From contig JAOZVI010000003.1 of the NCBI GenBank assembly GCA_029938265.1, positions 1 through 62,296 on the forward strand: a stretch of 62,296 nt of DNA. The letters run 5' to 3'. The notes beneath the pieces were generated by a model. It made no database searches. It saw nothing but the letters and a program-made list of their open reading frames with translations, and was not told the origin of the DNA. Positions 1 to 62,296 of the stretch are shown piece after piece. This DNA comes from Flavobacteriaceae bacterium. GTDB lineage: Bacteria; Bacteroidota; Bacteroidia; Flavobacteriales; Flavobacteriaceae. Positions within the stretch are counted from its first letter, which is position 1, and each line of letters opens with the position of its first letter. Made by a program: the position numbers and the translations under genes.

Positions 1-33
1 ATCAAAGCCTTTTTTTATTTCGTCACTTCTCAT
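1..33 (-). CDS. ilvD: Dihydroxy-acid dehydratase, first 11 codons (cut by left edge)
   Basis: Reading leftwards from an ATG at position 33 gives MRSDEIKKGFD before the window ends. This matches the usual IlvD start, where an RS(D/N)xxKxG segment precedes the RAPHRSL motif. IlvD dehydrates dihydroxy acids in isoleucine and valine synthesis, the step after IlvC, and its neighbours here are leuA and ilvBNC. Only 11 residues are visible, so the call rests on this short match plus context. Confidence 0.6.
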   Translation of the reverse strand, partial: MRSDEIKKGFD

Positions 34-129
34 TTTAGCTCAATTTAATTGTAAACTTTATAGTTATTTTGTTTTTATATTTACCTATTTTTTTCATAAA
101 ATTCGTGGTAGAACTAAAAAATTAAGAGG

Positions 130-137
130 CAAATGTA
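130..137 (-). promoter_or_regulatory. Candidate -7 box for ilvD
   Basis: The minus strand reads TACATTTG, fitting the Bacteroidota -7 consensus TAnnTTTG, about 95 bases upstream of the ilvD start. No convincing -33 TTTG was seen at the right distance, so this is a weak prediction. Confidence 0.3.
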
Positions 138-218
138 TGATATTTTTTACTTTTGGATGCCGTATTATGTTCTGTATCATTACTATTAATCTGGATAATA
201 TCTCAACTCATTTTATCT

Positions 219-941
219 TTAAACTTTATTGTAAACTTCTTTAAAAGGAATTCGAAATCTTTCACCATAAACTCCTTCTGGCATACGAATACCACAAGAA
301 ATAATCATATTTATTTCAACTTTTCTTGGTAATTTCAAAGCTTTTTTAACTCTTAATGAATCAAAACCTTCCATAGGGCATGTATCATAATTGATATCGG
401 CCATGCTCAGCATAAAAGTTTGTGCAGCTAAACCGGCACTTTTATGTGCTACGATTCGCATATCGCTATTTTTCACTTGCCTGTAAATAGGGCGAAAAAA
501 ACCGATCAACCAAAAAAACACATATTTGAAAAGGCCAAATATTCCCAGAACATCAAAGTAATTTAGAGGGATTAATTTTTTGTAATAATAAATTGCAAAT
601 TTTTCTCTAGAACTATAATTTTCAGGTTTTTTATTTCTAAAAGATCTTTTGATAAATTTGAGATTAGCATTAGCTCTTTTCTTCCAAAGATCCTTTCTAA
701 CAATGATAACCACCATTTGTTTTGCAGTTTTAGCTGCTGGCTGATCAAAGCTTGCAATTGAAATTTTCTTTAAGATATTGGAAGATGTAATATGATAAAA
801 TTCCCATAATTGCATATTGCTGCTATTAGGAGCAAGGGTTGCTTGTTCAATACATTTTTTAACTTTTTGTGTATCAATTTCTTTATCAGGATCAAATTTT
901 CTTACTGATCTACGGTAGTTGATTGCTTGAGTCAAATTCAT
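219..941 (-). CDS. Nitroreductase family protein
   Basis: A 240-residue flavoprotein-type nitroreductase. The N-terminal RRSVRKF (about residues 10-16), the APNSSNMQLWEF segment (about 37-48) and PMEGF (about 190-194) are FMN-binding landmarks of the family, which reduces nitro compounds, quinones or enones with NAD(P)H. A hydrophobic stretch around residues 128-150 probably lines the dimer or substrate channel rather than spanning a membrane. It lies between leuA and ilvD on the same strand but with gaps of 144 and 185 bases, so joint transcription is possible, not shown. The physiological substrate cannot be told. Confidence 0.88.
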   Translation of the reverse strand: MNLTQAINYRRSVRKFDPDKEIDTQKVKKCIEQATLAPNSSNMQLWEFYHITSSNILKKISIASFDQPAAKTAKQMVVIIVRKDLWKKRANANLKFIKRSFRNKKPENYSSREKFAIYYYKKLIPLNYFDVLGIFGLFKYVFFWLIGFFRPIYRQVKNSDMRIVAHKSAGLAAQTFMLSMADINYDTCPMEGFDSLRVKKALKLPRKVEINMIISCGIRMPEGVYGERFRIPFKEVYNKV

Positions 942-1085
942 TTTTTGATTTTCTTATAAAGTTACAAAAACCAAAAAAGAGTGAAAGTGAATTGTTATTA
1001 ATTCTCTCAAACTCTTTTTTAACGAACAAACATTAATGGAAGTTTATTTATTCAATATTATTAGTTACAAGTTTCAATTTTAAGT

Positions 1086-2264
1086 TTAGGCTGATACTTT
1101 TCTTGACATAAAAATCTTACTATTGTCAATAATTTGGTGAATATCATCATCGTTGACCTCTTTTTTAATATCAGCATAATTTAGAAATTGAGGATATACA
1201 ATATCCAATTGATCTTTGGTCAATTCATAACCAATATTTTTGGCTCTGTAAGCTAAAGCAGCTCTTCCGCTACGTGCTGTAAGAACGATCAAAGATTCTG
1301 TTAAACCAATATCCAAAGGATTTATAATCTCATAAGTTTGTCGGTTTTTAATCACTCCATCCTGGTGAATACCTGAACTGTGGGCAAAAGCATTTTCACC
1401 AACTACAGCTTTATTAGGCTGAACAGATATGCCCATACTTTGTTGTACCAACTGACTTGTGCTGTGTAATAATTTAGTATTGATATTGGTATCCAAATTT
1501 AAATAAGGATGTTGTTTCATGATCATAACTACTTCTTCTAAGGCAGTATTTCCTGCACGTTCACCAATACCATTAATCGTACATTCAATTTGACGAGCTC
1601 CATTTTGAACTCCTGCAATTGAATTAGCAGTTGCTAAACCTAAATCATTATGACAATGGCATGATAAGGTTACATTTTCAATTCCTTTTACATTCTCTTT
1701 TAAATATTTGATTTTTGCGCCGTATTCTTCGGGTAAGCAATAACCAGTAGTATCAGGTATATTTAAAACTGTAGCACCTACTTTTATCACTTCTTCGCAT
1801 ACTTTGGCTAAAAATTCATTATCAGTTCTGCCTGCATCTTCTGCATAAAACTCTACATCATCAACAAAAGATTTGGCATAAGCTACAGCGTCTATTGCTC
1901 TTTCAATGATCTGTTCACGTGTTGAATTGAATTTATGTTTAATATGAGAATCAGATGTGCCAATTCCGGTATGAATTCTTGGTTTTACAGCATATTGTAA
2001 AGCTTGAGCTGCGGCTTCAATATCTTTTTTGTTGGCTCTAGTAAGTGCACAAACAGTAGCATTTTTTACTAATTTTGAAATTTCAACAACCGAATTGAAA
2101 TCTCCCGGACTTGATGCAGGAAAGCCTGCTTCAATAACATCAACGCCTAATAAATCTAAACGTTTTGCGATTACTAATTTTTGTTCAGTATTTAACTTAC
2201 AACCGGGTACTTGTTCGCCGTCTCTAAGTGTTGTATCAAATATTTGAACTTTATCTTTGCTCAT
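1086..2264 (-). CDS. leuA: 2-isopropylmalate synthase, short form
   Basis: Condenses acetyl-CoA with 2-ketoisovalerate, the first committed step of leucine synthesis. The TIM-barrel signature DTTLRDGEQ lies at residues 10-18, the metal-binding HCHNDLG near 201, and GERAGN near 233. The protein is 392 residues, whereas the common bacterial LeuA has about 510-520 with a C-terminal leucine-sensing domain. The chain here ends shortly after the catalytic and linker subdomains, so that regulatory domain is missing. Citramalate or homocitrate synthase is less likely from the sequence pattern and the ilv neighbours. leuB, leuC and leuD are not in the window. Confidence 0.9.
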
Positions 2265-2294
2265 TTTAAATAATTTTTATCACTTTTGAATAAT

Positions 2295-2302
2295 CAAAAA
2301 TA
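2295..2302 (-). promoter_or_regulatory. Candidate -7 box for leuA
   Basis: The minus strand reads TATTTTTG, an exact fit to TAnnTTTG, 31 bases upstream of the leuA ATG. No clear leader peptide or terminator hairpin lies between it and leuA, in contrast to the ilvB leader. Confidence 0.4.
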
Positions 2303-2413
2303 GAAATGATAGTATTATTTAATATATTGTTATTTACTTTGTTTACTATATTCAATTAATTATTGTTATATGTAATCACTTAAATAGCAGATGTATAAAT
2401 AGATTATATTACG

Positions 2414-3952
2414 ATGTCTATGGTAAAAAAAGATATACTTTTTTTGTTGATAAAGTCATTAACGAAATCAGAAAAGAGACAATTCAAGCTTTATGCCGGC
2501 AGATTAGGCGGAAATTCTGAAAAGAATTTCATGGCATTATTTTCTGTTTTGGATAAATTGGATGACTTTGATGAAACTATTATTTTAAAAAAAACAAATA
2601 TTAAAAAACAGCAATTATCAAATGCTAAAGCTCATTTATACAAGCAAATATTAATTAGTTTAAGGTTAAATCCAGCGCACCATAATATAAAAAACCAAAT
2701 TAGAGAACAATTAGATTTTGCAACTATTTTATACTATAAGGGATTGCATAAACAAAGTTTGAAAATTTTGGATAAAACAAAAAATTTTGCTTTACAAAAT
2801 TATGAGAATAATCTTGCTTATGAAATTGTAGAATTAGAAAAAGTAATTGAATCACAATATATTACACGTAGTATGATTACTCGAGCTGATGATCTGACAA
2901 GCCAGTCAGAGTTGTTGAGTAAAAAAACCGTATTGTTGAGTAAATTTTCAAATTTATCCTTACAACTGTATAGCTTAATGCTAAAAAAAGGATATGTTAG
3001 AAGTGACGAAGATTACGAAAAAATCAAATATTATTTTGAAACGAATCTACCAGATTATAATTTAAAAGATCTAGGATATAAAGAAAAACTTTTTTTGTAT
3101 AAAGCCTATTTGTGGTATAATTTTATAACACAACAATTTGTTTCATGTTACAGATATTCACAAAAATGGGTAGATCTATTTCATGATCAACCGCAAATGA
3201 AACAAAATAATCCTGTTTTTTATTTAAAAGGAATTAATTATTTATTAGAATCTTTATTTTTAATACAACACAGTGTAAAGTTCAAGCAAGTATTAAATTC
3301 ATTTAAAAATGAGATGGATAATCATCATCTTTTACTCAATGTTAATACAAAATCACTTGCTTCATTGATATATTATCAAAACAGAATTAATTTGTATTTT
3401 TTAGAAGGTCAATTCACCAAAGGCACAGAATTTATTCCTGAAGTTTTACAAGAAATTGAATCTTATAAACAGAAATTTGATGAACATCATATAATGGTAT
3501 TCTATTACAAAATTGCAAGCATGTATTTTGGGACTGATAATTATGAAGCTTGTATAACTTATTTAGGAAAAATAATTAACAACAAAGAGCTAAAAATGAG
3601 GGAAGACCTACTTTGTTTTAGTCGCATTTTAAATTTAGTTGCACATTATGAAGCAGGTTTTGATCAAGATTTAGATTATTTGATAAAATCTACTTATAGA
3701 TTTTTAATTAAAATGGATGATCTACATATAGTTCAACGAAAAATAATTACATTTTTAAAAGGTCTGGGGTCAATTTATCCTCACCAATTAAAAAATGCAT
3801 TTATTGAACTTTATGATGAATTGAAACCCTATGAGAATCATCCTTATGAGAAGCGATCATTTTTGTATCTGGATATCATTTCATGGCTAGAATCAAAGAT
3901 TTACAATGAACCTGTTGAAATTATTGTTCAAAAAAAAATAGGAAACAAATAA
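2414..3952 (+). CDS. Conserved protein of unknown function, helical repeat-like
   Basis: A 512-residue cytosolic protein with no signal peptide. It starts with a conserved-looking segment KSLTKSEKRQFKLYAGR (about residues 14-30) and then consists of helix pairs rich in Leu, Tyr, Phe and Lys, resembling divergent tetratricopeptide repeats. I know similar uncharacterised proteins in Bacteroidota but cannot assign a function. It is divergent from leuA (149 bases apart) and lies directly upstream of the ilv leader, yet nothing in it suggests an amino-acid biosynthetic role. A scaffold or protein-binding role is an inference from the fold only. Confidence 0.8.
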   Translation: MSMVKKDILFLLIKSLTKSEKRQFKLYAGRLGGNSEKNFMALFSVLDKLDDFDETIILKKTNIKKQQLSNAKAHLYKQILISLRLNPAHHNIKNQIREQLDFATILYYKGLHKQSLKILDKTKNFALQNYENNLAYEIVELEKVIESQYITRSMITRADDLTSQSELLSKKTVLLSKFSNLSLQLYSLMLKKGYVRSDEDYEKIKYYFETNLPDYNLKDLGYKEKLFLYKAYLWYNFITQQFVSCYRYSQKWVDLFHDQPQMKQNNPVFYLKGINYLLESLFLIQHSVKFKQVLNSFKNEMDNHHLLLNVNTKSLASLIYYQNRINLYFLEGQFTKGTEFIPEVLQEIESYKQKFDEHHIMVFYYKIASMYFGTDNYEACITYLGKIINNKELKMREDLLCFSRILNLVAHYEAGFDQDLDYLIKSTYRFLIKMDDLHIVQRKIITFLKGLGSIYPHQLKNAFIELYDELKPYENHPYEKRSFLYLDIISWLESKIYNEPVEIIVQKKIGNK

Positions 3953-3959
3953 ATTTTAA

Positions 3960-3967
3960 TATTTTTG
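3960..3967 (+). promoter_or_regulatory. Candidate -7 box for the ilv leader
   Basis: TATTTTTG fits TAnnTTTG and starts just after the stop codon of the preceding gene. It would place transcription start about 25 bases before the leader peptide ATG at 3998. A TTG at 3924-3926 is somewhat far for a -33 element, so the assignment is tentative. Confidence 0.4.
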
Positions 3968-3997
3968 TTACTTAATATCATATTAATACAGTTCAAA

Positions 3998-4060
3998 ATG
4001 AACAATTATAAAATATATTCAATTCTTATTATTTCCATTATTATGTCATTATGGGGATAA
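3998..4060 (+). CDS. Ile/Leu-rich leader peptide of the ilvBNC operon
   Basis: A 20-codon open frame with the core KIYSILIISIIM. Six of 20 residues are Ile and two are Leu, and five of the Ile sit within seven codons, as in leader peptides that sense charged tRNA. It is followed within 31 bases by a terminator hairpin and then by ilvB, whose products make isoleucine, valine and leucine. It is absent from ordinary gene calls because of its length. The peptide itself is predicted to have no other function. Expression is not proven, but composition and placement fit attenuation well. Confidence 0.7.
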   Translation: MNNYKIYSILIISIIMSLWG

Positions 4061-4120
4061 GGGTCATATATTTTTTAAATATTTTGAAATACTTCCCGTT
4101 AGATCAGGAAGTTTTTTTTT
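4053..4120 (+). promoter_or_regulatory. Transcription attenuator upstream of ilvB
   Basis: A terminator is formed by ACTTCC (4091-4096) and GGAAGT (4107-4112) with a 10-base loop and a run of nine T. The segment GGGGATAAGGG (4053-4063) overlaps the leader stop codon and can pair with CTTCCC (4092-4097) as GGGA-AG with two bulged bases. A ribosome stalled on the Ile codons would leave it free to act as antiterminator. One that reaches the stop codon would cover it and let the terminator form. The remaining 160 bases before ilvB hold no other clear structure. Confidence 0.62.
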
Positions 4121-4284
4121 ATTTTAAACTTTGTAAATAAAAGATTATAAGACTCATTAAATCAACGCTTTATATTCTTTTTATGAATATTGGATATTGT
4201 AAAGAACATTAATAATAAAAAGGTTAGAAGTATGGGACTTTTTAATTTTGGAAATTCTAAAAAAATAATAAATACATTTAGATT

Positions 4285-6018
4285 ATGGAAACTTTAACAA
4301 AAGCCAAAAAAACAACTAAGAAAGAAAAAACTTTAAAAATTAAAGGTGCTGAAGCAGTAGTAAAGAGTTTGTTGGCTGAGGGTATTGATTTGATTTACGG
4401 ATATCCTGGTGGAGCAATTATGCCTGTATATGATGAGTTCTATAAATATCAGGATAAACTCCATCATGTACTAACACGTCATGAACAAGGAGCAATACAT
4501 GCGGCTCAAGGTTATGCCAGAGTTTCGGGAAAAGTAGGTGTTGCTATTGCTACTTCAGGTCCTGGAGCAACAAATCTAATGACTGGTATTGCTGATGCGC
4601 AAATTGATTCAACACCTGTTGTTTGTATTACCGGACAAGTTGGTTCTAATCTTTTAGGAAGTGATGCATTTCAAGAAACTGATATTGTTAGTATGTCAAC
4701 TACTGTTACCAAATGGAATTATCAGATAACAAAAGCTTCTGAAATTCCAGAAGTTTTGGCTAAGGCTTTTTATATTGCTAAATCAGGTCGCCCTGGTCCG
4801 GTTTTAATTGATATTACCAAAGATGCACAATTTGGAGAATTAGATTTTGAATATAAAAAATGTAAAAAAATAAGGAGTTATAATCCTATTCCTGAAATGG
4901 ATATAACTCAGGTTTTAGCTGCGGCTGAACTGATTAATAAAGCAAAAAAACCATTTATTATTTTTGGTCAAGGTGTTATATTAGCAAATGCTGAAGAAGA
5001 GTTAAAAGAACTGATAGAAAAGGCCGATATACCAGCAGCATCAACTTTATTAGGTTTATCAGCAATACCAACTGAACATGAATTTAATATGGGAATGGTG
5101 GGTATGCACGGACATTATGCACCTAATGTTTTAACCAATGAATGCGATGTTCTCATTGCAATTGGAATGCGTTTTGACGATCGTGTGACCGGAAATTTAG
5201 AAACTTATGCCAAACAAGCCAAAGTAATTCACTTTGATATTGATCCTTCTGAGATCGATAAAAATGTTAAAACAAATGTTGCCGTTTTAGGAACTGTTAA
5301 AGAAACTTTGGCAGCTTTAAATCCGTTGATCAACTCGAATATAAATAAAAAATGGCATCAGGAATTTAAAGATTTACACAAGATTGAGCACGAGGCGATT
5401 ATTCATCCTGAAATAAATCCAACAAAGGAAAAATTAACAATGGGTGAAGTGATCAATGCAATAAATAAAGAAACTAAAGGAGAAGCAATTATTGTATCCG
5501 ATGTAGGTCAGAACCAAATGTTTGCCAGTAGATATGCTAATTTTAAGCAATCAAAAAGTGTTGTTACTTCAGGAGGTTTAGGAACAATGGGCTTCAGTTT
5601 ACCTGCTTCTGTAGGTGCAAAATTAGGAGCTCCCTCAAGAGAAGTTGTTGCAATAATTGGTGATGGAGGTTTTCAAATGACCATTCAGGAATTGGGTACA
5701 ATTATGCAAACAAAAGTACCTGTAAAGATCGTAGTTTTAAATAATGAATTTTTAGGAATGGTAAGACAATGGCAAGAAATGTTTTTTGACAAGCGTTATG
5801 CTTCTACCGTGATGACTAACCCTGATTTTATATCAATTGTTAAGGGTTATGGTATTAAAGCAAAAAGAGTTAATAAGCGTGAAAATTTATCAGTTGCTGT
5901 TTCAGAAATGATCGCTTCAAAAGATTCATATTTTTTAGAAGTTATTGTTGAAAAAGAAGGTAATGTTTTTCCAATGATACCTACAGGAGCTACAGTTTCA
6001 GATGTTAGATTAAAATAA
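4285..6018 (+). CDS. ilvB: Acetolactate synthase, large catalytic subunit
   Basis: Thiamine diphosphate enzyme that condenses two pyruvates, or pyruvate with 2-ketobutyrate, in valine/leucine and isoleucine synthesis. The 577-residue length is normal. The catalytic Glu lies in RHEQGA (about 65-70), PGATN is near residue 93, and the cofactor Mg motif GDGGF begins near 459. A Lys-rich N-terminal tail of about 20 residues precedes the catalytic core. It is the first gene after the attenuator and is followed 7 bases later by the regulatory subunit. Confidence 0.96.
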   Translation: METLTKAKKTTKKEKTLKIKGAEAVVKSLLAEGIDLIYGYPGGAIMPVYDEFYKYQDKLHHVLTRHEQGAIHAAQGYARVSGKVGVAIATSGPGATNLMTGIADAQIDSTPVVCITGQVGSNLLGSDAFQETDIVSMSTTVTKWNYQITKASEIPEVLAKAFYIAKSGRPGPVLIDITKDAQFGELDFEYKKCKKIRSYNPIPEMDITQVLAAAELINKAKKPFIIFGQGVILANAEEELKELIEKADIPAASTLLGLSAIPTEHEFNMGMVGMHGHYAPNVLTNECDVLIAIGMRFDDRVTGNLETYAKQAKVIHFDIDPSEIDKNVKTNVAVLGTVKETLAALNPLINSNINKKWHQEFKDLHKIEHEAIIHPEINPTKEKLTMGEVINAINKETKGEAIIVSDVGQNQMFASRYANFKQSKSVVTSGGLGTMGFSLPASVGAKLGAPSREVVAIIGDGGFQMTIQELGTIMQTKVPVKIVVLNNEFLGMVRQWQEMFFDKRYASTVMTNPDFISIVKGYGIKAKRVNKRENLSVAVSEMIASKDSYFLEVIVEKEGNVFPMIPTGATVSDVRLK

Positions 6019-6025
6019 ATTAAAA

Positions 6026-6550
6026 ATGAAGAAACAAATTTATACCATATCAATTTATACTGAAAATAATTTAGGATTATTAAACCGAATTTCAAGTATA
6101 TTTTTAAAAAGACATATCAATATTGAGAGTTTAACTGCATCGAGCTCAGAAATTGAAAACGTTACCAGATTAATTATCGTTGCGCATTTAACTGAAGAAA
6201 AAGTAAAGAAGGTTATTGGTCAAATTGAAAAGCAAATTGAGGTGATCAAAGCTTATTACCATACAAATGAAGAATCAATTTATATTCAATCTGCTTTGTT
6301 TAAAATTAAATCGAACCTTCTTTTTGATGAGCGTCAGATACAAAATATAATTAAAAACAGTAATGCACAGATTGTAACGGTTTCACCTGAATTTTTTGTG
6401 ATTGAAAAATCAGGAAGAAAAGAAGAAATAGATGCTCTTTATGATGAATTACTACCGTTTGGAATTATGCAATTTGTTAGATCTGGAAGAATTTCAGTAA
6501 CGAAAGAAGAAATGAAAATTTCAGAATTATTAAAAAAACAATTAAATTAA
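6026..6550 (+). CDS. ilvN: Acetolactate synthase, small regulatory subunit
   Basis: A 174-residue partner of IlvB that usually mediates feedback inhibition by valine. The N-terminal ACT domain is clear (residues 3-78: [16 protein letters not shown] and HINIESLTA). A second small domain follows, as in the longer bacterial form also called IlvH. It sits 7 bases after ilvB and 10 before ilvC, so the three are one operon. Confidence 0.94.
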
Positions 6551-6560
6551 AATACAAATA

Positions 6561-8036
6561 ATGACAAATTATTTTAATACACTTTCGCTAAGAGAACAAT
6601 TAGCACAGCTTGGAAAATGTAGATTTATGGATTCTTCAGAGTTCAGTGATGGGGTTTTAATCTTAAAAGGGAAGAAAGTCGTAATCGTTGGTTGTGGAGC
6701 ACAAGGTTTGAATCAAGGATTAAATATGCGTGATTCAGGTTTGGATATTTCTTATACGCTTCGCGAAAGCGCTATTAAAGAAAAACGCCAATCTTATAAG
6801 AACGCAACTGAAAATGGTTTTGAGGTTGGTACTTATAAAGAAATGATCCCTACTGCCGATTTGGTAATTAATCTAACACCCGATAAGCAGCATACTTCTG
6901 TAATCAATGCCGTAATGCCTTTGATGAAAAATGACGCTACTTTATCCTATTCACATGGATTTAATATTGTTGAAGAAGGTATGCAAGTTCGTGATGATTT
7001 AACTGTGATTATGGTGGCGCCAAAATCGCCAGGGTCTGAAGTTAGAGAAGAATATAAACGTGGATTTGGAGTGCCAACATTAATTGCGGTACATCCTGAG
7101 AATGATCCGAAAGGCACTGGATTAGAACAAGCAAAAGCTTATGCTGTTGCTACCGGAGGGAATAAAGCAGGAGTTTTAGAATCATCTTTTGTAGCTGAGG
7201 TAAAATCTGATCTTATGGGCGAACAAACTATCTTATGTGGTGTTCTTCAAACTGGATCTATCTTGAGTTTTGATAAAATGATTGAGAAGGGAATTGAACC
7301 AGAATATGCTGCCAATTTGATACAATATGGATGGGAAACCATCACTGAAGCTTTAAAACATGGTGGAGTTACTAATATGATGGACAGACTTTCCAACCCT
7401 GCTAAAATAAAAGCGTATGAACTTTCGGAAGAATTAAAAGATATTATGCGACCATTGTTCCAAAAACATATGGATGATATCATGTCTGGAGAGTTTTCTA
7501 AAACTATGATGAAAGATTGGGCTAATGATGATAAAGATCTGTTAAATTGGAGGGCTGCTACATCCGAAACAGATTTTGAAAAAACAACAGCTACAGAACG
7601 GGAAATTCCTGAACAGGAATATTTTGACAATGGTGTTTTATTGGTTGCTTTTGTAAGAGCCGGTGTAGAATTGGCTTTCGAAACGATGACTGATTCTGGA
7701 ATTATAGATGAATCGGCTTATTATGAATCGCTTCATGAAACTCCACTTATAGCAAATACGATTGCTCGTAAGAAATTATACGAAATGAACCGTACGATTT
7801 CTGACACAGCAGAGTATGGTTGCTATTTATTTGATCATGCCTGCAAACCACTATTGGGTGATTTCATGAAGGATATTGATACTGACGTAATTGGAAAAAA
7901 ATATGGTGAGGAGAAAGATAATAATATTGATAATCAAACATTAATAGCTGTTAATGAGCAAATTCGTTATCATCCGATAGAAATTATTGGTTACGAGCTT
8001 AGAGAATCGATGACTGCCATGACAAAACTTGATTAA
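6561..8036 (+). CDS. ilvC: Ketol-acid reductoisomerase, class II (long form)
   Basis: Converts acetolactate and acetohydroxybutyrate to dihydroxy acids with NADPH and Mg. At 491 residues it is the long, E. coli-type class II enzyme with two knotted C-terminal domains. The dinucleotide motif [10 protein letters not shown] begins near residue 45, and the following loop [11 protein letters not shown] is rich in basic residues, which suggests NADPH rather than NADH. Third gene of the ilvBNC operon, followed by a strong terminator. Confidence 0.96.
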
Positions 8037-8072
8037 TATTGAAATAGGTATAATCAAATAATTATATTGCTT

Positions 8073-8112
8073 CCATCGGTTTCTAAATTTTGATACCGAT
8101 GGTTTTTATTTT
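8073..8112 (+). terminator. Terminator of ilvBNC
   Basis: CCATCGGT (8073-8080) pairs perfectly with ACCGATGG (8095-8102), followed by a T-rich tract. It lies 37 bases after the ilvC stop and closes the operon. Confidence 0.88.
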
Positions 8113-8263
8113 ATGAATATTAAGATTTGTAATTGATATAGGATTAAGTTAAATAATCAAAAATCAACTAAACATCAATGATTTGGTAAAATATACACCA
8201 TTGATAAAGAGGTCTTATTTTTCAGAAAAATTAAAAAAATTAATGTGTTTAATAAAGATAATA

Positions 8264-8467
8264 ATGAAATTTAGTATTACCCCAATCTATGTTCCTACAG
8301 GGAAAAGGGATGTCTGAGTGAGGCCTCATTTAAGATTTGTTGCATCGGTTGCAAGATATAATGATTTTGCAAAAGAAACAATGTATTCTCCTTATCTCGA
8401 ATTTACCGGACCTAAACAATGGGGCTATTATTTTGGTGTAAAAGCTGAATGGTGGGTGTGGAATTGA
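8264..8467 (+). pseudogene. Remnant of a maltoporin-like outer membrane sugar porin
   Basis: The frame from 8264 reads KFSITPIYVPTGKRDV, a TGA stop, then VRPHLRFVASVARYNDF and ends WGYYFGVKAEWWVWN. This resembles the last strands of LamB-type maltoporins: the GKRDxxxRPxLR strand and an aromatic C-terminus. The stop falls where an aromatic residue is expected, so TGG to TGA is the likely change. About five sixths of the gene is missing upstream, where 8113-8263 shows nothing recognisable. It is a decayed gene, not a functional porin. Confidence 0.75.
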
Positions 8468-8474
8468 CGTTTGA

Positions 8475-9161
8475 TTATTTCACTATATCCCATATAACAT
8501 CTTCAGGTACAGAAGCTGACAACATTATATTTTCTTTTTTTACAGGGTGTATAAATTCAATTTTTCTGGCATGAAGATGAATTCCACCATTTTTATTGCT
8601 TCGGTTGAAACCGTATTTTAAGTCTCCTTTTATAGGTGAGCCAATATTTGCCAATTGGCATCTAATTTGATGATGCCTGCCGGTTTCCAGATCAATTTCT
8701 AACAAAGTATAATGATCACTTTTATTGATGATCTTATAATGTAAAACAGCTTTTTTACTATCTTTTATTTCTTTGGAATATGCAGTTGATTTATTGTTTT
8801 TTGAGTTCTTTTTTAAATAATTGATCAAAGTATCCTGTTGCTTAGTGGGAGGGGTTTTTACCACTGCCCAGTATGTTTTTTTTATTGTTTTTTCTCTAAG
8901 CATTTTATTGAGTCTTTCTAATGCCTTTGATGTTCTTGCAAAAATGAGAATACCACTTGTCGGACGGTCCAATCGATGCACTACACCCAAAAACACCTTA
9001 CCAGGTTTATTGTATTTATCGGCAATATATTCTTTTACAACTTCACTCAAAGGTTTGTCGCCTGTTTTGTCGCCTTGAACAATATCCCCAACCCGTTTGT
9101 TGATAACAATAATATGATTGTCTTCAAATAATACTTGCAGATTGTCTTTTGTGCTATGCAT
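8475..9161 (-). CDS. RluA-family RNA pseudouridine synthase
   Basis: Isomerises uridine to pseudouridine in rRNA or tRNA. The catalytic Asp lies in HRLDRPTSG (about residues 63-71), and GRHHQIRCQL near 164-173 is the second family motif. At 228 residues it is a single-domain enzyme without an S4 domain, so it is closer to the RluA type than to RluC or RluD. The exact target nucleotide cannot be inferred. It ends 7 bases from the maltoporin remnant and stands alone. Confidence 0.9.
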   Translation of the reverse strand: MHSTKDNLQVLFEDNHIIVINKRVGDIVQGDKTGDKPLSEVVKEYIADKYNKPGKVFLGVVHRLDRPTSGILIFARTSKALERLNKMLREKTIKKTYWAVVKTPPTKQQDTLINYLKKNSKNNKSTAYSKEIKDSKKAVLHYKIINKSDHYTLLEIDLETGRHHQIRCQLANIGSPIKGDLKYGFNRSNKNGGIHLHARKIEFIHPVKKENIMLSASVPEDVIWDIVK

Positions 9162-9393
9162 ATTACAAGGTTAAAGGTGTAAAAATACAAATTTAATCAA
9201 AAAGAATTTCTTTGAACTCTGCCCTGAGGTGTCTGCTAAATTGTCATCCCCTAAAAGAGGAACCCATTAAATAAAATTAAAATTTGTGTCCTGATTGTAA
9301 CCAAAGTAGCATGGAAAATGTGTTTTATGATTAAACTTTATAGTTAAACCTTAGTCTTACTGTAGTAAAATAAGATTAACTAAAGGTCAAATT

Positions 9394-9993
9394 ATGAGAT
9401 TTGTAATGTATTTAATAGCACCAATAATGTTGTTAGGGTGTAATGATACTGATGAAATAAGCGATGTAGATGATACACTTTCAAAACAGGAAATGGAAGA
9501 TCTACAGTTCTTAAAAGAAGAAGAAAAACTGGCTCGCGATGTTTATCTATTTTCTTACGATTTGTATGGTCAAAAAATCTTTAGCAATATTTCTAATAGT
9601 GAACAAAGCCATATGAATAGTGTTTTGGTAATTATGGAAAAATATGGCATTGCAGATTTGTCTCTTACGGAAAGAGGGAAATTCTCTAATGGCATTTTAC
9701 AAGATCTGTATACTGATTTGGTAAATATTGCATCAAGATCTATAGAAGAGGCTTTGTATGTTGGAGCTACTATTGAAGATCTGGATATCAATGATTTGAA
9801 TACGTTTATAAAAAACACAAATCATTTGGATGTAGAAGTTATGTTTAACAAGTTAAATTGTGGATCCAGAAATCATTTAAGAGCATATACAAATAATCTG
9901 CAGCGTTTGGATATGTCTTATGAACCTCAGTTTATTTCAGAAGAGGAATATAATACGATTTTGAATAGTTCCGGTGAAAAATGTAATAATTAA
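9394..9993 (+). CDS. DUF2202 lipoprotein (ferritin-like fold)
   Basis: A 199-residue exported lipoprotein: a short hydrophobic signal ends in LLGC at residue 16. The core starts with FLKEEEKLARDVY (about 38-50) and includes SEQSHMNSV (about 71-79). Its Glu and His residues are typical of DUF2202, which is related to ferritin-like diiron proteins. The enzymatic role is unknown. The haem lipoprotein that follows begins 17 bases after its stop, so the two form a small envelope operon. Confidence 0.8.
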   Translation: MRFVMYLIAPIMLLGCNDTDEISDVDDTLSKQEMEDLQFLKEEEKLARDVYLFSYDLYGQKIFSNISNSEQSHMNSVLVIMEKYGIADLSLTERGKFSNGILQDLYTDLVNIASRSIEEALYVGATIEDLDINDLNTFIKNTNHLDVEVMFNKLNCGSRNHLRAYTNNLQRLDMSYEPQFISEEEYNTILNSSGEKCNN

Positions 9994-10009
9994 TTTTAAA
10001 TCACTATCA

Positions 10010-10531
10010 ATGAAAAATAGAATAATTTATTTAATGGTAATTGCCATAATAATGGTTTCATGTAATTCAGATAAAAAAGAGTTAAGCCGGCTTAATGAGA
10101 ATAATGACGAATTTGCCATGCTTCAGAATTCAGAAGGCTACGATCTTTTAAAAGCCAAATGTTATGTGTGTCATAATCCAAATTCAACCTCACAGGAGGC
10201 TATTATAGCACCACCGATGTCTGCTATTAAAAAAAGGTATTCGAGATTGTATAACACTAAAGAAGAATTTGTTCATGAGGTAACTGATTGGGCTTTAAAT
10301 CCTGTAGATGAAAATGCCATTATGAGAGGTGCCGTTGAACAATTTAACACTATGCCTAAGCAGGTATTTGACAAAGAAGAGCTTCAAAAAATAGCAACTT
10401 ATATGTTTGAAAATGAACTGGAGCAACCAGAATGGTGTGAAGATCATGAAGAGCAAATGCACAGAGGTAGGGGCAGAGGTAATGGAAGAGGAACGGGTAA
10501 CGGAAGAGGAATGAGAAATGGAAGAGGTTAG
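10010..10531 (+). CDS. Monohaem c-type cytochrome lipoprotein with Arg/Gly-rich tail
   Basis: The likely start at 10010 gives a lipoprotein signal ending MVSC at residue 18, and a further-upstream GTG at 9974 would overlap the previous gene. The haem-binding CYVCH lies near residues 47-51, and a Met in MPKQVF near 113 may be the sixth ligand. The last 23 residues are a repeat-like tail containing RGRGRGNGRGTGNGRG, probably a charged surface patch. It probably transfers electrons in the periplasm or at the outer membrane, perhaps with the DUF2202 protein. It overlaps the stop of engB by 4 bases, tail to tail. Confidence 0.78.
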   Translation: MKNRIIYLMVIAIIMVSCNSDKKELSRLNENNDEFAMLQNSEGYDLLKAKCYVCHNPNSTSQEAIIAPPMSAIKKRYSRLYNTKEEFVHEVTDWALNPVDENAIMRGAVEQFNTMPKQVFDKEELQKIATYMFENELEQPEWCEDHEEQMHRGRGRGNGRGTGNGRGMRNGRG

Positions 10532-11136
10532 TTAGTGATATACAGATTTTTATTTACATCGTCTATAAAATTTAAAATTTCTTTTCTACCGGTTTTATCA
10601 GTAGCAGAGGTTAAAAAATACGTTGGCATTTCTTCCCAAGTATGGAGCATGATCTTTTTGTAACTGGCGATTTTATTTTGAATAAAGGTCTTGCCCAATT
10701 TATCTGTTTTGGTGAAAATAATACAAAAAGGAATTTTATTTTCTCCAAGAAATTGCATAAATTCCAGATCAATTTTTTGTGGTTCGTGTCGCGAATCTAC
10801 CAGTACAAATGAACAAACCAATTGTTGTCGTTTTAGGAAATAATCATAGATAAAACCCTGAAATTTCTGCCGTAAGTTTTTGGATACTTTTGCATAGCCA
10901 TATCCCGGTAGATCAACTAAAAACCAGTCGTCATTAATAATAAAATGGTTGATCAATTGTGTTTTTCCGGGTCTTCCAGAGATTTTTGCAAGATTTTTAT
11001 GATCGGTAAGCATATTGATCATTGAAGATTTTCCGACATTTGATCGACCGATAAAAGCGTATTCAGGAAGATTTTCTTTAGGACATTTTGTAACATTTGT
11101 ATTACTGATAACAAATTTTGCCGATCTTATTTTCAT
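10528..11136 (-). CDS. engB: Ribosome biogenesis GTPase EngB (YsxC/YihA)
   Basis: Small essential GTPase that helps assemble the large ribosomal subunit. All GTP-binding motifs are present: GRSNVGKSS (G1, about residues 31-39), DLPGYG (G3, about 75-80) and TKTD (G4, about 141-144). The length of 202 residues is standard. It converges with the cytochrome gene, sharing 4 bases at the stop codons. Confidence 0.95.
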   Translation of the reverse strand: MKIRSAKFVISNTNVTKCPKENLPEYAFIGRSNVGKSSMINMLTDHKNLAKISGRPGKTQLINHFIINDDWFLVDLPGYGYAKVSKNLRQKFQGFIYDYFLKRQQLVCSFVLVDSRHEPQKIDLEFMQFLGENKIPFCIIFTKTDKLGKTFIQNKIASYKKIMLHTWEEMPTYFLTSATDKTGRKEILNFIDDVNKNLYITN

Positions 11137-11180
11137 AGATATAAAAATTATAATTCTTTAAAGACTAATAAATTAGAGTA

Positions 11181-12161
11181 TTATTTTAGTTTATCGGCAT
11201 AATTAAAAATTGATGGAAATCCACCAGTATGCCAAAAAAGAACATTTGAATTAGGTTTTAGCTTCTTTTTATTTAAATGATCTAACATGCCATTAAATGC
11301 TCTCGCCGTATATACAGGATCTATTATAATGCCTTCAGTTGTTGCTAGCTCTTTGATGGCATTGATTTCTTCTTTTGTTACATTACCATATCCTGCTTTA
11401 TCATAATCTCTGATTAATTTGATGTCTTTAAGTTGGTAGTCTGCTTTAATATCCAGGATCTTTTTTCCATCATCAATAATATTTAAAATATTATTTTCTG
11501 TAGAGGATCCCATGTTCTCATCTTTATCAATGTTGATAGGATATAATTCTACATCAAAATTAAAGAGATCACATCCAATGATCATGCCTGCTTGAGTTCC
11601 GCCTGAACTTGATGCAAAAAAAATGTAGTCAATATTGATTTTTTGTTCAATTAGTTGATCCTTCAGTTCTTTAATAGCATGTACAAAGCCTAATGCTCCT
11701 GTAATATTTGATCCGCCATAAGGAATTATATAACATTTTTTCCCTTTTATTTCTAATTCAGTTTTAAGAGATTCCATGTCTTCACCTTTTCTATTCTCTC
11801 CGGCAAAATGAATTTTTGCTCCCAATACATTAGAAAGTAATAAGTTGCCTTCATAAATTTTAGGTTTGGTTCCTCCTAATAACAAGTGACATTCTAAACC
11901 GGCAATTGCACAGGCAGCTGCTGTTTGGCGGCAATGATTAGATTGTTGTGCACCAGCAGTTAAGATAATTTTACAATTATTATTTATAGCATCTTGTATT
12001 AAAAATTCTAGTTTTCTTGTTTTATTTCCACCACCAGCTAAACCTGTATGGTCATCTCTTTTTATAAAAAGGTTATAATCAGGATATTTGGTTGATAGTT
12101 TTGATAATGAATGAATAGGAGTAGGTAAAAAACCTAAACTATATCTATTGTGTAGTAACAT
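11181..12161 (-). CDS. D-cysteine desulfhydrase / ACC deaminase-like PLP enzyme
   Basis: Fold-type II pyridoxal phosphate enzyme of 326 residues. The PLP lysine lies in GGGNKTRKLEF (about residues 43-53), followed by the AGAQQSNHCRQTAAA segment that holds the phosphate and substrate. These features fit the family that degrades D-cysteine to pyruvate, ammonia and sulfide; true ACC deaminase activity cannot be excluded. It lies 40 bases downstream of the alpha/beta hydrolase on the same strand, so the two may be co-transcribed. Confidence 0.85.
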   Translation of the reverse strand: MLLHNRYSLGFLPTPIHSLSKLSTKYPDYNLFIKRDDHTGLAGGGNKTRKLEFLIQDAINNNCKIILTAGAQQSNHCRQTAAACAIAGLECHLLLGGTKPKIYEGNLLLSNVLGAKIHFAGENRKGEDMESLKTELEIKGKKCYIIPYGGSNITGALGFVHAIKELKDQLIEQKINIDYIFFASSSGGTQAGMIIGCDLFNFDVELYPINIDKDENMGSSTENNILNIIDDGKKILDIKADYQLKDIKLIRDYDKAGYGNVTKEEINAIKELATTEGIIIDPVYTARAFNGMLDHLNKKKLKPNSNVLFWHTGGFPSIFNYADKLK

Positions 12162-12201
12162 TATATTTTATAATTAATGTAAACTAATATAAATAAAAAA
12201 A

Positions 12202-12981
12202 TTATATTTTTTGTTTGGGATTAATATATTTAGTTAACCATTTTTCTAAATATGCATTGAATTGTATTGGATACTCCATCATAGGTGCATGCCCACATTT
12301 ATCAATCCAATTTAATTCAGAATTGGGTAAAAGTTTATGAAATTCTTCAGCAACTTCAGGAGGTGTAACAGTATCGTTTTTTCCCCAAATTAAACAGGCA
12401 GGCATTGTCATATTTGGCAAGTCGTTTGCCATATTATGTCTAATTGCACTCTTGGCAAGCGCAAGAGTTCTAATTACTTTATTTCTATTGTTGACATCTT
12501 TGAAAACTCCATCAATAAGTTCTTTAGTAGCTATTTCCGGATCGTAAAAAACATCTTGTACGCCTTTTTTTATATATTCATAATCACCTCTTTTTGGATA
12601 GCTTTTACCCATTGATTTTTCATACAATCCTGAACTACCGGTCAAAATTAATCCTAAAACTTTTTTTGGATTCATTTTTGTATGGTATAACGCTACATGC
12701 CCTCCCAACGAATTCCCTAATAATAAATAATTGTTTAATTTTTTGTGTTGAGCAAATTTCTTTAAAAAAAGCGATAAGCTTTTAACGTTTGTTTTTAATA
12801 AGGGTAATGAATAAACGGGTAATTCTGGCATAATAATCTGATAACCAATCTTTGAGAAATGATCAAACACATTATCAAAATTACTTAAATTACCCATTAA
12901 ACCATGTAAAATAATGAGTGGTGTTCCTTTACCTGTTTCTAAGTAAGAAAATTCTCCTTCTTTTTTTAGGGTATATTTCAT
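12202..12981 (-). CDS. Alpha/beta-fold hydrolase
   Basis: A 259-residue cytosolic hydrolase. The oxyanion segment LHGLMG (about 25-30) and the nucleophile elbow GNSLGG (Ser near residue 91) are clear. The acid WGKNDTVTPP (near 200) and the catalytic His in CGHAPMME (near 231) complete the triad. It resembles small esterases or the meta-cleavage product hydrolase group, but the substrate cannot be assigned. It is the first gene of a probable two-gene unit with the PLP enzyme. Confidence 0.85.
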   Translation of the reverse strand: MKYTLKKEGEFSYLETGKGTPLIILHGLMGNLSNFDNVFDHFSKIGYQIIMPELPVYSLPLLKTNVKSLSLFLKKFAQHKKLNNYLLLGNSLGGHVALYHTKMNPKKVLGLILTGSSGLYEKSMGKSYPKRGDYEYIKKGVQDVFYDPEIATKELIDGVFKDVNNRNKVIRTLALAKSAIRHNMANDLPNMTMPACLIWGKNDTVTPPEVAEEFHKLLPNSELNWIDKCGHAPMMEYPIQFNAYLEKWLTKYINPKQKI

Positions 12982-13140
12982 TAATTACATTTTAATTATA
13001 AGCAAGCTACAAATCTAATTATTTTGGTTCAAAGTACTAAATTTCTTTGCATAAATTAAATATTTTTCAAATATTTCATCCTTTTATTCTAAATAACTAT
13101 AAATCAATACAATATTTTATAAAAAAGAAAGTTATTAACA

Positions 13141-13170
13141 AAGTGGTAAAAAATGGTAAAAAGTGGTAAT
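13141..13170 (+). promoter_or_regulatory. MraZ operator: three tandem 10-base boxes
   Basis: AAGTGGTAAA, AAATGGTAAA and AAGTGGTAAT follow one another without gaps, giving a TGGTAA core on the same helix face every 10 bases. MraZ proteins are known to bind short direct repeats with about 10-base periodicity upstream of their own operon. The boxes sit where the -33 element would lie for the -7 box at 13177, so binding should block transcription of the dcw operon. A fourth identical box occurs at 13212. Confidence 0.72.
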
Positions 13171-13176
13171 TTTCTT

Positions 13177-13184
13177 TATATTTG
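13177..13184 (+). promoter_or_regulatory. Candidate -7 box of the dcw promoter
   Basis: TATATTTG matches TAnnTTTG exactly, 30 bases before the mraZ start and immediately downstream of the MraZ boxes. Confidence 0.5.
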
Positions 13185-13213
13185 TCATAATATTTAATAT
13201 ATAGTGTGTTTAA

Positions 13214-13687
13214 GTGGTAAATCTAATTGGAACATATGAATGTAAAGCCGATGTAAAAGGTAGGTTAATGCTACCTTCTATGGTTAAAAAGCAGTTATCT
13301 AGTGTTTTGCAAGATGGCTTTGTTTTAAAACGTTCAGTATTTCAGCCTTGTTTAGAATTGTATCCCATGGGGGAATGGAATCAGCTTATGACGAAAGTAA
13401 ACAAACTAAATAGATTTGTAAAGAAGAATAATGATTTTATTAGAAGGTTTACTGCTGGTGTAAAAGTAATTGAATTAGATGTGTCTGGAAGAATGTTGAT
13501 TCCAAAAGACTTACATCAGTTTGCAGGAATTAATAAAGAGGTTGTTTTATCATCATCGGTTAATATTATCGAGATCTGGGATAAAGATAAATATGAAAAA
13601 TCAATTGATGAAGCCACCGTCGATTTTGCTGAATTAGCCGAAGAAGTAATGGGTAATGTAAATGAAGATGGTGATGTTGTATCATAA
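13214..13687 (+). CDS. mraZ: Transcriptional regulator MraZ
   Basis: A 157-residue two-lobed SpoVT/AbrB-like protein. The first lobe shows LIGTYECKADVKGRLMLPS (from residue 4), the second VIELDVSGRMLIP (about residues 85-97). MraZ represses its own operon by binding direct repeats. The start is a GTG that itself lies inside a fourth copy of the operator box (13212-13221). It opens the division and cell wall cluster; its end overlaps the start of rsmH by 26 bases if the ATG at 13662 is used, or less with the ATG at 13674. Confidence 0.93.
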   Translation: MVNLIGTYECKADVKGRLMLPSMVKKQLSSVLQDGFVLKRSVFQPCLELYPMGEWNQLMTKVNKLNRFVKKNNDFIRRFTAGVKVIELDVSGRMLIPKDLHQFAGINKEVVLSSSVNIIEIWDKDKYEKSIDEATVDFAELAEEVMGNVNEDGDVVS

Positions 13688-14570
13688 TCCTGTTTTGCTC
13701 TTTGAAAGTGTTGATGGTTTAACGATTAAAGAAGACGGTATTTATGTTGATGTTACATTTGGAGGAGGAGGTCATTCTAAAGAGATCTTAAAAAGGTTAA
13801 GTGAGAAAGGAAAATTATTTGCATTTGATCAAGATTCTGATGCAATAAAAAATTCTATTGATGATAGTAGATTTACTTTGATCCCCGAAAATTTTAGATA
13901 TATCAGACGTTTTTTACGATTTCATGGAGTCACTAAAGTGAATGGAATTTTGGCAGATCTAGGTGTTTCATCTCATCAGTTTGATGAAGCTCAACGAGGT
14001 TTCTCTACGAGATTTGATGCAGATTTAGATATGCGAATGGATAAAAGCAGCAGTGTTTCGGCTTATGACATCATCAATAAATATGATGAAGAAAAATTGA
14101 GTAATGTTTTATTTCAATATGGAGAATTAAGAAATTCAAGGGTTTTGGCCAAAACAATTGTTAATGCCAGAATTAAAAATGAAATTAAAACAAGTTTTGC
14201 TTTAAAAAAGGTTTTGCAAAAGTTTTTACCTAAGAATAAAGAACATAAAATTTTAGCACAAATTTTTCAGGCGATACGAATTGAAGTAAATCAGGAAATT
14301 GAAGTGTTAAAAGAGTTTTTATTACAAACTCCTGATCTATTAGAAAAAGAAGGAAGATTAAGTGTAATCTCATACCATTCTTTAGAAGACCGGCTGGTAA
14401 AAAGGTTTATTCAAAATGGGAAATTTGAGGGTGAGGCAGAAAAAGATTTTTATGGAAATATAAATGTTCCATTCAAAAAAGCAGGAAAGTTAATCATTCC
14501 AACAGAACAAGAAATAAAAGAAAATAATCGTGCACGAAGTGCAAAATTAAGAGTGGCAATAAAAAATTAG
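13662..14570 (+). CDS. rsmH: 16S rRNA (cytosine(1402)-N4)-methyltransferase
   Basis: SAM-dependent methyltransferase RsmH (MraW), which modifies C1402 in the ribosomal P site. The SAM motif VDVTFGGGGHSKEIL (about residues 29-43), ADLGVSSHQFDEAQRGFS (about 103-120) and the C-terminal ISYHSLEDRLVKRF (about 239-252) are diagnostic. The ATG at 13674 (giving MLYHNPVLLFESV) is an equally good or better start than 13662, because conserved sequence begins at YHNPVLL. Second gene of the dcw cluster. Confidence 0.94.
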   Translation: MKMVMLYHNPVLLFESVDGLTIKEDGIYVDVTFGGGGHSKEILKRLSEKGKLFAFDQDSDAIKNSIDDSRFTLIPENFRYIRRFLRFHGVTKVNGILADLGVSSHQFDEAQRGFSTRFDADLDMRMDKSSSVSAYDIINKYDEEKLSNVLFQYGELRNSRVLAKTIVNARIKNEIKTSFALKKVLQKFLPKNKEHKILAQIFQAIRIEVNQEIEVLKEFLLQTPDLLEKEGRLSVISYHSLEDRLVKRFIQNGKFEGEAEKDFYGNINVPFKKAGKLIIPTEQEIKENNRARSAKLRVAIKN

Positions 14571-14600
14571 TAGTCTAAATAAAAAGGGAAATTACAAAAA

Positions 14601-14927
14601 GTGTCAAAAACCAAACAGACTTTATATGGAATTTTAAAAGGAAATTTTCTTGTTGATAAGGATGCTCAAAAAAATTGGGGTTTTATCATTTTCCTTACAA
14701 GTTTGGCTTTGTTGATGATTGGAAGTTCACATAATATTGATAAGAAAGTCCAGAAAATTGCTAATCTCAATAAGCAAAAAAGAGAATTGCGGTCAGAATT
14801 TGTTTCAACTCGTTCAGATCTGATGAAATTGAAAATGGAGTCGAGTATAATTAAAGAATTAGAAAATAATGGTTTTTATACCTACATAAATCCTCCTCAA
14901 AAAATTAAAGTTAAGATCAAAGATTAG
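14601..14927 (+). CDS. FtsL-like division protein
   Basis: A 108-residue small bitopic protein with a GTG start. A cytosolic tail of about 26 residues is followed by one membrane segment (about residues 27-42, GFIIFLTSLALLMIG), then a coiled-coil-prone stretch (KKVQKIANLNKQKRELRSEF). Size, topology and place between rsmH and ftsI fit FtsL, which bridges FtsQ/FtsB to FtsW-FtsI. Sequence identity in this family is low, so the call rests mostly on context. Confidence 0.82.
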   Translation: MSKTKQTLYGILKGNFLVDKDAQKNWGFIIFLTSLALLMIGSSHNIDKKVQKIANLNKQKRELRSEFVSTRSDLMKLKMESSIIKELENNGFYTYINPPQKIKVKIKD

Positions 14928-14928
14928 T

Positions 14929-16908
14929 ATGGCAACGCAAAAAAAGCAAATATTAAATAAAACGTATATCCTTTCAGGGTTGATTGTTTTATTTGCTGTA
15001 GCCATAATATATAAATTAATTGAAATACAATTTGTTCATGGTGATGATTATAGAAGTTTAGCCGAGCAAAATACCGTAAAGACTTTTGAGATAAAAGCGA
15101 ATAGAGGAAATGTTTATACTGCTGATGGTAGTTTGTTGGCAACATCAATTTCGAAGTTTGATGTACGAATGGATCCTATTTCAGTATCTGATAAAGATTT
15201 TGAAAAAGGTATTAGGGAGTTGAGTAAATCACTTTCTAAAATGTTGGGGAAAAGTGCCGGATTTTATGAAAATAGTATTCGAAAAGCCAGAGCAAATAAG
15301 AATCGTTATTTATTTATCACAAGAAATTTAAGTTTTAATGAATATCAGGAATTAAAAAAATTTCCAATTTTCAAGCTTGGCACATATAAGGGAGGCTTGA
15401 TAATTGAGCAACGCACAGTACGAGAACATCCTATTGGTAAAATGGCTGAAAGAGCAGTTGGATTTGATGATTACCGAGGTAAAGTTGGTATTGAAGGATA
15501 TTTTTATGAGTATCTAAGAGGAAAAAACGGACAAAGATTAAAGCAAAAGATTGCTAAAGGACAATGGAAGCCGATTAGTGATAATAATGAAATTGAACCT
15601 ATTGATGGGAGAGATGTTATTACGACAATCGATTTAAAAATTCAAGATATTGCACATTATGCATTGCTGGAACAACTTGAAAAATTTGATGCTGAGCATG
15701 GAACTGTTGTTGTAATGGAAACACAAACAGGTGAAATTAAAGCCATTTCAAATTTAGGAAAAACAAAAAAAGGTACTTATAGCGCTCGAAGAAATTATGC
15801 TGTATGGGAGTCACATGAGCCAGGTTCTACTTTTAAACTTATGGGAATGGTGGTTGCTTTAGAAGATAAAGTTATTGATACTTCTCAAATTATTGATACA
15901 GAGAATGGCGTAATATCTTTTTATAAAAGGAAAGTAAGAGATTCTCATAGAGGTGGCTATGGTAAAATATCAGCTGCAAGAGTATTTGAAGTTTCATCAA
16001 ACGTTGGGATGGTAAAAATCATCAACGATCATTATAAAGATAATCCAAAAAAATTTATTGACGGATTAAACAGAATGAGTATTGGTAAAAAATTAGGATT
16101 GTCAATAAAGGGTGAAGGGAATCCTGTAATTCCAAATCCTGATGATAAAGATAATTGGAATGGATTGTCATTACCGTGGATGGCCTATGGTTATGGTGTT
16201 TCGTTTACACCTTTGCAAATATTGACCTTTTATAATGCTATTGCTAATAATGGAGAGATGGTAAAACCACAATTTATAAAAGAGATCCGCACACAGAGTA
16301 ATTCAATTACAACTTTTGATAAAGAAGTGATCAACCCAAAGATATGTTCGCAAGAAACTATTGATAAGGTTAAAGTAATGATGCAAAATGTAGTAAAAAG
16401 AGGAACAGCAGAAAATATTTATAATGATAATTTTTCTATGGCAGGGAAGACAGGTACTTGTCAAACTGATTATTGGAAAGAAAGCGGAACAAAATATATT
16501 TCATCGTTTGTAGGTTATTTTCCTGCAGATAATCCAAAATATTCCTGTATAGTAGTTATTCATAAGCCTGATAAAAAGATTGGATATTACGGAAATATTG
16601 TTGCAGGTCCTGTATTTAATAAAATTGCTCATAAAATTTATTCTGAAACACCTGTACAGGATGAAATTATTTTAAAAAACGAATTGGTGTCATTTGATAA
16701 AAATTATGAGAAATATTATAAAAAAGTAAACACTAATTATAAATCCATGCCAAATGTTAAAAATATGAGTGGAATGGATGCAATTCCCCTATTAGAGAAT
16801 TTGGGTTTCAGTGTGAATGCAAAAGGTAATGGAAAAGTAAAAGAGCAATCGGTTAAGGCTGGTTCAAAAGTTAAAAAAGGAACTGAAATAGTTTTAAATC
16901 TATCATAA
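14929..16908 (+). CDS. ftsI: Penicillin-binding protein, division transpeptidase
   Basis: Septal peptidoglycan transpeptidase of 659 residues with an N-terminal membrane anchor (about 12-29). The catalytic motifs are EPGSTFKL (Ser nucleophile near 292), SSNVG (SxN, near 352) and AGKTGTCQ (KTG, near 507). A single PASTA domain occupies roughly the last 60 residues, from MPNVKNMSG to VLNLS; PASTA domains can bind peptidoglycan. It follows the FtsL-like gene by one base and precedes murE. Confidence 0.95.
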   Translation: MATQKKQILNKTYILSGLIVLFAVAIIYKLIEIQFVHGDDYRSLAEQNTVKTFEIKANRGNVYTADGSLLATSISKFDVRMDPISVSDKDFEKGIRELSKSLSKMLGKSAGFYENSIRKARANKNRYLFITRNLSFNEYQELKKFPIFKLGTYKGGLIIEQRTVREHPIGKMAERAVGFDDYRGKVGIEGYFYEYLRGKNGQRLKQKIAKGQWKPISDNNEIEPIDGRDVITTIDLKIQDIAHYALLEQLEKFDAEHGTVVVMETQTGEIKAISNLGKTKKGTYSARRNYAVWESHEPGSTFKLMGMVVALEDKVIDTSQIIDTENGVISFYKRKVRDSHRGGYGKISAARVFEVSSNVGMVKIINDHYKDNPKKFIDGLNRMSIGKKLGLSIKGEGNPVIPNPDDKDNWNGLSLPWMAYGYGVSFTPLQILTFYNAIANNGEMVKPQFIKEIRTQSNSITTFDKEVINPKICSQETIDKVKVMMQNVVKRGTAENIYNDNFSMAGKTGTCQTDYWKESGTKYISSFVGYFPADNPKYSCIVVIHKPDKKIGYYGNIVAGPVFNKIAHKIYSETPVQDEIILKNELVSFDKNYEKYYKKVNTNYKSMPNVKNMSGMDAIPLLENLGFSVNAKGNGKVKEQSVKAGSKVKKGTEIVLNLS

Positions 16909-16915
16909 AATAAGG

Positions 16916-18379
16916 TTGAAAAATTTAAAAGACATACTGTTTAAAATTGCAATTGAAGCTGTAAATGGCACAACTGATGTTAAGATCAATAGTATTGCCT
17001 TTGATTCTAGAAAAGTAGAAGAAAGAACATTGTTTATTGCTCAAAAGGGTCTTTTATTTGATGGACATAATTTTATAGATAATGCAATAAAAAATGGAGG
17101 AGTAGCTATTATTTGTGAAGTATTCCCCAAAGTATTACAAAAAAATATTACTTATATACAAGTTAAGAATAGTGATGAAGCTTTAGCAGTAATAGCTTCA
17201 AATTATTATGATAATCCTTCCGGAAAATTAAAACTAATTGGCGTAACTGGTACAAACGGAAAAACAACGATTGCAACTTTATTGTATACGCTTTTTAAAG
17301 ATGCAGGATTTAAAAGCGGACTTTTATCTACAATTAAGATAATGGTTGATGAAGAAGAATTTCCGGCAACACATACAACTCCTGATTCAATAACAATCAA
17401 TCAATATTTACACAAAATGGTAAATCAAGGTATTAGTTATTGTTTTATGGAAGTCAGTTCACATGGAATTCATCAAAAAAGAACCTCAGGATTAGAATTT
17501 GATGGAGGAGTTTTTACAAATTTAACCCATGATCACTTAGATTACCACAACTCATTTGCAACATACAGAGATGTAAAGAAGAAATTTTTTGATAATTTAC
17601 CAAAATCTGCTTTCGCTTTAGTGAATATTGATGATAAGAATGGTGAGTTCATGTTGCAAAATACAAAGGCTCAAAAATACACCTATGCTTTAAAAACTGT
17701 AGCTGATTATAAGGGTAGAATAATTGAAAATCAGTTTGATGGTTTATTGTTGAATATAAATGATCAGGAAGTTTATACAAAGCTAATTGGGAATTTTAAT
17801 GCATACAATTTATTGGCAATTTACGCTACTGCGGATTTATTGGGAATGGAAAAATTGGAGGCTTTAAGGTTAATCAGTATGCTTAAAACTGTTGATGGAA
17901 GGTTTCAGTATGCTATATCAAAAAGTGATATTACAGCTATTGTAGATTATGCACACACACCTGATGCCTTAAAAAATGTATTAGAAACGATTAATTTAAT
18001 CCGATCCCAAAATGAACAGGTAATTACAGTAGTTGGATGTGGTGGTGATCGAGACAAAGATAAAAGGCCGAAAATGGGAAATATAGCTTCTACTTTAAGT
18101 AATCAGGTAATTTTTACTTCAGACAACCCTAGAAGTGAAGATCCAGATACAATTATTAGAGATATAGAAGCAGGTGTTTTAACTGAAAATTTCAGAAAAA
18201 CAATTTCAATTACTGATAGAAAGCAAGCAATTAAAACTGCTTGTAAAATAGCCGATAAAGGAGACATAATTTTAATAGCCGGAAAAGGCCACGAAACTTA
18301 TCAGATTATTGGAAATATAAGATCTGATTTTGATGATTTTAAAATTGTAAATGAATTATTAACGGAAATGAATAAATAA
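16916..18379 (+). CDS. murE: UDP-MurNAc-tripeptide synthetase (meso-diaminopimelate-adding)
   Basis: Mur ligase of 487 residues that adds the third amino acid to the peptidoglycan precursor. The ATP-binding [10 protein letters not shown] lies at about residues 104-113, and DNPRSEDP near 404-411 is the signature that selects meso-diaminopimelate. All three Mur domains are present, in contrast to the neighbouring murD remnant. The start is a TTG 7 bases after ftsI, chosen because the conserved N-terminus LKDILFKI begins there. Confidence 0.95.
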
Positions 18380-18381
18380 CG

Positions 18382-19614
18382 ATGTTATACTATTTATTTG
18401 ATTATTTAGATAACCAACATAATCTGGCAGGCGCAGGATTGTTTCAATACATTTCTTTCCGTTCTGCAATGGCATTCTCATTTTCATTATTGATCTCAAC
18501 TATTTATGGTAGAAAGATTATTGATAAATTAAGGCGATTACAGGTAGGAGAGTCTATTCGTGATTTAGGTTTACATGGTCAGGTTGAAAAAACCGGAACC
18601 CCTACTATGGGTGGTTTGATTATCATATTTGCAACCTTAGTTCCTGTATTTCTTTTAGCAAAACTACACAATATTTATATTATTTTATTGATTGTAACTA
18701 CCCTTTGGATGGGTATGATTGGTTTTATAGATGATTATATCAAGGTATTTAAAAAGAATAAAGAAGGTTTAAAAGGTAGGTTTAAAATAGTTGGTCAGGT
18801 CATTCTGGGAGCTTTTGTTGGCATTGTTCTTTATTTTAATCCGGATGTAGTTGTAAAAGAAAAATTACGTGGTGATCAGATTGTTAAAATTGAACAATTA
18901 ACCAATTCCACCAGTGATTTTACAGAGGCTCATAAATCAACAAAAACAACTATTCCTTTTGTAAAGAATAATGAGTTTGACTATGCAAGTTTATTGAGTT
19001 GGGCTGGAGAAGGTGCTAAAGATTATGTATGGTTATTATTTGTAGGTATAGTAATATTTATAATTACTGCTGTTTCTAATGGAGCTAACTTAACGGATGG
19101 AATAGATGGCTTGGCAGCCGGGAGCTCGGCAATAATTGTTCTGGCATTGGCTGTATTTTCATGGGTTTCAGGTAATATCATTTTTGCTGATTATTTGGAT
19201 GTGATGTATATACCTAACTCTGGTGAAATGACTATTTTTCTTAGTGCTTTTGTAGGGGGTCTTGTTGGATTCTTATGGTATAATACATATCCGGCGCAAG
19301 TATTTATGGGCGATATTGGAAGTTTAACAATTGGAGGCATAATTGCTGTTCTGGCTATTGCTGTACGAAAAGAATTACTTCTGCCGATTTTAGCTGGAGT
19401 CTTTTTAGTAGAAAATTTATCGGTTGTGATGCAGGTTTCCTATTTTAAATATACAAAGAAAAAATATGGAACAGGTAAGCGTATATTTTTAATGTCACCC
19501 TTGCATCATCATTACCAAAAAAGTGGTTATCACGAAAGTAAAATCGCTACTAGATTTTGGATCGTAGGTATTTTACTTGCAGTCCTATCCATAGTAACAT
19601 TAAAAGTAAGATAA
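18382..19614 (+). CDS. mraY: Phospho-MurNAc-pentapeptide transferase
   Basis: Integral membrane enzyme that makes lipid I from UDP-MurNAc-pentapeptide and undecaprenyl phosphate. The family motifs [16 protein letters not shown] (about residues 115-130), [15 protein letters not shown] (about 233-247) and the HHHYQKSGY loop (about 373-381) are intact. Its 410 residues include the extra periplasmic loop common in Bacteroidota. It follows murE by two bases. Confidence 0.96.
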
Positions 19615-19636
19615 TAATTAATAAAAATTTAAGTAA

Positions 19637-20185
19637 ATGAGTATTTCGGCTTTTGCAATTCAACAAAATTTTAATACAAAAAATGCCATGGCATCTAAAA
19701 TGATCTCTGAGCTGTTACATGTTCGCAAAGAGACAATAAGAGAATGTTTGGCGATTTGTGATCAAGATGAACACAGATTGGAAGAAGTTCTTAAGATCAA
19801 TGGTGTTCAATATATTAATGATTCACAAGCCGAAAATGTCAATGCTGTATATTTTGCTCTAGATAGTGTGGAATATCCTATAGTCTGGATTGTTGGAGGA
19901 GTTGACAAAGGGAATGATTATGAACCTTTGTTGCCTTTGGTTAGAGAAAAAGTGAAAGCCATTATTTGTATGGGTAAGAATAATCATAATATTATTAAAA
20001 CTTTTGTAAATGTTGTTGATTTTATGATTGAAACACCTAGTGTGAGTGAAGCTGTAAATATAGCTTATAAACTAACCGAAAAGGGAGATGCGGTATTGTT
20101 ATCGCCGGCATGTGAAGGCTATGATATGTTTGATGGTCATGAAGATAGAGGAAAAAAATTTAGACAAGCCGTTAGAAAACTATAA
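19637..20185 (+). pseudogene. murD: MurD remnant: C-terminal domain only, key residues altered
   Basis: An open frame of 182 residues that aligns with the last 40 percent of MurD. The substrate-binding and ATP-binding domains, including the GTNGK loop, are missing, and an in-frame stop lies directly before the ATG, so there is no hidden upstream part. In the retained part, the usual NDSKATN is NDSQAEN, SPACAS is SPACEG, and the His of KHN is Phe. These positions contact D-glutamate or the catalytic site in MurD. It cannot be a ligase by itself. It may be a decaying gene or a retained domain with another role; the uninterrupted frame leaves both open. Confidence 0.8.
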
Positions 20186-20212
20186 TTTATTAAAAATACT
20201 TTATTAGTATAA

Positions 20213-21418
20213 ATGAAACAGCTATTAGCAAATATAAAAGGAGATAAAACCATATGGGCAATCATTGCCGTGTTGGCTATTTTTTCATTTTTACCTGTGT
20301 ATAGTTCAAGTACAAATCTTGTTTATGTTACCGGAAAAGGTACCACTTTTGGGTATTTAATAAAGCATGCTATTCTTATATTACTTGGTTTTGTAATTGT
20401 TTATGCAACACATAAAATACCGTATAAGTATTTTAGTGGATTGTCTGTTTTATTGATGCCTGTAGTTGTGCTTTTACTTATTTTTACGATGACTCAAGGA
20501 ACCGTGATTAGCGGAGCCAACGCCAGTAGATGGATTCAAATTCCGTTTGTAGGAATGGGATTTCAAACATCAACTTTGGCAGTTGTAGTTGTTATGATGT
20601 TTGTGGCAAGATATCTAGCTCGTAACAGAGATAAACAGATTATTTTTAAAGAGAGTATTTTATATTTATGGTTGCCTGTTGCAATTATTTTGATGCTTAT
20701 TTTACCTGCAAATTTTTCAACAACTGCAATTGCTTTTGTAATGGTAATGCTTTTGGTATTTCTTGGAGGTTATCCCATTAAATATATTATGTACATTTTA
20801 GGGATGGCAGTTTTAGTTTTTGCCATTTTTTTACTTACTGCAAAAGCTTTTCCCGATGTAATAAAAAACACTAGAATTCAAACCTGGAGCAGTAGAATTG
20901 AAAATTTCTCATCAGGAGAAAGTGAAAATAATTATCAGGCTGAAAAAGCCAAAATAGCCATAGCTTCTGGTGAAATTAATGGTAAAGGTCCGGGTAAAAG
21001 TGTGCAAAAAAACTTCTTACCACAATCATCTTCCGATTTTATCTATGCGATTATAGTAGAAGAATTTGGCTTAATTGGCGCAATTTTAATAGTATTATTA
21101 TATTTGGGATTACTTTTTAGAATAGTGATCATAACAACAAAAACTGATACTATTTTTGGCACTTTATTAGCATTAGGTGTTGGGATACCCATTATATTTC
21201 AAGCTTTTATAAATATTGCTGTTGCTGTTGGTTTGTTTCCGGTAACTGGTCAACCTTTACCTTTGATAAGTACGGGAGGCACTTCAATTTGGATGACTTG
21301 TTTTGCGATTGGAGTAGTATTGAGTATAAGCGTAGCGAATAAAGAAAAAGTTAAAGAAAGTAACGAGGATATTGAATTAGAAAACCCTTTAGATATTTTA
21401 CATGAAGCAGTCGGTTAA
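20213..21418 (+). CDS. ftsW: Septal peptidoglycan polymerase FtsW
   Basis: SEDS-family glycosyltransferase of 401 residues with about ten membrane segments that polymerises lipid II at the septum together with FtsI. The characteristic GxANASRW-like segment [13 protein letters not shown] (about residues 99-111) and the C-terminal [16 protein letters not shown] (about 343-358) are present. It overlaps murG by 17 bases. Confidence 0.95.
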
Positions 21419-22493
21419 CATATTGTTGAGTGGAGGGGGAACAGGCGGACATATCTACCCGGCAATTGCAATTGCAAATGAATTAAAAAGCAGGATTCAA
21501 AATGCAAATTTTTTATTTGTTGGAGCAAATGACAGGATGGAAATGGAAAAAGTTCCTCAGGCAGGTTATAAGATCAAAGGATTGAATATTTCAGGATTGA
21601 ATAGAAGTTTATCAATAAAAAATTTAACGTTTCCATTTAAATTGATCGATAGTTTATACAAAGCTAAAAATATTATTAAAGAATATAAACCAGATGTAGT
21701 TATAGGAACAGGAGGTTTTGCTTCTGGGCCAACATTGTTCATGGCTAATAAAAAAAATATACCGACTTTAATTCAAGAACAGAATTCTTTCCCGGGTATT
21801 ACTAATAAATTGTTGGCCAAGAATGCACAAAATATTTGTGTGGCTTATGGTGGATTGGATAAGTATTTTCCACAGGATAAAATTATCATGACGGGTAATC
21901 CTGTAAGACAAGATATTCTTGATATTTCAAAAAAAAGAGAAGATGCAATAAAGTATTTTAAGCTTGATGGAAATAAAAAAACATTGGTAGTATTAGGAGG
22001 TAGTTTGGGTGCCAGAGCAATTAATAAAATTATTGAAAAAAATTTACAGGAATTACTTAAAAATGATCTTCAAATTATATGGCAAACAGGAAAATTATAT
22101 TTTGATGATTATAGAAAATACGATCAAAAAGAAGGAGTACAAACACATGCTTTTATTCAAAAAATGGATTTTCTATATGCTGCTGCTGATATTTTGATAA
22201 GTAGAGCAGGAGCTGGTACAATTTCAGAATTGTGCTTGGTAGGTAAACCGGTAATTTTTATTCCGTCACCAAATGTTGCCGAAGATCATCAAACCAAAAA
22301 TGCTATGGCAGTTAAAAAAAATAATGCTGCAATAATGATTAAAGAGGATGAATTAAAGGGATTTTCAAAGGAATTTGATAAGCTTTTTGAAGACGAACAA
22401 TTGCAAAAAGAATTGAGTAATAATATTAAAAATATGGCTTTGCCAAATGCAACAGCAAAAATTGCTGATGCCGTTGAAGCTTTGTTAAACTGA
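21402..22493 (+). CDS. murG: UDP-GlcNAc transferase MurG
   Basis: GT-B glycosyltransferase of 363 residues that converts lipid I to lipid II on the inner membrane face. The N-terminal [16 protein letters not shown] (about residues 10-25), [12 protein letters not shown] (about 99-110) and [17 protein letters not shown] (about 267-283) are the standard motifs. In most Bacteroidota murC follows directly; here only 90 bases with a large hairpin precede ftsQ. Confidence 0.96.
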
Positions 22494-22523
22494 AATGAAT
22501 ATAATGTGCTAAATACTTTGGTT

Positions 22524-22576
22524 ACTATGGCAAATAAAAGTTTGATTAGGGGATTTAACTTTTAGTTTGCCATAGT
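22524..22576 (+). repeat. Long inverted repeat where murC would be expected
   Basis: ACTATGGCAAATAAAAGT (22524-22541) pairs with the segment 22558-22576 over 18 base pairs with a single bulged G at 22565, around a 16-base loop. The hairpin ends 7 bases before the ftsQ ATG, so it covers the place where a ribosome would bind. No strong T tract follows, so a simple terminator is unlikely. It could act on ftsQAZ translation or mRNA processing, or be a scar of an excised or inserted element. Confidence 0.75.
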
Positions 22577-22583
22577 TTTAATA

Positions 22584-23336
22584 ATGAAAATATCAAAATT
22601 AAAATTGAAAAAATATATTGTACATATTAAATTTACAGCTCTTTTCTTACTGGTTTTGTTTTTATACGGATTTGCTGCAAATAGACATTACATTAAAAAG
22701 ATTGAAAAAATAGACATTGAATTTAAAAATGGAAATAACCTATTTATCACTTATGAAACGGTTAATAAATTGTTAATACAAAATATTGATAGCACAAAAA
22801 ATCAAACAATAGAAAGTTTACATTTGAATAATTTAGAAAAATCTGTCAAAATAAATGCAATGATCCAGAATGCTGAAATTTATTCTACAATTGATAATAA
22901 ATTAGGCGCGATTATTACACAAAGAACCCCTGTTTTAAGAGTAGTTAATGGATTAGAATCATATTATTATGATGAATTTGGTAAAAAAATGCCATTGTCT
23001 AAAAATTATTCGGCTCGTGTACCAATTGTTTCGAGTAAAATAGATAAAGATAATAATTCAGATATTATCAATTTATCGAACAGAATTAAAGAGGATGATT
23101 TTTTAAAAAAGCAAGTTATTGGTATAGATCAAAATGAGAAAGAAGGTGTTAATCAATTTATTTTGAAAACCAGAATTGGAGACCAAATTATTATTTTGGG
23201 AACTGTACAGAATTTTAATAATAAAAAAAATAAACTAAAAGCATTTTATCAAAAAGCTTTAGCTGATAGTACTTTAAAAAATTTTGACACCATTAATTTA
23301 AAGTATAAAAATCAAGTTGTTTGCACAAAAAAGTAA
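22584..23336 (+). CDS. ftsQ: Cell division protein FtsQ
   Basis: A 250-residue bitopic protein: short basic cytosolic tail, one membrane segment (about residues 16-31), then a periplasmic part with a POTRA-like start (about 37-105) and a region containing YYYDEFGKKMPLS (about 127-139). It links FtsA/FtsZ to the wall machinery through FtsL. It follows the hairpin at the murC site and ends 3 bases before ftsA. Confidence 0.85.
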   Translation: MKISKLKLKKYIVHIKFTALFLLVLFLYGFAANRHYIKKIEKIDIEFKNGNNLFITYETVNKLLIQNIDSTKNQTIESLHLNNLEKSVKINAMIQNAEIYSTIDNKLGAIITQRTPVLRVVNGLESYYYDEFGKKMPLSKNYSARVPIVSSKIDKDNNSDIINLSNRIKEDDFLKKQVIGIDQNEKEGVNQFILKTRIGDQIIILGTVQNFNNKKNKLKAFYQKALADSTLKNFDTINLKYKNQVVCTKK

Positions 23337-23339
23337 AAT

Positions 23340-24641
23340 ATGGAAAATGAAAACATTGCGGTTGGTTTAGATATTGGAACAACAAAGATTGTTGCAATGG
23401 TAGGTAAAAATGATACCTATAACAAAATTGAGGTGCTTGGTTTGGGTAGGGCCAAAAGTTTGGGTGTACACAGGGGAGTTGTAAATAATATTACTCAAAC
23501 AATCCAGTCTATTCAACAGGCTATTGATCAGGCCGAAGCTACATCCGGAAAGAAAATTGAAAAAGTAGATGTTGGAATTGCAGGTCAGCATATTCGTAGT
23601 TTACATCACAGTGATTATATAACACGGTCATATCCAGATAGAGTAATCGATGAAAATGATATTGAAAGATTGATCAATCAGGTTTATAAATTGGTAATGC
23701 TTCCCGGTGAGGAGATTATTCATGTTTTACCTCAAGATTATAAAGTTGATGGTCAGGCCGAAATAAAAACACCCACTGGTATGTATGGAGGAAGGCTAGA
23801 AGCCAATTTTCATGTAGTTGTTGGGCAAGTTTCATCAATAAGAAATATTGGAAGATGTATTAAAAGTGCCGGCCTAGAATTATCAAGTATAACACTTGAA
23901 CCGTTGGCCTCTGCAAATGCAGTTTTGAGTCAGGAAGAAAAAGAAGCCGGTGTTGCTTTGATTGATATTGGTGGAGGTACAACTGATTTGGCGATTTTTA
24001 AAGATGGAATTATAAGGCATACCGCAGTTATTCCATTTGGTGGTGGTGTAATTACAGAAGATATTAAAGAAGGATGTTCGATCATTGAGAAACAAGCTGA
24101 ATTGCTAAAAACCAAGTTTGGCTCAGCTTGGCCCGGTGAAAATAAAGATAATGAAATTGTTTCAATTCCAGGTTTGAGAGGTAGGGATCCAAAAGAGATA
24201 ACATTAAAAAATCTTTCAAAAATTATTCATGCACGAATTGTTGAGATCGTAGAACAAGTATTTTTAGAGATAAAAAATTATGGTTTTGAAGATAATAAGA
24301 AAAAATTAATTGCAGGAATTGTTTTAACCGGAGGAGGAGCTCAACTTAAACATATCAAACAATTAGTTGAATATATTACAGGTATGGATACCCGTATTGG
24401 ATATCCAAATGAGCATTTGTCGAGTAGTAGTGATGTAGAATTATCCAGTCCGATCTATGCAACTGCTGTTGGATTATTGATGAATGGATTGAATGAGTAT
24501 GATAAAAAAGATAAAAAGGATAAAATTGAATCACAACAAGAAACTGTAAAGGATGCAACAGTCTCTAATGAAGGTCCAAAGAAAACGGTCTTTGATAAAT
24601 GGATAGAAAAGTTTAGAGATTTTTTAGAAAACGCAGAATAA
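23340..24641 (+). CDS. ftsA: Cell division protein FtsA
   Basis: Actin-like ATPase of 433 residues that anchors FtsZ to the membrane. The phosphate-1 motif VGLDIGTTKIVAMVG (about residues 8-22), the IDIGGGTTDLAIF motif (about 203-215) and GIVLTGGGAQL near 326-336 are intact, and the extreme C-terminus (DKWIEKFRDFLEN) looks like the membrane-binding amphipathic helix. A Lys/Glu-rich linker precedes it. Confidence 0.95.
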   Translation: MENENIAVGLDIGTTKIVAMVGKNDTYNKIEVLGLGRAKSLGVHRGVVNNITQTIQSIQQAIDQAEATSGKKIEKVDVGIAGQHIRSLHHSDYITRSYPDRVIDENDIERLINQVYKLVMLPGEEIIHVLPQDYKVDGQAEIKTPTGMYGGRLEANFHVVVGQVSSIRNIGRCIKSAGLELSSITLEPLASANAVLSQEEKEAGVALIDIGGGTTDLAIFKDGIIRHTAVIPFGGGVITEDIKEGCSIIEKQAELLKTKFGSAWPGENKDNEIVSIPGLRGRDPKEITLKNLSKIIHARIVEIVEQVFLEIKNYGFEDNKKKLIAGIVLTGGGAQLKHIKQLVEYITGMDTRIGYPNEHLSSSSDVELSSPIYATAVGLLMNGLNEYDKKDKKDKIESQQETVKDATVSNEGPKKTVFDKWIEKFRDFLENAE

Positions 24642-24699
24642 AATAAAAAAATAGCAGAATAGAAAAAATATTAGTAATAAAACCTTTTAAGAAAAAGTT

Positions 24700-26574
24700 A
24701 TGAGTAGTATAGATTTAACCAACATTTCATTTGATTTACCTAAGAACCAGTCTAATGTAATTAAAGTAATTGGCGTAGGAGGCGGAGGAAGTAATGCGAT
24801 TAATCACATGTTTTCAAAAGGAATCAAAGGAGTTGATTTTGTAGTTTGTAACACTGATTCGCAAGCTTTGCATAACAGTCCTGTTCCAACTAAAATTCAG
24901 TTAGGTGCTACACTTACCGAAGGATTAGGTGCAGGTGCCAATCCAACGATTGGTAAAGAAGCTGCTTTGGAAAGTATTGATGATATCAGAGACATGTTAG
25001 ACAAAAGATCAAAAATGTTGTTTATTACTGTTGGAATGGGTGGAGGTACAGGTACCGGTGCTGCACCTGTTATTGCAAAAATTGCCAAAGAAATGAATAT
25101 TCTAACTGTAGGAATAGTTACAACACCATTTAGTTTTGAGGGTAAAATGCGTAATGAACAAGCCCAAATAGGAATTGAAAAATTACGTAAACATGTTGAT
25201 TCTTTGGTAGTAATTAATAATAACAAATTACGTGAAGTTTATGGTAACTTAGGTTTTAAAGCAGGTTTTACAAAGGCTGATGAAGTTTTGTCAACAGCTG
25301 CTACAGGAATTGCACAGGTAATAACACATCATTACACTCAAAATATTGACTTAAGAGATGCTAAAACAGTGCTATCTGATAGTGGAACTGCTATTATGGG
25401 TTCTGGTTCTGCTACTGGAATTAATCGTGCACAAAGTGCTATTACTAAAGCATTAGATTCACCTTTATTAAATGACAATAAAATTACAGGAGCAAAAAGA
25501 GTTCTGTTATTAATTGTTTCTGGAACTTCTGAAGTAACCATTGATGAAATTGGAGAAATTAATGATTATATCCAATCTGAAGCCAAAACTAATGTTGATA
25601 TAATAATGGGTGTAGGTGAAGATGAAAATTTAGGAGAATCTATTTCGGTGACTGTGATTGCAACCGGATTTAACATTGAACTTCAAAATGAGTTCACGAG
25701 TAATGATTCTAAAAAAATTGTTCATAATTTGGTAGATGAAAATGAAAAAAAGGATACAAAAAAAGAAGAACTTCCAAAAAAGGAATCTTCTAAAATTGTG
25801 AAACATCATGTATTGCTAGAAGAAATACCAGAAAATGAACAAGAGGTTGTAAATTTAAATGTTGAACATGAAGATGTAGTGCAAAAGGGTAAGGATGAAT
25901 TAAAGGATGAGTTTATTATATCTACTACAACTGAAGAGAAAATTCAAGAACCAGAAAGTACAATTAAAGAAATTAATAAAAATCAATTTTCATTTACTTT
26001 TGATCTGCCCATTCAAAAAACAAAAACTGTTGAAAGTGCTATTAATAAAAATATTCATATTAATGATATTGAAATAATTGGGTTAGAAGAGATTAAACCA
26101 CAAGTTTTTAAGGATAATAAAGTTAGACATACTTTAGAGATAGAAGATGAATTTGCTCCTGAATTAAAAGTATTAAATGATATTAAGGATGATTCTCAGA
26201 AAGATAATGATTTGGAATTTGAGTTGAGGGTAGATAAAAAGCCTAATCAAAATGAAGAAAAAATTACAGATAATAGTATAATTGAGAATGAAGTATCTCC
26301 TTTAAATCTTACTATATCTGAATTAAAGAACAGAGCAGATGATAGAAGAAACAGGATGAAGGAGTTTAATTATAAATTTATAAATAAAGTTCATCAAAAT
26401 GTTGATGAAATGGAAAATCAACCTGCATATAAACGTTTAGGAGTTGATATTAATGAAGTAAGTTTATCTACAGAAACTCAAAAAAATAAATCCAGAACCA
26501 CACTTGGTGTGGATGATAATGATGAAATACAAATACGATCAAATAACTCTTTTTTACATGATAATGTTGATTAG
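24700..26574 (+). CDS. ftsZ: Cell division GTPase FtsZ, long C-terminal extension
   Basis: Tubulin-like GTPase that forms the Z-ring. The GTP-binding GGGTGTGAAPVIAKIAKE lies near residues 111-128, and the T7 loop region NVDIIMGVGED near 297-307. The globular part ends near residue 330. An acidic, probably disordered linker of about 270 residues follows, with a terminal conserved-looking stretch including AYKRLGVDINEV. At 624 residues it is much longer than E. coli FtsZ, as is usual in this phylum. Last gene of the cluster, followed by a terminator. Confidence 0.96.
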   Translation: MSSIDLTNISFDLPKNQSNVIKVIGVGGGGSNAINHMFSKGIKGVDFVVCNTDSQALHNSPVPTKIQLGATLTEGLGAGANPTIGKEAALESIDDIRDMLDKRSKMLFITVGMGGGTGTGAAPVIAKIAKEMNILTVGIVTTPFSFEGKMRNEQAQIGIEKLRKHVDSLVVINNNKLREVYGNLGFKAGFTKADEVLSTAATGIAQVITHHYTQNIDLRDAKTVLSDSGTAIMGSGSATGINRAQSAITKALDSPLLNDNKITGAKRVLLLIVSGTSEVTIDEIGEINDYIQSEAKTNVDIIMGVGEDENLGESISVTVIATGFNIELQNEFTSNDSKKIVHNLVDENEKKDTKKEELPKKESSKIVKHHVLLEEIPENEQEVVNLNVEHEDVVQKGKDELKDEFIISTTTEEKIQEPESTIKEINKNQFSFTFDLPIQKTKTVESAINKNIHINDIEIIGLEEIKPQVFKDNKVRHTLEIEDEFAPELKVLNDIKDDSQKDNDLEFELRVDKKPNQNEEKITDNSIIENEVSPLNLTISELKNRADDRRNRMKEFNYKFINKVHQNVDEMENQPAYKRLGVDINEVSLSTETQKNKSRTTLGVDDNDEIQIRSNNSFLHDNVD

Positions 26575-26608
26575 TTTAATTAAATTTTAGTTTTTTTAGT
26601 TAGTGGGA

Positions 26609-26641
26609 AAATCCGGAACAGAAATCTGTTTCGGATTTTTT
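26609..26641 (+). terminator. Terminator of the dcw cluster
   Basis: AATCCGGAACAG and CTGTTTCGGATT pair as a 12-base stem with one G-T pair around a 4-base loop, followed by T residues, 34 bases after the ftsZ stop. Confidence 0.85.
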
Positions 26642-26712
26642 GAAAATAAATTTTTACAATCTGAATATAAATATTTAGAATATAATAAAGAAAGAGATCA
26701 AAATTTTGAATA

Positions 26713-29700
26713 CTATTTCAAAATTATTCTTTTAGTAGCCTGACTATTTCCAACGCTGATCTTTAAAAAATAGATTCCTTTATCAACTTGATTTAATTCT
26801 AGTTCGAAAGAATTTTCAATTATCTTATTTTTTTTGTAGATCAATTTACCCGTGATATCATAAATCGAAATTTGCATTTCTTCATTCCCTTTACGTTGAA
26901 TAAAAAAAGTACCATAGGAAGGGTTTGGATAAACATTAAAAACAGTTTTTTCAAAATCATTTACCGCTAAAATTGCTGTAGCATCAATAGTAAAATTATC
27001 AATTACAGCACCTTCTTGATTAGCAGCCTGATCAGTGGCAAATACAAATCTAAAAATTATATTTGATTCATTTTGGAGTGCTGCCAGATCATAACTGTAT
27101 TCTTTTAAAGTAGTATCAGTACCTGTCCACTGTTTACCAACAGTTATAGGTCTTTGAGGATCAATAAAACTACTGTTATACCAGTTTGGATCACTAGCAG
27201 TACCTAGAATCTCCCATGTTTTACCATTGTCAACAGTATATTCCATATACAAAACATCCCAATCTTTTTCAATATCAAATACCATATCAAATTTTAAAAC
27301 AGGATTTTCTAATTGCGTTAAATTATAACATGGTGAGATTAGATAACTCACAGTTTCATCAGTGTAATTTTCGGTCAGGTTTGTTACATAACCACTTTCA
27401 ATAATACTGTTGAATTTTGTAGTTGTTGGTTTGCCTTTTTGCCATAGATCTATATCTTTTCCAATGGTTTGAGTTAACCATTCATCTTCATTAACATCAC
27501 CAAAAGTATTAACATATTGACCTGTAGATGAATTGTTAACGGTAAAATTTACAGAAGCTGAATTGTTTTCAGCGAAAGCATCATTATTAATGTTAATACT
27601 AATGCTTAGATCATGGATGCCAAAATCCAAAGAATTATTTGAGTGCAAACTGATCTCTTTATTTTGCCCTGAAGGAATACTTCCATTATATTGAAAATTG
27701 AAATCTTCATTGTCAATACTATAATTAACAGTAACGGTGTTAATAATGTTTAAGCCGTTATTTTTAACCAGAATTTTTGGTGTTATTCCACTGCATTGTA
27801 CACTATTATTACTTAGAATATCAACTAAGCTGATGTCATTATTTGCCTTTATAACTTCAATAGGTGATTGCCAAACGCCCCTGCCATAAGTTCCTGCAGT
27901 TATTGTTTTTTCTTCTGTATTTATTTCGATATCTTTTATTGGTACATTGGGCAAATCGGTAGCGTACACTTCCCAATCTGTCATTTTATCATTGATATGG
28001 TAAACACCTAAACTAGTACCTAAATACAGATCATTTTGTAAACTCAGGTTTTGGTGTTTGATGACTAATTTTGGCTCGTTTGGCAGATTTAAAGAAATAT
28101 TTTCGAAATTAGTACCACCATCAGTTGATTTATAGACGCCATTATTAAAAAAACCACCTACAGTTATATATACAATATCATTATTGTTACTATTAATATC
28201 TATTGAGCTGATTATATAAGGAAATTCATAAGTTGACTTGGTAAAAGTTAAGCCTCCATCTGTACTTTTATATAAATATTTACTTCTAGACACATAGATA
28301 AGATCATTATTATTTGGAGAAATATCAATATTATTTAAGTTGCCTCCAAAAATTTTATCAGATACAGCCTCCCAGTCATTATTAATTAATTTGTAAAGTT
28401 TTTCATACCCTGCATAAATAACGCCATCTTTATTTAAAACTAGCGGTGTAACCCAATTACCACCCCTGTCACTTGAACCATCAACTTCATCTGCCGGAGC
28501 TGTGGCAATGATTACACCCTCAGTTTCACCACCATTATGAGTCATATTTAAGCTGCTGCCAAATTGTGTAAAGCCGTAGTAAACATTTTGATCATTTGGA
28601 TCAACAGCACAATCCATTCCATCACCACCATGATATCTATGCCAAATATTATTGCTAAAAGCAAAACCACCATTATCTTGTAAACCACCAACTATATTTG
28701 CTATTGAATGTTTTGCTGTAGATATTTTGTAATACTGACTAATATTCAATGTTTCAGTTAGATCTGTAAAAGAATTTCCGTTATTAGAAGATTCGTAGAT
28801 TCCGCCATCGGTACCTGCATATAATTTATTATTGAAGTATCTTAAAAAATGGATATCAGCATGTGTATAAGCAGGTTCGGAAGGATTCCACCAATGATTT
28901 ATTTGTGTAAAATTATCACCTCCATCAGATGATTTCCAGATATCTAAAACGCCTACAAAAACTAAATTTTCATCATTAGGAGAAACAGTCAAAGACATGT
29001 CATACCAGGCTTGTTTGCTTACAAAGATATCATCGGTCTCAAGGGTTTTCGTGAAAGTTTCTCCACTATTGGTTGATTTGTATAGACCTTGAAATGAATT
29101 GTCATCTTTGGCACTTAAAACATATACTATTTCAGGATTTGCCGGACTAACACCAATCGTAAATCTAGAAGGATTATCAGCTACTGGATCAGGTAAGTTA
29201 TTTAAAATTTGCGTAAAAGTATCACCAGTATTAGTAGATTTATAAAATTTTGAAGATGTTACAGCATATATGATATTAGGATCTCCGGGTTTAAGTTTAA
29301 TATCTCTAATATTTCCACTTAATTTTCTTTGCCAGTTGGCTCCGGCATCTTCTGATTTATAAAAGCCTTCATTTGTTGCAACCCAAAGCATATTTGAATT
29401 GTTGGGATTAATAAAAATTTCATTAGCTGATGCATTAACAGCATTGAAAGTTAATCCTGTTTTATTCCAGGTATTTCCACCATTGGTCGATTTCATTACA
29501 CCAACACTGTATGTATCACGAGCATCATCATCACCGGTAACAATATATACTATATTCGAATTATTTGGGTCGATTGCAATACCGGAAACACCAATCTGGG
29601 GAATATTATCTGATAATGGTATCCAATTTGTCCCGGCATCCGTTGATTTCCATATACCTCCCGAAGGAGCACCAACATAAAATATATTAGGATTATTTGG

Positions 29701-30105
29701 GTCAATAATAAAACTATTGATCCTTCCTTGTCCCGTTTTTACATTTGTAGTATAAGGACCTAACGATTGCCAGTTACTTATATTATCCGATTTATTTGCA
29801 ATCTCATTTTTATGTTCCCATGATTGCCAAAGCATTGAAGGAGGTGCTATACTTCCATCTTTAAGTGTGTAATATTTCCAATGATCTTCCCAACGTTTAA
29901 AAGGTTTAAAACCACTACCTTTTGCTTCCCAATCTTTATCTTTAAAATAATCATTAAAACTTTTACTAAGATCTTGGAATGTACTTTTAGAAGCAGTTGA
30001 TGCTTTTTGTTGATTTTGAATCCAGGGAGCATTTTCATTATACTGAGCCTTAATATTTAGGCTCAGAAAAAGAATTATAAATATGCTGGTGAATATTTTT
30101 ATCAT
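26713..30105 (-). CDS. Secreted BNR/sortilin-like repeat protein with T9SS sorting domain
   Basis: A very large extracellular protein of about 1130 residues. The start at 30105 (MIKIFTSIF) is preferred because it gives a standard signal peptide ending NIKAQ; an upstream ATG at 30123 adds six residues. Most of the chain, from about residue 115 to 745, is a run of beta-propeller repeats of the type KSTDAGTNW, KSTNGGNTW, KSSDGGDNF, as in VPS10/sortilin and BNR sialidase-like proteins. A putative beta-sandwich follows. The last 75 residues (VYPNPSYGTF, IYDITGKLIYKK) form a type A sorting domain for type IX secretion. No catalytic residues could be assigned; a binding or degradative role at the cell surface is possible. 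Confidence 0.86.
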   Translation of the reverse strand: MIKIFTSIFIILFLSLNIKAQYNENAPWIQNQQKASTASKSTFQDLSKSFNDYFKDKDWEAKGSGFKPFKRWEDHWKYYTLKDGSIAPPSMLWQSWEHKNEIANKSDNISNWQSLGPYTTNVKTGQGRINSFIIDPNNPNIFYVGAPSGGIWKSTDAGTNWIPLSDNIPQIGVSGIAIDPNNSNIVYIVTGDDDARDTYSVGVMKSTNGGNTWNKTGLTFNAVNASANEIFINPNNSNMLWVATNEGFYKSEDAGANWQRKLSGNIRDIKLKPGDPNIIYAVTSSKFYKSTNTGDTFTQILNNLPDPVADNPSRFTIGVSPANPEIVYVLSAKDDNSFQGLYKSTNSGETFTKTLETDDIFVSKQAWYDMSLTVSPNDENLVFVGVLDIWKSSDGGDNFTQINHWWNPSEPAYTHADIHFLRYFNNKLYAGTDGGIYESSNNGNSFTDLTETLNISQYYKISTAKHSIANIVGGLQDNGGFAFSNNIWHRYHGGDGMDCAVDPNDQNVYYGFTQFGSSLNMTHNGGETEGVIIATAPADEVDGSSDRGGNWVTPLVLNKDGVIYAGYEKLYKLINNDWEAVSDKIFGGNLNNIDISPNNNDLIYVSRSKYLYKSTDGGLTFTKSTYEFPYIISSIDINSNNNDIVYITVGGFFNNGVYKSTDGGTNFENISLNLPNEPKLVIKHQNLSLQNDLYLGTSLGVYHINDKMTDWEVYATDLPNVPIKDIEINTEEKTITAGTYGRGVWQSPIEVIKANNDISLVDILSNNSVQCSGITPKILVKNNGLNIINTVTVNYSIDNEDFNFQYNGSIPSGQNKEISLHSNNSLDFGIHDLSISININNDAFAENNSASVNFTVNNSSTGQYVNTFGDVNEDEWLTQTIGKDIDLWQKGKPTTTKFNSIIESGYVTNLTENYTDETVSYLISPCYNLTQLENPVLKFDMVFDIEKDWDVLYMEYTVDNGKTWEILGTASDPNWYNSSFIDPQRPITVGKQWTGTDTTLKEYSYDLAALQNESNIIFRFVFATDQAANQEGAVIDNFTIDATAILAVNDFEKTVFNVYPNPSYGTFFIQRKGNEEMQISIYDITGKLIYKKNKIIENSFELELNQVDKGIYFLKISVGNSQATKRIILK

Positions 30106-30136
30106 AACAAGGGTTAATAGCAATTCTAATATTTTT

Positions 30137-30144
30137 CAAAGATA
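30137..30144 (-). promoter_or_regulatory. Candidate -7 box for the T9SS protein
   Basis: The minus strand reads TATCTTTG, matching TAnnTTTG, 31 bases upstream of the chosen start at 30105. This supports the shorter start only weakly. No -33 element was seen. Confidence 0.35.
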
Positions 30145-30155
30145 TGAAAATTTAA

Positions 30156-30668
30156 CTATTTAATTTTGAGCTTCTTCAATATTATAGAATCGTTTTCTTT
30201 TTTATCTGAAATTACTTTTTTCATATCTTCATTGGGTATGGTAGCTGATAAAACATAATGGGCGATCTTCCAATTATTATCATCTCTAACTATAACTCCT
30301 GACCCTCTACAAATACCCATCCATGTATCTAAAATTTCATCAAACCAGGCGGTTTTTTGATCTGAAGAAAAATAAATATTTCTATTAATTGAAGTAAAAT
30401 TCCAGGTTTCTTTTTTATCAAAAAAAGGTTTTGCAAATTCTTTAAATTTTTGTTTGCTCCAAACTTCACTGGCATCTGTACCTACAAAAACACTATTTGA
30501 GGTCATTTTATTAAAGTAAGCGTCAAAATTTGAATCAGCAACATCTTTATGCCATTGATTTAATGTATTATTAATCTCATTTTTATTCTTTTCTAGATTT
30601 TGTGAAAAAGAAAATATAGAAAGTAAAAGAAAAAATGCACAGATTATCAGTGTATTATCTTTTTTCAT
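30156..30668 (-). CDS. Exported SnoaL/NTF2-like protein
   Basis: A 170-residue protein with a signal peptide (hydrophobic residues 7-22, ending FSFSQ). The mature part has the NTF2-like pattern: a helix with WHKDVADSNFDAYFNKM, a VFVGTDASEVWSKQKF strand and loop, and a final strand pair WKIAHYVLSATIPNE. Such proteins often bind small ligands, and most are of unknown function. It overlaps the upstream lipoprotein gene by 4 bases (ATGA), so they are translated together. Confidence 0.78.
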   Translation of the reverse strand: MKKDNTLIICAFFLLLSIFSFSQNLEKNKNEINNTLNQWHKDVADSNFDAYFNKMTSNSVFVGTDASEVWSKQKFKEFAKPFFDKKETWNFTSINRNIYFSSDQKTAWFDEILDTWMGICRGSGVIVRDDNNWKIAHYVLSATIPNEDMKKVISDKKENDSIILKKLKIK

Positions 30669-31276
30669 TTGGGAATATTTAATTTATTTGCGGGCAACTT
30701 TAATGGTCTTTTCTCAATAATAGTTTTTGATTTTAAAGAATCATTAGTTACAATCTCATCAATAAAATCTTTGAGTTGTTCATTTAACTCCTTTTGAGTT
30801 AAATTATTGTTGATCTTTGAATTAAGTGCAGAAAAGGCTTCGTAGATCTTAGTGTATTCTTTATGAATTTCTTCTTCTGTAATAATAGAAATTTTTGACA
30901 TGTCTTCTATACGCAAAGCTTCATTATGAATTATGTTTAACCTGATCTTTATTGAAGGAGTTTGTAGCTCTTCAATACGAATAGAATCTTTTAATTCTTG
31001 TGCTAGTTTTGCGAGCTCTTCAGCATTTAACAAAGATTCTTCTGGAGTATAGATCTTATTTTCATTTAAAAATTTGCTAAATCTCTGATATTCTCCCCAA
31101 TCCTGCATGAAAATTTTAGATTTAGGAGTCAATTTTTCATTGATCTTCAGAGTATATTTTTTTATGCTATCCGCTTTTTTTTCTTGAAGAATTACTGTTT
31201 CTTTTTTCAAAGACTTATTATTACAAGAAAAAAGAATTGATAGAAATATTAATAAAAGAAGTGATCTACTTAACAT
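30665..31276 (-). CDS. Hypothetical lipoprotein
   Basis: The start at 31276 gives MLSRSLLLLIFLSILFSC, a clean lipoprotein signal; the longer frame from 31324 adds 16 residues that do not fit a signal. The mature part is mostly helical and charged, rich in Glu, Lys and Ile, without cysteines after the lipidated one. I do not recognise a family. It is coupled by overlapping stop and start codons with the SnoaL-like gene, so both probably act in the periplasm. Confidence 0.62.
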   Translation of the reverse strand: MLSRSLLLLIFLSILFSCNNKSLKKETVILQEKKADSIKKYTLKINEKLTPKSKIFMQDWGEYQRFSKFLNENKIYTPEESLLNAEELAKLAQELKDSIRIEELQTPSIKIRLNIIHNEALRIEDMSKISIITEEEIHKEYTKIYEAFSALNSKINNNLTQKELNEQLKDFIDEIVTNDSLKSKTIIEKRPLKLPANKLNIPK

Positions 31277-31364
31277 AAGTTTATAATATATGAAAATCCA
31301 AAAATAGAAAAAATTTTGTATCAATTTTGTAATGTGTCTAAACTTTTTTATTTCCTAAATTCAT

Positions 31365-31372
31365 TATATTTG
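31365..31372 (+). promoter_or_regulatory. Candidate -7 box for the threonine dehydrogenase-like gene
   Basis: TATATTTG matches TAnnTTTG exactly, 19 bases before the ATG at 31392. A TTTG at 31326 is slightly farther than the usual -33 distance. Confidence 0.45.
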
Positions 31373-31391
31373 TACTCCAAATACAAATATA

Positions 31392-32333
31392 ATGGATAAT
31401 AAAATTCTCGTTATTGGTGCCAGCGGTCAGATAGGAACTGAGCTCACATTAAAATTACGTCAAATATATGGAAATAATAATGTAATTGCTTCAGATATAA
31501 GGAATGGAAATTATGAAGTTATGGAATCAGGCCCTTTTGAAATATTGGATGTGATGCAAAAAAATGACATTTTAAAAGTAGCCCAAAAACATGAGATAAA
31601 GCAAGTGTATTTAATGGCTGCCATGTTATCGGCTATAGCCGAAAAAAAGCCAAAAAACGCATGGGAATTAAATATGAATTCACTATTTAACGTGCTTGAT
31701 CTTGCACGAGAAAAAGTTATTGACAAAGTTTTTTGGCCGAGTTCAATTGCAGTTTTTGGACCTTCATCGCCAAAGCAAAACACACCACAATTAACTGTGA
31801 TGAATCCAACAACGGTATATGGTATTAGTAAATTGGCAGGTGAAAGTTGGTGTGCTTATTACCATGACAAGTATGATGTTGAAGTTTGTAGTGTGCGTTA
31901 TCCGGGTATTATTAGTTATAAAACAAATCCGGGAGGAGGTACAACAGATTATGCTGTTGAAATATTTCATGGGGCAAAAGCACATAAATCATATACTAGT
32001 TTTTTAAATGAAAATACAGTTTTACCTATGATGTATATGGATGATGCGATTAATGCCACTATAAAAATTATGCAGCATAAGAAATTTGAAAAATATACTT
32101 CTTATAATCTTTCAGCGGTTAGTTTTTCACCAAGAGAAATTTCCGAAGCTATTAAAAAACATATACCTGATTTTACAATAAGTTACAAACCAGATAATCG
32201 ACAGGAAATTGCTGAAAGTTGGCCCCAGACTATTGATGATAAACAAGCAAGAAAAGACTGGAATTGGGAACACAAAGTTGATTTGGATAAGCTTGTAAAA
32301 GAAATGCTGCAAGGATTACACTTTACTGTTTAG
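31392..32333 (+). CDS. L-threonine 3-dehydrogenase, epimerase-like type
   Basis: An extended short-chain dehydrogenase of 313 residues. The NAD-binding GASGQIG lies at residues 8-14, and the YxxxK pair is in TTVYGISKLAGE (about 139-150), with the SSIAVFGP strand before it. RYPGIISYKTNPGGGTTDYA (about 174-193) is the segment that I associate with the UDP-glucose-epimerase-like threonine dehydrogenases rather than sugar epimerases. It would oxidise threonine to 2-amino-3-ketobutyrate. The partner Kbl ligase is not in the window. Confidence 0.82.
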   Translation: MDNKILVIGASGQIGTELTLKLRQIYGNNNVIASDIRNGNYEVMESGPFEILDVMQKNDILKVAQKHEIKQVYLMAAMLSAIAEKKPKNAWELNMNSLFNVLDLAREKVIDKVFWPSSIAVFGPSSPKQNTPQLTVMNPTTVYGISKLAGESWCAYYHDKYDVEVCSVRYPGIISYKTNPGGGTTDYAVEIFHGAKAHKSYTSFLNENTVLPMMYMDDAINATIKIMQHKKFEKYTSYNLSAVSFSPREISEAIKKHIPDFTISYKPDNRQEIAESWPQTIDDKQARKDWNWEHKVDLDKLVKEMLQGLHFTV

Positions 32334-32360
32334 TTTTTAATTTACAAATTTAATTGCGAT

Positions 32361-32828
32361 ATGTTAGTTGATTATAGTTTATTGAGTGAAACTTCAAAAT
32401 TTTTTGTTTTTCCATGTAGCAGGAAATTTTATCCGGATGAATTAAGCGTAGTAAATCAAAAAATTGAAATTTTCTTACAAGAACTTCCTGGGATCGATTC
32501 TTTTTTTGAGATCAAATATCAACGTTTTATTATCATAATCATTTCAGAGCATACACCATTGAAAATTGATCAAAATGATGCCTTAATCAATTTATTACAA
32601 ACCATGGAAAGTGAATTTAACTTTACTTTAATAGATAAGGTGAAAGTGTTTTATAAGCAAGGTGAGTATGTACAGGTAAAAGAAATTTCTGATTTTAAAA
32701 AATTGATCAAAAACAGGGGAGTTTCTAAAAAAACTATTGTTTTTAATAATTTTATCAATACAAAATTAGAATATGATTGTTGCTGGGAAGTTCCAGCAAC
32801 TGAGAGTTGGATCTCACATTTGTTTTAA
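32361..32828 (+). CDS. Conserved flavobacterial protein of unknown function
   Basis: A 155-residue protein found in many flavobacteria, where database entries sometimes call it an ABC transporter ATPase. I see no Walker A or B motif, no signal peptide and no membrane segment, so that name is not supported. Conserved-looking parts are FEIKYQRFIIIII, VFYKQGEYVQVKEISDFKK and the C-terminal WEVPATESWISHLF. It follows the dehydrogenase by 27 bases and converges with truB. Function unknown. Confidence 0.75.
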   Translation: MLVDYSLLSETSKFFVFPCSRKFYPDELSVVNQKIEIFLQELPGIDSFFEIKYQRFIIIIISEHTPLKIDQNDALINLLQTMESEFNFTLIDKVKVFYKQGEYVQVKEISDFKKLIKNRGVSKKTIVFNNFINTKLEYDCCWEVPATESWISHLF

Positions 32829-32831
32829 GAA

Positions 32832-33527
32832 TTACAAAAGGTTAAATAGCTCCTTCACATAATTCTCTGGAGATATAGCATTTTCAACATCAAAATCTCC
32901 ACTTTTTGTTCTTCTCAATGCAGATAAATATGCCCCTGAATTTAATGCTTTGCCAAAGTCATTTGCCAATGAACGAATATAGGTTCCTTTACCGCAAACT
33001 ACTTTAAAATCAACATTAGGTAAGTCGATCTTAGTTATTTTAAAGTCGTAAATATTTATCTTTCTTGATTTGATCTCTGTTGTTTCGCCTTTTCTGGCCA
33101 ATTCATATAACCTAATGCCATCTTTTTTAATTGCAGAAAACAAGGGAGGATACTGGTCAATTTCACCTATAAAAGTTTTAGTTATCGAATTTATTTTTTC
33201 TGTTGTGATATGATCTATTGGAAAAGTTTCGTTTATCTCAGTTTCAAGATCGTAAGAAGGTGTTGTTGCACCAAGGGTAATGGTCCCTGTATATTCTTTA
33301 GTTTCTGCTTGAATTTGATCAATTTTTTTGGTAAATTTTCCTGTACAAATCACTAACAAACCTGTTGCTAAAGGATCAAGAGTTCCGGCATGGCCAACCT
33401 TAATTTTTTTAATATTGAAGTTTTTTTGAATTGCCCCTCTTAATTTTTTTACAACCTGAAAGGATGTCCATTGTAAAGGTTTATCAATTAAGATAATCTG
33501 ACCGTTTTGAAAATCTTCAAATTCCAT
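32832..33527 (-). CDS. truB: tRNA pseudouridine(55) synthase
   Basis: Makes the T-loop pseudouridine of tRNA. The catalytic Asp lies in GHAGTLDPLATGLLVI (about residues 45-60), and YTGTITLGATTPSYD (about 83-97) and GTYIRSLANDFG (about 185-196) are further TruB motifs. At 231 residues it is a short form without the C-terminal PUA extension. It directly abuts uppP (one base apart) in an operon with DUF3098 and ftsX. Confidence 0.94.
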   Translation of the reverse strand: MEFEDFQNGQIILIDKPLQWTSFQVVKKLRGAIQKNFNIKKIKVGHAGTLDPLATGLLVICTGKFTKKIDQIQAETKEYTGTITLGATTPSYDLETEINETFPIDHITTEKINSITKTFIGEIDQYPPLFSAIKKDGIRLYELARKGETTEIKSRKINIYDFKITKIDLPNVDFKVVCGKGTYIRSLANDFGKALNSGAYLSALRRTKSGDFDVENAISPENYVKELFNLL

Positions 33528-34322
33528 TTAATTATTTAAAGCATAGGTAATTGCAATTAAACCTACAATTGTACAATAAATAGCAAAGTAAGAAAGCTTA
33601 CTTCTTTTTACCAGTGAGATCATCCAATTACAAGCAAAAAGTCCAGAAATAAATGCAGCTATAAAACCTGCACTCATTACACCAAATTGTTCGTTTTGAA
33701 AATTTATCTCACCACTCATAAAATCTTTGGCAACTTTACCAAAAATCAAAGGGACGACCATTAAAAATGAAAATCGTGCTGCTTTTATTCTGTCAACTCC
33801 TAGTAATACCGAAGCTGAAATAGTTGCTCCTGAACGTGAAATCCCAGGCAGCATAGCTATTGCCTGAGCTATCCCAATAATAAATGATTTTTTATAGGTA
33901 ACACTTTTATCGGTATTTTTAGCCTTATCTGCAAGTAATAAAAGAAATGCTGTAACTAATAACATAATACCAACAAATAAAATTTTTCCACCAAACAGTT
34001 GTTCTAATTCATCTTCAAAAAATAAACCGATTATCACAGCAGGGATCATTGATATGATGATTTTTATTGAAAATTCAAGCTCTTCATTCCATTTAAACTG
34101 AAACAAACCTTTAAGAATAGTAAAAACTTCTTTTCTAAAAACGACGATTGTACTTAAAGCTGTTGCAAAATGCAAGACAACTGTAAAAGTTAAGCTATCC
34201 TGAGCTATGAGTTTTTCACCAAATAGAGCCTTTCCGAGTTCTAAATGACCACTTGATGAAACGGGTAAAAATTCAGTTAAACCCTGAACTATTCCAAGAA
34301 TAATTGCTTCTAATAAACTCAT
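33528..34322 (-). CDS. uppP: Undecaprenyl-diphosphatase (UppP/BacA)
   Basis: Membrane phosphatase that recycles the lipid carrier of cell wall synthesis. The family motifs are LTEFLPVSSSGHLELG (about residues 16-31) and GISRSGATISASVLLG (about 159-174), both carrying catalytic residues. The length of 264 residues and about eight membrane segments are normal. It lies in the operon ftsX, DUF3098, uppP, truB. Confidence 0.95.
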   Translation of the reverse strand: MSLLEAIILGIVQGLTEFLPVSSSGHLELGKALFGEKLIAQDSLTFTVVLHFATALSTIVVFRKEVFTILKGLFQFKWNEELEFSIKIIISMIPAVIIGLFFEDELEQLFGGKILFVGIMLLVTAFLLLLADKAKNTDKSVTYKKSFIIGIAQAIAMLPGISRSGATISASVLLGVDRIKAARFSFLMVVPLIFGKVAKDFMSGEINFQNEQFGVMSAGFIAAFISGLFACNWMISLVKRSKLSYFAIYCTIVGLIAITYALNN

Positions 34323-34357
34323 AAGATTAGTGTTGAAAAGTAAAGTTGAATTAACAA

Positions 34358-34621
34358 TTATTCTTTCTTATTTTTTTTAATTGGATTTGCAAAAATGGCA
34401 TATATTTCTACCGCTAAACCAATAAGAACTATTGTTGGTGCTAATCTGATTCTTTGAAAATTGTAGATATTTTTATTAAAAATTGTAGGATCATCACTGC
34501 CACCACCATTCATTAAGGCAAATCCAATCAAAATAATAACTACACCGATGATCATTATTATATAATTTTTTTTACCGAATAAGAATTCGCCTTCTTCTTT
34601 TATAGTTTTTTTCTTTACCAT
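34358..34621 (-). CDS. DUF3098 small membrane protein
   Basis: An 87-residue protein with two membrane segments (about 21-37 and 62-80) and a loop GGGSDDPTIFNKNIYNFQ. This size and loop are typical of DUF3098, a Bacteroidota family usually found next to ftsX and uppP, as here. Function unknown; a link to division or wall assembly is suggested only by position. Confidence 0.82.
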   Translation of the reverse strand: MVKKKTIKEEGEFLFGKKNYIIMIIGVVIILIGFALMNGGGSDDPTIFNKNIYNFQRIRLAPTIVLIGLAVEIYAIFANPIKKNKKE

Positions 34622-34631
34622 ATAATTAAAT

Positions 34632-35510
34632 TTAGTAATACAACTCGTCGGTTTTCAAATTTAAGAACCTTTGTGTTGCAAAAAAGGTACTCAACCAGGT
34701 GATTATAATACCAATAAGGAATATGCCGCCAAATAAACTTAATATCTGTAATTTATCATTGATAAAATTAAACTCGGGATAATTTTTATGGATATAATAT
34801 ATTATTCCACTTAAACCTAGTAAAGCAAAAAATGCACCAATAATTCCAAGTTTAATACTTCTCCAAATAAAAGGTTTCCTAATAAAACTTTTTGTAGCAC
34901 CTACCATTTGCATGGTTTTAATAGTAAAACGTTTTGAATAAACTGATAAACGTAAGGAACTATTGATTAAAACGACAACAATTAGTGTAGATAAAGCGCT
35001 AAATATCAAGATAAAAAAACTAATTCGTCTTACGTTTTTTGTAAGAAGATCAATAAGTGGTTTATCATAAGAAACTTCAGAAATAAATTGGTTATTAGTA
35101 TATATTTTTTCAATTTTAGCCATTTGCTCAGGAGTTACAAAATCGGCTTTTACATTGATGTCAATTGCATTTTGTAAAGGATTATAACCTAAAAAATTCA
35201 TAAAATCTTCACCATTTTCTTTTTTATAAATTTCTGCGGCTTCATCTTTAGATATAAATCTTGTATTTTTTGTAAAAGGTTCTTTATCAATCGAAACTAG
35301 TAATTTATCAATTCCTTCTTTTTTTACATCATTCTTTATAAAAAGTGTAATAGCAGCTTGTTCTTTAAAATGATTGGAAACTTTCTTAGTGTTGATTACT
35401 AATAAGCCCAATAATCCTAATAAAAATAATACCAAAGCAATACTGATGACAACTGAAATATACGAAGAACGCAAACGGCGTTTGTGGTATTTTTCAAAAG
35501 ATTTACTCAT
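34632..35510 (-). CDS. ftsX: Cell division ABC-type permease FtsX
   Basis: A 292-residue protein with one N-terminal membrane segment (about 19-38), an extracytoplasmic domain including ITLFIKNDVKKEG and FISKDEAAEIYKKENGEDF, and three C-terminal membrane segments. This is the FtsX layout, working with the ATPase FtsE to activate wall hydrolases at division. ftsE is not adjacent here, as is common in Bacteroidota. First gene of the operon with DUF3098, uppP and truB. Confidence 0.92.
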   Translation of the reverse strand: MSKSFEKYHKRRLRSSYISVVISIALVLFLLGLLGLLVINTKKVSNHFKEQAAITLFIKNDVKKEGIDKLLVSIDKEPFTKNTRFISKDEAAEIYKKENGEDFMNFLGYNPLQNAIDINVKADFVTPEQMAKIEKIYTNNQFISEVSYDKPLIDLLTKNVRRISFFILIFSALSTLIVVVLINSSLRLSVYSKRFTIKTMQMVGATKSFIRKPFIWRSIKLGIIGAFFALLGLSGIIYYIHKNYPEFNFINDKLQILSLFGGIFLIGIIITWLSTFFATQRFLNLKTDELYY

Positions 35511-35745
35511 AGATTTACTTAAAAATTTCGATTTGCAAGTTACTTAATTCAAACCATTTTGCAAACTAAACATATCTACAAAATTTAATTAATACAACAG
35601 TATCTATTTTGAGTATGAAAAAAGATAAATTTAGTATTGAAACTAATTTTTGAGAGTTTGTTATTAGTAGATAGTTTAAAAATGTGAGTTTGACTACCTA
35701 ATATTTTTTATTTATAAATAGATATTATATAAAATATTTAAAGCT

Positions 35746-35753
35746 TATTTTTG
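35746..35753 (+). promoter_or_regulatory. Candidate -7 box directly in front of rbfA
   Basis: TATTTTTG matches TAnnTTTG and ends only 5 bases before the rbfA ATG. If used, transcription would begin at or within a base or two of the start codon, giving a leaderless or nearly leaderless mRNA. Confidence 0.4.
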
Positions 35754-35758
35754 CATTT

Positions 35759-36148
35759 ATGGAAACAAATAGACAAAAAAAAATAGCAGGGATTTTACAA
35801 GAAGAACTTGCGGATGTTCTTAGAATAAGTACTCAGGAAAAATTGAAGGGAGTTATAATATCGGTAACTAAAATTAAAGTAACACCTGATCTAAATGAGG
35901 CTAAAGTTTATTTGAGTGTTTTTCCATCTAATAAAAGAGATGCTATTTTTCAGGAAATTGTTTCAGATTCGCCAAAAGTAAAACACCAATTAGCTCAACG
36001 GATGAGGCATCAAATGCGAAAAATGCCCGACCTGACTTTTTATATTGACGATTCATTAGATTATATAGATAATATTGATGCAGCATTAAAAAAGAAAGAA
36101 AACCCAATTTTAAACCCTGAGATTTTATCAAAAAAGAAAAAGAAATAA
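35759..36148 (+). CDS. rbfA: Ribosome-binding factor A
   Basis: A 129-residue KH-like protein that helps mature the 30S subunit. The N-terminus ETNRQKKIAGILQEELADVL, the strand segment KVTPDLNEAKVYLSVFP and the C-terminal PDLTFYIDDSLDYIDNID fit RbfA closely. A Lys-rich tail ends the protein. The following permease gene starts 2 bases after its stop. Confidence 0.93.
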   Translation: METNRQKKIAGILQEELADVLRISTQEKLKGVIISVTKIKVTPDLNEAKVYLSVFPSNKRDAIFQEIVSDSPKVKHQLAQRMRHQMRKMPDLTFYIDDSLDYIDNIDAALKKKENPILNPEILSKKKKK

Positions 36149-36149
36149 G

Positions 36150-37349
36150 TTGAATTTCCCGCTGTACATAGCTAAAAGGTATTTGGTTTCTAAAAGCAGT
36201 AATAATGCAATAAACATCATTACTCTAATTGCAACTTTAGGTGTTATTGTTAGTACAATAGCTCTTTTTGTTGTTTTATCAGTTTTTTCCGGATTAAAGA
36301 ATTTTAGTTTGAGTTTTATCAGAATTGCTGATCCCGATCTAAAAGTAAGCATTGTAAAAGGAAAATCTTTTTTGTTTAATGATGCTATCGAAAAAGCTTT
36401 GATCAATGAAAAAATTGCTAATTACTCTAAAGTAATTGAAGAAAGAGCCTTTTTTAATTATAGAGATAAATCACATATTGCTGTTATTAAAGGTGTTGAC
36501 TCAAATTACTTATTCGTCAATAGAATAGATACTGCGGTATATTTTGGAGAATGGGTAAATTATACAGCAAAACACACTGTTGTTGTAGGTAGTGGAATAT
36601 CAAATATTCTTTCGGTTGGGGCTTATGATTTTTTAGATCCGCTTAAGATATTTGTACCAAAACCCGGTAAAGGTTATATCACCAACCCCAAAACCGCCTT
36701 TAAAAGTATAAATACACAACCTATTGGTATTTATAAACTTACTGATGATCTTGATAAAAAATATGTTTTTGCCAATTTAAGTTTGACAGAAGATCTATTA
36801 AACTATAAACCTAATCAAATCACTGGAATTGAAATTAAGCTAAGTGATGATGATTATAGCAAAGAGGTTCAAAATCAATTGCAAACAAAATTGGGAGATC
36901 AATATAGAGTGCAGACTCGTGAACAATTGAATTCGGTTTTTTATAAAATGCTCAATACTGAGAATTTGGCTTCTTATCTGGTTTTTACATTGATCTTAAT
37001 AATTGCATTATTTAATGTTATTGGTGCCATTGTAATGATGATCATAGATAAGCGTAATAATTTAAAAACACTTTTCCATTTGGGTGCTGATATCAGAGAA
37101 ATAAGAAAAATATTCGTATTACAAGGATTTTTATTAACCTTGTTTGGATTAGTGATTGGTTTGTTAATTGCTATTCCTTTCGTGTTATTACAAAAAAAAT
37201 TCGGATTTATAATGATTACTCAAAACTTAGCTTACCCTGTTGAGTTTCATTTTACTAATGTTTTGGTTGTAATTTTAACGATAGTTATTTTAGGTTATTT
37301 GGCAGCAAAAATTGCCAGTGCCAGGATAAGTAAAAAGTTAGTGGAGTAG
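36150..37349 (+). CDS. FtsX-like ABC transporter permease (LolC/LolE or MacB type)
   Basis: A 399-residue membrane protein with an N-terminal membrane helix (about residues 22-47), a large periplasmic domain, and three C-terminal membrane segments (about 273-299, 317-345 and 364-386). The layout is that of lipoprotein-releasing permeases, which extract lipoproteins from the inner membrane. It starts with TTG at 36150, chosen because NFPLYIAKRYLVSKS is the usual N-terminus in flavobacteria and rbfA ends just before. The ATPase partner is not in the window. Confidence 0.86.
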   Translation: MNFPLYIAKRYLVSKSSNNAINIITLIATLGVIVSTIALFVVLSVFSGLKNFSLSFIRIADPDLKVSIVKGKSFLFNDAIEKALINEKIANYSKVIEERAFFNYRDKSHIAVIKGVDSNYLFVNRIDTAVYFGEWVNYTAKHTVVVGSGISNILSVGAYDFLDPLKIFVPKPGKGYITNPKTAFKSINTQPIGIYKLTDDLDKKYVFANLSLTEDLLNYKPNQITGIEIKLSDDDYSKEVQNQLQTKLGDQYRVQTREQLNSVFYKMLNTENLASYLVFTLILIIALFNVIGAIVMMIIDKRNNLKTLFHLGADIREIRKIFVLQGFLLTLFGLVIGLLIAIPFVLLQKKFGFIMITQNLAYPVEFHFTNVLVVILTIVILGYLAAKIASARISKKLVE

Positions 37350-37376
37350 TTGAAATTAAAAGGTAAAAGTAATTTT

Positions 37377-37976
37377 TCAAAACTCCAATTTATACTGTTC
37401 AGGAAACAACTTAAAAGATCTTCGATGGTGGTTTGTTATTCCTGATTGAATTATTACTTGTCTGTGTTGTTGGGTTGGGTATCCTTTATTTTGTTTCCAG
37501 TTGTAACCAGGAAACTCATCATGGATCTTTTCCATATAAGCATCACGATAAGTTTTTGCTAAAACAGAAGCTGCGGCAATACTCAAATATTTACTATCTC
37601 CTTTAATGATTGTTTTGTGTTCAATATTTTTATATTGTTTAAATCTATTTCCGTCAACAATAATATATTCTGGTTTTATTTTGAGCATTTCAATTGATTG
37701 ATGCATTGCTAAAATTGAGGCATTCAAGATATTTATTTCATCGATCTTTTCCTGATATACAAAGGCAACACCATAGGCTAAAGCTTCTTTAATAATAATT
37801 GGTTTTAATAATTGTCGTTGTTTTTCGGTAAGTTGCTTGGAGTCGTTTAACAAATCATGCTTAAAATTTCTTGGTAAAATTACAGCTGCTGCAACAACGG
37901 GTCCGGCAAGACAACCTCTTCCTGCTTCGTCTGTTCCTGCTTCAAGTTTATAAGATGAAAAGTTTTGTTTTAGCAT
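37377..37976 (-). CDS. rnhB: Ribonuclease HII
   Basis: Cleaves RNA in RNA-DNA hybrids, including single ribonucleotides. The catalytic acidic residues lie in [15 protein letters not shown] (about residues 13-27), the DGN motif near 108-110, and [17 protein letters not shown] (about 125-141). The ATG at 37976 ([14 protein letters not shown]) is preferred over the one at 38015, which adds 13 hydrophobic residues without family similarity. It converges with the permease gene. Confidence 0.93.
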
Positions 37977-38056
37977 AATTATTAAACAGATATCAAAAAT
38001 AATAATTTGATACAATTGTACTTGTAAATTCTTTAATTTTATTTACACAATTATTT

Positions 38057-38064
38057 TACCTTTG
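38057..38064 (+). promoter_or_regulatory. Candidate -7 box for the porin gene
   Basis: TACCTTTG matches TAnnTTTG, 19 bases before the ATG at 38084. The nearest TTG upstream (38022) is rather far for a -33 element. Confidence 0.4.
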
Positions 38065-38083
38065 TCGTCAATTAAAAATATTT

Positions 38084-40069
38084 ATGCTTAGAATATTTAC
38101 AGTTATATTTTTTTTATTATTTGCTTTTTCGGCATTAGCACAAATTAATCCAGAAAGATTTCCAAATAGAAACTCTAATCTGGACAATAGATTTTTGGAG
38201 AATCCGGATGATTCAACACGTGTATTTACCAAAGAAATTGATGTAAAATTAAGTGGTAAAACACATTATGCAGATTATAAAATTATATCGTATACTACTG
38301 ATACTACGTATATTGATACAACATTGAGCTTAGCCAAATACTATAAATTTAATTTTATAAGAAAAGATAATTTAGAATTATTGGCTTTTCAAAATCAAGG
38401 TCAGACCTTTAATAATTTAGCCTATACATTTAATGACCTTTCAATTTATCCAACTATTGGTGCAAGAGCTAAACACCATAGTTATTATGAAGTTGAAGAC
38501 ATTAATTATTTTCAGGTTCCAACACCAACAACTGTATTAACATACAGAACCGGTATGGAACAAGGTCAGGTGATGGAAGGGATGTTTACTTTTAATATGT
38601 CCAAACAGTTTAATGCTTCTATTGCTTTTAAAGGTTTACGATCTCTAGGAAATTATCGGCATATTTTGAGTGATCATGGTAATTTGAGGATGACGATGAG
38701 TTATAATACTAAAGATGAAAGATATTTTATTCGTACACATATAGCGGCACAAGATATCAATAATGAAGAAAATGGAGGTTTAACTCAGGAATCAATTAAT
38801 AATTTTGAAAGTGGCTCAGAAAACTTTATAGACCGTGCAAGACTGGTTACAAATTTGACCGATGCTGGAAACCTATTACGAGGAAATCGATATTATTTTG
38901 ATCATTATTACAAACTTTGGCAGGAAAAAGATTCTGTTAAAACCAGAAAATTATCTAATTTTAAAATTGGACATATTTTTAATTATGAGCGAAAACATTA
39001 TGAATTTGAAGAAAATGCTGCAAATTCTTTTTTTGGACAAGCTTTTGTTTCTCCAATTAGGGATGATGCTAAGTATTCAAAAATGTATAATGAAATATAT
39101 ATAAACTTTAATTCTCCTTATATTTTAGGTGATTTTAAAGTAAATGTTAGCGATTTTGATTATTCTTATAGTTATAAGAGTATGTTAATTAGTGATGATG
39201 GAGTAATTGATTCAAAATTAGATGGAAACCTGATAGCCGCAGGTGTTGAATGGCAAACTGACTTGAAGAAATTCAACTTACATGCTAAGGCAGCAACAAT
39301 TTTATCGGGTAATTTAAATGGTAATAATATTTCTGCAAATGCATCTTATAGGATAGATAGTATAACATCAATTGAAGTGGGTGCTTTTACAAATACAAGA
39401 TCACCAAATTTTAATTTTTTACTTTTTCAGAGTGATTATAAAAGTTACAACTGGCAAAACGACTTTAAAGACGAACAAACCAACAGTTTTTATTTAGCGA
39501 TCAATTCAAATAAATGGGTTAATGCATCGGCTCAAATTACTTCAATCAATAATTATAGCTATTTTAAACTTCCTGATGATCAAAGACAAGCAAAGCCCTT
39601 TCAATCAAATGAAACAGTTAATTATTTAAAAGTTAAAATTAGTAAGGAGTTTAAATTTGGAAAATTTGCTTTGGATAATGCTTTTATTTATCAAAATGTT
39701 TCTAGTGGAGGTGATGTTTTTAGAGTTCCCGATTTTATTACCCGAAATTCATTTTATTTTCAAGATCGTATATTTAAAGGAGATGCGCTACATTTACAAA
39801 CCGGAATAACTTTTACTTATTTTAGTAAGTATTATATGAATGCATATAATCCGTTATTATCGGAATTTTATTTACAGAATGATGCTGAATATGGAGGATT
39901 TCCTTTATTTGATTTTTTTATCAATGCCGAGATCAAACGAACAAGATTTTATTTATTATTTGAACATGTAAATTCGCATTATACTGGCTATAATTATTAT
40001 TCGGCACCCACATATCCTTATCGTGATTTTATTGTCAGATTTGGTTTGGTATGGAATTTCTTTATATAA
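38084..40069 (+). CDS. Putative outer membrane porin (PF14121-like)
   Basis: A 661-residue protein with a signal peptide (hydrophobic residues 4-19, ending SALAQ). The mature chain is a long series of amphipathic strands rich in Tyr, Phe and Asn and ends in an aromatic C-terminus (VWNFFI), as expected for an outer membrane barrel. Size and the early segment YDDT-like DTTLSLAKYYKFNFIRKD match the family named putative porin in Bacteroidota. The substrate is unknown. It is divergent from rnhB and is followed by an FAD enzyme that is probably unrelated. Confidence 0.8.
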   Translation: MLRIFTVIFFLLFAFSALAQINPERFPNRNSNLDNRFLENPDDSTRVFTKEIDVKLSGKTHYADYKIISYTTDTTYIDTTLSLAKYYKFNFIRKDNLELLAFQNQGQTFNNLAYTFNDLSIYPTIGARAKHHSYYEVEDINYFQVPTPTTVLTYRTGMEQGQVMEGMFTFNMSKQFNASIAFKGLRSLGNYRHILSDHGNLRMTMSYNTKDERYFIRTHIAAQDINNEENGGLTQESINNFESGSENFIDRARLVTNLTDAGNLLRGNRYYFDHYYKLWQEKDSVKTRKLSNFKIGHIFNYERKHYEFEENAANSFFGQAFVSPIRDDAKYSKMYNEIYINFNSPYILGDFKVNVSDFDYSYSYKSMLISDDGVIDSKLDGNLIAAGVEWQTDLKKFNLHAKAATILSGNLNGNNISANASYRIDSITSIEVGAFTNTRSPNFNFLLFQSDYKSYNWQNDFKDEQTNSFYLAINSNKWVNASAQITSINNYSYFKLPDDQRQAKPFQSNETVNYLKVKISKEFKFGKFALDNAFIYQNVSSGGDVFRVPDFITRNSFYFQDRIFKGDALHLQTGITFTYFSKYYMNAYNPLLSEFYLQNDAEYGGFPLFDFFINAEIKRTRFYLLFEHVNSHYTGYNYYSAPTYPYRDFIVRFGLVWNFFI

Positions 40070-40117
40070 AAGGGTTATTTTTATTTAGTTTTTCATCATT
40101 TTAACTTCAAAAAACAA

Positions 40118-41680
40118 ATGCAAAAAGAGTTTCAAATTCAAGTTAAACCCGAAATTGCTTCTAATAAAGAACAATTAAAGCTGTTTGTTGCCAAAAAGGT
40201 CAGACTTGATTTTAAAGATATTAAACATGTTGAAATTCTAAAAAGATCAGTTGATGCTCGTCAGAAGAATATTAAGATCAATTTAAGTGTAAGATTATAT
40301 ATTCAGGAGGATTTTAAAGAAAAAAAAATTGAATTACCCAGTTTTAAAAATGTTACAAATGCGCAAGAGATCATAATTGTTGGTGCAGGTCCTGCCGGTT
40401 TATTTGCTGCATTAAAATTGATAGAAAAAGGTTTAAGACCTATAGTTTTAGAAAGAGGTAGAAACGTACGTGATCGTAGAAAAGATCTGGCAGCCATTAC
40501 CAGATCTCATAAGGTAGATGAAGATTCAAATTATTGTTTTGGTGAAGGTGGTGCAGGAACTTATTCCGATGGAAAATTATATACACGATCCAAAAAGAGA
40601 GGTAATGTTAATAGTATTTTAAAATTGTTAATTGCTCATGGTGCATCACAAAATATTGCAATTGAAGCACATCCGCATATCGGAACTAACAAATTACCAA
40701 AGATCATTCAAAATATTCGTCAAACTATTTTAGAGTATGGAGGTGAAATAAGATTTAATACCAGGGTTACAGATATTCTGCTTAAAGACAATTCAATAAA
40801 TGGCGTAAAAACTCAAAATGGTGATATAATAAATGCATCAAAATTAATTTTAGCAACAGGTCATTCTGCTAGAGATATTTTTGAATTATTGTATAAAAAG
40901 GGTATTACAATTGAGGCAAAACCATTTGCTTTAGGAGTTAGAGTAGAGCATTCGCAAAAATTGATCGATAGTATTCAATACCATTGTGAAATTAGAAATG
41001 AATATTTACCCCCTGCTTCATATAGTATTGTAAAACAAGCAAAAAATAGGGGTGTTTATTCTTTTTGTATGTGTCCCGGTGGTGTGATTGCTCCTTGTGC
41101 AACTGCTCCTGGCGAGGTTGTAACCAATGGTTGGTCACCTTCAAAGAGAGATCAACCCACATCAAATTCAGGTATTGTAGTTGCTTTGAATTTACAGGAT
41201 TTTGCGCCTTTCCAAAAATTTGGACCATTAGCCGGAATGGAATTCCAAAAAAAAATTGAACAGACTTCTTGGCGTTTAGCAGGAGAAACACAAAGAGTTC
41301 CTGCGCAGCGACTGGTTGATTTCACCAAGGGTAGATTGTCAAAAGATATCCCAAAAACATCCTATATACCAGGAACAACTTCTGTAGAATTAGGAGAAGT
41401 TTTACCAAAATTCATCTATCAAACTTTACAGGAAGGTTTTAAAATGTTTGGCAATAGCATGAAAGGTTATTTAACCAATGAAGCTGTGGTTCATGCACCT
41501 GAATCGCGAACTTCATCACCTGTAAGAATACCCAGAGACAGGAACACTTTGGAGCATATTCAAATAAAAGGGCTATACCCATGTGGAGAAGGAGCCGGTT
41601 TTGCAGGAGGTATTATTTCTGCTGCTATAGACGGAGAAAAATGTGCCGAACAATGTTCGATTAGTTTAAATGTTGACTAA
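40118..41680 (+). CDS. FAD-dependent dehydrogenase of unknown substrate (COG2509 type)
   Basis: A 520-residue flavoprotein. An N-terminal domain of about 85 residues precedes the FAD-binding motif VGAGPAGLFAALKLIEKG (about residues 88-105). GEGGAGTYSDGKLYTR (about 142-157) is a signature of this family, and the second FAD contact is CGEGAGFAGGIISAAIDG (about 488-505). The enzymes are widespread, but their substrate is not known to me. It ends 3 bases from the end of pgk on the other strand. Confidence 0.87.
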   Translation: MQKEFQIQVKPEIASNKEQLKLFVAKKVRLDFKDIKHVEILKRSVDARQKNIKINLSVRLYIQEDFKEKKIELPSFKNVTNAQEIIIVGAGPAGLFAALKLIEKGLRPIVLERGRNVRDRRKDLAAITRSHKVDEDSNYCFGEGGAGTYSDGKLYTRSKKRGNVNSILKLLIAHGASQNIAIEAHPHIGTNKLPKIIQNIRQTILEYGGEIRFNTRVTDILLKDNSINGVKTQNGDIINASKLILATGHSARDIFELLYKKGITIEAKPFALGVRVEHSQKLIDSIQYHCEIRNEYLPPASYSIVKQAKNRGVYSFCMCPGGVIAPCATAPGEVVTNGWSPSKRDQPTSNSGIVVALNLQDFAPFQKFGPLAGMEFQKKIEQTSWRLAGETQRVPAQRLVDFTKGRLSKDIPKTSYIPGTTSVELGEVLPKFIYQTLQEGFKMFGNSMKGYLTNEAVVHAPESRTSSPVRIPRDRNTLEHIQIKGLYPCGEGAGFAGGIISAAIDGEKCAEQCSISLNVD

Positions 41681-41683
41681 AAA

Positions 41684-42871
41684 TTAGTTTAATAGAGCTT
41701 CAATTCCAGGTAATGTTTTTCCTTCTAGCATTTCAAGCATAGCACCACCACCAGTTGAAACATAACTCACTTTATCGGCAAAACCAAATTGTTTAACAGC
41801 CGCAACTGAATCGCCACCACCAACTAATGAAAATGCTCCTTCGGCAGTTGCATCTGCAATGGCATTACCCATTTCAATTGTTCCTTTGGCAAATTTTGCC
41901 ATTTCAAAAACACCTATAGGTCCATTCCATAAAATAGTTTTAGAAGCTGCAATGATAAATGAAAATCCAACATTTGTTTTTGGACCAGCATCTAATCCCA
42001 TCCAGCCATCAGGAATATCATTGGCAGGAAAAATTTGAATATTAGCATCTTCACTAAATGCATCGGCGGCAATAACATCTATGGGTAAATGAATTTTAGT
42101 ATTTTTTTCTTTTGCCAGATTTAAGATCTCTTGTGCTACATCTAACTTATCATCTTCAACTAATGATTCGCCAATTTTTCCTCCTTTAACTTTTATAAAG
42201 GTATAAGCCATTCCACCACCAATAATGATATTGTCAACTTTATCCATGATGTTTTTTATCACATCAATTTTTGAAGATACTTTTGCGCCCCCAATAACCG
42301 CAGTGACCGGTTTGGCACTATTATTTAAAACAGCATTTAGACTTTCTACTTCTTTGGCTAATAAAAGTCCGAAACATTTATTTTCAGGAAAGAATTGTGC
42401 AATTATTGTCGTTGAAGCATGTGCTCTGTGTGCGGTACCAAAAGCATCATTTACATAAATATCACCAAGCTTTGAAAGTTTTTCAGCAAAATCCTTATCA
42501 CCTGCTTTTTCTTCAGGATGAAAGCGTAAATTTTCTAATAATAAAATTTCACCATTTTGTAATTCAGCAGCAGCTTTTTCGGCAAGTTCGCCAACACAAT
42601 TTTCTACAAACTTTACATGTACACCAAGTATATTAGTAACTTCTTTAACAATATGTTTTAGCGAAAACTTCTCTTCAATACCTTTTGGACGACCTAAATG
42701 CGACATTAAAATTGCACTACCACCATCTTCAAGAACTTTGAGAATTGTAGGCTTGGCAGCTTGAATTCTTGTTGTATCAGTTACCTGGAATTTATCATTT
42801 AAAGGCACATTAAAATCTACTCTAATCAGCGCTTTTTTATCTTTAAAATTAATGTCATTTACGGTTTTCAT
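41684..42871 (-). CDS. pgk: Phosphoglycerate kinase
   Basis: Glycolytic and gluconeogenic kinase of 395 residues, the usual length. RVDFNVPLN (about residues 17-25), SHLGRPKG (about 59-66), the substrate-binding region NDAFGTAHRAHAST (about 140-153) and the nucleotide-binding GGGDSVAAVKQFG near the C-terminus (about 353-365) are present. It stands alone with its own predicted promoter. Confidence 0.97.
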   Translation of the reverse strand: MKTVNDINFKDKKALIRVDFNVPLNDKFQVTDTTRIQAAKPTILKVLEDGGSAILMSHLGRPKGIEEKFSLKHIVKEVTNILGVHVKFVENCVGELAEKAAAELQNGEILLLENLRFHPEEKAGDKDFAEKLSKLGDIYVNDAFGTAHRAHASTTIIAQFFPENKCFGLLLAKEVESLNAVLNNSAKPVTAVIGGAKVSSKIDVIKNIMDKVDNIIIGGGMAYTFIKVKGGKIGESLVEDDKLDVAQEILNLAKEKNTKIHLPIDVIAADAFSEDANIQIFPANDIPDGWMGLDAGPKTNVGFSFIIAASKTILWNGPIGVFEMAKFAKGTIEMGNAIADATAEGAFSLVGGGDSVAAVKQFGFADKVSYVSTGGGAMLEMLEGKTLPGIEALLN

Positions 42872-42891
42872 TATCTTAAAATTTAGAAATA

Positions 42892-42899
42892 CAAATGTA
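42892..42899 (-). promoter_or_regulatory. Candidate -7 box for pgk
   Basis: The minus strand reads TACATTTG, matching TAnnTTTG, 21 bases upstream of the pgk ATG. Confidence 0.45.
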
Positions 42900-42969
42900 A
42901 GAAATTGTTAATAGTTTGATGTAAATTTTTAGGTGTATTTAACGATAAATATATTTAATATTAAATCTA

Positions 42970-42977
42970 TATATTTG
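42970..42977 (+). promoter_or_regulatory. Candidate -7 box for the small envelope-protein cluster
   Basis: TATATTTG matches TAnnTTTG, 18 bases before the ATG at 42995. It is the only clear promoter-like box before the five-gene run that ends at 45667. Confidence 0.45.
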
Positions 42978-42994
42978 CAAAAATTATAAGAGTT

Positions 42995-43192
42995 ATGAGT
43001 TCACTAACAAAAATTCAAATAGCTACAATTTTTTTAATTATTGCCTATTTTATATGGGAGTTATTTGTTTGGTTTTGGGTAAAAGGGCAACCTGAAGGTG
43101 GCGGAGCCATTATTAGAGTTGATCTTCTTATTATATATCCGATATTATTGGTATTAATAATAATATCAATTTATCAATATTTTAAAAAATAA
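42995..43192 (+). CDS. Small two-helix membrane protein, unknown function
   Basis: A 65-residue protein consisting of two membrane segments (about 8-29 and 43-61) joined by a short loop KGQPEGGGAIIRVD. I do not recognise a family. It is the first gene of a tight plus-strand run of small envelope proteins and is only 7 bases before the Ivy-like lipoprotein gene, so it is probably part of the same operon. Confidence 0.65.
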   Translation: MSSLTKIQIATIFLIIAYFIWELFVWFWVKGQPEGGGAIIRVDLLIIYPILLVLIIISIYQYFKK

Positions 43193-43199
43193 AAATCTT

Positions 43200-43793
43200 A
43201 TGAAAATCTTAAAATTTATACCGTTTGTATTTTTTATTTTGTTTTACAGCTGTAACAACAATAAAAAAGAAAATCAATCCATACCAACAGAAATAAAGCA
43301 AGAAATAGAAGCTGAACAGCAAATAGAAAAAGATAATGAACCTAAAATTAATCAACAAATAGAAATAAACAGCAAATCTAAACCGGATTCATTATATTTT
43401 AATGTCTTATTAGGAAAATACCCTACACAGGTAGGATTATTTGAAAATGAAATTTTAGCGAGTAGATTAAAGAGTATCAACAGATTAGATTATGATGCCT
43501 TGGTTGCAAATTGGAATACTGAAACTCCAATAACTATAGAAGATCAAATTATTCACGCAAGTGGGTGTAAAGCACATAATTGCCCCAGTAGTGGTTACGA
43601 ACTCTTTATTGATTTAAAAAATGATAACATTAATTTATATCATTTTAGAGCAAACACTTTAAGAGTTTATACCGAAAAAGATTGGATCACCTTACCCAAG
43701 GGTTTTAGCAATGAAATTGATATTAAAAAATCTAATGCAAAAATTGGTAGTACCAGTGATGATATGGAGTCTACTTATAATATTACTCAATAG
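43200..43793 (+). CDS. Lipoprotein with Ivy-like lysozyme-inhibitor loop
   Basis: A 197-residue lipoprotein: signal residues 1-17, lipidated Cys in FYSCNNN. A charged linker rich in Gln, Glu, Lys and Ile follows (about 20-62). The C-terminal domain contains ITIEDQIIHASGCKAHNC (about residues 105-130) and then a strand pair YELFIDLKNDNINLYHF. In Ivy inhibitors of C-type lysozyme the strand TLGDETYQVMSA leads into the inhibitory loop CKPHDC; the spacing and the two cysteines agree here. Function is inferred from this motif; overall similarity is modest. Followed 8 bases later by another lipoprotein. Confidence 0.65.
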   Translation: MKILKFIPFVFFILFYSCNNNKKENQSIPTEIKQEIEAEQQIEKDNEPKINQQIEINSKSKPDSLYFNVLLGKYPTQVGLFENEILASRLKSINRLDYDALVANWNTETPITIEDQIIHASGCKAHNCPSSGYELFIDLKNDNINLYHFRANTLRVYTEKDWITLPKGFSNEIDIKKSNAKIGSTSDDMESTYNITQ

Positions 43794-43801
43794 AAAAAAC
43801 T

Positions 43802-44446
43802 ATGAAAAAAATATTTTTAACACTATTAATCCTAATTTTTCTAAGTTCTTGTGATCAAAAAAAATCTAAAGAAGATTCTTCTTCCACACAGGATAATGTA
43901 GAAGTAAAAAAAGTTGAAAAAACTATAGAAAGTAAAAGTGAGTTGGTTGATCCTGATCCTGATGATGGCGTACCACCAGAAAGATATTCACCACATAATT
44001 CAAATATTGAAGTTGCCGGTAAAATAAGGGTTTTTTTAATTGATGATCTTTTAAAAGATAATTTAAAACTTATGACCAAAGATCAAAGAAAATTTCAATA
44101 TGAAGAAGTTGATCTTAATGGTGATGGTAACAAAGAATACTTAATTGGTTTTAAAAATTCTTATTTTTGTGGAACTGGAGGATGTACTTATTATCTTTTG
44201 CATAATGAGGGTTCAGTAATTACAATTTTCACAGTTGCTGACGCTCCTTTTATTGCATTGATAAGTAAAACTAATGGATGGAGAGATCTATTGGTAAATA
44301 GCGATGGTTCATTGAGATTACTGAAATTTGATGGAAAGACTTATCCTGGTAACCCTAGTGTTGCACCAAAATTTACTGAAAGACCCAGTGACGATGCCTA
44401 TAGATTGCTTTGGGATGAATACCCAATACCTAATTTTAAATTTTAA
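43802..44446 (+). CDS. Lipoprotein with DLNGDG-E and CGTGGC motifs, PliI-like layout
   Basis: A 214-residue lipoprotein (signal ends LSSC, lipidated Cys near 18) with an acidic/basic linker. The folded part has EVDLNGDGNKEYLIGF (about residues 100-115) followed by YFCGTGGCTYYLL (about 119-131). This has the same order as the next gene product, where DINADGFDELYI precedes GAGSGSY, so the two look like distant paralogues. The CxxxxC pair could form a disulfide loop in place of the SGSY turn. I cannot assign a function directly; a lysozyme-inhibitor-like role is an inference from the neighbours. Confidence 0.62.
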   Translation: MKKIFLTLLILIFLSSCDQKKSKEDSSSTQDNVEVKKVEKTIESKSELVDPDPDDGVPPERYSPHNSNIEVAGKIRVFLIDDLLKDNLKLMTKDQRKFQYEEVDLNGDGNKEYLIGFKNSYFCGTGGCTYYLLHNEGSVITIFTVADAPFIALISKTNGWRDLLVNSDGSLRLLKFDGKTYPGNPSVAPKFTERPSDDAYRLLWDEYPIPNFKF

Positions 44447-44471
44447 CAAACAATTATAAAACATTTAAATT

Positions 44472-45107
44472 ATGAAAAAATTATTTTTAGCCTTAGTAGT
44501 TATAACATTACTAAATTCATGTGGTCAAGAAAAAGCTACAGAAAAAAAAGAAGCTTCTGAAACTAAAACTGAAGTTAAAGTTGTAAAAGAAACTCTAAAG
44601 GTTGATGCCACTTCTACTAAAGAATTTAAAACAAAGTCAGGTAAGGTTTTTATTGTAAAAGAAGAAAAACCTAGTGCCAGTATCAGTAAAATAACTGTAA
44701 CGCCAAAAGGATTTACAGAAGTAAATGAACCAATGAAAATGGAAGAAAGTGATCCTTTTGATTATGCGCTTGTTGCTGATATCAATGCTGACGGTTTTGA
44801 CGAATTGTATATAATTACCAGAGGAGCCGGTTCCGGTTCTTACGCTAAAATTTACGGTTTTTCATCTAACAAAGATAAGAGTGTAACACCAATTTATGTA
44901 CCTGAATTGTCTGATGATGATTTTGTTGTCTTATTCCCAGCTTATATGGGGCATGATAAATTTTATGTAGAAGGTAATAAATTGATGAGAAAATATCCTA
45001 TGTACAAAAAAGAAGATACAAATGCTAACCCAACCGGAGGTGAAAAAGTATTAGAATACAAACTAAAACAAGGAGAAGCATCCTGGATCTTAGAATTAAA
45101 AAAATAA
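44472..45107 (+). CDS. PliI-like lipoprotein (putative I-type lysozyme inhibitor)
   Basis: A 211-residue lipoprotein (signal ends LLNSC, Cys near 17) with a Lys/Glu/Thr linker. The domain from about residue 88 reads FDYALVADINADGFDELYII and then RGAGSGSYAKIYGF. PliI inhibitors have a similar DxxxDGxxE strand followed by an SGxY motif whose Ser and Tyr contact the lysozyme; SGSY fits that motif. The remaining C-terminal half is not clearly alike. It lies between a sister-like lipoprotein and an outer membrane barrel, 20-26 bases apart, in one probable operon. Confidence 0.66.
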   Translation: MKKLFLALVVITLLNSCGQEKATEKKEASETKTEVKVVKETLKVDATSTKEFKTKSGKVFIVKEEKPSASISKITVTPKGFTEVNEPMKMEESDPFDYALVADINADGFDELYIITRGAGSGSYAKIYGFSSNKDKSVTPIYVPELSDDDFVVLFPAYMGHDKFYVEGNKLMRKYPMYKKEDTNANPTGGEKVLEYKLKQGEASWILELKK

Positions 45108-45127
45108 ATAGTATTAAATTAAATAAA

Positions 45128-45667
45128 ATGAGAACAAAAAATTTAAAACGGTTATTAATTACTATAATTTTTGTAATTATAGTAAATTCAAGTGCATTTG
45201 CTCAATTTGACACAAGTAGAATACATGCAGGAAACTCTGTTTCTTTTGTGATGCCAATGGGAGATTTTAAAAATCATCATGATAATGGTTATGGTATTTA
45301 TGGAAATATTGATTATGATATTTCTGATTTCTTAACCGCTAGATTTGATTTAGGCTGGAATAAAGTTCAAGGTGGTGAATATGCATATATTGATCCATAT
45401 AAACTTATAGCAACTAAAAGTAGTAGTGATTATCATTTTGATGGTTCTGATTATGATTTTTGGGAAATAACTGCTGGCTTAAGGGCAAATGTTGGTTTTT
45501 TATATGTAGAAGGTAGAGCCGGTTATTTTAGTGGAGATTTGGGTGGCTTTGGATTTGTGCCGGCTGTTGGTGTTAGATGGAATAAATTTGATCTACAAGC
45601 TAGTTATGCCATGGTATCAGATGCCAGTTTTATGTCAATTAGATTAGCTTATTACTGGTATAATTAA
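45128..45667 (+). CDS. Small outer membrane beta-barrel protein
   Basis: A 179-residue protein with a signal peptide (ending SSAFAQ near 26). Alternating strands rich in Gly, Tyr, Phe and Asp (SVSFVMPMGDF, YGIYGNIDYDI, FLTARFDLGWNKV) and the terminal RLAYYWYN fit an eight-stranded barrel of the OmpA/OmpW-like size class. Last gene of the run of small envelope proteins, closed by a strong terminator. Confidence 0.75.
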   Translation: MRTKNLKRLLITIIFVIIVNSSAFAQFDTSRIHAGNSVSFVMPMGDFKNHHDNGYGIYGNIDYDISDFLTARFDLGWNKVQGGEYAYIDPYKLIATKSSSDYHFDGSDYDFWEITAGLRANVGFLYVEGRAGYFSGDLGGFGFVPAVGVRWNKFDLQASYAMVSDASFMSIRLAYYWYN

Positions 45668-45684
45668 TTCTTTTTATACTTTAT

Positions 45685-45719
45685 TAAAAAAACATCTTAG
45701 TTGCTAAGATGTTTTTTTT
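45685..45719 (+). terminator. Terminator after the envelope-protein cluster
   Basis: A perfect 8-base stem CATCTTAG / CTAAGATG, flanked by A and T runs that lengthen the pairing, followed by eight T. It could work in both directions. Confidence 0.9.
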
Positions 45720-45744
45720 CTTTTTATAGGGTAATATTTTTAAT

Positions 45745-46014
45745 ATGAAAAAAATTAATTTTATCTTTTTTATTTTCTTTTCATTTTCACTGTCTGCACA
45801 ACAAAACCTTAGTGAAAATGAAATCGAACTCATTAATTTAAGTTTGCAAAAAAGTTATGTGTTGAGAAATGCAGATAATGAATTAAGAATAGATAGTATT
45901 GAATCCAAAGCCATTAAACAAAATTTTATTCCTACACTTTCACTTAATGGGATGTATGCTTATGGTGCAAGTAAGATCAATGCTGATATTCCTACTTTTA
46001 CACATTCACAATAG
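45745..46014 (+). pseudogene. TolC-family outer membrane efflux protein, N-terminal fragment
   Basis: An 89-codon frame with a normal signal peptide (ending SLSAQ near 19), then a TolC-like helix start (IELINLSLQKSYVLRNADNE) and the strand IKQNFIPTLSLNGMYAYGA that opens the barrel region. The frame then stops; a complete TolC-family protein needs about 400-450 residues. The sequence directly after belongs to a different gene, dinB, in another frame, so a deletion joined the two. Confidence 0.7.
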
Positions 46015-46015
46015 T

Positions 46016-46396
46016 AAGGTTAAACCAAACCGACTTAGGAAATCAGTTGCTGCAGAACATACTTTTAGAGACAATCTTACTTCTGAGATCTATATGTTGA
46101 AAAAATTAGAAAGAATATCCGATGAGCTTGAAGGGCGATTAAAAAAATCAAAAGTTGCCGGAAAAACAGTGACTTTAAAAATAAAATATAGTGATTTTAC
46201 TATACAAACTCGAAGTAAAACTTTGCCATTTTTTGTAAAAGACCAATCAATATTATTCGACACATCCAAAGAATTGTTATACCAGAAAAAAGTTAAGAAT
46301 TCAGTAAGGTTATTGGGTATTTCAGTAACAAATTTAAACAATCAAACCAAGAAGAAAGAAAAAATTGCCGATGTGCAATTGACTTTTGAATTTTAA
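46016..46396 (+). pseudogene. dinB: DNA polymerase IV (DinB), C-terminal fragment
   Basis: From about 46016 one frame reads KVKPNRLRKSVAAEHTF, then GKTVTLKIKYSDFTIQTRSKTLP and VRLLGISVTNL, and ends at a stop. This is the little-finger DNA-binding domain of DinB, about 125 of the 350 or so residues of the full enzyme. The palm, fingers and thumb with the catalytic acids are missing. The frame extends upstream to an ATG at 45899, but that part is just the TolC fragment read in another frame. Non-functional as a polymerase. Confidence 0.8.
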
Positions 46397-46402
46397 AATA
46401 AA

Positions 46403-46435
46403 AAACCTGTAAGATTATAAAAATCTTACAGGTTT
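46403..46435. terminator. Bidirectional terminator between the dinB fragment and pckA
   Basis: AAACCTGTAAGATT (46403-46416) pairs perfectly with AATCTTACAGGTTT (46422-46435). On the minus strand it is followed by a T-rich tract, so it should end pckA transcription; it may also serve the plus strand. Confidence 0.88.
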
Positions 46436-46466
46436 AGTTATATGATAGTTTTTAAAGTATTTTATA

Positions 46467-48089
46467 TTATAATTTTGGTCCGGCAGCTACTAAAGCTTTT
46501 CCTTCGTCATTATCAGTATATTTATCAAAGTTTTTAATAAATAATTCAGCCAATTCATTTGCTTTTGAATACCATTCTTTTGAATCTTTATAGGTATCCC
46601 TTGGATCTAGAATTTTGTCATTAACTTCCTCTAATGAGGTTGGTATTTCTAAGTTAAAAATCGGTAAAATTTTAGTTTTAGACTTCTCAATAGATCCATC
46701 TAAAATACGATCAATAATTGCTCTGGTGTTATGGATTTTAATACGATTGCCGGTACCATTCCATCCAGTATTTACTAAATATGCTTCAGCTCCGTGAGCT
46801 TCCATTTTTCTTACTAATTCTTCACCATATTTTGTAGGATGTAATGATAAGAATGCTTCACCAAAACAAGCAGAGAAAGTAGGTTGTGGAGAAGTTACAC
46901 CACGTTCTGTACCAGCTAATTTTGCTGTAAATCCTGATAGGAAATGATATTTAGCTTGTTCCATTGTTAATTTTGCAACAGGAGGCATTACGCCAAAAGC
47001 ATCAGCAGTTAAGAAAATAATTTTATTTGCATGTCCTGCTCTTGATTTTGGTTTAATAATATTTTCTATATGATAAATCGGATAAGAAACACGCGTATTT
47101 TGAGTTACCGAAACATCTGTAAAATCAATTATACCATCTTTGTCGACAGTTACATTTTCAAGAAGTGCATCACGTCTTATAGCACCATAAATATCCGGTT
47201 CTTCTTCTTTGTCAAGGTTAATCGTTTTGGCATAGCATCCGCCTTCAAAATTGAATACTCCGTTATCATCCCAGCCATGTTCATCATCACCTATCAATTG
47301 GCGTTTTGGATCGGTAGAAAGTGTTGTTTTTCCTGTTCCCGAAAGTCCGAAGAAAATAGCAGTTTTACCATCTTTACCAACATTTGCAGAACAATGCATA
47401 GCTGCCATTCCTTTTAATGGAAGGTAATAGTTCATCATTGCAAAAATACCTTTCTTCATTTCGCCACCGTACCAAGATCCACCAACAACGTGCATTTTCT
47501 CAGTTAAGTTGAAAACAGTAAAATTCTCTGAATTTAAACTATGTTTTTTCCAATCTGGATTAGTAGTTTTAGATCCATTCATAGAAACGAAATCTGGCTC
47601 ACCAAAATTTGCTAATTCTTCTTCAGTAGGACGAATAAACATATTTTTTACAAAATGAGCTTGCCATGCAACTTCCATGATAAAACGAACTTTAAGACGA
47701 GAATCTTCGTTTGCACCAGCATAAGTATCCATTACAAAAAGTCTTTTCCCTGTAAGTTGTTTTGTAACAATATTTTTTAGATCATTCCATACTTCAGGAG
47801 TTGTTGGTTTATTGTCATTTGGAGATTCAGGTGAAGTCCACCACATTGTATCACGTGTTACATCATCTTTAACAATAAATTTATCTTTAGGCGAACGTCC
47901 GGTGAAAACTCCTGTCATTACATTAACAGCATCCAATTCGGTTAGTTGTCCTTTTTCAAAACCTACGAGGCTTGGTTTCATTTCTTCCTTAAAAAGTTGT
48001 TCATAAGAAGGATTGTGGATTATTTCTTTAATATCCTTTATTCCTAATTTATTTAAAGATGAAATGATTTTTGCGTTTTTATTTTCCAT
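46467..48089 (-). CDS. pckA: Phosphoenolpyruvate carboxykinase (ATP)
   Basis: Converts oxaloacetate to PEP for gluconeogenesis. The kinase-type P-loop [13 protein letters not shown] lies near residues 249-261, the metal-binding [18 protein letters not shown] near 268-285, and ITGRSPKDK-like [11 protein letters not shown] near 63-73. The length of 540 residues fits the ATP-dependent type. It is a single-gene unit with its own terminator; the upstream region holds a GC-rich palindromic element. Confidence 0.97.
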
Positions 48090-48285
48090 TTTATTTATTT
48101 TATCTAAGTTGATTTTTTAAAAGTTTTACGAATTTAAGTATTTCTAATGTAATATTTAATACATTTAAATAACAAAATTCAATAATTTTTTTCTTTATTA
48201 ATTATTTATCTGTTAAAAGTAAATATTTTAAGTTTATTAGTGAAACTCAATTTTGAGGAGTTTTAAAACGAACTCAAAATATTAG

Positions 48286-48416
48286 TTGAACCCGCCAGCC
48301 GGCGTGGCAGGCTAATCCCGCTGCCTGTGCTGAACTTGTTTCAGTATCTAGCGGGATCAAGGTTAATACCTCGACCCTTGGGTCGATTCCTATAATTGGG
48401 TTCAGGGCTTGCCCTG
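48286..48416. repeat. GC-rich palindromic intergenic element
   Basis: In a very AT-rich gap of 520 bases between pckA and the DUF2007 gene lies a GC-rich block of nested inverted repeats. They are: outer TGAACCC/GGGTTCA (48287/48398); ATCCCGCT/AGCGGGAT (48315/48350) with CTGAA/TTCAG inside it; TCGACC/GGTCGA (48371/48381); and CAGGGC/GCCCTG (48403/48411). It looks like a composite of small dispersed palindromic repeats found between genes in some Bacteroidota. The rest of the gap (48090-48285 and 48417-48609) shows nothing clear. Confidence 0.7.
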
Positions 48417-48609
48417 AGGTTTAATACCATTTATTAAGGATTTTTATAAATATACTAATTTTTTTCAATTTTTTCAACCATCAATATATAGTTTTTAAAA
48501 ATAAGCTGTAATCAAATTAAAAATTATGATATCTTTTTTAAGACATAAAAATTGAAATTATTATTTTTAATTTGATAATATTCTTAAATTTATAAAAAAT
48601 GTCCGTTGT

Positions 48610-48837
48610 ATGAAAAATAGTAAAGATTCACTAACTACAATTTTGACAACCTCTTTTTCGCATGAAGTCCATATAGCAAAAACATTATTGGCCAGTAATG
48701 ATATCAATAGCTTTATTTTTGATGAAAATATTGATCTTGTTTATGGTAGAAATATTTTTGAAGGATATAAACTTAAAGTAAATTCTTTGGATGAAGAAAA
48801 AGCCAGAGAAATAATAAAGGAATTAAACTTCAGTTAG
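48610..48837 (+). CDS. DUF2007 small protein
   Basis: A 75-residue protein with the DUF2007 pattern: a strand, the helix FSHEVHIAKTLLASNDINSF, then VYGRNIFEGYKLKVNSLDEEKAREIIKEL. The fold resembles small ligand-binding or signalling domains (sometimes called putative signal transducing protein). No signal peptide. Function unknown. Confidence 0.75.
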   Translation: MKNSKDSLTTILTTSFSHEVHIAKTLLASNDINSFIFDENIDLVYGRNIFEGYKLKVNSLDEEKAREIIKELNFS

Positions 48838-48960
48838 GACTCAAGTTTTGTTTGGATTTTATGATTTTGGATAGATCAGTTAAAAATCTAACACCTCTTT
48901 TCGTTATTTTTTTAATGCAATGGTAATACTCTGATTAGAGATTAAAAAATAATGTAACTT

Positions 48961-48990
48961 TTTGTTATTATATACTTCGATTTACCTTTG
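48961..48990 (+). promoter_or_regulatory. Promoter of the saccharopine dehydrogenase-family gene
   Basis: TTTG (48961-48964), an 18-base spacer and TACCTTTG (48983-48990) match both the -33 and -7 elements of the Bacteroidota promoter. It lies 55 bases before the ATG at 49046 and is the best complete promoter seen in the window. Confidence 0.6.
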
Positions 48991-49045
48991 TTTAAAATAG
49001 GATAATTTGTAATTTCGTAAGCTTAATTTTACAAAAATTACAAAG

Positions 49046-50416
49046 ATGAATATAGTTTTGGTTATAGGAGCAGGAAGATCAGCTTCATCATTGGTAAAAT
49101 ATCTGTTAGATAAATCTGAAAAAGAAGATTTACAGGTAAGAGTAGCCGATATTTCTATTGAGAATGCTCAAAAATTAATTGGAAACCATACAAATGGTAA
49201 AGCAATTTTTCTTGATATATTTGATGAAAAAGCCAGGAAAGATGAAATAAAGAATTCAGATATTGTCATTTCAATGCTTCCTGCAAGATTTCATATGGAA
49301 GTTGTAAAAGACTGTCTTGAATTCAGTAAGAATTTAGTTACAGCTTCTTATATTTCTAAAGAACTTAAAGAATTAGATAAAGAAGTAAAAGCCAAAGGTT
49401 TGGTTTTTATGAATGAGATAGGTCTTGATCCTGGGATTGATCACATGAGTGCTATGCAAGTTATTGACAGGATTAAGGATAAAGGAGGTAAAATGATTCT
49501 TTTTGAATCGTTTACCGGAGGTTTAGTAGCTCCTGAAAGTGATAATAATCTATGGAATTATAAATTTACATGGAATCCTAGAAATGTAGTTGTTGCAGGT
49601 CAGGGAGGTGTAGCAAAATTTATTCAGGAAGGGAGGTATAAATATATTCCTTATCAGAAATTATTTCGTAGAACCGAATTTTTAGAAATTGAAGATTATG
49701 GGCGATTTGAAGCATTAGCCAATCGTGATTCTTTAAAATATAGAGAAATTTATGGTTTAGAGAATATATTGACCCTATATCGTGGTACCATCCGAAAAGT
49801 TGGATTTAGTAGAGCGTGGAATGTTTTTGTTCAATTAGGAATGACAGATGATAGTTATGTGATGGAAGGATCAGAAAATATGAGTTATCGTGATTTTACT
49901 AATTCGTTTTTGTCTTATAATCCTTATGATTCAGTTGAACTTAAATTCCGCCATTGTTTAAAAATTGATCATGATGATATTATTTGGGATAAATTATTAG
50001 AACTGGATCTATTTAATGGTGAAAAAAAAGTAGGATTAAAAGATGCAACACCTGCACAAATATTGCAAAAGATATTAATGGATAGTTGGACCCTGGAAGA
50101 AGATGACAAAGATATGATTGTTATGTATCATAAATTTGGATATGAATTGGATGGAAAGAAAAAACAAATAGAATCAAACATGGTGGTTATTGGTGATGAT
50201 CAAACTTATACAGCCATGGCCAAAACAGTAGGCTTACCGGTTGCTATTGCAACCTTAAAAATTTTAAAAGGTGAAATTAAAACTCCAGGTGTACAATTGC
50301 CAATTACTAAAGAAGTTTATGAGCCAATTTTAAAAGAATTAGAAGATTACGGTATTCATTTTAAAGAAAATGAAGTGGTTTATTTAGGATATAACCCTAT
50401 AAATAGAAAGGGTTAG
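49046..50416 (+). CDS. Saccharopine dehydrogenase-family oxidoreductase
   Basis: A 456-residue NAD(P)-binding enzyme. The Rossmann motif VIGAGRSASSL is at residues 6-16, MNEIGLDPGIDHMSA (about 126-140) is the substrate-domain entry typical of the family, and the C-terminal domain (from about residue 130) is complete. It could act in lysine degradation or in a polyamine pathway (carboxynorspermidine-like). The family alone does not decide which. Confidence 0.83.
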   Translation: MNIVLVIGAGRSASSLVKYLLDKSEKEDLQVRVADISIENAQKLIGNHTNGKAIFLDIFDEKARKDEIKNSDIVISMLPARFHMEVVKDCLEFSKNLVTASYISKELKELDKEVKAKGLVFMNEIGLDPGIDHMSAMQVIDRIKDKGGKMILFESFTGGLVAPESDNNLWNYKFTWNPRNVVVAGQGGVAKFIQEGRYKYIPYQKLFRRTEFLEIEDYGRFEALANRDSLKYREIYGLENILTLYRGTIRKVGFSRAWNVFVQLGMTDDSYVMEGSENMSYRDFTNSFLSYNPYDSVELKFRHCLKIDHDDIIWDKLLELDLFNGEKKVGLKDATPAQILQKILMDSWTLEEDDKDMIVMYHKFGYELDGKKKQIESNMVVIGDDQTYTAMAKTVGLPVAIATLKILKGEIKTPGVQLPITKEVYEPILKELEDYGIHFKENEVVYLGYNPINRKG

Positions 50417-50544
50417 ATATAATGATTTAGATACCTTGTTGAATAATACCCAAAAAGTTTCATTTATTTTTTAAACTTGCCCAATAACCATATTTTAACT
50501 GAAATATTGTTTATTTACTTTTTATTTGTGTTTCATATAATAGA

Positions 50545-50880
50545 TTGAGTGCTAAAGCAATTTTTAGGTTAAATATTTATGATATTGAAAAAGGGAAATC
50601 AGGTAAAAATCTATTAAAAGATAATATTATTATCCCTGTTGATGCTAAACAAACCGGTGTGATTTCTGTTGATCTCAAAAAATATAATATTATTTTAAAA
50701 GACGATGTTATTGTTACTTTAGAATGGGTAGAGAATAAAGGTGAGAATTATAAGGGAGAAGCCATATTCTTTTCACTTGGCGTATTAACAAGTGGCACGT
50801 ATCACAAAGAATCAAGTCAGGGTAAAATGAAGAAATTAAAAGGAATGGGTGTTGGTTATAATTTTAATGTTAGGCATTAG
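50545..50880 (+). pseudogene. C-terminal fragment of a surface protein of the carboxypeptidase-regulatory-domain type
   Basis: A 111-codon frame opening with TTG and no recognisable ribosome-binding site; the frame continues open upstream only to a TGA at 50500. The sequence (FRLNIYDIEKGKSGKNLL, VDLKKYNIILKDDVIVTLEW, MGVGYNFNVRH) resembles the last domain of larger flavobacterial exported proteins that begin with a carboxypeptidase-regulatory-like domain. Signal peptide and the rest are missing, so I read it as a relic. It could be a small expressed protein if the TTG is used. Confidence 0.55.
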
Positions 50881-51621
50881 TTATAGTTTCAAATAAAAAT
50901 CCTTTACTAAATTTTTATATTCTTCGGTATAGATATGTCTTTTGATCTCAATAGCTAACTCGTTAATTAAGGGTTTTGATCTGGTAAAACTTAATTGTAA
51001 AAGAGATCTTTTAAAATCTGTTTTTATATTACCCTTAACCCTTGTGATTCTGTAAGGAAATAGATTATTGATCTTAGCTTTATTTAAAAAAGTTTTTTCC
51101 TCACTGTTTGGAATGATAAAAGCGCAAGTTCCTTTTTTAGATAATAATTTCGCTGTAGCGGAAAGTAATTCTTCAAAAGATAAAGTTTTAGTGTGTCTGG
51201 CAGTAGCTCTTTTTTGTTCAACATCTTTATATGTGTCATTATAAAACGGAGGATTGGAAATGATCAGGTTATATTTTTCATCTATTTCATTTGCAAATTC
51301 CTGTAAAGAAGTATGGTAACAAAATAAACGATCTCCCCAATCGCTATTTTCAAAATTATTTACGGCTTGTTCGTAAGCATTGGGTTCAATTTCTAAAGCA
51401 TCAATAATCTCACAATCAGTTCTTTGTGCAAGCTGTAAGGCAATAAGTCCTGTTCCTGTTCCAATATCAAGAATACTATTGATTTTTTTATCTAAATCAA
51501 CCCAAGCACCTAATAAAACACCATCTGTTCCAACTTTCATAGCTGTTTTATCCTGCTTAATTGTAAATTCTTTAAACTGGAATGGTTTGTTATTCATTTT
51601 AAAAATATTGAAAATCGACAA
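50881..51621 (-). CDS. tRNA1(Val) (adenine(37)-N6)-methyltransferase (TrmN6/YfiC)
   Basis: SAM-dependent methyltransferase of 246 residues. The SAM motif LDIGTGTGLIALQLAQR (about residues 50-66) and the amino-methyltransferase motif IISNPPFYND (about 120-129) place it in the TrmN6 group, and the N-terminal FTIKQDKTAMKVGTDGVLLGAW is the usual start region. It shares the neighbourhood of rimM and rpsP, other translation genes. An ATG at 51597 (MNNKPFQFKEF) is a plausible alternative start. Confidence 0.86.
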   Translation of the reverse strand: MSIFNIFKMNNKPFQFKEFTIKQDKTAMKVGTDGVLLGAWVDLDKKINSILDIGTGTGLIALQLAQRTDCEIIDALEIEPNAYEQAVNNFENSDWGDRLFCYHTSLQEFANEIDEKYNLIISNPPFYNDTYKDVEQKRATARHTKTLSFEELLSATAKLLSKKGTCAFIIPNSEEKTFLNKAKINNLFPYRITRVKGNIKTDFKRSLLQLSFTRSKPLINELAIEIKRHIYTEEYKNLVKDFYLKL

Positions 51622-51683
51622 ATATTGCTTGTCTAAGAATTATAATATTTAACTAACTGAATACTGAAACTGTCAACGGCCTG

Positions 51684-52211
51684 CTAATCCATATTCATTT
51701 CAATCAAACCTTCGGGAGTTTCCACAAAGACTTTCTTATTCTTTCGATCAATTTTTTTAATAAAATCATCAATCATAGGTACCAAAATTTCTTTGTCTTT
51801 ATTATCAACAACAAACAATGGCTGAGCAACTTTATCATTTACAGCAATTATTTCACCAACTTTTCCATAATTCACATCTTCTAATTCATATCCAATTACT
51901 TCGTGATAGTAAAACTTATTACCGCTTAACTCAGGTAAAAGATTTAAGGGTAGATACACTTCACTTTTTAATAATGAATCAGCATCAACTTCATTTTTAA
52001 CATCTTCAAAATCAACACGCAGTTGATTTCCTTTCTGTAAGCTACTTTTTTTGATAAAAAAAGGTAATAATTTATTATTCAGATCTAAATAAATAAATTC
52101 CAGATCTTGATATAATTCAGGTTCATCAGTATCTAGTTTAATGATTACTTCACCTTTAAAACTGTATTTTTTTACAATTTTGCCTAAATAAAAAAAATCT
52201 TTTTTTTGCAT
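51684..52211 (-). CDS. rimM: 16S rRNA processing protein RimM
   Basis: Assists maturation of the 30S head and binds protein S19. The ATG at 52211 (MQKKDFFYLGKIVKKYSFKG) is chosen over 52238 because it starts with the conserved strand and the upstream codons overlap the terminator hairpin. The C-terminal PRC-barrel part includes YHEVIGYELEDVNYGKVGEI and the end LVPMIDDFIKKID. It follows rpsP, as in many bacteria, but a terminator lies between. Confidence 0.92.
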   Translation of the reverse strand: MQKKDFFYLGKIVKKYSFKGEVIIKLDTDEPELYQDLEFIYLDLNNKLLPFFIKKSSLQKGNQLRVDFEDVKNEVDADSLLKSEVYLPLNLLPELSGNKFYYHEVIGYELEDVNYGKVGEIIAVNDKVAQPLFVVDNKDKEILVPMIDDFIKKIDRKNKKVFVETPEGLIEMNMD

Positions 52212-52223
52212 AGTTTTTAAAAT

Positions 52224-52252
52224 AAAAAAACCTGACAATATTTGTCAGGTTT
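52224..52252 (-). terminator. Terminator between rpsP and rimM
   Basis: AAACCTGACA / TGTCAGGTTT forms a 10-base stem with a 5-base loop; on the minus strand it is followed by T residues. It sits 26 bases after the rpsP stop and 13 before the rimM start, so it can lower readthrough from rpsP into rimM. Confidence 0.85.
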
Positions 52253-52277
52253 CAAAGTTATGAAAAAAGTTGAAGAC

Positions 52278-52865
52278 TTATTTTTCCTCATCTTTTGCTT
52301 GCTCAACAACATCATCTATTGTTTGTGGTGCTTCTTCTTCAGGAGCTTCTTTTGCTTTAGCGGCTTTTTCTTCAGCAGCTTTAGCATCAGCAGCAGCTTT
52401 TACAGCTTCATTTTCAGCTTCTTCAACAGCATTTTTACGACTTTCGTTGATCTCCTTTTCAGCTTTTAAAACTTTTGCATTGGCATCATCTTTAGCTTTG
52501 GCTAAATCAGATTTTTGCTTTTCAATTTTTGCTTCTTTTTCTTCTAACCAAGCTTTAAATTTTTCTTCAGCTTGCTCTTCCGTTATTGCTCCTTTACGAA
52601 TACCACCTAAAAGATGATTTTTTAACATTGCACCTTTGTAACTCAAAATTGCTTTTGCAGTATCTGTTGGTTGTGCACCGTTTTGTAACCATTCAACTGT
52701 TCCATCAATGTTTAGGTCGATAGTTGCAGGGTTAGTGTTTGGATTGTAAGTCCCAAGTTTTTCTAGCATTCTACCGTCACGTTTTGAACGTCCATCAGCA
52801 GCTACTATCCAATAAAAAGGTTTTCCTTTTTTACCGTGTCTTTGTAATCTAATTTTTACTGGCAT
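52278..52865 (-). CDS. rpsP: Ribosomal protein S16 with Ala/Glu/Lys-rich extension
   Basis: The first 80 residues or so are standard S16 ([54 protein letters not shown]). About 110 further residues form a charged helical tail rich in Ala, Glu and Lys, ending in an acidic stretch. Such extensions are common in Bacteroidota S16. The tail is probably exposed on the ribosome surface; its role is unknown. Confidence 0.95.
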
Positions 52866-52913
52866 TTTTGTTAATTTTTAAGGTACTCGACCTTGGTTAT
52901 TAATTTAAGTTTG

Positions 52914-52921
52914 CAAAGATA
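52914..52921 (-). promoter_or_regulatory. Candidate -7 box for rpsP
   Basis: The minus strand reads TATCTTTG, matching TAnnTTTG, 49 bases upstream of the rpsP ATG. Confidence 0.4.
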
Positions 52922-52961
52922 CTGAGTTTATTTTAAATGCCGTATCCTAATTGAAGAAATT

Positions 52962-53537
52962 TTATACCAAACCGGTAAAGCCTAAAAAGGCTAATGAAAG
53001 AAGCCCGGCTACCAACAAATTAATTGGAACACCTTTCATTCCTTCCGGTATATTTGCTAACTCCAATTGTTCTCGTATGCTTGCAAAGACAATTATCGCT
53101 AAGGCGAAACCTATAGAATTTGCAATGGCAAAGATAACAGCCTTTAACAAACTGGCATCTTCTAGCCCAATCGCTAAAATAGCAACACCTAAAACTGCAC
53201 AATTTGTAGTTATTAACGGTAAAAATACACCTAGTGCTTTATAAAGTGGCGGACTTACTTTTTTTAATATAATTTCTACCATTTGAACCAAAGCAGCAAT
53301 AACCAAAATAAAAGTAATGGTACGCAAATAATCTAAACCTAAAGGAATTAATATATATTGATGTAATAAATAGGATGCAATTGTAGCGATTGTCATTACA
53401 AATAATACAGCTCCCGACATGCCTACAGAAGTTGATACTTTGCTGGATACGCCTAAAAACGGACATATTCCTAAAAACTGTGCTAAAACAATATTATTAA
53501 CAAAAATAGCGGCTATTATAATGATGATATATTCCAT
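52962..53537 (-). CDS. rnfA: RNF complex subunit RnfA
   Basis: Integral membrane subunit of 191 residues with six membrane segments. The conserved cysteines lie in ICPFLGVSS (about residues 24-32) and TTNCAVLGVAI (about 110-120); in RNF/NQR complexes the matching cysteines of the A and E subunits hold an iron-sulfur centre in the membrane. Last gene of the operon, abutting rnfE. Confidence 0.95.
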   Translation of the reverse strand: MEYIIIIIAAIFVNNIVLAQFLGICPFLGVSSKVSTSVGMSGAVLFVMTIATIASYLLHQYILIPLGLDYLRTITFILVIAALVQMVEIILKKVSPPLYKALGVFLPLITTNCAVLGVAILAIGLEDASLLKAVIFAIANSIGFALAIIVFASIREQLELANIPEGMKGVPINLLVAGLLSLAFLGFTGLV

Positions 53538-54145
53538 TATGAAATTGTTTTAATTGAAATTTTATTGAATAGAACCGATAAATAAGCCAAAGCAATAAAT
53601 GCCCCAGGTGGTAGAATAAACAAAATAAAAGTATTGGCGTCTTCTGAAACAAATTTCATTTCAAAAATACTACCACTACCTAATATTTCTCTGGTAGCTC
53701 CCAAAACGGTTAATGCAATTATAAACCCGATTCCCATACCTAAGGCATCAACAATTGATGACCATAGATTGTTTTTTGAAGCAAATGATTCTGCTCTACC
53801 CAAGATCAAACAGTTTACAACAATTAATGGAATAAAAATTCCTAATTGTTCATATAAAAAAGGAATAAAAGCTTCTAAAACCATTTCTACAATGGTAACA
53901 AATGAAGCGATAATTATGATAAATGCAGGAATTCGTACTTTACTTGGAATTTGTGTTTTTATCAATGAGACCACAATATTCGACATTAATAATACAAATA
54001 AAGTTGCTACTCCCATTCCTAACCCGTTAAATGCCGACGAGGTTACGCCTAAAGTAGGACACATACCTAATAACATTATAAAAACGGGATTGTCTTTAAT
54101 AATTCCCTTTAAAAAATTTTGTTTTTGATCAATTTTTTTTGTCAT
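53537..54145 (-). CDS. rnfE: RNF complex subunit RnfE
   Basis: Membrane subunit of 202 residues, homologous to RnfA with inverted topology. It has the cysteine motifs GMCPTLGVTSSA (about 27-38) and VNCLILGRAES (about 111-121). Together with RnfA it forms the core of the ion-translocating ferredoxin:NAD oxidoreductase. It shares one base with the rnfA start. Confidence 0.95.
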   Translation of the reverse strand: MTKKIDQKQNFLKGIIKDNPVFIMLLGMCPTLGVTSSAFNGLGMGVATLFVLLMSNIVVSLIKTQIPSKVRIPAFIIIIASFVTIVEMVLEAFIPFLYEQLGIFIPLIVVNCLILGRAESFASKNNLWSSIVDALGMGIGFIIALTVLGATREILGSGSIFEMKFVSEDANTFILFILPPGAFIALAYLSVLFNKISIKTIS

Positions 54146-54165
54146 AATGGTTTACACTTTAATGA

Positions 54166-54738
54166 TCATTTATTTTTTATAAACTCATCATATGCTAGTT
54201 GAGTTGCTTCTCCAAAAGCTCTTGAAGTAATTGTTGAACCGGTTATTGCATCAACTTCTCCTCCGTCTTTTGTTACTTTTAAATTAAAAGATGAAGGGTC
54301 TTTTCCTCTAAACTGTTTTAAAAATTTTTCGTCTTTCATTTTTGTACCCAAACCCGGTGTCTCTTTTTGTTCCAGTACTGCAATATTTTGTATTTGTCCG
54401 TCAGGATTAAATCCTACCATAATTTTTATCAATCCGCTAAAGCCTTTATTTGAAGAGCCAACTACAGCGCTACCAACAAATTCATTATTTAAAAGAGCTG
54501 TATAAATTTCAATACTATCTTTAACTTTATCAGATTTTATTAATTTCTTTTCTGCTACAGGATTGTTATCAAATGCAGGTAATACGAGTTTTAAAGCATT
54601 TATTTTACGTTCTAATTTAGCTTTAGCTTTTGGACCTTTGGTAAGATCATTAACAAATCCCAATGAAAATCCGGCAACAATTGTGATTACCATAAGGGAT
54701 AAGACCATATTTATAAATGTTGATTCTTTTTTACGCAT
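54166..54738 (-). CDS. rnfG: RNF complex subunit RnfG
   Basis: A 190-residue subunit with one N-terminal membrane anchor and an extracytoplasmic FMN domain. TGSTITSRAF (about residues 169-178) carries the Thr that is esterified to FMN by ApbE in this family, and QKETPGLGTKM (about 127-137) is also conserved. ApbE itself is not in the window. Confidence 0.93.
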   Translation of the reverse strand: MRKKESTFINMVLSLMVITIVAGFSLGFVNDLTKGPKAKAKLERKINALKLVLPAFDNNPVAEKKLIKSDKVKDSIEIYTALLNNEFVGSAVVGSSNKGFSGLIKIMVGFNPDGQIQNIAVLEQKETPGLGTKMKDEKFLKQFRGKDPSSFNLKVTKDGGEVDAITGSTITSRAFGEATQLAYDEFIKNK

Positions 54739-54740
54739 AG

Positions 54741-55751
54741 CTACATTATTTTTGATTTTATTTTTGAACCAAATCTACGGGGTTTAAAATATTTATTGAT
54801 CAATGGAACAAAAGCATTCATTATTATAATTGCAAATGAAACACCTTCCGGATATGCACCAAATAACCTAATAACAACTGTGATCAAACCTATACCAAAG
54901 GCAAAGATCACCATTCCTTTTTTTGTCATAGGGCTTGTAACCAAATCGGTAGCCATAAAAAATGCACCTAAAATTGCACCACCAGAAAGAAGATGAATTA
55001 ATGGATTAGCATATTGCTCTGGATTGATCATCCAAAAGATTCCTGTAATTACAGACATTGTAAAAAGCATGGTTACAGGTATATGCCAGGTAATTACTTT
55101 TTTATATATCAAGTATAAACCGCCAATAAGTAATGCTATTATTGACATTTCTCCTAATGATCCTCCGGTAAATCCTAAGAACATATCGAGATTATTAGGA
55201 ATTTTACTGCTAAGATCTGTCATCGTTTCTCCAAATTGTAACCCTTCTTTTATAATTCCTAAAGGTGTTGCTCCGGTAACCGCATCAGCAATTTTTATTT
55301 GATTTTCAAGAGCTGTTGGCCACATGGTCATTTGAACAGGAAATGAGATCAATAAAAATACCCGTCCGACCAATGCCGGGTTAAAAATGTTGAATCCTAA
55401 TCCGCCAAATGACATTTTTGCGACTCCAATTGCGACTAAACTTCCAACAATTATCATCCAGATAGGTAGATTTGAAGGTAAATTAAAGGCTAATAAAATG
55501 CCGGTTAATAAAGCAGAACCATCATTTATTGTTACAGCAGCTTTTAATAGATATTTTTGAATTAAATACTCAAATAATAAACAAGATATTACAGCAACTG
55601 CTGTTACAATTAAGGCTCCTATTCCAAATACATATAAGGATACTAAAAAAGCAGGAATTAATGCAATAACCACATCATACATTAATTTTTTTGATGTTCT
55701 GTCTGAATGCACATGTGGTGATGCTGATATGATAATTGGTTTTGTACTCAT
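54741..55751 (-). CDS. rnfD: RNF complex subunit RnfD
   Basis: Polytopic membrane subunit of 336 residues. DAVTGATPLG (about residues 158-167) contains the Thr that binds FMN covalently, as in RnfD and NqrB. The start HVHSDRTSKKLMYDVV (about 13-28) is typical. It overlaps the stop of rnfC by 4 bases. Confidence 0.94.
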   Translation of the reverse strand: MSTKPIIISASPHVHSDRTSKKLMYDVVIALIPAFLVSLYVFGIGALIVTAVAVISCLLFEYLIQKYLLKAAVTINDGSALLTGILLAFNLPSNLPIWMIIVGSLVAIGVAKMSFGGLGFNIFNPALVGRVFLLISFPVQMTMWPTALENQIKIADAVTGATPLGIIKEGLQFGETMTDLSSKIPNNLDMFLGFTGGSLGEMSIIALLIGGLYLIYKKVITWHIPVTMLFTMSVITGIFWMINPEQYANPLIHLLSGGAILGAFFMATDLVTSPMTKKGMVIFAFGIGLITVVIRLFGAYPEGVSFAIIIMNAFVPLINKYFKPRRFGSKIKSKIM

Positions 55752-57082
55752 TTTTTATCTTTTGCAATTTCTAAGGTTTTAATAATACTTTTCCCAAATC
55801 GGATATAATCTAAAAGTGGGCGATGAGATGGACAAACATAACTACATGAACCACATTCAATACAAGTCGTAATATCTTCATTTAGAGCTGCTTCGTACAT
55901 TTTCTTTTCGGTTAAATTCATCAGTAAATAAGGTTCTAATCCCATTGGGCACACAAAAACGCATTCACTGCAACGAATACAATTTGTACATTTTTTTCTT
56001 TCTGCTTCTTCTTCTGAAATAACCAAAATACCAGAAGTTCCTTTGGCAACTGGTACATCCGTGTTTTTAATGGCTTTCCCCATCATGGGACCTCCATTTA
56101 AAATCTTACGTGTATCTTCCGGTAATCCACCCACTTCGTTGATCAGATCAATAACAGGTGTGCCAATTTTTACCCAAAAATTAGAAGGATCTTTAATTGT
56201 TTTTCCAGTTACTGTTACCACACGTTCTGTTAGAGGTTTGTTGTATTGAACAGCTTCGTAAATTGCAAATATTGTTCCCACATTATGTACGATAACACCA
56301 ACATCAAGCGGTAGTCCATTCTTGGGCACCTCTCTTTTTAATAAAGCTCTAACTAGTTGTTTTTCGCTACCTTGTGGATATTTAATTTCTAAAGCAGCAA
56401 CTTTAATTTTGTCGTTGTTCTTGGTTAGTTCCTTAAAATTTGCTATTGCATTTTTTTTATTATTCTCAATGCCAATAATTGCTTTATCAATATGTAATGC
56501 GAACATTAATATTTCAATACCCACTAAAATTTCTTCTGCTTTTTCAAGCATTAATCTGTGATCAGCTGTTAGATAGGGTTCGCACTCAACACCATTGATG
56601 ATCAAACAATCTATATGCTTATCTTTTTTAATATTTAGTTTAACATGAGAAGGAAATGTTGCGCCGCCTAATCCAACAATACCGTAATCAGTAATAAGCT
56701 GTAAAATATCTTTTTTAGAAAGTTGAATGTCAGTTTTTAATGGTTTATCAATGAATTCAAAATTTGATTGATCTTTTTGATCAGTTCTAATAACAATACA
56801 CTGTTTTTTGTAACCACTACTATCAAAGAACTTATCGAGTTTTGTTACTGTACCCGCAACTGGTGAATGAATATTTGATGAAACATAACCACCTGATTTT
56901 GCAATTATTTGTCCGATTGTTACTTTTTCTTTCCTTTCTACAATAATCTCTGAAGGAATACCAATATGCTGTGAAATGGGTACATAAACTACTTTTGGAG
57001 GGTTTAACCTTTTAATTGGCTTTGAAGCAGTAATTTTATTTTCATGTGGATGAATCCCACCTTTTGGAAATGTTTTAAGCAT
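55748..57082 (-). CDS. rnfC: RNF complex subunit RnfC
   Basis: Soluble subunit of 444 residues where NADH is formed or used. The N-terminal FPKGGIHPHENK (about 4-15), a glycine-rich nucleotide-binding part GLGGATFPSHVK (about 137-148) and two 4Fe-4S motifs, CTNCIRCSECVFVCP (about 365-379) and CIECGSCSYVCP (about 405-416), are visible. It overlaps rnfB by 8 bases and rnfD by 4. Confidence 0.95.
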   Translation of the reverse strand: MLKTFPKGGIHPHENKITASKPIKRLNPPKVVYVPISQHIGIPSEIIVERKEKVTIGQIIAKSGGYVSSNIHSPVAGTVTKLDKFFDSSGYKKQCIVIRTDQKDQSNFEFIDKPLKTDIQLSKKDILQLITDYGIVGLGGATFPSHVKLNIKKDKHIDCLIINGVECEPYLTADHRLMLEKAEEILVGIEILMFALHIDKAIIGIENNKKNAIANFKELTKNNDKIKVAALEIKYPQGSEKQLVRALLKREVPKNGLPLDVGVIVHNVGTIFAIYEAVQYNKPLTERVVTVTGKTIKDPSNFWVKIGTPVIDLINEVGGLPEDTRKILNGGPMMGKAIKNTDVPVAKGTSGILVISEEEAERKKCTNCIRCSECVFVCPMGLEPYLLMNLTEKKMYEAALNEDITTCIECGSCSYVCPSHRPLLDYIRFGKSIIKTLEIAKDKK

Positions 57083-58019
57083 CGTTATTAGATTTTAAAG
57101 GTTCAACGATAGCTTTTACTTTTTTATCAATATGTTTCTCTTTAGATGGAGGATCAATTTTTTTTCCTTTAGTGATGGTTGATACAGGTTTTTTCTTTCT
57201 TGGCGGAAAATTTGTTTCAACAATAGAATGAGTAGGGCAAACATCAACACATTTTCTGCAAAGTGTGCATAATTGTGCATCAATATAAGCCAGATTATTT
57301 TCCATTGTTATAGCATCTTTAGGACAAATATCAAAACATTTTGAGCAACCTATACAAGCTACAGCACAGGCTCTCTTTGCTATACCACCTTTATCTTCGT
57401 TCATGCATCCCACATATATTTTCAGGTCTCTTTTATTTTTAGGGCGCATTTCAATAATATTCTTCGGACATGCTTCAACACAAGCACCACATGAAGTACA
57501 TTTGTCAGTAATTATAACAGGTAAGCCGGTGTCTTTATCCATATACATTGCATCAAATAAACATGCATCAACACAATCACCTTTACCTAAACATCCATAT
57601 TGACAATCGGTTTCACCACTAAAGACCAAGGCAGAAATAGCACAGGAATCCGGACCTTGAAACTGAGTCGTTTTAGGTCGCATATCACAACTACCCTGAC
57701 AGAGAAGTACGGCTACAGTAGGATCTTTTTTAGTAACTTCTTTTCCAAGTAAATTGGCTATTGATTTCATTACATCATTACCGCCAACCGGACAAAACAG
57801 ATCGGAAATATCTTCGGTACTTACCAATTTTTCAGCAAAGGATCTACATCCCGGAGAACCGCAACCTGCACAATTTGCAGCAGGTAAAATTTCCTCCACT
57901 TCAGTGATCAACGGATCTTCATAAACATAAAATTTCTTTGAAACTACATATAATATGATAGCAGCAATAATTCCTAAAGAAGTCAATAATAAAACACTAT
58001 ATATAATGGATGCCGTCAT
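57075..58019 (-). CDS. rnfB: RNF complex subunit RnfB (ferredoxin-type)
   Basis: The electron-entry subunit of 314 residues with an N-terminal membrane anchor (about 6-25). ANCAGCGSPGCRSFAEKL (about 48-65) is the special Fe-S domain, and several ferredoxin-type clusters follow (CTSCGACVEACP, CIGCSKCFDICP, CTLCRKCVDVCP). At this length it carries more clusters than the short E. coli RsxB. The Lys/Pro-rich C-terminal tail of about 45 residues is unusual but free of motifs. Confidence 0.95.
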   Translation of the reverse strand: MTASIIYSVLLLTSLGIIAAIILYVVSKKFYVYEDPLITEVEEILPAANCAGCGSPGCRSFAEKLVSTEDISDLFCPVGGNDVMKSIANLLGKEVTKKDPTVAVLLCQGSCDMRPKTTQFQGPDSCAISALVFSGETDCQYGCLGKGDCVDACLFDAMYMDKDTGLPVIITDKCTSCGACVEACPKNIIEMRPKNKRDLKIYVGCMNEDKGGIAKRACAVACIGCSKCFDICPKDAITMENNLAYIDAQLCTLCRKCVDVCPTHSIVETNFPPRKKKPVSTITKGKKIDPPSKEKHIDKKVKAIVEPLKSNNDA

Positions 58020-58020
58020 A

Positions 58021-58470
58021 TTAATAATTTTTTACAATTGAAATATTAAAATAGTTATCAAAAGATTCTTTAGACAAATAAAGTGCTATATAATAAGGAA
58101 TTAGTATAAAAAATGAAAGTAAACCGGCAATCCATTCTTTAAAGAAGAGCGATGCTATAATCAGTGTAATAAACATTAAAATAAAAGGGAAAATGTAGGC
58201 AAAAAAAACTGCTTTCAACCCCAATTCCTTTCGCATAATTACATTCACTTTTTCATTGATCTGCAGTGATTGATAATTATTATTAATCTCAATTTCTTTA
58301 GTATTTGAATCTGATATTCCACAAGCAGATTTTGCTTTGCAGGTTTGGCAGTTAGCATCACTATCTAAGGAAACTGTTATGGTATTATTGGTAATTTTTG
58401 AAATTTTACCATAGTGATTGATAAAGTTTTTCTTAGGGATGTTTAGGTTATCTAGATCAAGTTTTTTCAT
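58021..58470 (-). CDS. rseC: SoxR-reducing/RseC family protein
   Basis: A 149-residue membrane protein with the cysteine-rich segment CQTCKAKSACG (about residues 39-49) and two membrane segments (about 89-130). RseC-like proteins accompany RNF operons in Bacteroidota and other phyla and may help assemble or regulate them. It is the first gene of the operon, with rnfB starting just after its stop. Confidence 0.85.
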   Translation of the reverse strand: MKKLDLDNLNIPKKNFINHYGKISKITNNTITVSLDSDANCQTCKAKSACGISDSNTKEIEINNNYQSLQINEKVNVIMRKELGLKAVFFAYIFPFILMFITLIIASLFFKEWIAGLLSFFILIPYYIALYLSKESFDNYFNISIVKNY

Positions 58471-58753
58471 AATAAATAAAATTAATTACCTGATATGAGG
58501 TATAAATTTAGAGTTAATAAAAACTATAAAACATGACTATTGTTAGGGTTATTGGCATTTTTATTCTGTTTTGCATTTTTATGTTTTATGTAATATTTAT
58601 TACATTTTGATTAAGAATATTTTATGATTTAATATTTTTATTAAATTTCTTTAATTTTTTTTGTATTGTTAATAAAAAAACCAACTTATAGAATTATCAA
58701 AACTATTTAATTTATATTTTTAAAACTTCTATTTTAAAGAAATATACAAGCAA

Positions 58754-61700
58754 ATGTTTTTAATTTTTGACACTGAAACTACTGGTTTACCCAAAAAGTG
58801 GAAAGCTCCAATTACTGATGTTAATAATTGGCCTAGAGCTGTTCAAATTGCCTGGCAGTTACACGATGAAATGGGTGAGTTGGTAGAGCATCATGATTAT
58901 TTAATCAAGCCGGATGGTTATAACATACCGTATGATGCTGAGCAAATTCATGGTATTTCAACACAGTTAGCTCAAGAACAAGGGAAAAGTTTAACTGAGG
59001 TATTGACGCTTTTTAATATTGCATTATCTAAAACCAAATTTGTTGTTGGTCAAAATGTAGGTTTTGATTTAAATATTATGGGTTGTGAATTTTTCCGAGA
59101 AGGTGTAGAAACACAATTAAATGATCTTCCGGTTCTAGACACATGTACAGAAGAGACAGCTACTTTATGTCAGCTTCCAGGTGGTAGAGGAGGTAAATTT
59201 AAATTACCAACTTTAACTGAATTACATCAAGAACTTTTTAACACCCCTTTTGCTGAAGCACATAATGCAACAGCAGATGTAGAAGCAACAACAAGGTGCT
59301 TTTTAGAATTGTTAAGAAATAAACATTATTCATTAAATCAGTTAGAAATTTCTGAAGATTATTTTGATAAATTTAATAAAAAGAATCCTCAAACCATTGA
59401 TTTAATTGGGCTAAAACATAAAAATTTAAAAAAGGAAAGCAAGAAATTAAAAGATAACAATAAAAACATAAAAGAACATAAAACTGAGCATAAACAGCAC
59501 AATTTAGAAAATGCTCAATTTTCGCATTTACATAACCATTCTCAATTTTCAATTTTACAATCAACGTCAAGTATTAACGATCTAATTAAGGCAACTGAAA
59601 AAAATGAAATGCCTGCTGTAGCTTTAACCGATACAGGTAATATGATGGGTGCTTTTTTATTTATTAAAGAAGTGATCAATTATAATAAAACTGCTGAAAA
59701 TCCTATTAAACCAATAGTAGGTTGTGAATTTTATATTTGTGAAGATCATCTCGATAAGAGAACAAAAGATAATGGATTTCAAGTTGTATTGCTGGCCAAA
59801 AATAAAAAAGCATATCATAACCTTGCAAAATTAGCTTCTATCGCCTATATCGATGGATTTTATTATGTGCCCAGAATTGATAGGGAAATATTAAAAAAGT
59901 ATAAAGAAGATATTATTGTTTTAAGTGGTAATATGTATGGTGAAATTCCGAGTAAAATTTTAAATATCGGTGAAAAACAAGCCGAAGAAGCTTTACTTTG
60001 GTGGAAAAAAGAATTTGGTGATGATTTTTATTTAGAACTCAATGATCATTATCAGGAAAACGAGCAGCATGTTAATGAAATCTTGTTACAGTTTTCAAAA
60101 CAACACAATGTAAAAGTAGTTGCAACTAATAATACTTTTTATATAAATAATAAAGAAGCTGAATCACATGATATTTTATTATGTGTTAAGGAAGGTGAAA
60201 AGTTTGATACACCAAAAGGAAAGGGTAGGGGATTTCGATATGGTTTGCCAAATGATGAGTATTATTTTAAAAGTCAGGATGAAATGAAACAATTGTTTCA
60301 AAAAATTCCTGAAGCAATACTCAATATACAGGAGATAGTTGATAAAATTGAGATCTATAAATTAGCTAGAGAAGTTTTACTACCTAAGTTTGATATTCCT
60401 AAAGATTTTATACAACCTTTGGATAAAGAGGATGGTGGCAAAAGAGGTGAAAATGCCTATCTGAGATATTTAACCTATGAAGGAGCTAATAAAAGATATA
60501 GTGTAATTAGTGATGAGTTAAAAGAAAGAATTGATTTTGAGTTGATGACCATCGAAAATACAGGATATCCCGGTTATTTTTTAATTGTAGAAGATTTTAT
60601 TAGAGAAGCCAGAAAAATGGATGTTTCTGTTGGTCCAGGTAGGGGGTCAGCTGCCGGATCGGTAGTAGCTTATTGCTTAAAGATCACTAATATAGATCCG
60701 ATTAAATACGATTTACTTTTTGAGCGTTTTTTAAATCCCGACAGGGTTTCTTTACCGGATATTGATATTGATTTTGATGATGAAGGAAGACAAAAAGTAA
60801 TTGATTATGTTATCGAAAAATATGGTTCTAGACAAGTTGCCCAGATTATAACTTATGGCACAATGGCCGCAAAATCTTCTATTCGTGATGCAGCCAGAGT
60901 ATTAGATCTACCCTTACAAGATGCAGATAAAATAGCCAAATTAATACCTAATATTAAATTAGAAAATATTTTTGGTGAAGATGAAAAAAGCATTTCAAAA
61001 GTTAAAGCACTCCGCAAAGAAGAATTTGAAAATATAAATGAACTAAAAAGAATTGCAGAAAGTAATGGTATTGATGCACAAACTATAAATCAGGCAAGAG
61101 CTTTAGAGGGTTCGGTCAGAAATACAGGAACTCATGCTTGTGGTGTAATCATCACACCCGAAGATATAACCAATCTAATTCCTGTAGCAACTGCAAAAGG
61201 AACCGATATGTTTGTTACTCAATTTGATAATCATGTTGTTGAAGATGCAGGTTTATTAAAAATGGATTTCTTAGGGTTAAAAACTTTAACATTAATTAAA
61301 GATACCATTAAGATAGTTAAAGCATTACATGGAAAATTATTAGTACCTGATGAATTTCCGCTTGACGATGAAAAGACTTTTGAATTATTTCAAAATGGTG
61401 AAACCGTTGGAATTTTTCAATATGAATCGGCAGGTATGCAAAAGCATTTAAAAGCGCTAAAACCTACAGAATTTGCAGACTTGATCGCAATGAATGCTCT
61501 TTATCGACCCGGTCCGATGGAATATATTCCTCAATTTATTGATAGAAAACTCGGACGTGAGGATATTGCTTATGATCTTCCTGAAATGGAAGAATATTTA
61601 AAAGAAACCTATGGTATTACAGTTTATCAGGAGCAGGTAATGCTATTATCACAAAAATTAGCAGGATTTACAAAAGGTGAAGCTGATATGTTGCGAAAAG

Positions 61701-62296
61701 CAATGGGAAAAAAGATCTTTGCACTGCTTGAAAAATTAAAACCAAAATTTATTGAAGGCGGTAAAAAGAATAATCATCCTGAGGAAGTTTTAGAAAAAAT
61801 ATGGAAAGATTGGGAAGCCTTCGCAGCCTATGCATTTAATAAATCACATTCAACTTGTTATGCTTTTATTGCTTATCAAACTGCTTATTTAAAAGCGCAT
61901 TATCCTGCTGAATATATGGCGGCAGTATTGAGTAATAATATGAACGATATCAAACAGGTTACATTTTTTATGGAAGAATGTAAACGTGCAGGCATCAATG
62001 TTTTAGGACCAGATGTTAATGAATCATTCTATAAATTCGCAGTCAATAAGGATGGTGCGATTAGATTTGGAATGGGGGCAATCAAAGGTGTTGGTTCAAG
62101 CGCTGTAGATGCTATAGTTTCGGAAAGGAAAAAAGAAGGAGTTTATAAATCTATTTTTGATCTGGCCAAAAGAGTTGATCTGCGTGCTGCAAATAAAAAA
62201 GCTTTTGATGGGTTAGTCTTAGCAGGTGCTTTTGATTCTTTTGATGATTATATACACAGGGCACAATATTTTAATTTAGATGAAAAAGGTTTGAGA
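58754..62296 (+). CDS. dnaE: DNA polymerase III alpha subunit with N-terminal exonuclease (cut by right edge)
   Basis: The first 1181 codons are in the window. An epsilon-like DEDDh exonuclease comes first: DTETTG (about residues 6-11), VGQNVGFDLNIMG (about 97-109) and HNATADVEATT (about 171-181). A Lys-rich linker (about 215-255) leads to the PHP domain (SHLHNHSQFSIL, about 257-268). The polymerase core shows GPGRGSAAGSVVAY and the catalytic acids in LPDIDIDFDDEGR (about residues 666-678). This fused form is usual in Bacteroidota. In the PHP motif the common TDHGNM reads TDTGNM. The gene is open at the window end and so lacks a stop. Confidence 0.94.
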   Translation, partial: MFLIFDTETTGLPKKWKAPITDVNNWPRAVQIAWQLHDEMGELVEHHDYLIKPDGYNIPYDAEQIHGISTQLAQEQGKSLTEVLTLFNIALSKTKFVVGQNVGFDLNIMGCEFFREGVETQLNDLPVLDTCTEETATLCQLPGGRGGKFKLPTLTELHQELFNTPFAEAHNATADVEATTRCFLELLRNKHYSLNQLEISEDYFDKFNKKNPQTIDLIGLKHKNLKKESKKLKDNNKNIKEHKTEHKQHNLENAQFSHLHNHSQFSILQSTSSINDLIKATEKNEMPAVALTDTGNMMGAFLFIKEVINYNKTAENPIKPIVGCEFYICEDHLDKRTKDNGFQVVLLAKNKKAYHNLAKLASIAYIDGFYYVPRIDREILKKYKEDIIVLSGNMYGEIPSKILNIGEKQAEEALLWWKKEFGDDFYLELNDHYQENEQHVNEILLQFSKQHNVKVVATNNTFYINNKEAESHDILLCVKEGEKFDTPKGKGRGFRYGLPNDEYYFKSQDEMKQLFQKIPEAILNIQEIVDKIEIYKLAREVLLPKFDIPKDFIQPLDKEDGGKRGENAYLRYLTYEGANKRYSVISDELKERIDFELMTIENTGYPGYFLIVEDFIREARKMDVSVGPGRGSAAGSVVAYCLKITNIDPIKYDLLFERFLNPDRVSLPDIDIDFDDEGRQKVIDYVIEKYGSRQVAQIITYGTMAAKSSIRDAARVLDLPLQDADKIAKLIPNIKLENIFGEDEKSISKVKALRKEEFENINELKRIAESNGIDAQTINQARALEGSVRNTGTHACGVIITPEDITNLIPVATAKGTDMFVTQFDNHVVEDAGLLKMDFLGLKTLTLIKDTIKIVKALHGKLLVPDEFPLDDEKTFELFQNGETVGIFQYESAGMQKHLKALKPTEFADLIAMNALYRPGPMEYIPQFIDRKLGREDIAYDLPEMEEYLKETYGITVYQEQVMLLSQKLAGFTKGEADMLRKAMGKKIFALLEKLKPKFIEGGKKNNHPEEVLEKIWKDWEAFAAYAFNKSHSTCYAFIAYQTAYLKAHYPAEYMAAVLSNNMNDIKQVTFFMEECKRAGINVLGPDVNESFYKFAVNKDGAIRFGMGAIKGVGSSAVDAIVSERKKEGVYKSIFDLAKRVDLRAANKKAFDGLVLAGAFDSFDDYIHRAQYFNLDEKGLR

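Follow-up and report, generated by a model that had tools for sequence, protein, structure and literature searches.

A predicted isoleucine-rich leader-peptide attenuator upstream of ilvBNC in a Flavobacteriaceae bacterium, with single and tandem counterparts in the family

Introduction

The trp, his and ilv leaders of Escherichia coli and Salmonella combine control codons with a protector, an antiterminator and a terminator, and the position of the ribosome decides the outcome. In the trp attenuator, region 2 starts just after the stop codon. The leader examined here precedes ilvBNC in a 62,296-nt stretch of DNA from a Flavobacteriaceae bacterium, which was analysed as a whole and is called the window. 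It shares control codons, an antiterminator strand and a terminator with the E. coli and Salmonella leaders and has a possible protector; unlike in trp, its region 2 contains the stop codon.

Corynebacterium glutamicum IlvL resembles the leader of the window as a short Ile/Leu/Val leader before ilvBNC; its three alternative hairpins, an anti-antiterminator, an antiterminator and a terminator, have predicted counterparts here. It belongs to another phylum and its Val codons matter, whereas Ile dominates here, and the antiterminator strand of the window, unlike that of IlvL, spans the leader stop (PMC11857589).

Within the family of the window, a 2021 transcriptome study of Flavobacterium psychrophilum already named leader-peptide attenuation upstream of amino-acid operons, the same mechanism as is proposed here (PMC9723704). 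That source also describes the family's mRNAs as having no Shine-Dalgarno sequences and gives TAnnTTTG as the consensus of the -7 box. Its main text gives no detail on ilv, and its supplementary table may already list the ilv leader. In Salmonella, mgtCBR has a pair of consecutive leader ORFs ahead of a single operon (PMC3641672), an arrangement found below in relatives of the window. One mgtCBR unit responds to ATP and the other to proline, whereas both units of the flavobacterial pair carry Ile/Val codons; the window holds one unit.

Results

Leader region of the window

The features of the locus are collected in Table 1, in which the two ORFs after ilvB are presumed from their sequence type to be ilvN-like and ilvC-like. 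The leader ORF reads directly from ATG at 3998 to TAA at 4058-4060 and has 20 codons, with Ile at codons 6, 9, 11, 12, 14 and 15 (six in all), Leu at codons 10 and 18 and no Val. With eight of 20 codons for Ile or Leu, it is rich in the amino acids that the operon produces. A predicted intrinsic terminator (4091-4120) lies between the leader and ilvB, its stem formed by ACTTCC (4091-4096) and GGAAGT (4107-4112) and followed by nine T at 4112-4120. An earlier note on this DNA, made from the letters alone, had described a 20-codon frame with six Ile and two Leu ahead of a nine-T terminator, and both its description and its coordinates are right. The segment GGGGATAAGGG (4053-4063) lies across the leader stop, and its GGGGA (4053-4057) is complementary to TTCCC (4093-4097) in the terminator 5' arm, which bears out the pairing that the earlier note had proposed and which co-changes across relatives. 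The same note had called the device very compact. This was mistaken: the Ile codons at 4022-4038 can pair with the stop segment at 4051-4064, a protector hairpin absent from that note, and because a protector/antiterminator/terminator trio is possible the device is not stripped-down.

Table 1. Coordinates of the leader, its predicted pairing regions and the surrounding genes in the window
Feature	Position	Strand	Basis
Upstream gene	2414-3952	+ (same strand as ilvBNC)	
Candidate -7 promoter box TATTTTTG	3960..3967	+	Exact match to TAnnTTTG
Leader ORF MNNYKIYSILIISIIMSLWG, stop TAA	3998..4060	+	Sequence and homologous leaders in relatives
Region 1 (Ile/Leu codons; protector partner of region 2)	4022..4038	+	RNA folding; hairpin also in relatives
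Region 2 (stop-codon segment, core GGGGATAAGGG; partner of region 1 or 3)	4051..4064	+	
Region 3 (terminator 5' arm; 4093-4097 also pairs with 4053-4057)	4091..4097	+	
Region 4 (terminator 3' arm 4107-4112 and T-run 4112-4120)	4107..4120	+	
ilvB, acetolactate synthase large subunit	4285..6018	+	ORF; relatives
ilvN-like small subunit (presumed)	6026..6550	+	ORF
ilvC-like ketol-acid reductoisomerase (presumed)	6561..8036	+	ORF

Folding of the window sequence gives a z score of -2.67 against shuffles for the terminator hairpin, whose stem is modest (-6.6 to -8.2 kcal/mol). Neither the protector (z -0.94) nor the antiterminator (z -0.61) clearly beats shuffles, and the antiterminator energy of -7.1 kcal/mol is equalled by 14% of shuffled segments (p 0.14). 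A chance test that required at least 7 of 12 residues to be I, L or V, 15-80 nt before a terminator-like hairpin, returned three cases, the ilvB leader among them, when the 62-kb window was scanned on either strand. Because the combination occurs three times, the single sequence is only mildly surprising; it is the comparison with relatives that places the ilvB leader far beyond chance.

The candidate promoter box is suggestive only. Five of six leaders from the genus or nearby carry TAnnTTTG 30-39 nt upstream of the leader ATG, and in the wider family the motif shows no enrichment (6/67 against a shuffled mean of 4.8). A GAATAT-type stretch followed by GTAAA occurs before both ilvB (4180-4210, plus strand) and leuA (2340-2360, minus strand), and some relatives show a weak enrichment of the GAATAT-type motif ahead of ilvD. 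Across the upstream regions of the 113 family genomes described below, GAATATnG was found in 11 against a shuffled mean of 3.2, and TTGTAAA was not enriched.

Conservation across the genus, the family and beyond

Eight loci of the same genus or nearby, none with ilvD in front of ilvB, were compared (the window, L002-L006, L033 and L034). A homologous leader precedes ilvB in six, the five besides that of the window being MNNYKIYSILISLWGG (with an in-frame deletion), MNKFNIYSILIISIIISIKGG, MNILGLNISTIISIIILSNKNRK, MNILGLNINTIISIIILSNKHRR and MQYTSSINSIIIIRVISVQRG. Leader length and sequence drift across these loci, and Ile content and the terminator are retained. L006 (genome G005, same genus) keeps the terminator and has another, unrelated gene in place of the leader, and L033 has neither leader nor terminator. 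Elsewhere in the family ilvB mostly follows ilvD, and the leader/terminator unit then precedes ilvD. At a threshold of 5/12 residues, leader and terminator were present in 41 of 80 upstream regions, comprising the eight above and 72 others (L068, L086, L100 and L104 skipped).

A second sample spans the family in 113 genomes, almost all of different genera. These were drawn from 118 genomes with an IlvD match by leaving out G003 (distant copy), G013 (cut gene) and G021, G085 and G327 (near contig ends). With the threshold raised to 6/12, 67 of the 113 carry at least one branched-chain-rich leader and terminator before ilvD or ilvE, and the reverse strand gave 0/113. A peptide similar to MKKQILNIISIIVIVIISQG is the most frequent leader. 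The earlier note had called such devices much less well known in this phylum than in Proteobacteria; this does not stand, since 67 of the sampled Flavobacteriaceae genomes have a unit and the mechanism had already been named for the family (PMC9723704). A looser look at the 46 genomes without a unit yielded few candidates, and loss is therefore frequent. The earlier note had read the locus as classical attenuation of ilvBNC and had named a lack of conservation in relatives as a possible refutation; the relatives keep both the Ile-rich peptide composition and the hairpin, which supports that reading.

Outside the family, the unit was found in 12 of 38 upstream regions and in 0/38 on the reverse strand, and three of the 12 (L247, L253 and L254) resemble chance. 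The 12 include all five loci examined from one family of another class of the same phylum (L258, L260, L261, L263 and L280); there, at a distance of about 150 nt from ilvD, leaders rich in branched-chain codons are joined to terminators of the CCTTCC or CCTTTC type.

These data also bear on the leading competitor of attenuation, namely that the hairpin merely terminates the upstream gene and that the leader ORF is a chance product of AT-rich DNA. In its favour, that gene has the same orientation and stops at 3952, G005 keeps a terminator behind an unrelated gene, and I/L/V-rich ORFs occur near hairpins twice more in the window. Against this stand the reverse-strand count of 0/113 and the persistence of both leader and stop-segment pairing before ilvD or ilvE in different neighbourhoods, which together make such a coincidence improbable.

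Among 23 type B leaders (defined below) of 20 codons, pN is 0.29 and pS 0.42, a weak constraint at the peptide level; a conserved peptide acting as such was accordingly rejected, and composition and RNA pairing explain the conservation of the leader better. Codon choice in leaders differs from that in ilvB: GTC makes up 91/200 Val codons against 265/3415 in ilvB, and ATT 303/404 Ile codons against 1865/3357. The GTC bias fits the theory that attenuation gains sensitivity from the use of one specific codon among the synonyms at the control positions (PMC1183508). Pairing needs could alternatively cause the preference for GTC.

Alternative pairing of the stop-codon segment

The 41 units of the first set had been picked without reference to pairing. 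When 12-nt windows were scored for complementarity to the terminator 5' arm, the signal was near zero in the leader, peaked at the stop codon (mean over the 41 loci of -7.0 kcal/mol at offset -3 from the stop and of -6.9 kcal/mol at offset 0) and was lower beyond. Pairing between each unit's own stop segment and 5' arm averaged -9.0 kcal/mol, a value reached by 0/10,000 permutations of partners, and 78 units of the second sample gave 0/5,000; both tests ignore relatedness and reflect few independent switches. At the sequence level, regions 2 and 3 thus co-change across relatives, and an alternative pairing with the terminator 5' arm is seen across relatives. Two arm types predominate: type B has CTTCC in the arm, matched by stop segments like TAGGAAG, and type A has CTGTATC, matched by TGATACAG. 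Both occur within Lutibacter, where L041, L050 and L069 are type B and L045 and L046 have both types in series.

An exact pattern search with TGATACAGN{15,40}CCTGTATC returned 16 matches in 299 family genomes, and the reversed pattern one. Eleven of the 16 are followed by a terminator and by ilvD or ilvE, as judged by N-terminal sequence, and five are not. In some of the pattern-found loci the stop codon falls a few bases ahead of the segment. The overlap of the antiterminator half with the stop codon, which the earlier note had emphasized, therefore holds in the window and is common in relatives without being universal.

In most leaders the last control codons can pair with the stop segment to form the protector hairpin. 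An alignment of 17 class A sequences has 89% of protector positions paired, with paired changes, against 39-54% in slid controls. A larger alignment of 24 sequences has 92% of cells paired against 33-47% and contains 30 two-sided changes; it was built from the 17-sequence set without L045, L046 and L085 (14 sequences) and from 10 of the 11 pattern-found ones (L130, with the same leader as L091, left out), and the pattern search fixed part of the stop segment of these ten and not its partner. The compensatory stem changes for which the earlier note had suggested looking are thus seen both between stop segment and 5' arm and in the class A protector. Within class A the antiterminator helix hardly varies and therefore says little there, and the terminator helix is 99% paired. 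The class B alignment held 20 of 24 sequences (L075, L076, L083 and L098 left out).

Modelled RNA states

When the RNA is masked as far as region 2, 38 of 41 units are modelled to form the antiterminator while the 3' arm is still to be made. The exceptions are L075, whose chosen ORF reads past the usual stop, L083 and L098. The terminator is predicted to form in 41/41 with a ribosome on the stop and likewise in 41/41 without a ribosome. In the complete RNA the modelled terminator beats the antiterminator in 37/41, the window being among the four exceptions, and the switch would therefore usually have to work by timing. A ribosome covers up to 12 nt beyond the stop codon (PMC4833913), so that region 2 would be hidden to its end. 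Judging from footprint size, a ribosome stalled on codon 15 would leave 4053 onward free.

The modest stem of the window terminator would also suit a leader that acts mainly on translation, on RNA stability or via Rho, and not by intrinsic termination. This is judged very unlikely, since T-run and stem are kept across relatives and the distance of about 165 nt from terminator to ilvB would make masking of the ilvB start improbable. Least credible is a protein- or metabolite-sensing RNA of riboswitch or T-box type with a fortuitous small ORF: it is compatible with a terminator ahead of a biosynthetic operon, but neither the leader region of the window nor the leaders of eight relatives gave an Rfam match at gathering score, and Ile/Val codon content and small pairings are conserved, not an aptamer-like core. 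In the leader region, curated Rfam models of T-boxes, riboswitches and amino-acid leaders gave sub-threshold scores only, such as Phe_leader at 14.9 bits where 55 are needed. The sole Rfam match among the loci of the eight relatives, a SAM-II riboswitch in L238 (542-631, 44.6 against a gathering score of 44) about 500 nt upstream of ilvD, lies on the opposite strand. In the window itself, the minus strand at 52870-52904 matches the Rfam S16-Flavobacteria ribosomal protein leader with 52.5 bits.

Tandem units in relatives

Two complete leader/terminator units in series were found in 11 of the 113 genomes, in 4 of the 72 loci of the first set (Lutibacter twice, strain F08102 and Leptobacterium) and in 9 of the 11 pattern-found loci, sets that overlap in part. 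The tandem loci, all before ilvD or ilvE, are L045, L046, L055, L057, L118, L120, L122-L124, L126, L127, L131, L133, L138, L140, L166, L186, L212 and L224. In the 11 genomes the second unit is always type A, and the first is type B in ten and has a related stem in one. Pairing with the own arm is better than pairing across units for both units of 9 of 11 tandem loci (mean -11.1 vs -6.3). Two units are also present in L262, which lies outside the class.

The window holds the first type (B) only. Somewhat more probably than not, its switch is the first unit left over from a tandem device of an ancestor, with type B (CCTTCC) first and type A (CCTGTATC) second; read-through of such a device would need stalling at both units, and lineages would repeatedly have lost one of them. 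In a quick IlvB tree from a short search, the four tandem rows of the first set are interspersed with rows that have only B or only A, one of the four adjoins the A-only clade, and they amount to four separate changes. Such a distribution fits a tandem in the ancestor from which one unit was lost several times, and independent gains may be another origin of the tandems. At 4234-4250 the window contains GGGACTTTTTAATTTTGG, kept in the genus as GGCTTTTTATTTTTGG, which is similar to the end of type A terminators; it may be a relic of a lost second unit.

Other amino-acid genes of the genome and genus

In the genome of the window, trpE (G000:C4, L285) is preceded by the leader MKLQKLHIWWWSLRDNDS and then a strong terminator, and the segment after the leader stop pairs with the terminator region at -13.0 kcal/mol. 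Upstream of a thrA-like gene (G000:C116, L290) lies a Thr-rich ORF, MVFTSTYTTTTTPLGFSLC (283-342, reverse strand), with a CCCC/GGGG hairpin inside its last codons; a clear terminator was not seen there. These two loci support the view that the genome habitually uses leader peptides for control. By eye, the 149-nt region upstream of leuA in the window showed neither leader ORF nor terminator, and a search of the genome for hisG gave no result.

Pfam IlvD was likewise not found in the genome. In the genus, three of six genomes have ilvD, never in front of ilvB: in G003 (C114:9380-11005) and G005 (C117:8382-9356) it is encoded on the opposite strand at a distance of about 5-6 kb from ilvB, and the G003 copy is only 44% identical to the operon type. 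Loss of the ilvD pathway was considered and rejected, since these copies exist and a contig end coincides with the start of the window; the absence of ilvD from the genome is therefore probably an effect of the contig edge.

Discussion

The anatomy of the leader switch and its conservation in relatives point to ribosome-mediated transcription attenuation of ilvBNC in response to charged Ile-tRNA, and probably Leu-tRNA, a reading to which a probability of roughly 0.87 is assigned. The promoter, ribosome stalling, termination and amino-acid response would be as follows. RNA polymerase would start near 3970, with a ribosome following on the leader. When Ile-tRNA is sufficient, the ribosome would reach the stop and cover region 2, and the terminator would end transcription. 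When Ile-tRNA is scarce, the ribosome would stall at Ile codons 11-15 and hold region 1, and the bare GGGGATAAGGG would then pair with the terminator 5' arm, allowing transcription to proceed into ilvBNC. Without a ribosome, region 2 would be held by region 1 and the terminator would form. A counterpoint is that the leader has no Val codon, though ilvBNC also makes valine.

The leader is most probably an instance of ordinary ribosome-mediated attenuation, and units of this kind are widespread in the family and not rare. The mechanism has already been suggested for amino-acid operons of the family (PMC9723704), and the tandem arrangement in relatives is the new part. Among the open-licence papers listed for tandem attenuators or two leader peptides there were mgtCBR and erm-type systems and no same-signal pair before an amino-acid operon.

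For a family in which the regulation of amino-acid operons is little studied, the leader provides a concrete model of attenuation. If the proposed tandem action is true, two units in series would make the response to the same amino acids steeper and less leaky. The natural series of single-B, single-A and tandem loci would show directly how the dose response changes when another attenuator for the same signal is present.

Follow-up and report, generated by a model that had tools for sequence, protein, structure and literature searches.

In the Flavobacteriaceae clade formed by Lutimonas and the genus of the window (the whole 62,296-nucleotide stretch of DNA that was analysed), the cells must begin their cell wall by a route other than the MurC and MurD ligases, and the loss of both activities in the ancestor of the two genera is well supported. 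What persists of murD is a stand-alone C-terminal domain that is under purifying selection. The best explanation of the whole, to which we assign a probability of about one half, is that MurC and MurD catalysis has been lost, that a peptide is joined to the nucleotide by an Mpl-type ligase, and that the MurD tail serves as a partner without catalytic activity.

The murD remnant and its dcw cluster

The remnant, murD-C (19637..20185, + strand), is an uninterrupted frame of 182 codons with a TAA codon abutting its ATG on the 5′ side. Its profile match covers positions 265-441 of the 441 positions of TIGR01087 (murD), its Pfam match is to Mur_ligase_C alone, and it has neither the N-terminal UDP-binding domain nor the P-loop and central ATPase domain; the MurD-fold C-terminal ligase domain is present according to profiles, AlphaFold and Foldseek. 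Relative to MurD, the NDSKATN motif is changed to NDSQAEN, SPACAS to SPACEG, and KHN to NFN. A sequence-only reading of the window had described a MurD domain 3 that follows directly on a stop codon and has lost its ATP loop, as well as these three motif changes. The description is accurate for the window, and the motif changes are uneven across the clade: SPACAS and NDSKA are retained in several members, and the His of KHN is replaced by Phe or Tyr throughout. The start Met at 19637 corresponds to an internal Met in all 54 aligned full-length relatives, and the truncation thus made use of an existing codon.

The gene order in the window is mraZ, rsmH, ftsL, ftsI, murE, mraY, murD-C, ftsW, murG, ftsQ, ftsA, ftsZ, and the remnant still lies, as had been stated, between mraY and ftsW. 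The upstream genes murE (16916..18379, + strand), which is intact with its GKGHE and DNPR motifs retained, and mraY (18382..19614, + strand) are followed by murD-C, and the MurD N-terminal and central domains are absent between mraY and the remnant. Downstream are ftsW (20213..21418, + strand), murG (21402..22493, + strand) and ftsQ (22584..23339, + strand). The murC gene follows murG in all examined full-MurD relatives, and every outgroup cluster examined has it in the interval from murG to ftsQ. It is absent from the window cluster, and ftsQ comes directly after murG because murC has been lost. This absence had gone unremarked in the sequence-only reading, as had the recurrence in other lineages and the retention of an Mpl-type ligase that are described below. 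Comparison of dcw clusters among relatives shows full murD and murC in every outgroup cluster and neither gene in any cluster of the clade.

Distribution in the window's genus and Lutimonas

The same truncation, with the same start and a length of 182-186 codons, is found in all genomes of the window's genus (6/6), and the same frame and start occur in at least 24 distinct related genomes at 60-98% identity. The carriers in Lutimonas include a closed 3.5-Mb chromosome (G030), the type-strain assembly of L. halocynthiae CECT 8444 (G280), and L. saemankumensis. The window is a MAG contig, and an assembly artefact or a private pseudogene might have been suspected, with a full-length murD in relatives as its expected sign. 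The close relatives instead share the truncation, and independent assemblies, including the closed chromosome and the L. halocynthiae type-strain assembly, agree on start and length, leaving this explanation with a negligible probability. The other MurD matches listed among 397 genomes of the family are full-length, at about 440-490 aa, a statement that covers the matches listed, and further tails were later found among weaker matches.

In trees of concatenated dcw proteins the window's genus and Lutimonas are monophyletic (support 1.0, and 0.99 in a second tree). The clade is nested among MurC/MurD-bearing taxa, and its sister, the G147/G341 lineage, has full MurC and MurD. A single ancestral event therefore explains the state of the clade.

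Recurrence in other Flavobacteriales

A MurD tail of 172-198 aa between mraY and ftsW is also found in G156/G345 (g148), G261 (g253), G213 (g205) and G398/G235 (g227), with identities down to about 23% for the g227 tails. In G156, G261 and G398, where the cluster extends past murG, murC is absent, and in G345, G213 and G235 its loss is shown by the ligase count; G413 (g253) has the same ligase count as the genomes that lack MurC and MurD. In f9 (G044/G057) murD has been lost entirely, tail included. The Mpl-type ligase is present in all these lineages, as a fragment-level match only in G261. On the tree the recurrent lineages are separated from the focal clade by MurC/MurD-bearing genera, in a region where deep relations are thinly sampled, and their tails begin at a later point of the domain than the focal tail does. 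By position and start, therefore, at least two further truncations arose in Flavobacteriales independently of the focal one, in addition to the complete loss in f9. No earlier report of such a loss was found in the open-access PMC literature.

Other Mur ligases in the clade

The clade retains MurE, MurF and the Mpl-type ligase, and these, together with FolC, are the only Mur_ligase_M matches on the closed G030 chromosome. Searches with Mur_ligase_M found neither MurC nor full MurD in G000, G001, G003, G280 and G030, and searches with PF08245 and PF01225 found no further MurD and no MurC in the window's genus or on the closed chromosome, excluding a complete copy of either enzyme elsewhere. Both enzymes are present in the outgroups. 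The sequence-only reading had offered two alternatives, a full ligase elsewhere in the genome or a different pathway, and it is the second that stands.

A murD2/murL pair had also been suggested. The MurD2-MurL system of Xanthomonas (PMC5808125) likewise bypasses the MurI-MurD step, with L-Glu epimerised after or apart from ligation, but it depends on MurC and on a full-length MurD2, neither of which is present here. The Mur_ligase_M searches yielded no further protein and hence no full-length MurD2, and the suggestion fails for want of this second ligase. L. halocynthiae encodes an 886-aa cyanophycin-synthetase-like protein that matches both ATP-grasp and the Mur central domain (G280:C17:193385-194845).

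Selection, residues and structure of the tail

The dN/dS of murD-C is about 0.05-0.21, similar to or slightly above the values for its neighbours, and at codon positions 1, 2 and 3 it differs from the G003 sequence at 12, 12 and 47 sites; purifying selection acts on the frame. These values weigh against the view that the tail is a decaying, functionless relic that is kept for operon structure or has not yet been lost, as does the retention of the same domain by independent lineages. Neutral simulations for one species pair leave the frame open in 3.5% of cases, yet it is open in at least 24 genomes. The tails do evolve more quickly than domain 3 of full MurDs does (mean entropy 0.82 versus 0.58), and the divergence of the g227 tails and the disappearance of the tail from f9 are what such decay would produce; on balance we regard a relic as unlikely, though it deserves to be kept in mind. 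That a domain is kept repeatedly while its chemistry is lost suggests a structural or regulatory role, and a scaffolding or regulatory function, perhaps exercised by binding other Mur enzymes, has in our estimate a little less than an even chance.

The AlphaFold model of murD-C has a pLDDT of 85, and the best 33 Foldseek matches are all MurD, so that the tail is predicted to fold as MurD domain 3. It resembles MurD in the fold of its C-terminal domain, in homology and in operon position, but it differs in having no N-terminal or ATPase domain and an eroded D-Glu site, and alone it is no MurD enzyme. The fold search also returned a plastid RNA polymerase subunit (9epc chain Q), a Mur-ligase-fold protein that is likewise a subunit of another assembly; at 441 residues it is much longer, and it belongs to the plastid and to an unrelated pathway.

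Residues were compared between 22 tails and 54 full-length MurDs in E. coli crystal numbering, with the D-Glu-site residues of MurD as in PMC3527612. The equivalents of K319, T321, K348, S415 and F422 are invariant in the 54 full-length proteins and variable in the 22 tails; the window tail has kept only K348 among T321, K348, S415 and F422, and all four vary in the clade. Kept in the tails are the equivalents of H301, R302, N316 and D317, of which R302 and D317 are hinge/nucleotide residues and Arg302 is described as the handle of domain closure (PMC4816537). A split or hybrid MurD, with another Mur ligase lending its N-terminal and central domains and the tail acting in trans as domain 3, could draw on the retained Arg302 and Asp317 equivalents and on the SPACAS and NDSKA motifs still present in several members. 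However, drift has struck the D-Glu-binding positions, and searches of the clade with central and N-terminal domains found no orphan MurD N-terminal half, which makes such an arrangement improbable. The sequence-only reading had argued from altered glutamate-binding residues against a split enzyme, and the wider comparison bears this out. The tail is thus a selected protein that has ceased to be a glutamate-binding domain.

The retained Mpl-type ligase

Mpl joins whole peptides to UDP-MurNAc in a recycling role, and the enzyme of P. arcticus does accept L-Ala-D-Glu, if weakly: its rate is 1.4 per min, against 260 per min with the tripeptide, a preference for the latter of about 190-fold (PMC3060825). 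The likeness of the retained ligase to this enzyme lies in its signature motifs and in its clustering with E. coli Mpl and not with MurC: the KFxxY insertion, DFAH and MSSG are present, and the MurC motifs are absent. It differs in that its peptide loop reads LHTYSS, not PRSNTM, and in that here it would be the sole UDP-MurNAc ligase, with a biosynthetic rather than a recycling function. Its score is 165 bits with TIGR01081 (cut-off 389) and 239 bits with the MurC model (cut-off 335), higher with MurC than with Mpl and below both cut-offs. It does not conserve the Arg of the MurC L-Ala site (the second Arg of PHRFTR). The sequence carries no visible change specific to the clade, its few differences lying away from known motifs in a comparison with only three outgroup Mpl proteins; MurE likewise has few clade-specific changes, and these too lie away from known motifs. 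In the assembly that contains the window, the Mpl-type gene is cut short by the end of contig C252.

The sister lineage presents a mirror image, in which MurC and MurD are full and mpl is cut to a central region of 195-212 aa with an eroded P-loop. These reduced frames (L268:1414-2049 in G341 and L269:1462-2046 in G147) have a dN/dS of about 0.25 and an identity of 48%.

A proposed route and possible sources of the first peptide

The route that we favour would start from a preformed peptide, probably L-Ala-D-Glu and possibly a tripeptide, which the Mpl-type ligase would join to UDP-MurNAc in a single reaction, with MurE, MurF, MraY and MurG then acting as usual. Joining a di- or tripeptide in this way would remove the need for MurC and MurD together, in keeping with the loss of both. 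The MurD tail would be a folded, non-catalytic protein made from its old position in the dcw operon. The chances that Mpl-type joining is the route taken are about evenly balanced. Counting against it, the Mpl-type sequence shows no visible change in the clade, and the characterised Mpl strongly favours the tripeptide.

The dipeptide could come from L-Ala-L-Glu, converted to L-Ala-D-Glu by an AEE-family epimerase. The candidate is an enolase-superfamily dipeptide epimerase sequence with a DxD near its C-terminus, matched by the NCBIfam epimerase models below their cut-offs. A strong homologue is present in 15 of the 17 genomes without MurC and MurD versus 16 of 43 others (Fisher p 4e-4, kinship ignored), and its carriers among the former include genomes of 1.6-2.2 Mb. 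In G235, which lacks MurC and MurD, the epimerase gene (L377:16616-17632) adjoins the dcw cluster; together with the distribution, this position suggests epimerisation as the source. By eye, the gene of Lutibacter litoralis (G296, L398) stands in a recycling context, after a gene whose start resembles an LD-carboxypeptidase. The homologue is missing from G003 (90% complete) and G057, no enzyme making L-Ala-L-Glu or L-Ala-D-Glu was found, and an epimerase route alone would need no glutamate racemase. MurI is nevertheless present in G000, G001, G003, G004, G030 and G280, six genomes that rule out its loss from the clade. As the source of D-Glu the epimerase is a somewhat unlikely candidate.

Since MurI is retained, a D-Glu ligase outside the Mur family is almost as likely a source as the epimerase. 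Such an enzyme would either make free L-Ala-D-Glu for Mpl from MurI-made D-Glu or extend UDP-MurNAc-L-Ala made by the Mpl-type protein. The higher score of that protein with the MurC model agrees with the second version, but the missing L-Ala-site Arg does not. Moreover, none of the ATP-grasp paralogues in PF13535, PF08443 and PF07478 occurs in both Lutimonas and the window's genus without occurring in outgroups as well, and no replacement ligase with the required distribution emerged from the three families. RimK (PF08443, about 200 bits or more) is found in G147, G341, G141 and G296 and is missing from G000, G001, G003, G030 and G280, a loss in the clade, and no obvious new ligase lies among the neighbours of mpl, murF and murI. 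A non-Mur D-Glu ligase is a minority possibility, to be taken seriously. An ATP-grasp protein matching PF13535 at up to 216 bits (L222 (G000:C88), L221, L224, L225, L223) occurs in the window's genus and in Lutibacter litoralis and not in Lutimonas; in G000 and G005 the PF13535 gene lies directly 3′ of a creatininase-like gene.

Lutimonas has been isolated from marine settings where other bacteria abound, and Mpl is a recycling ligase, so that the wall peptides might be scavenged from other bacteria or obtained by recycling only. Recycling gives no net growth, however, and MurI and MurE are kept, which makes this source a poor prospect. The open-access PMC literature searched yielded no wet-lab data on the cell wall of the clade.

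Extended to the other lineages, the Mpl-joined route would be a MurC/MurD-free pathway that has arisen several times, in which the first two residues are joined off the nucleotide (as L-Ala-L-Glu that is then epimerised or by an L-Ala-D-Glu ligase) and transferred biosynthetically by an Mpl-type enzyme, with the tail repeatedly kept as a non-catalytic subunit. This generalisation is tentative, and we hold it to be rather less than evenly probable.

Implications

To our knowledge, MurC and MurD are regarded as universally essential in walled bacteria, and they are antibacterial targets. An otherwise complete wall pathway without the two enzymes means that its first two steps are replaceable. 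Lutimonas strains are cultivable, and the loss is therefore directly testable. Kept repeatedly without its chemistry, the MurD C-terminal domain would also offer the first clean opening for studying what a Mur ligase domain does apart from catalysis.
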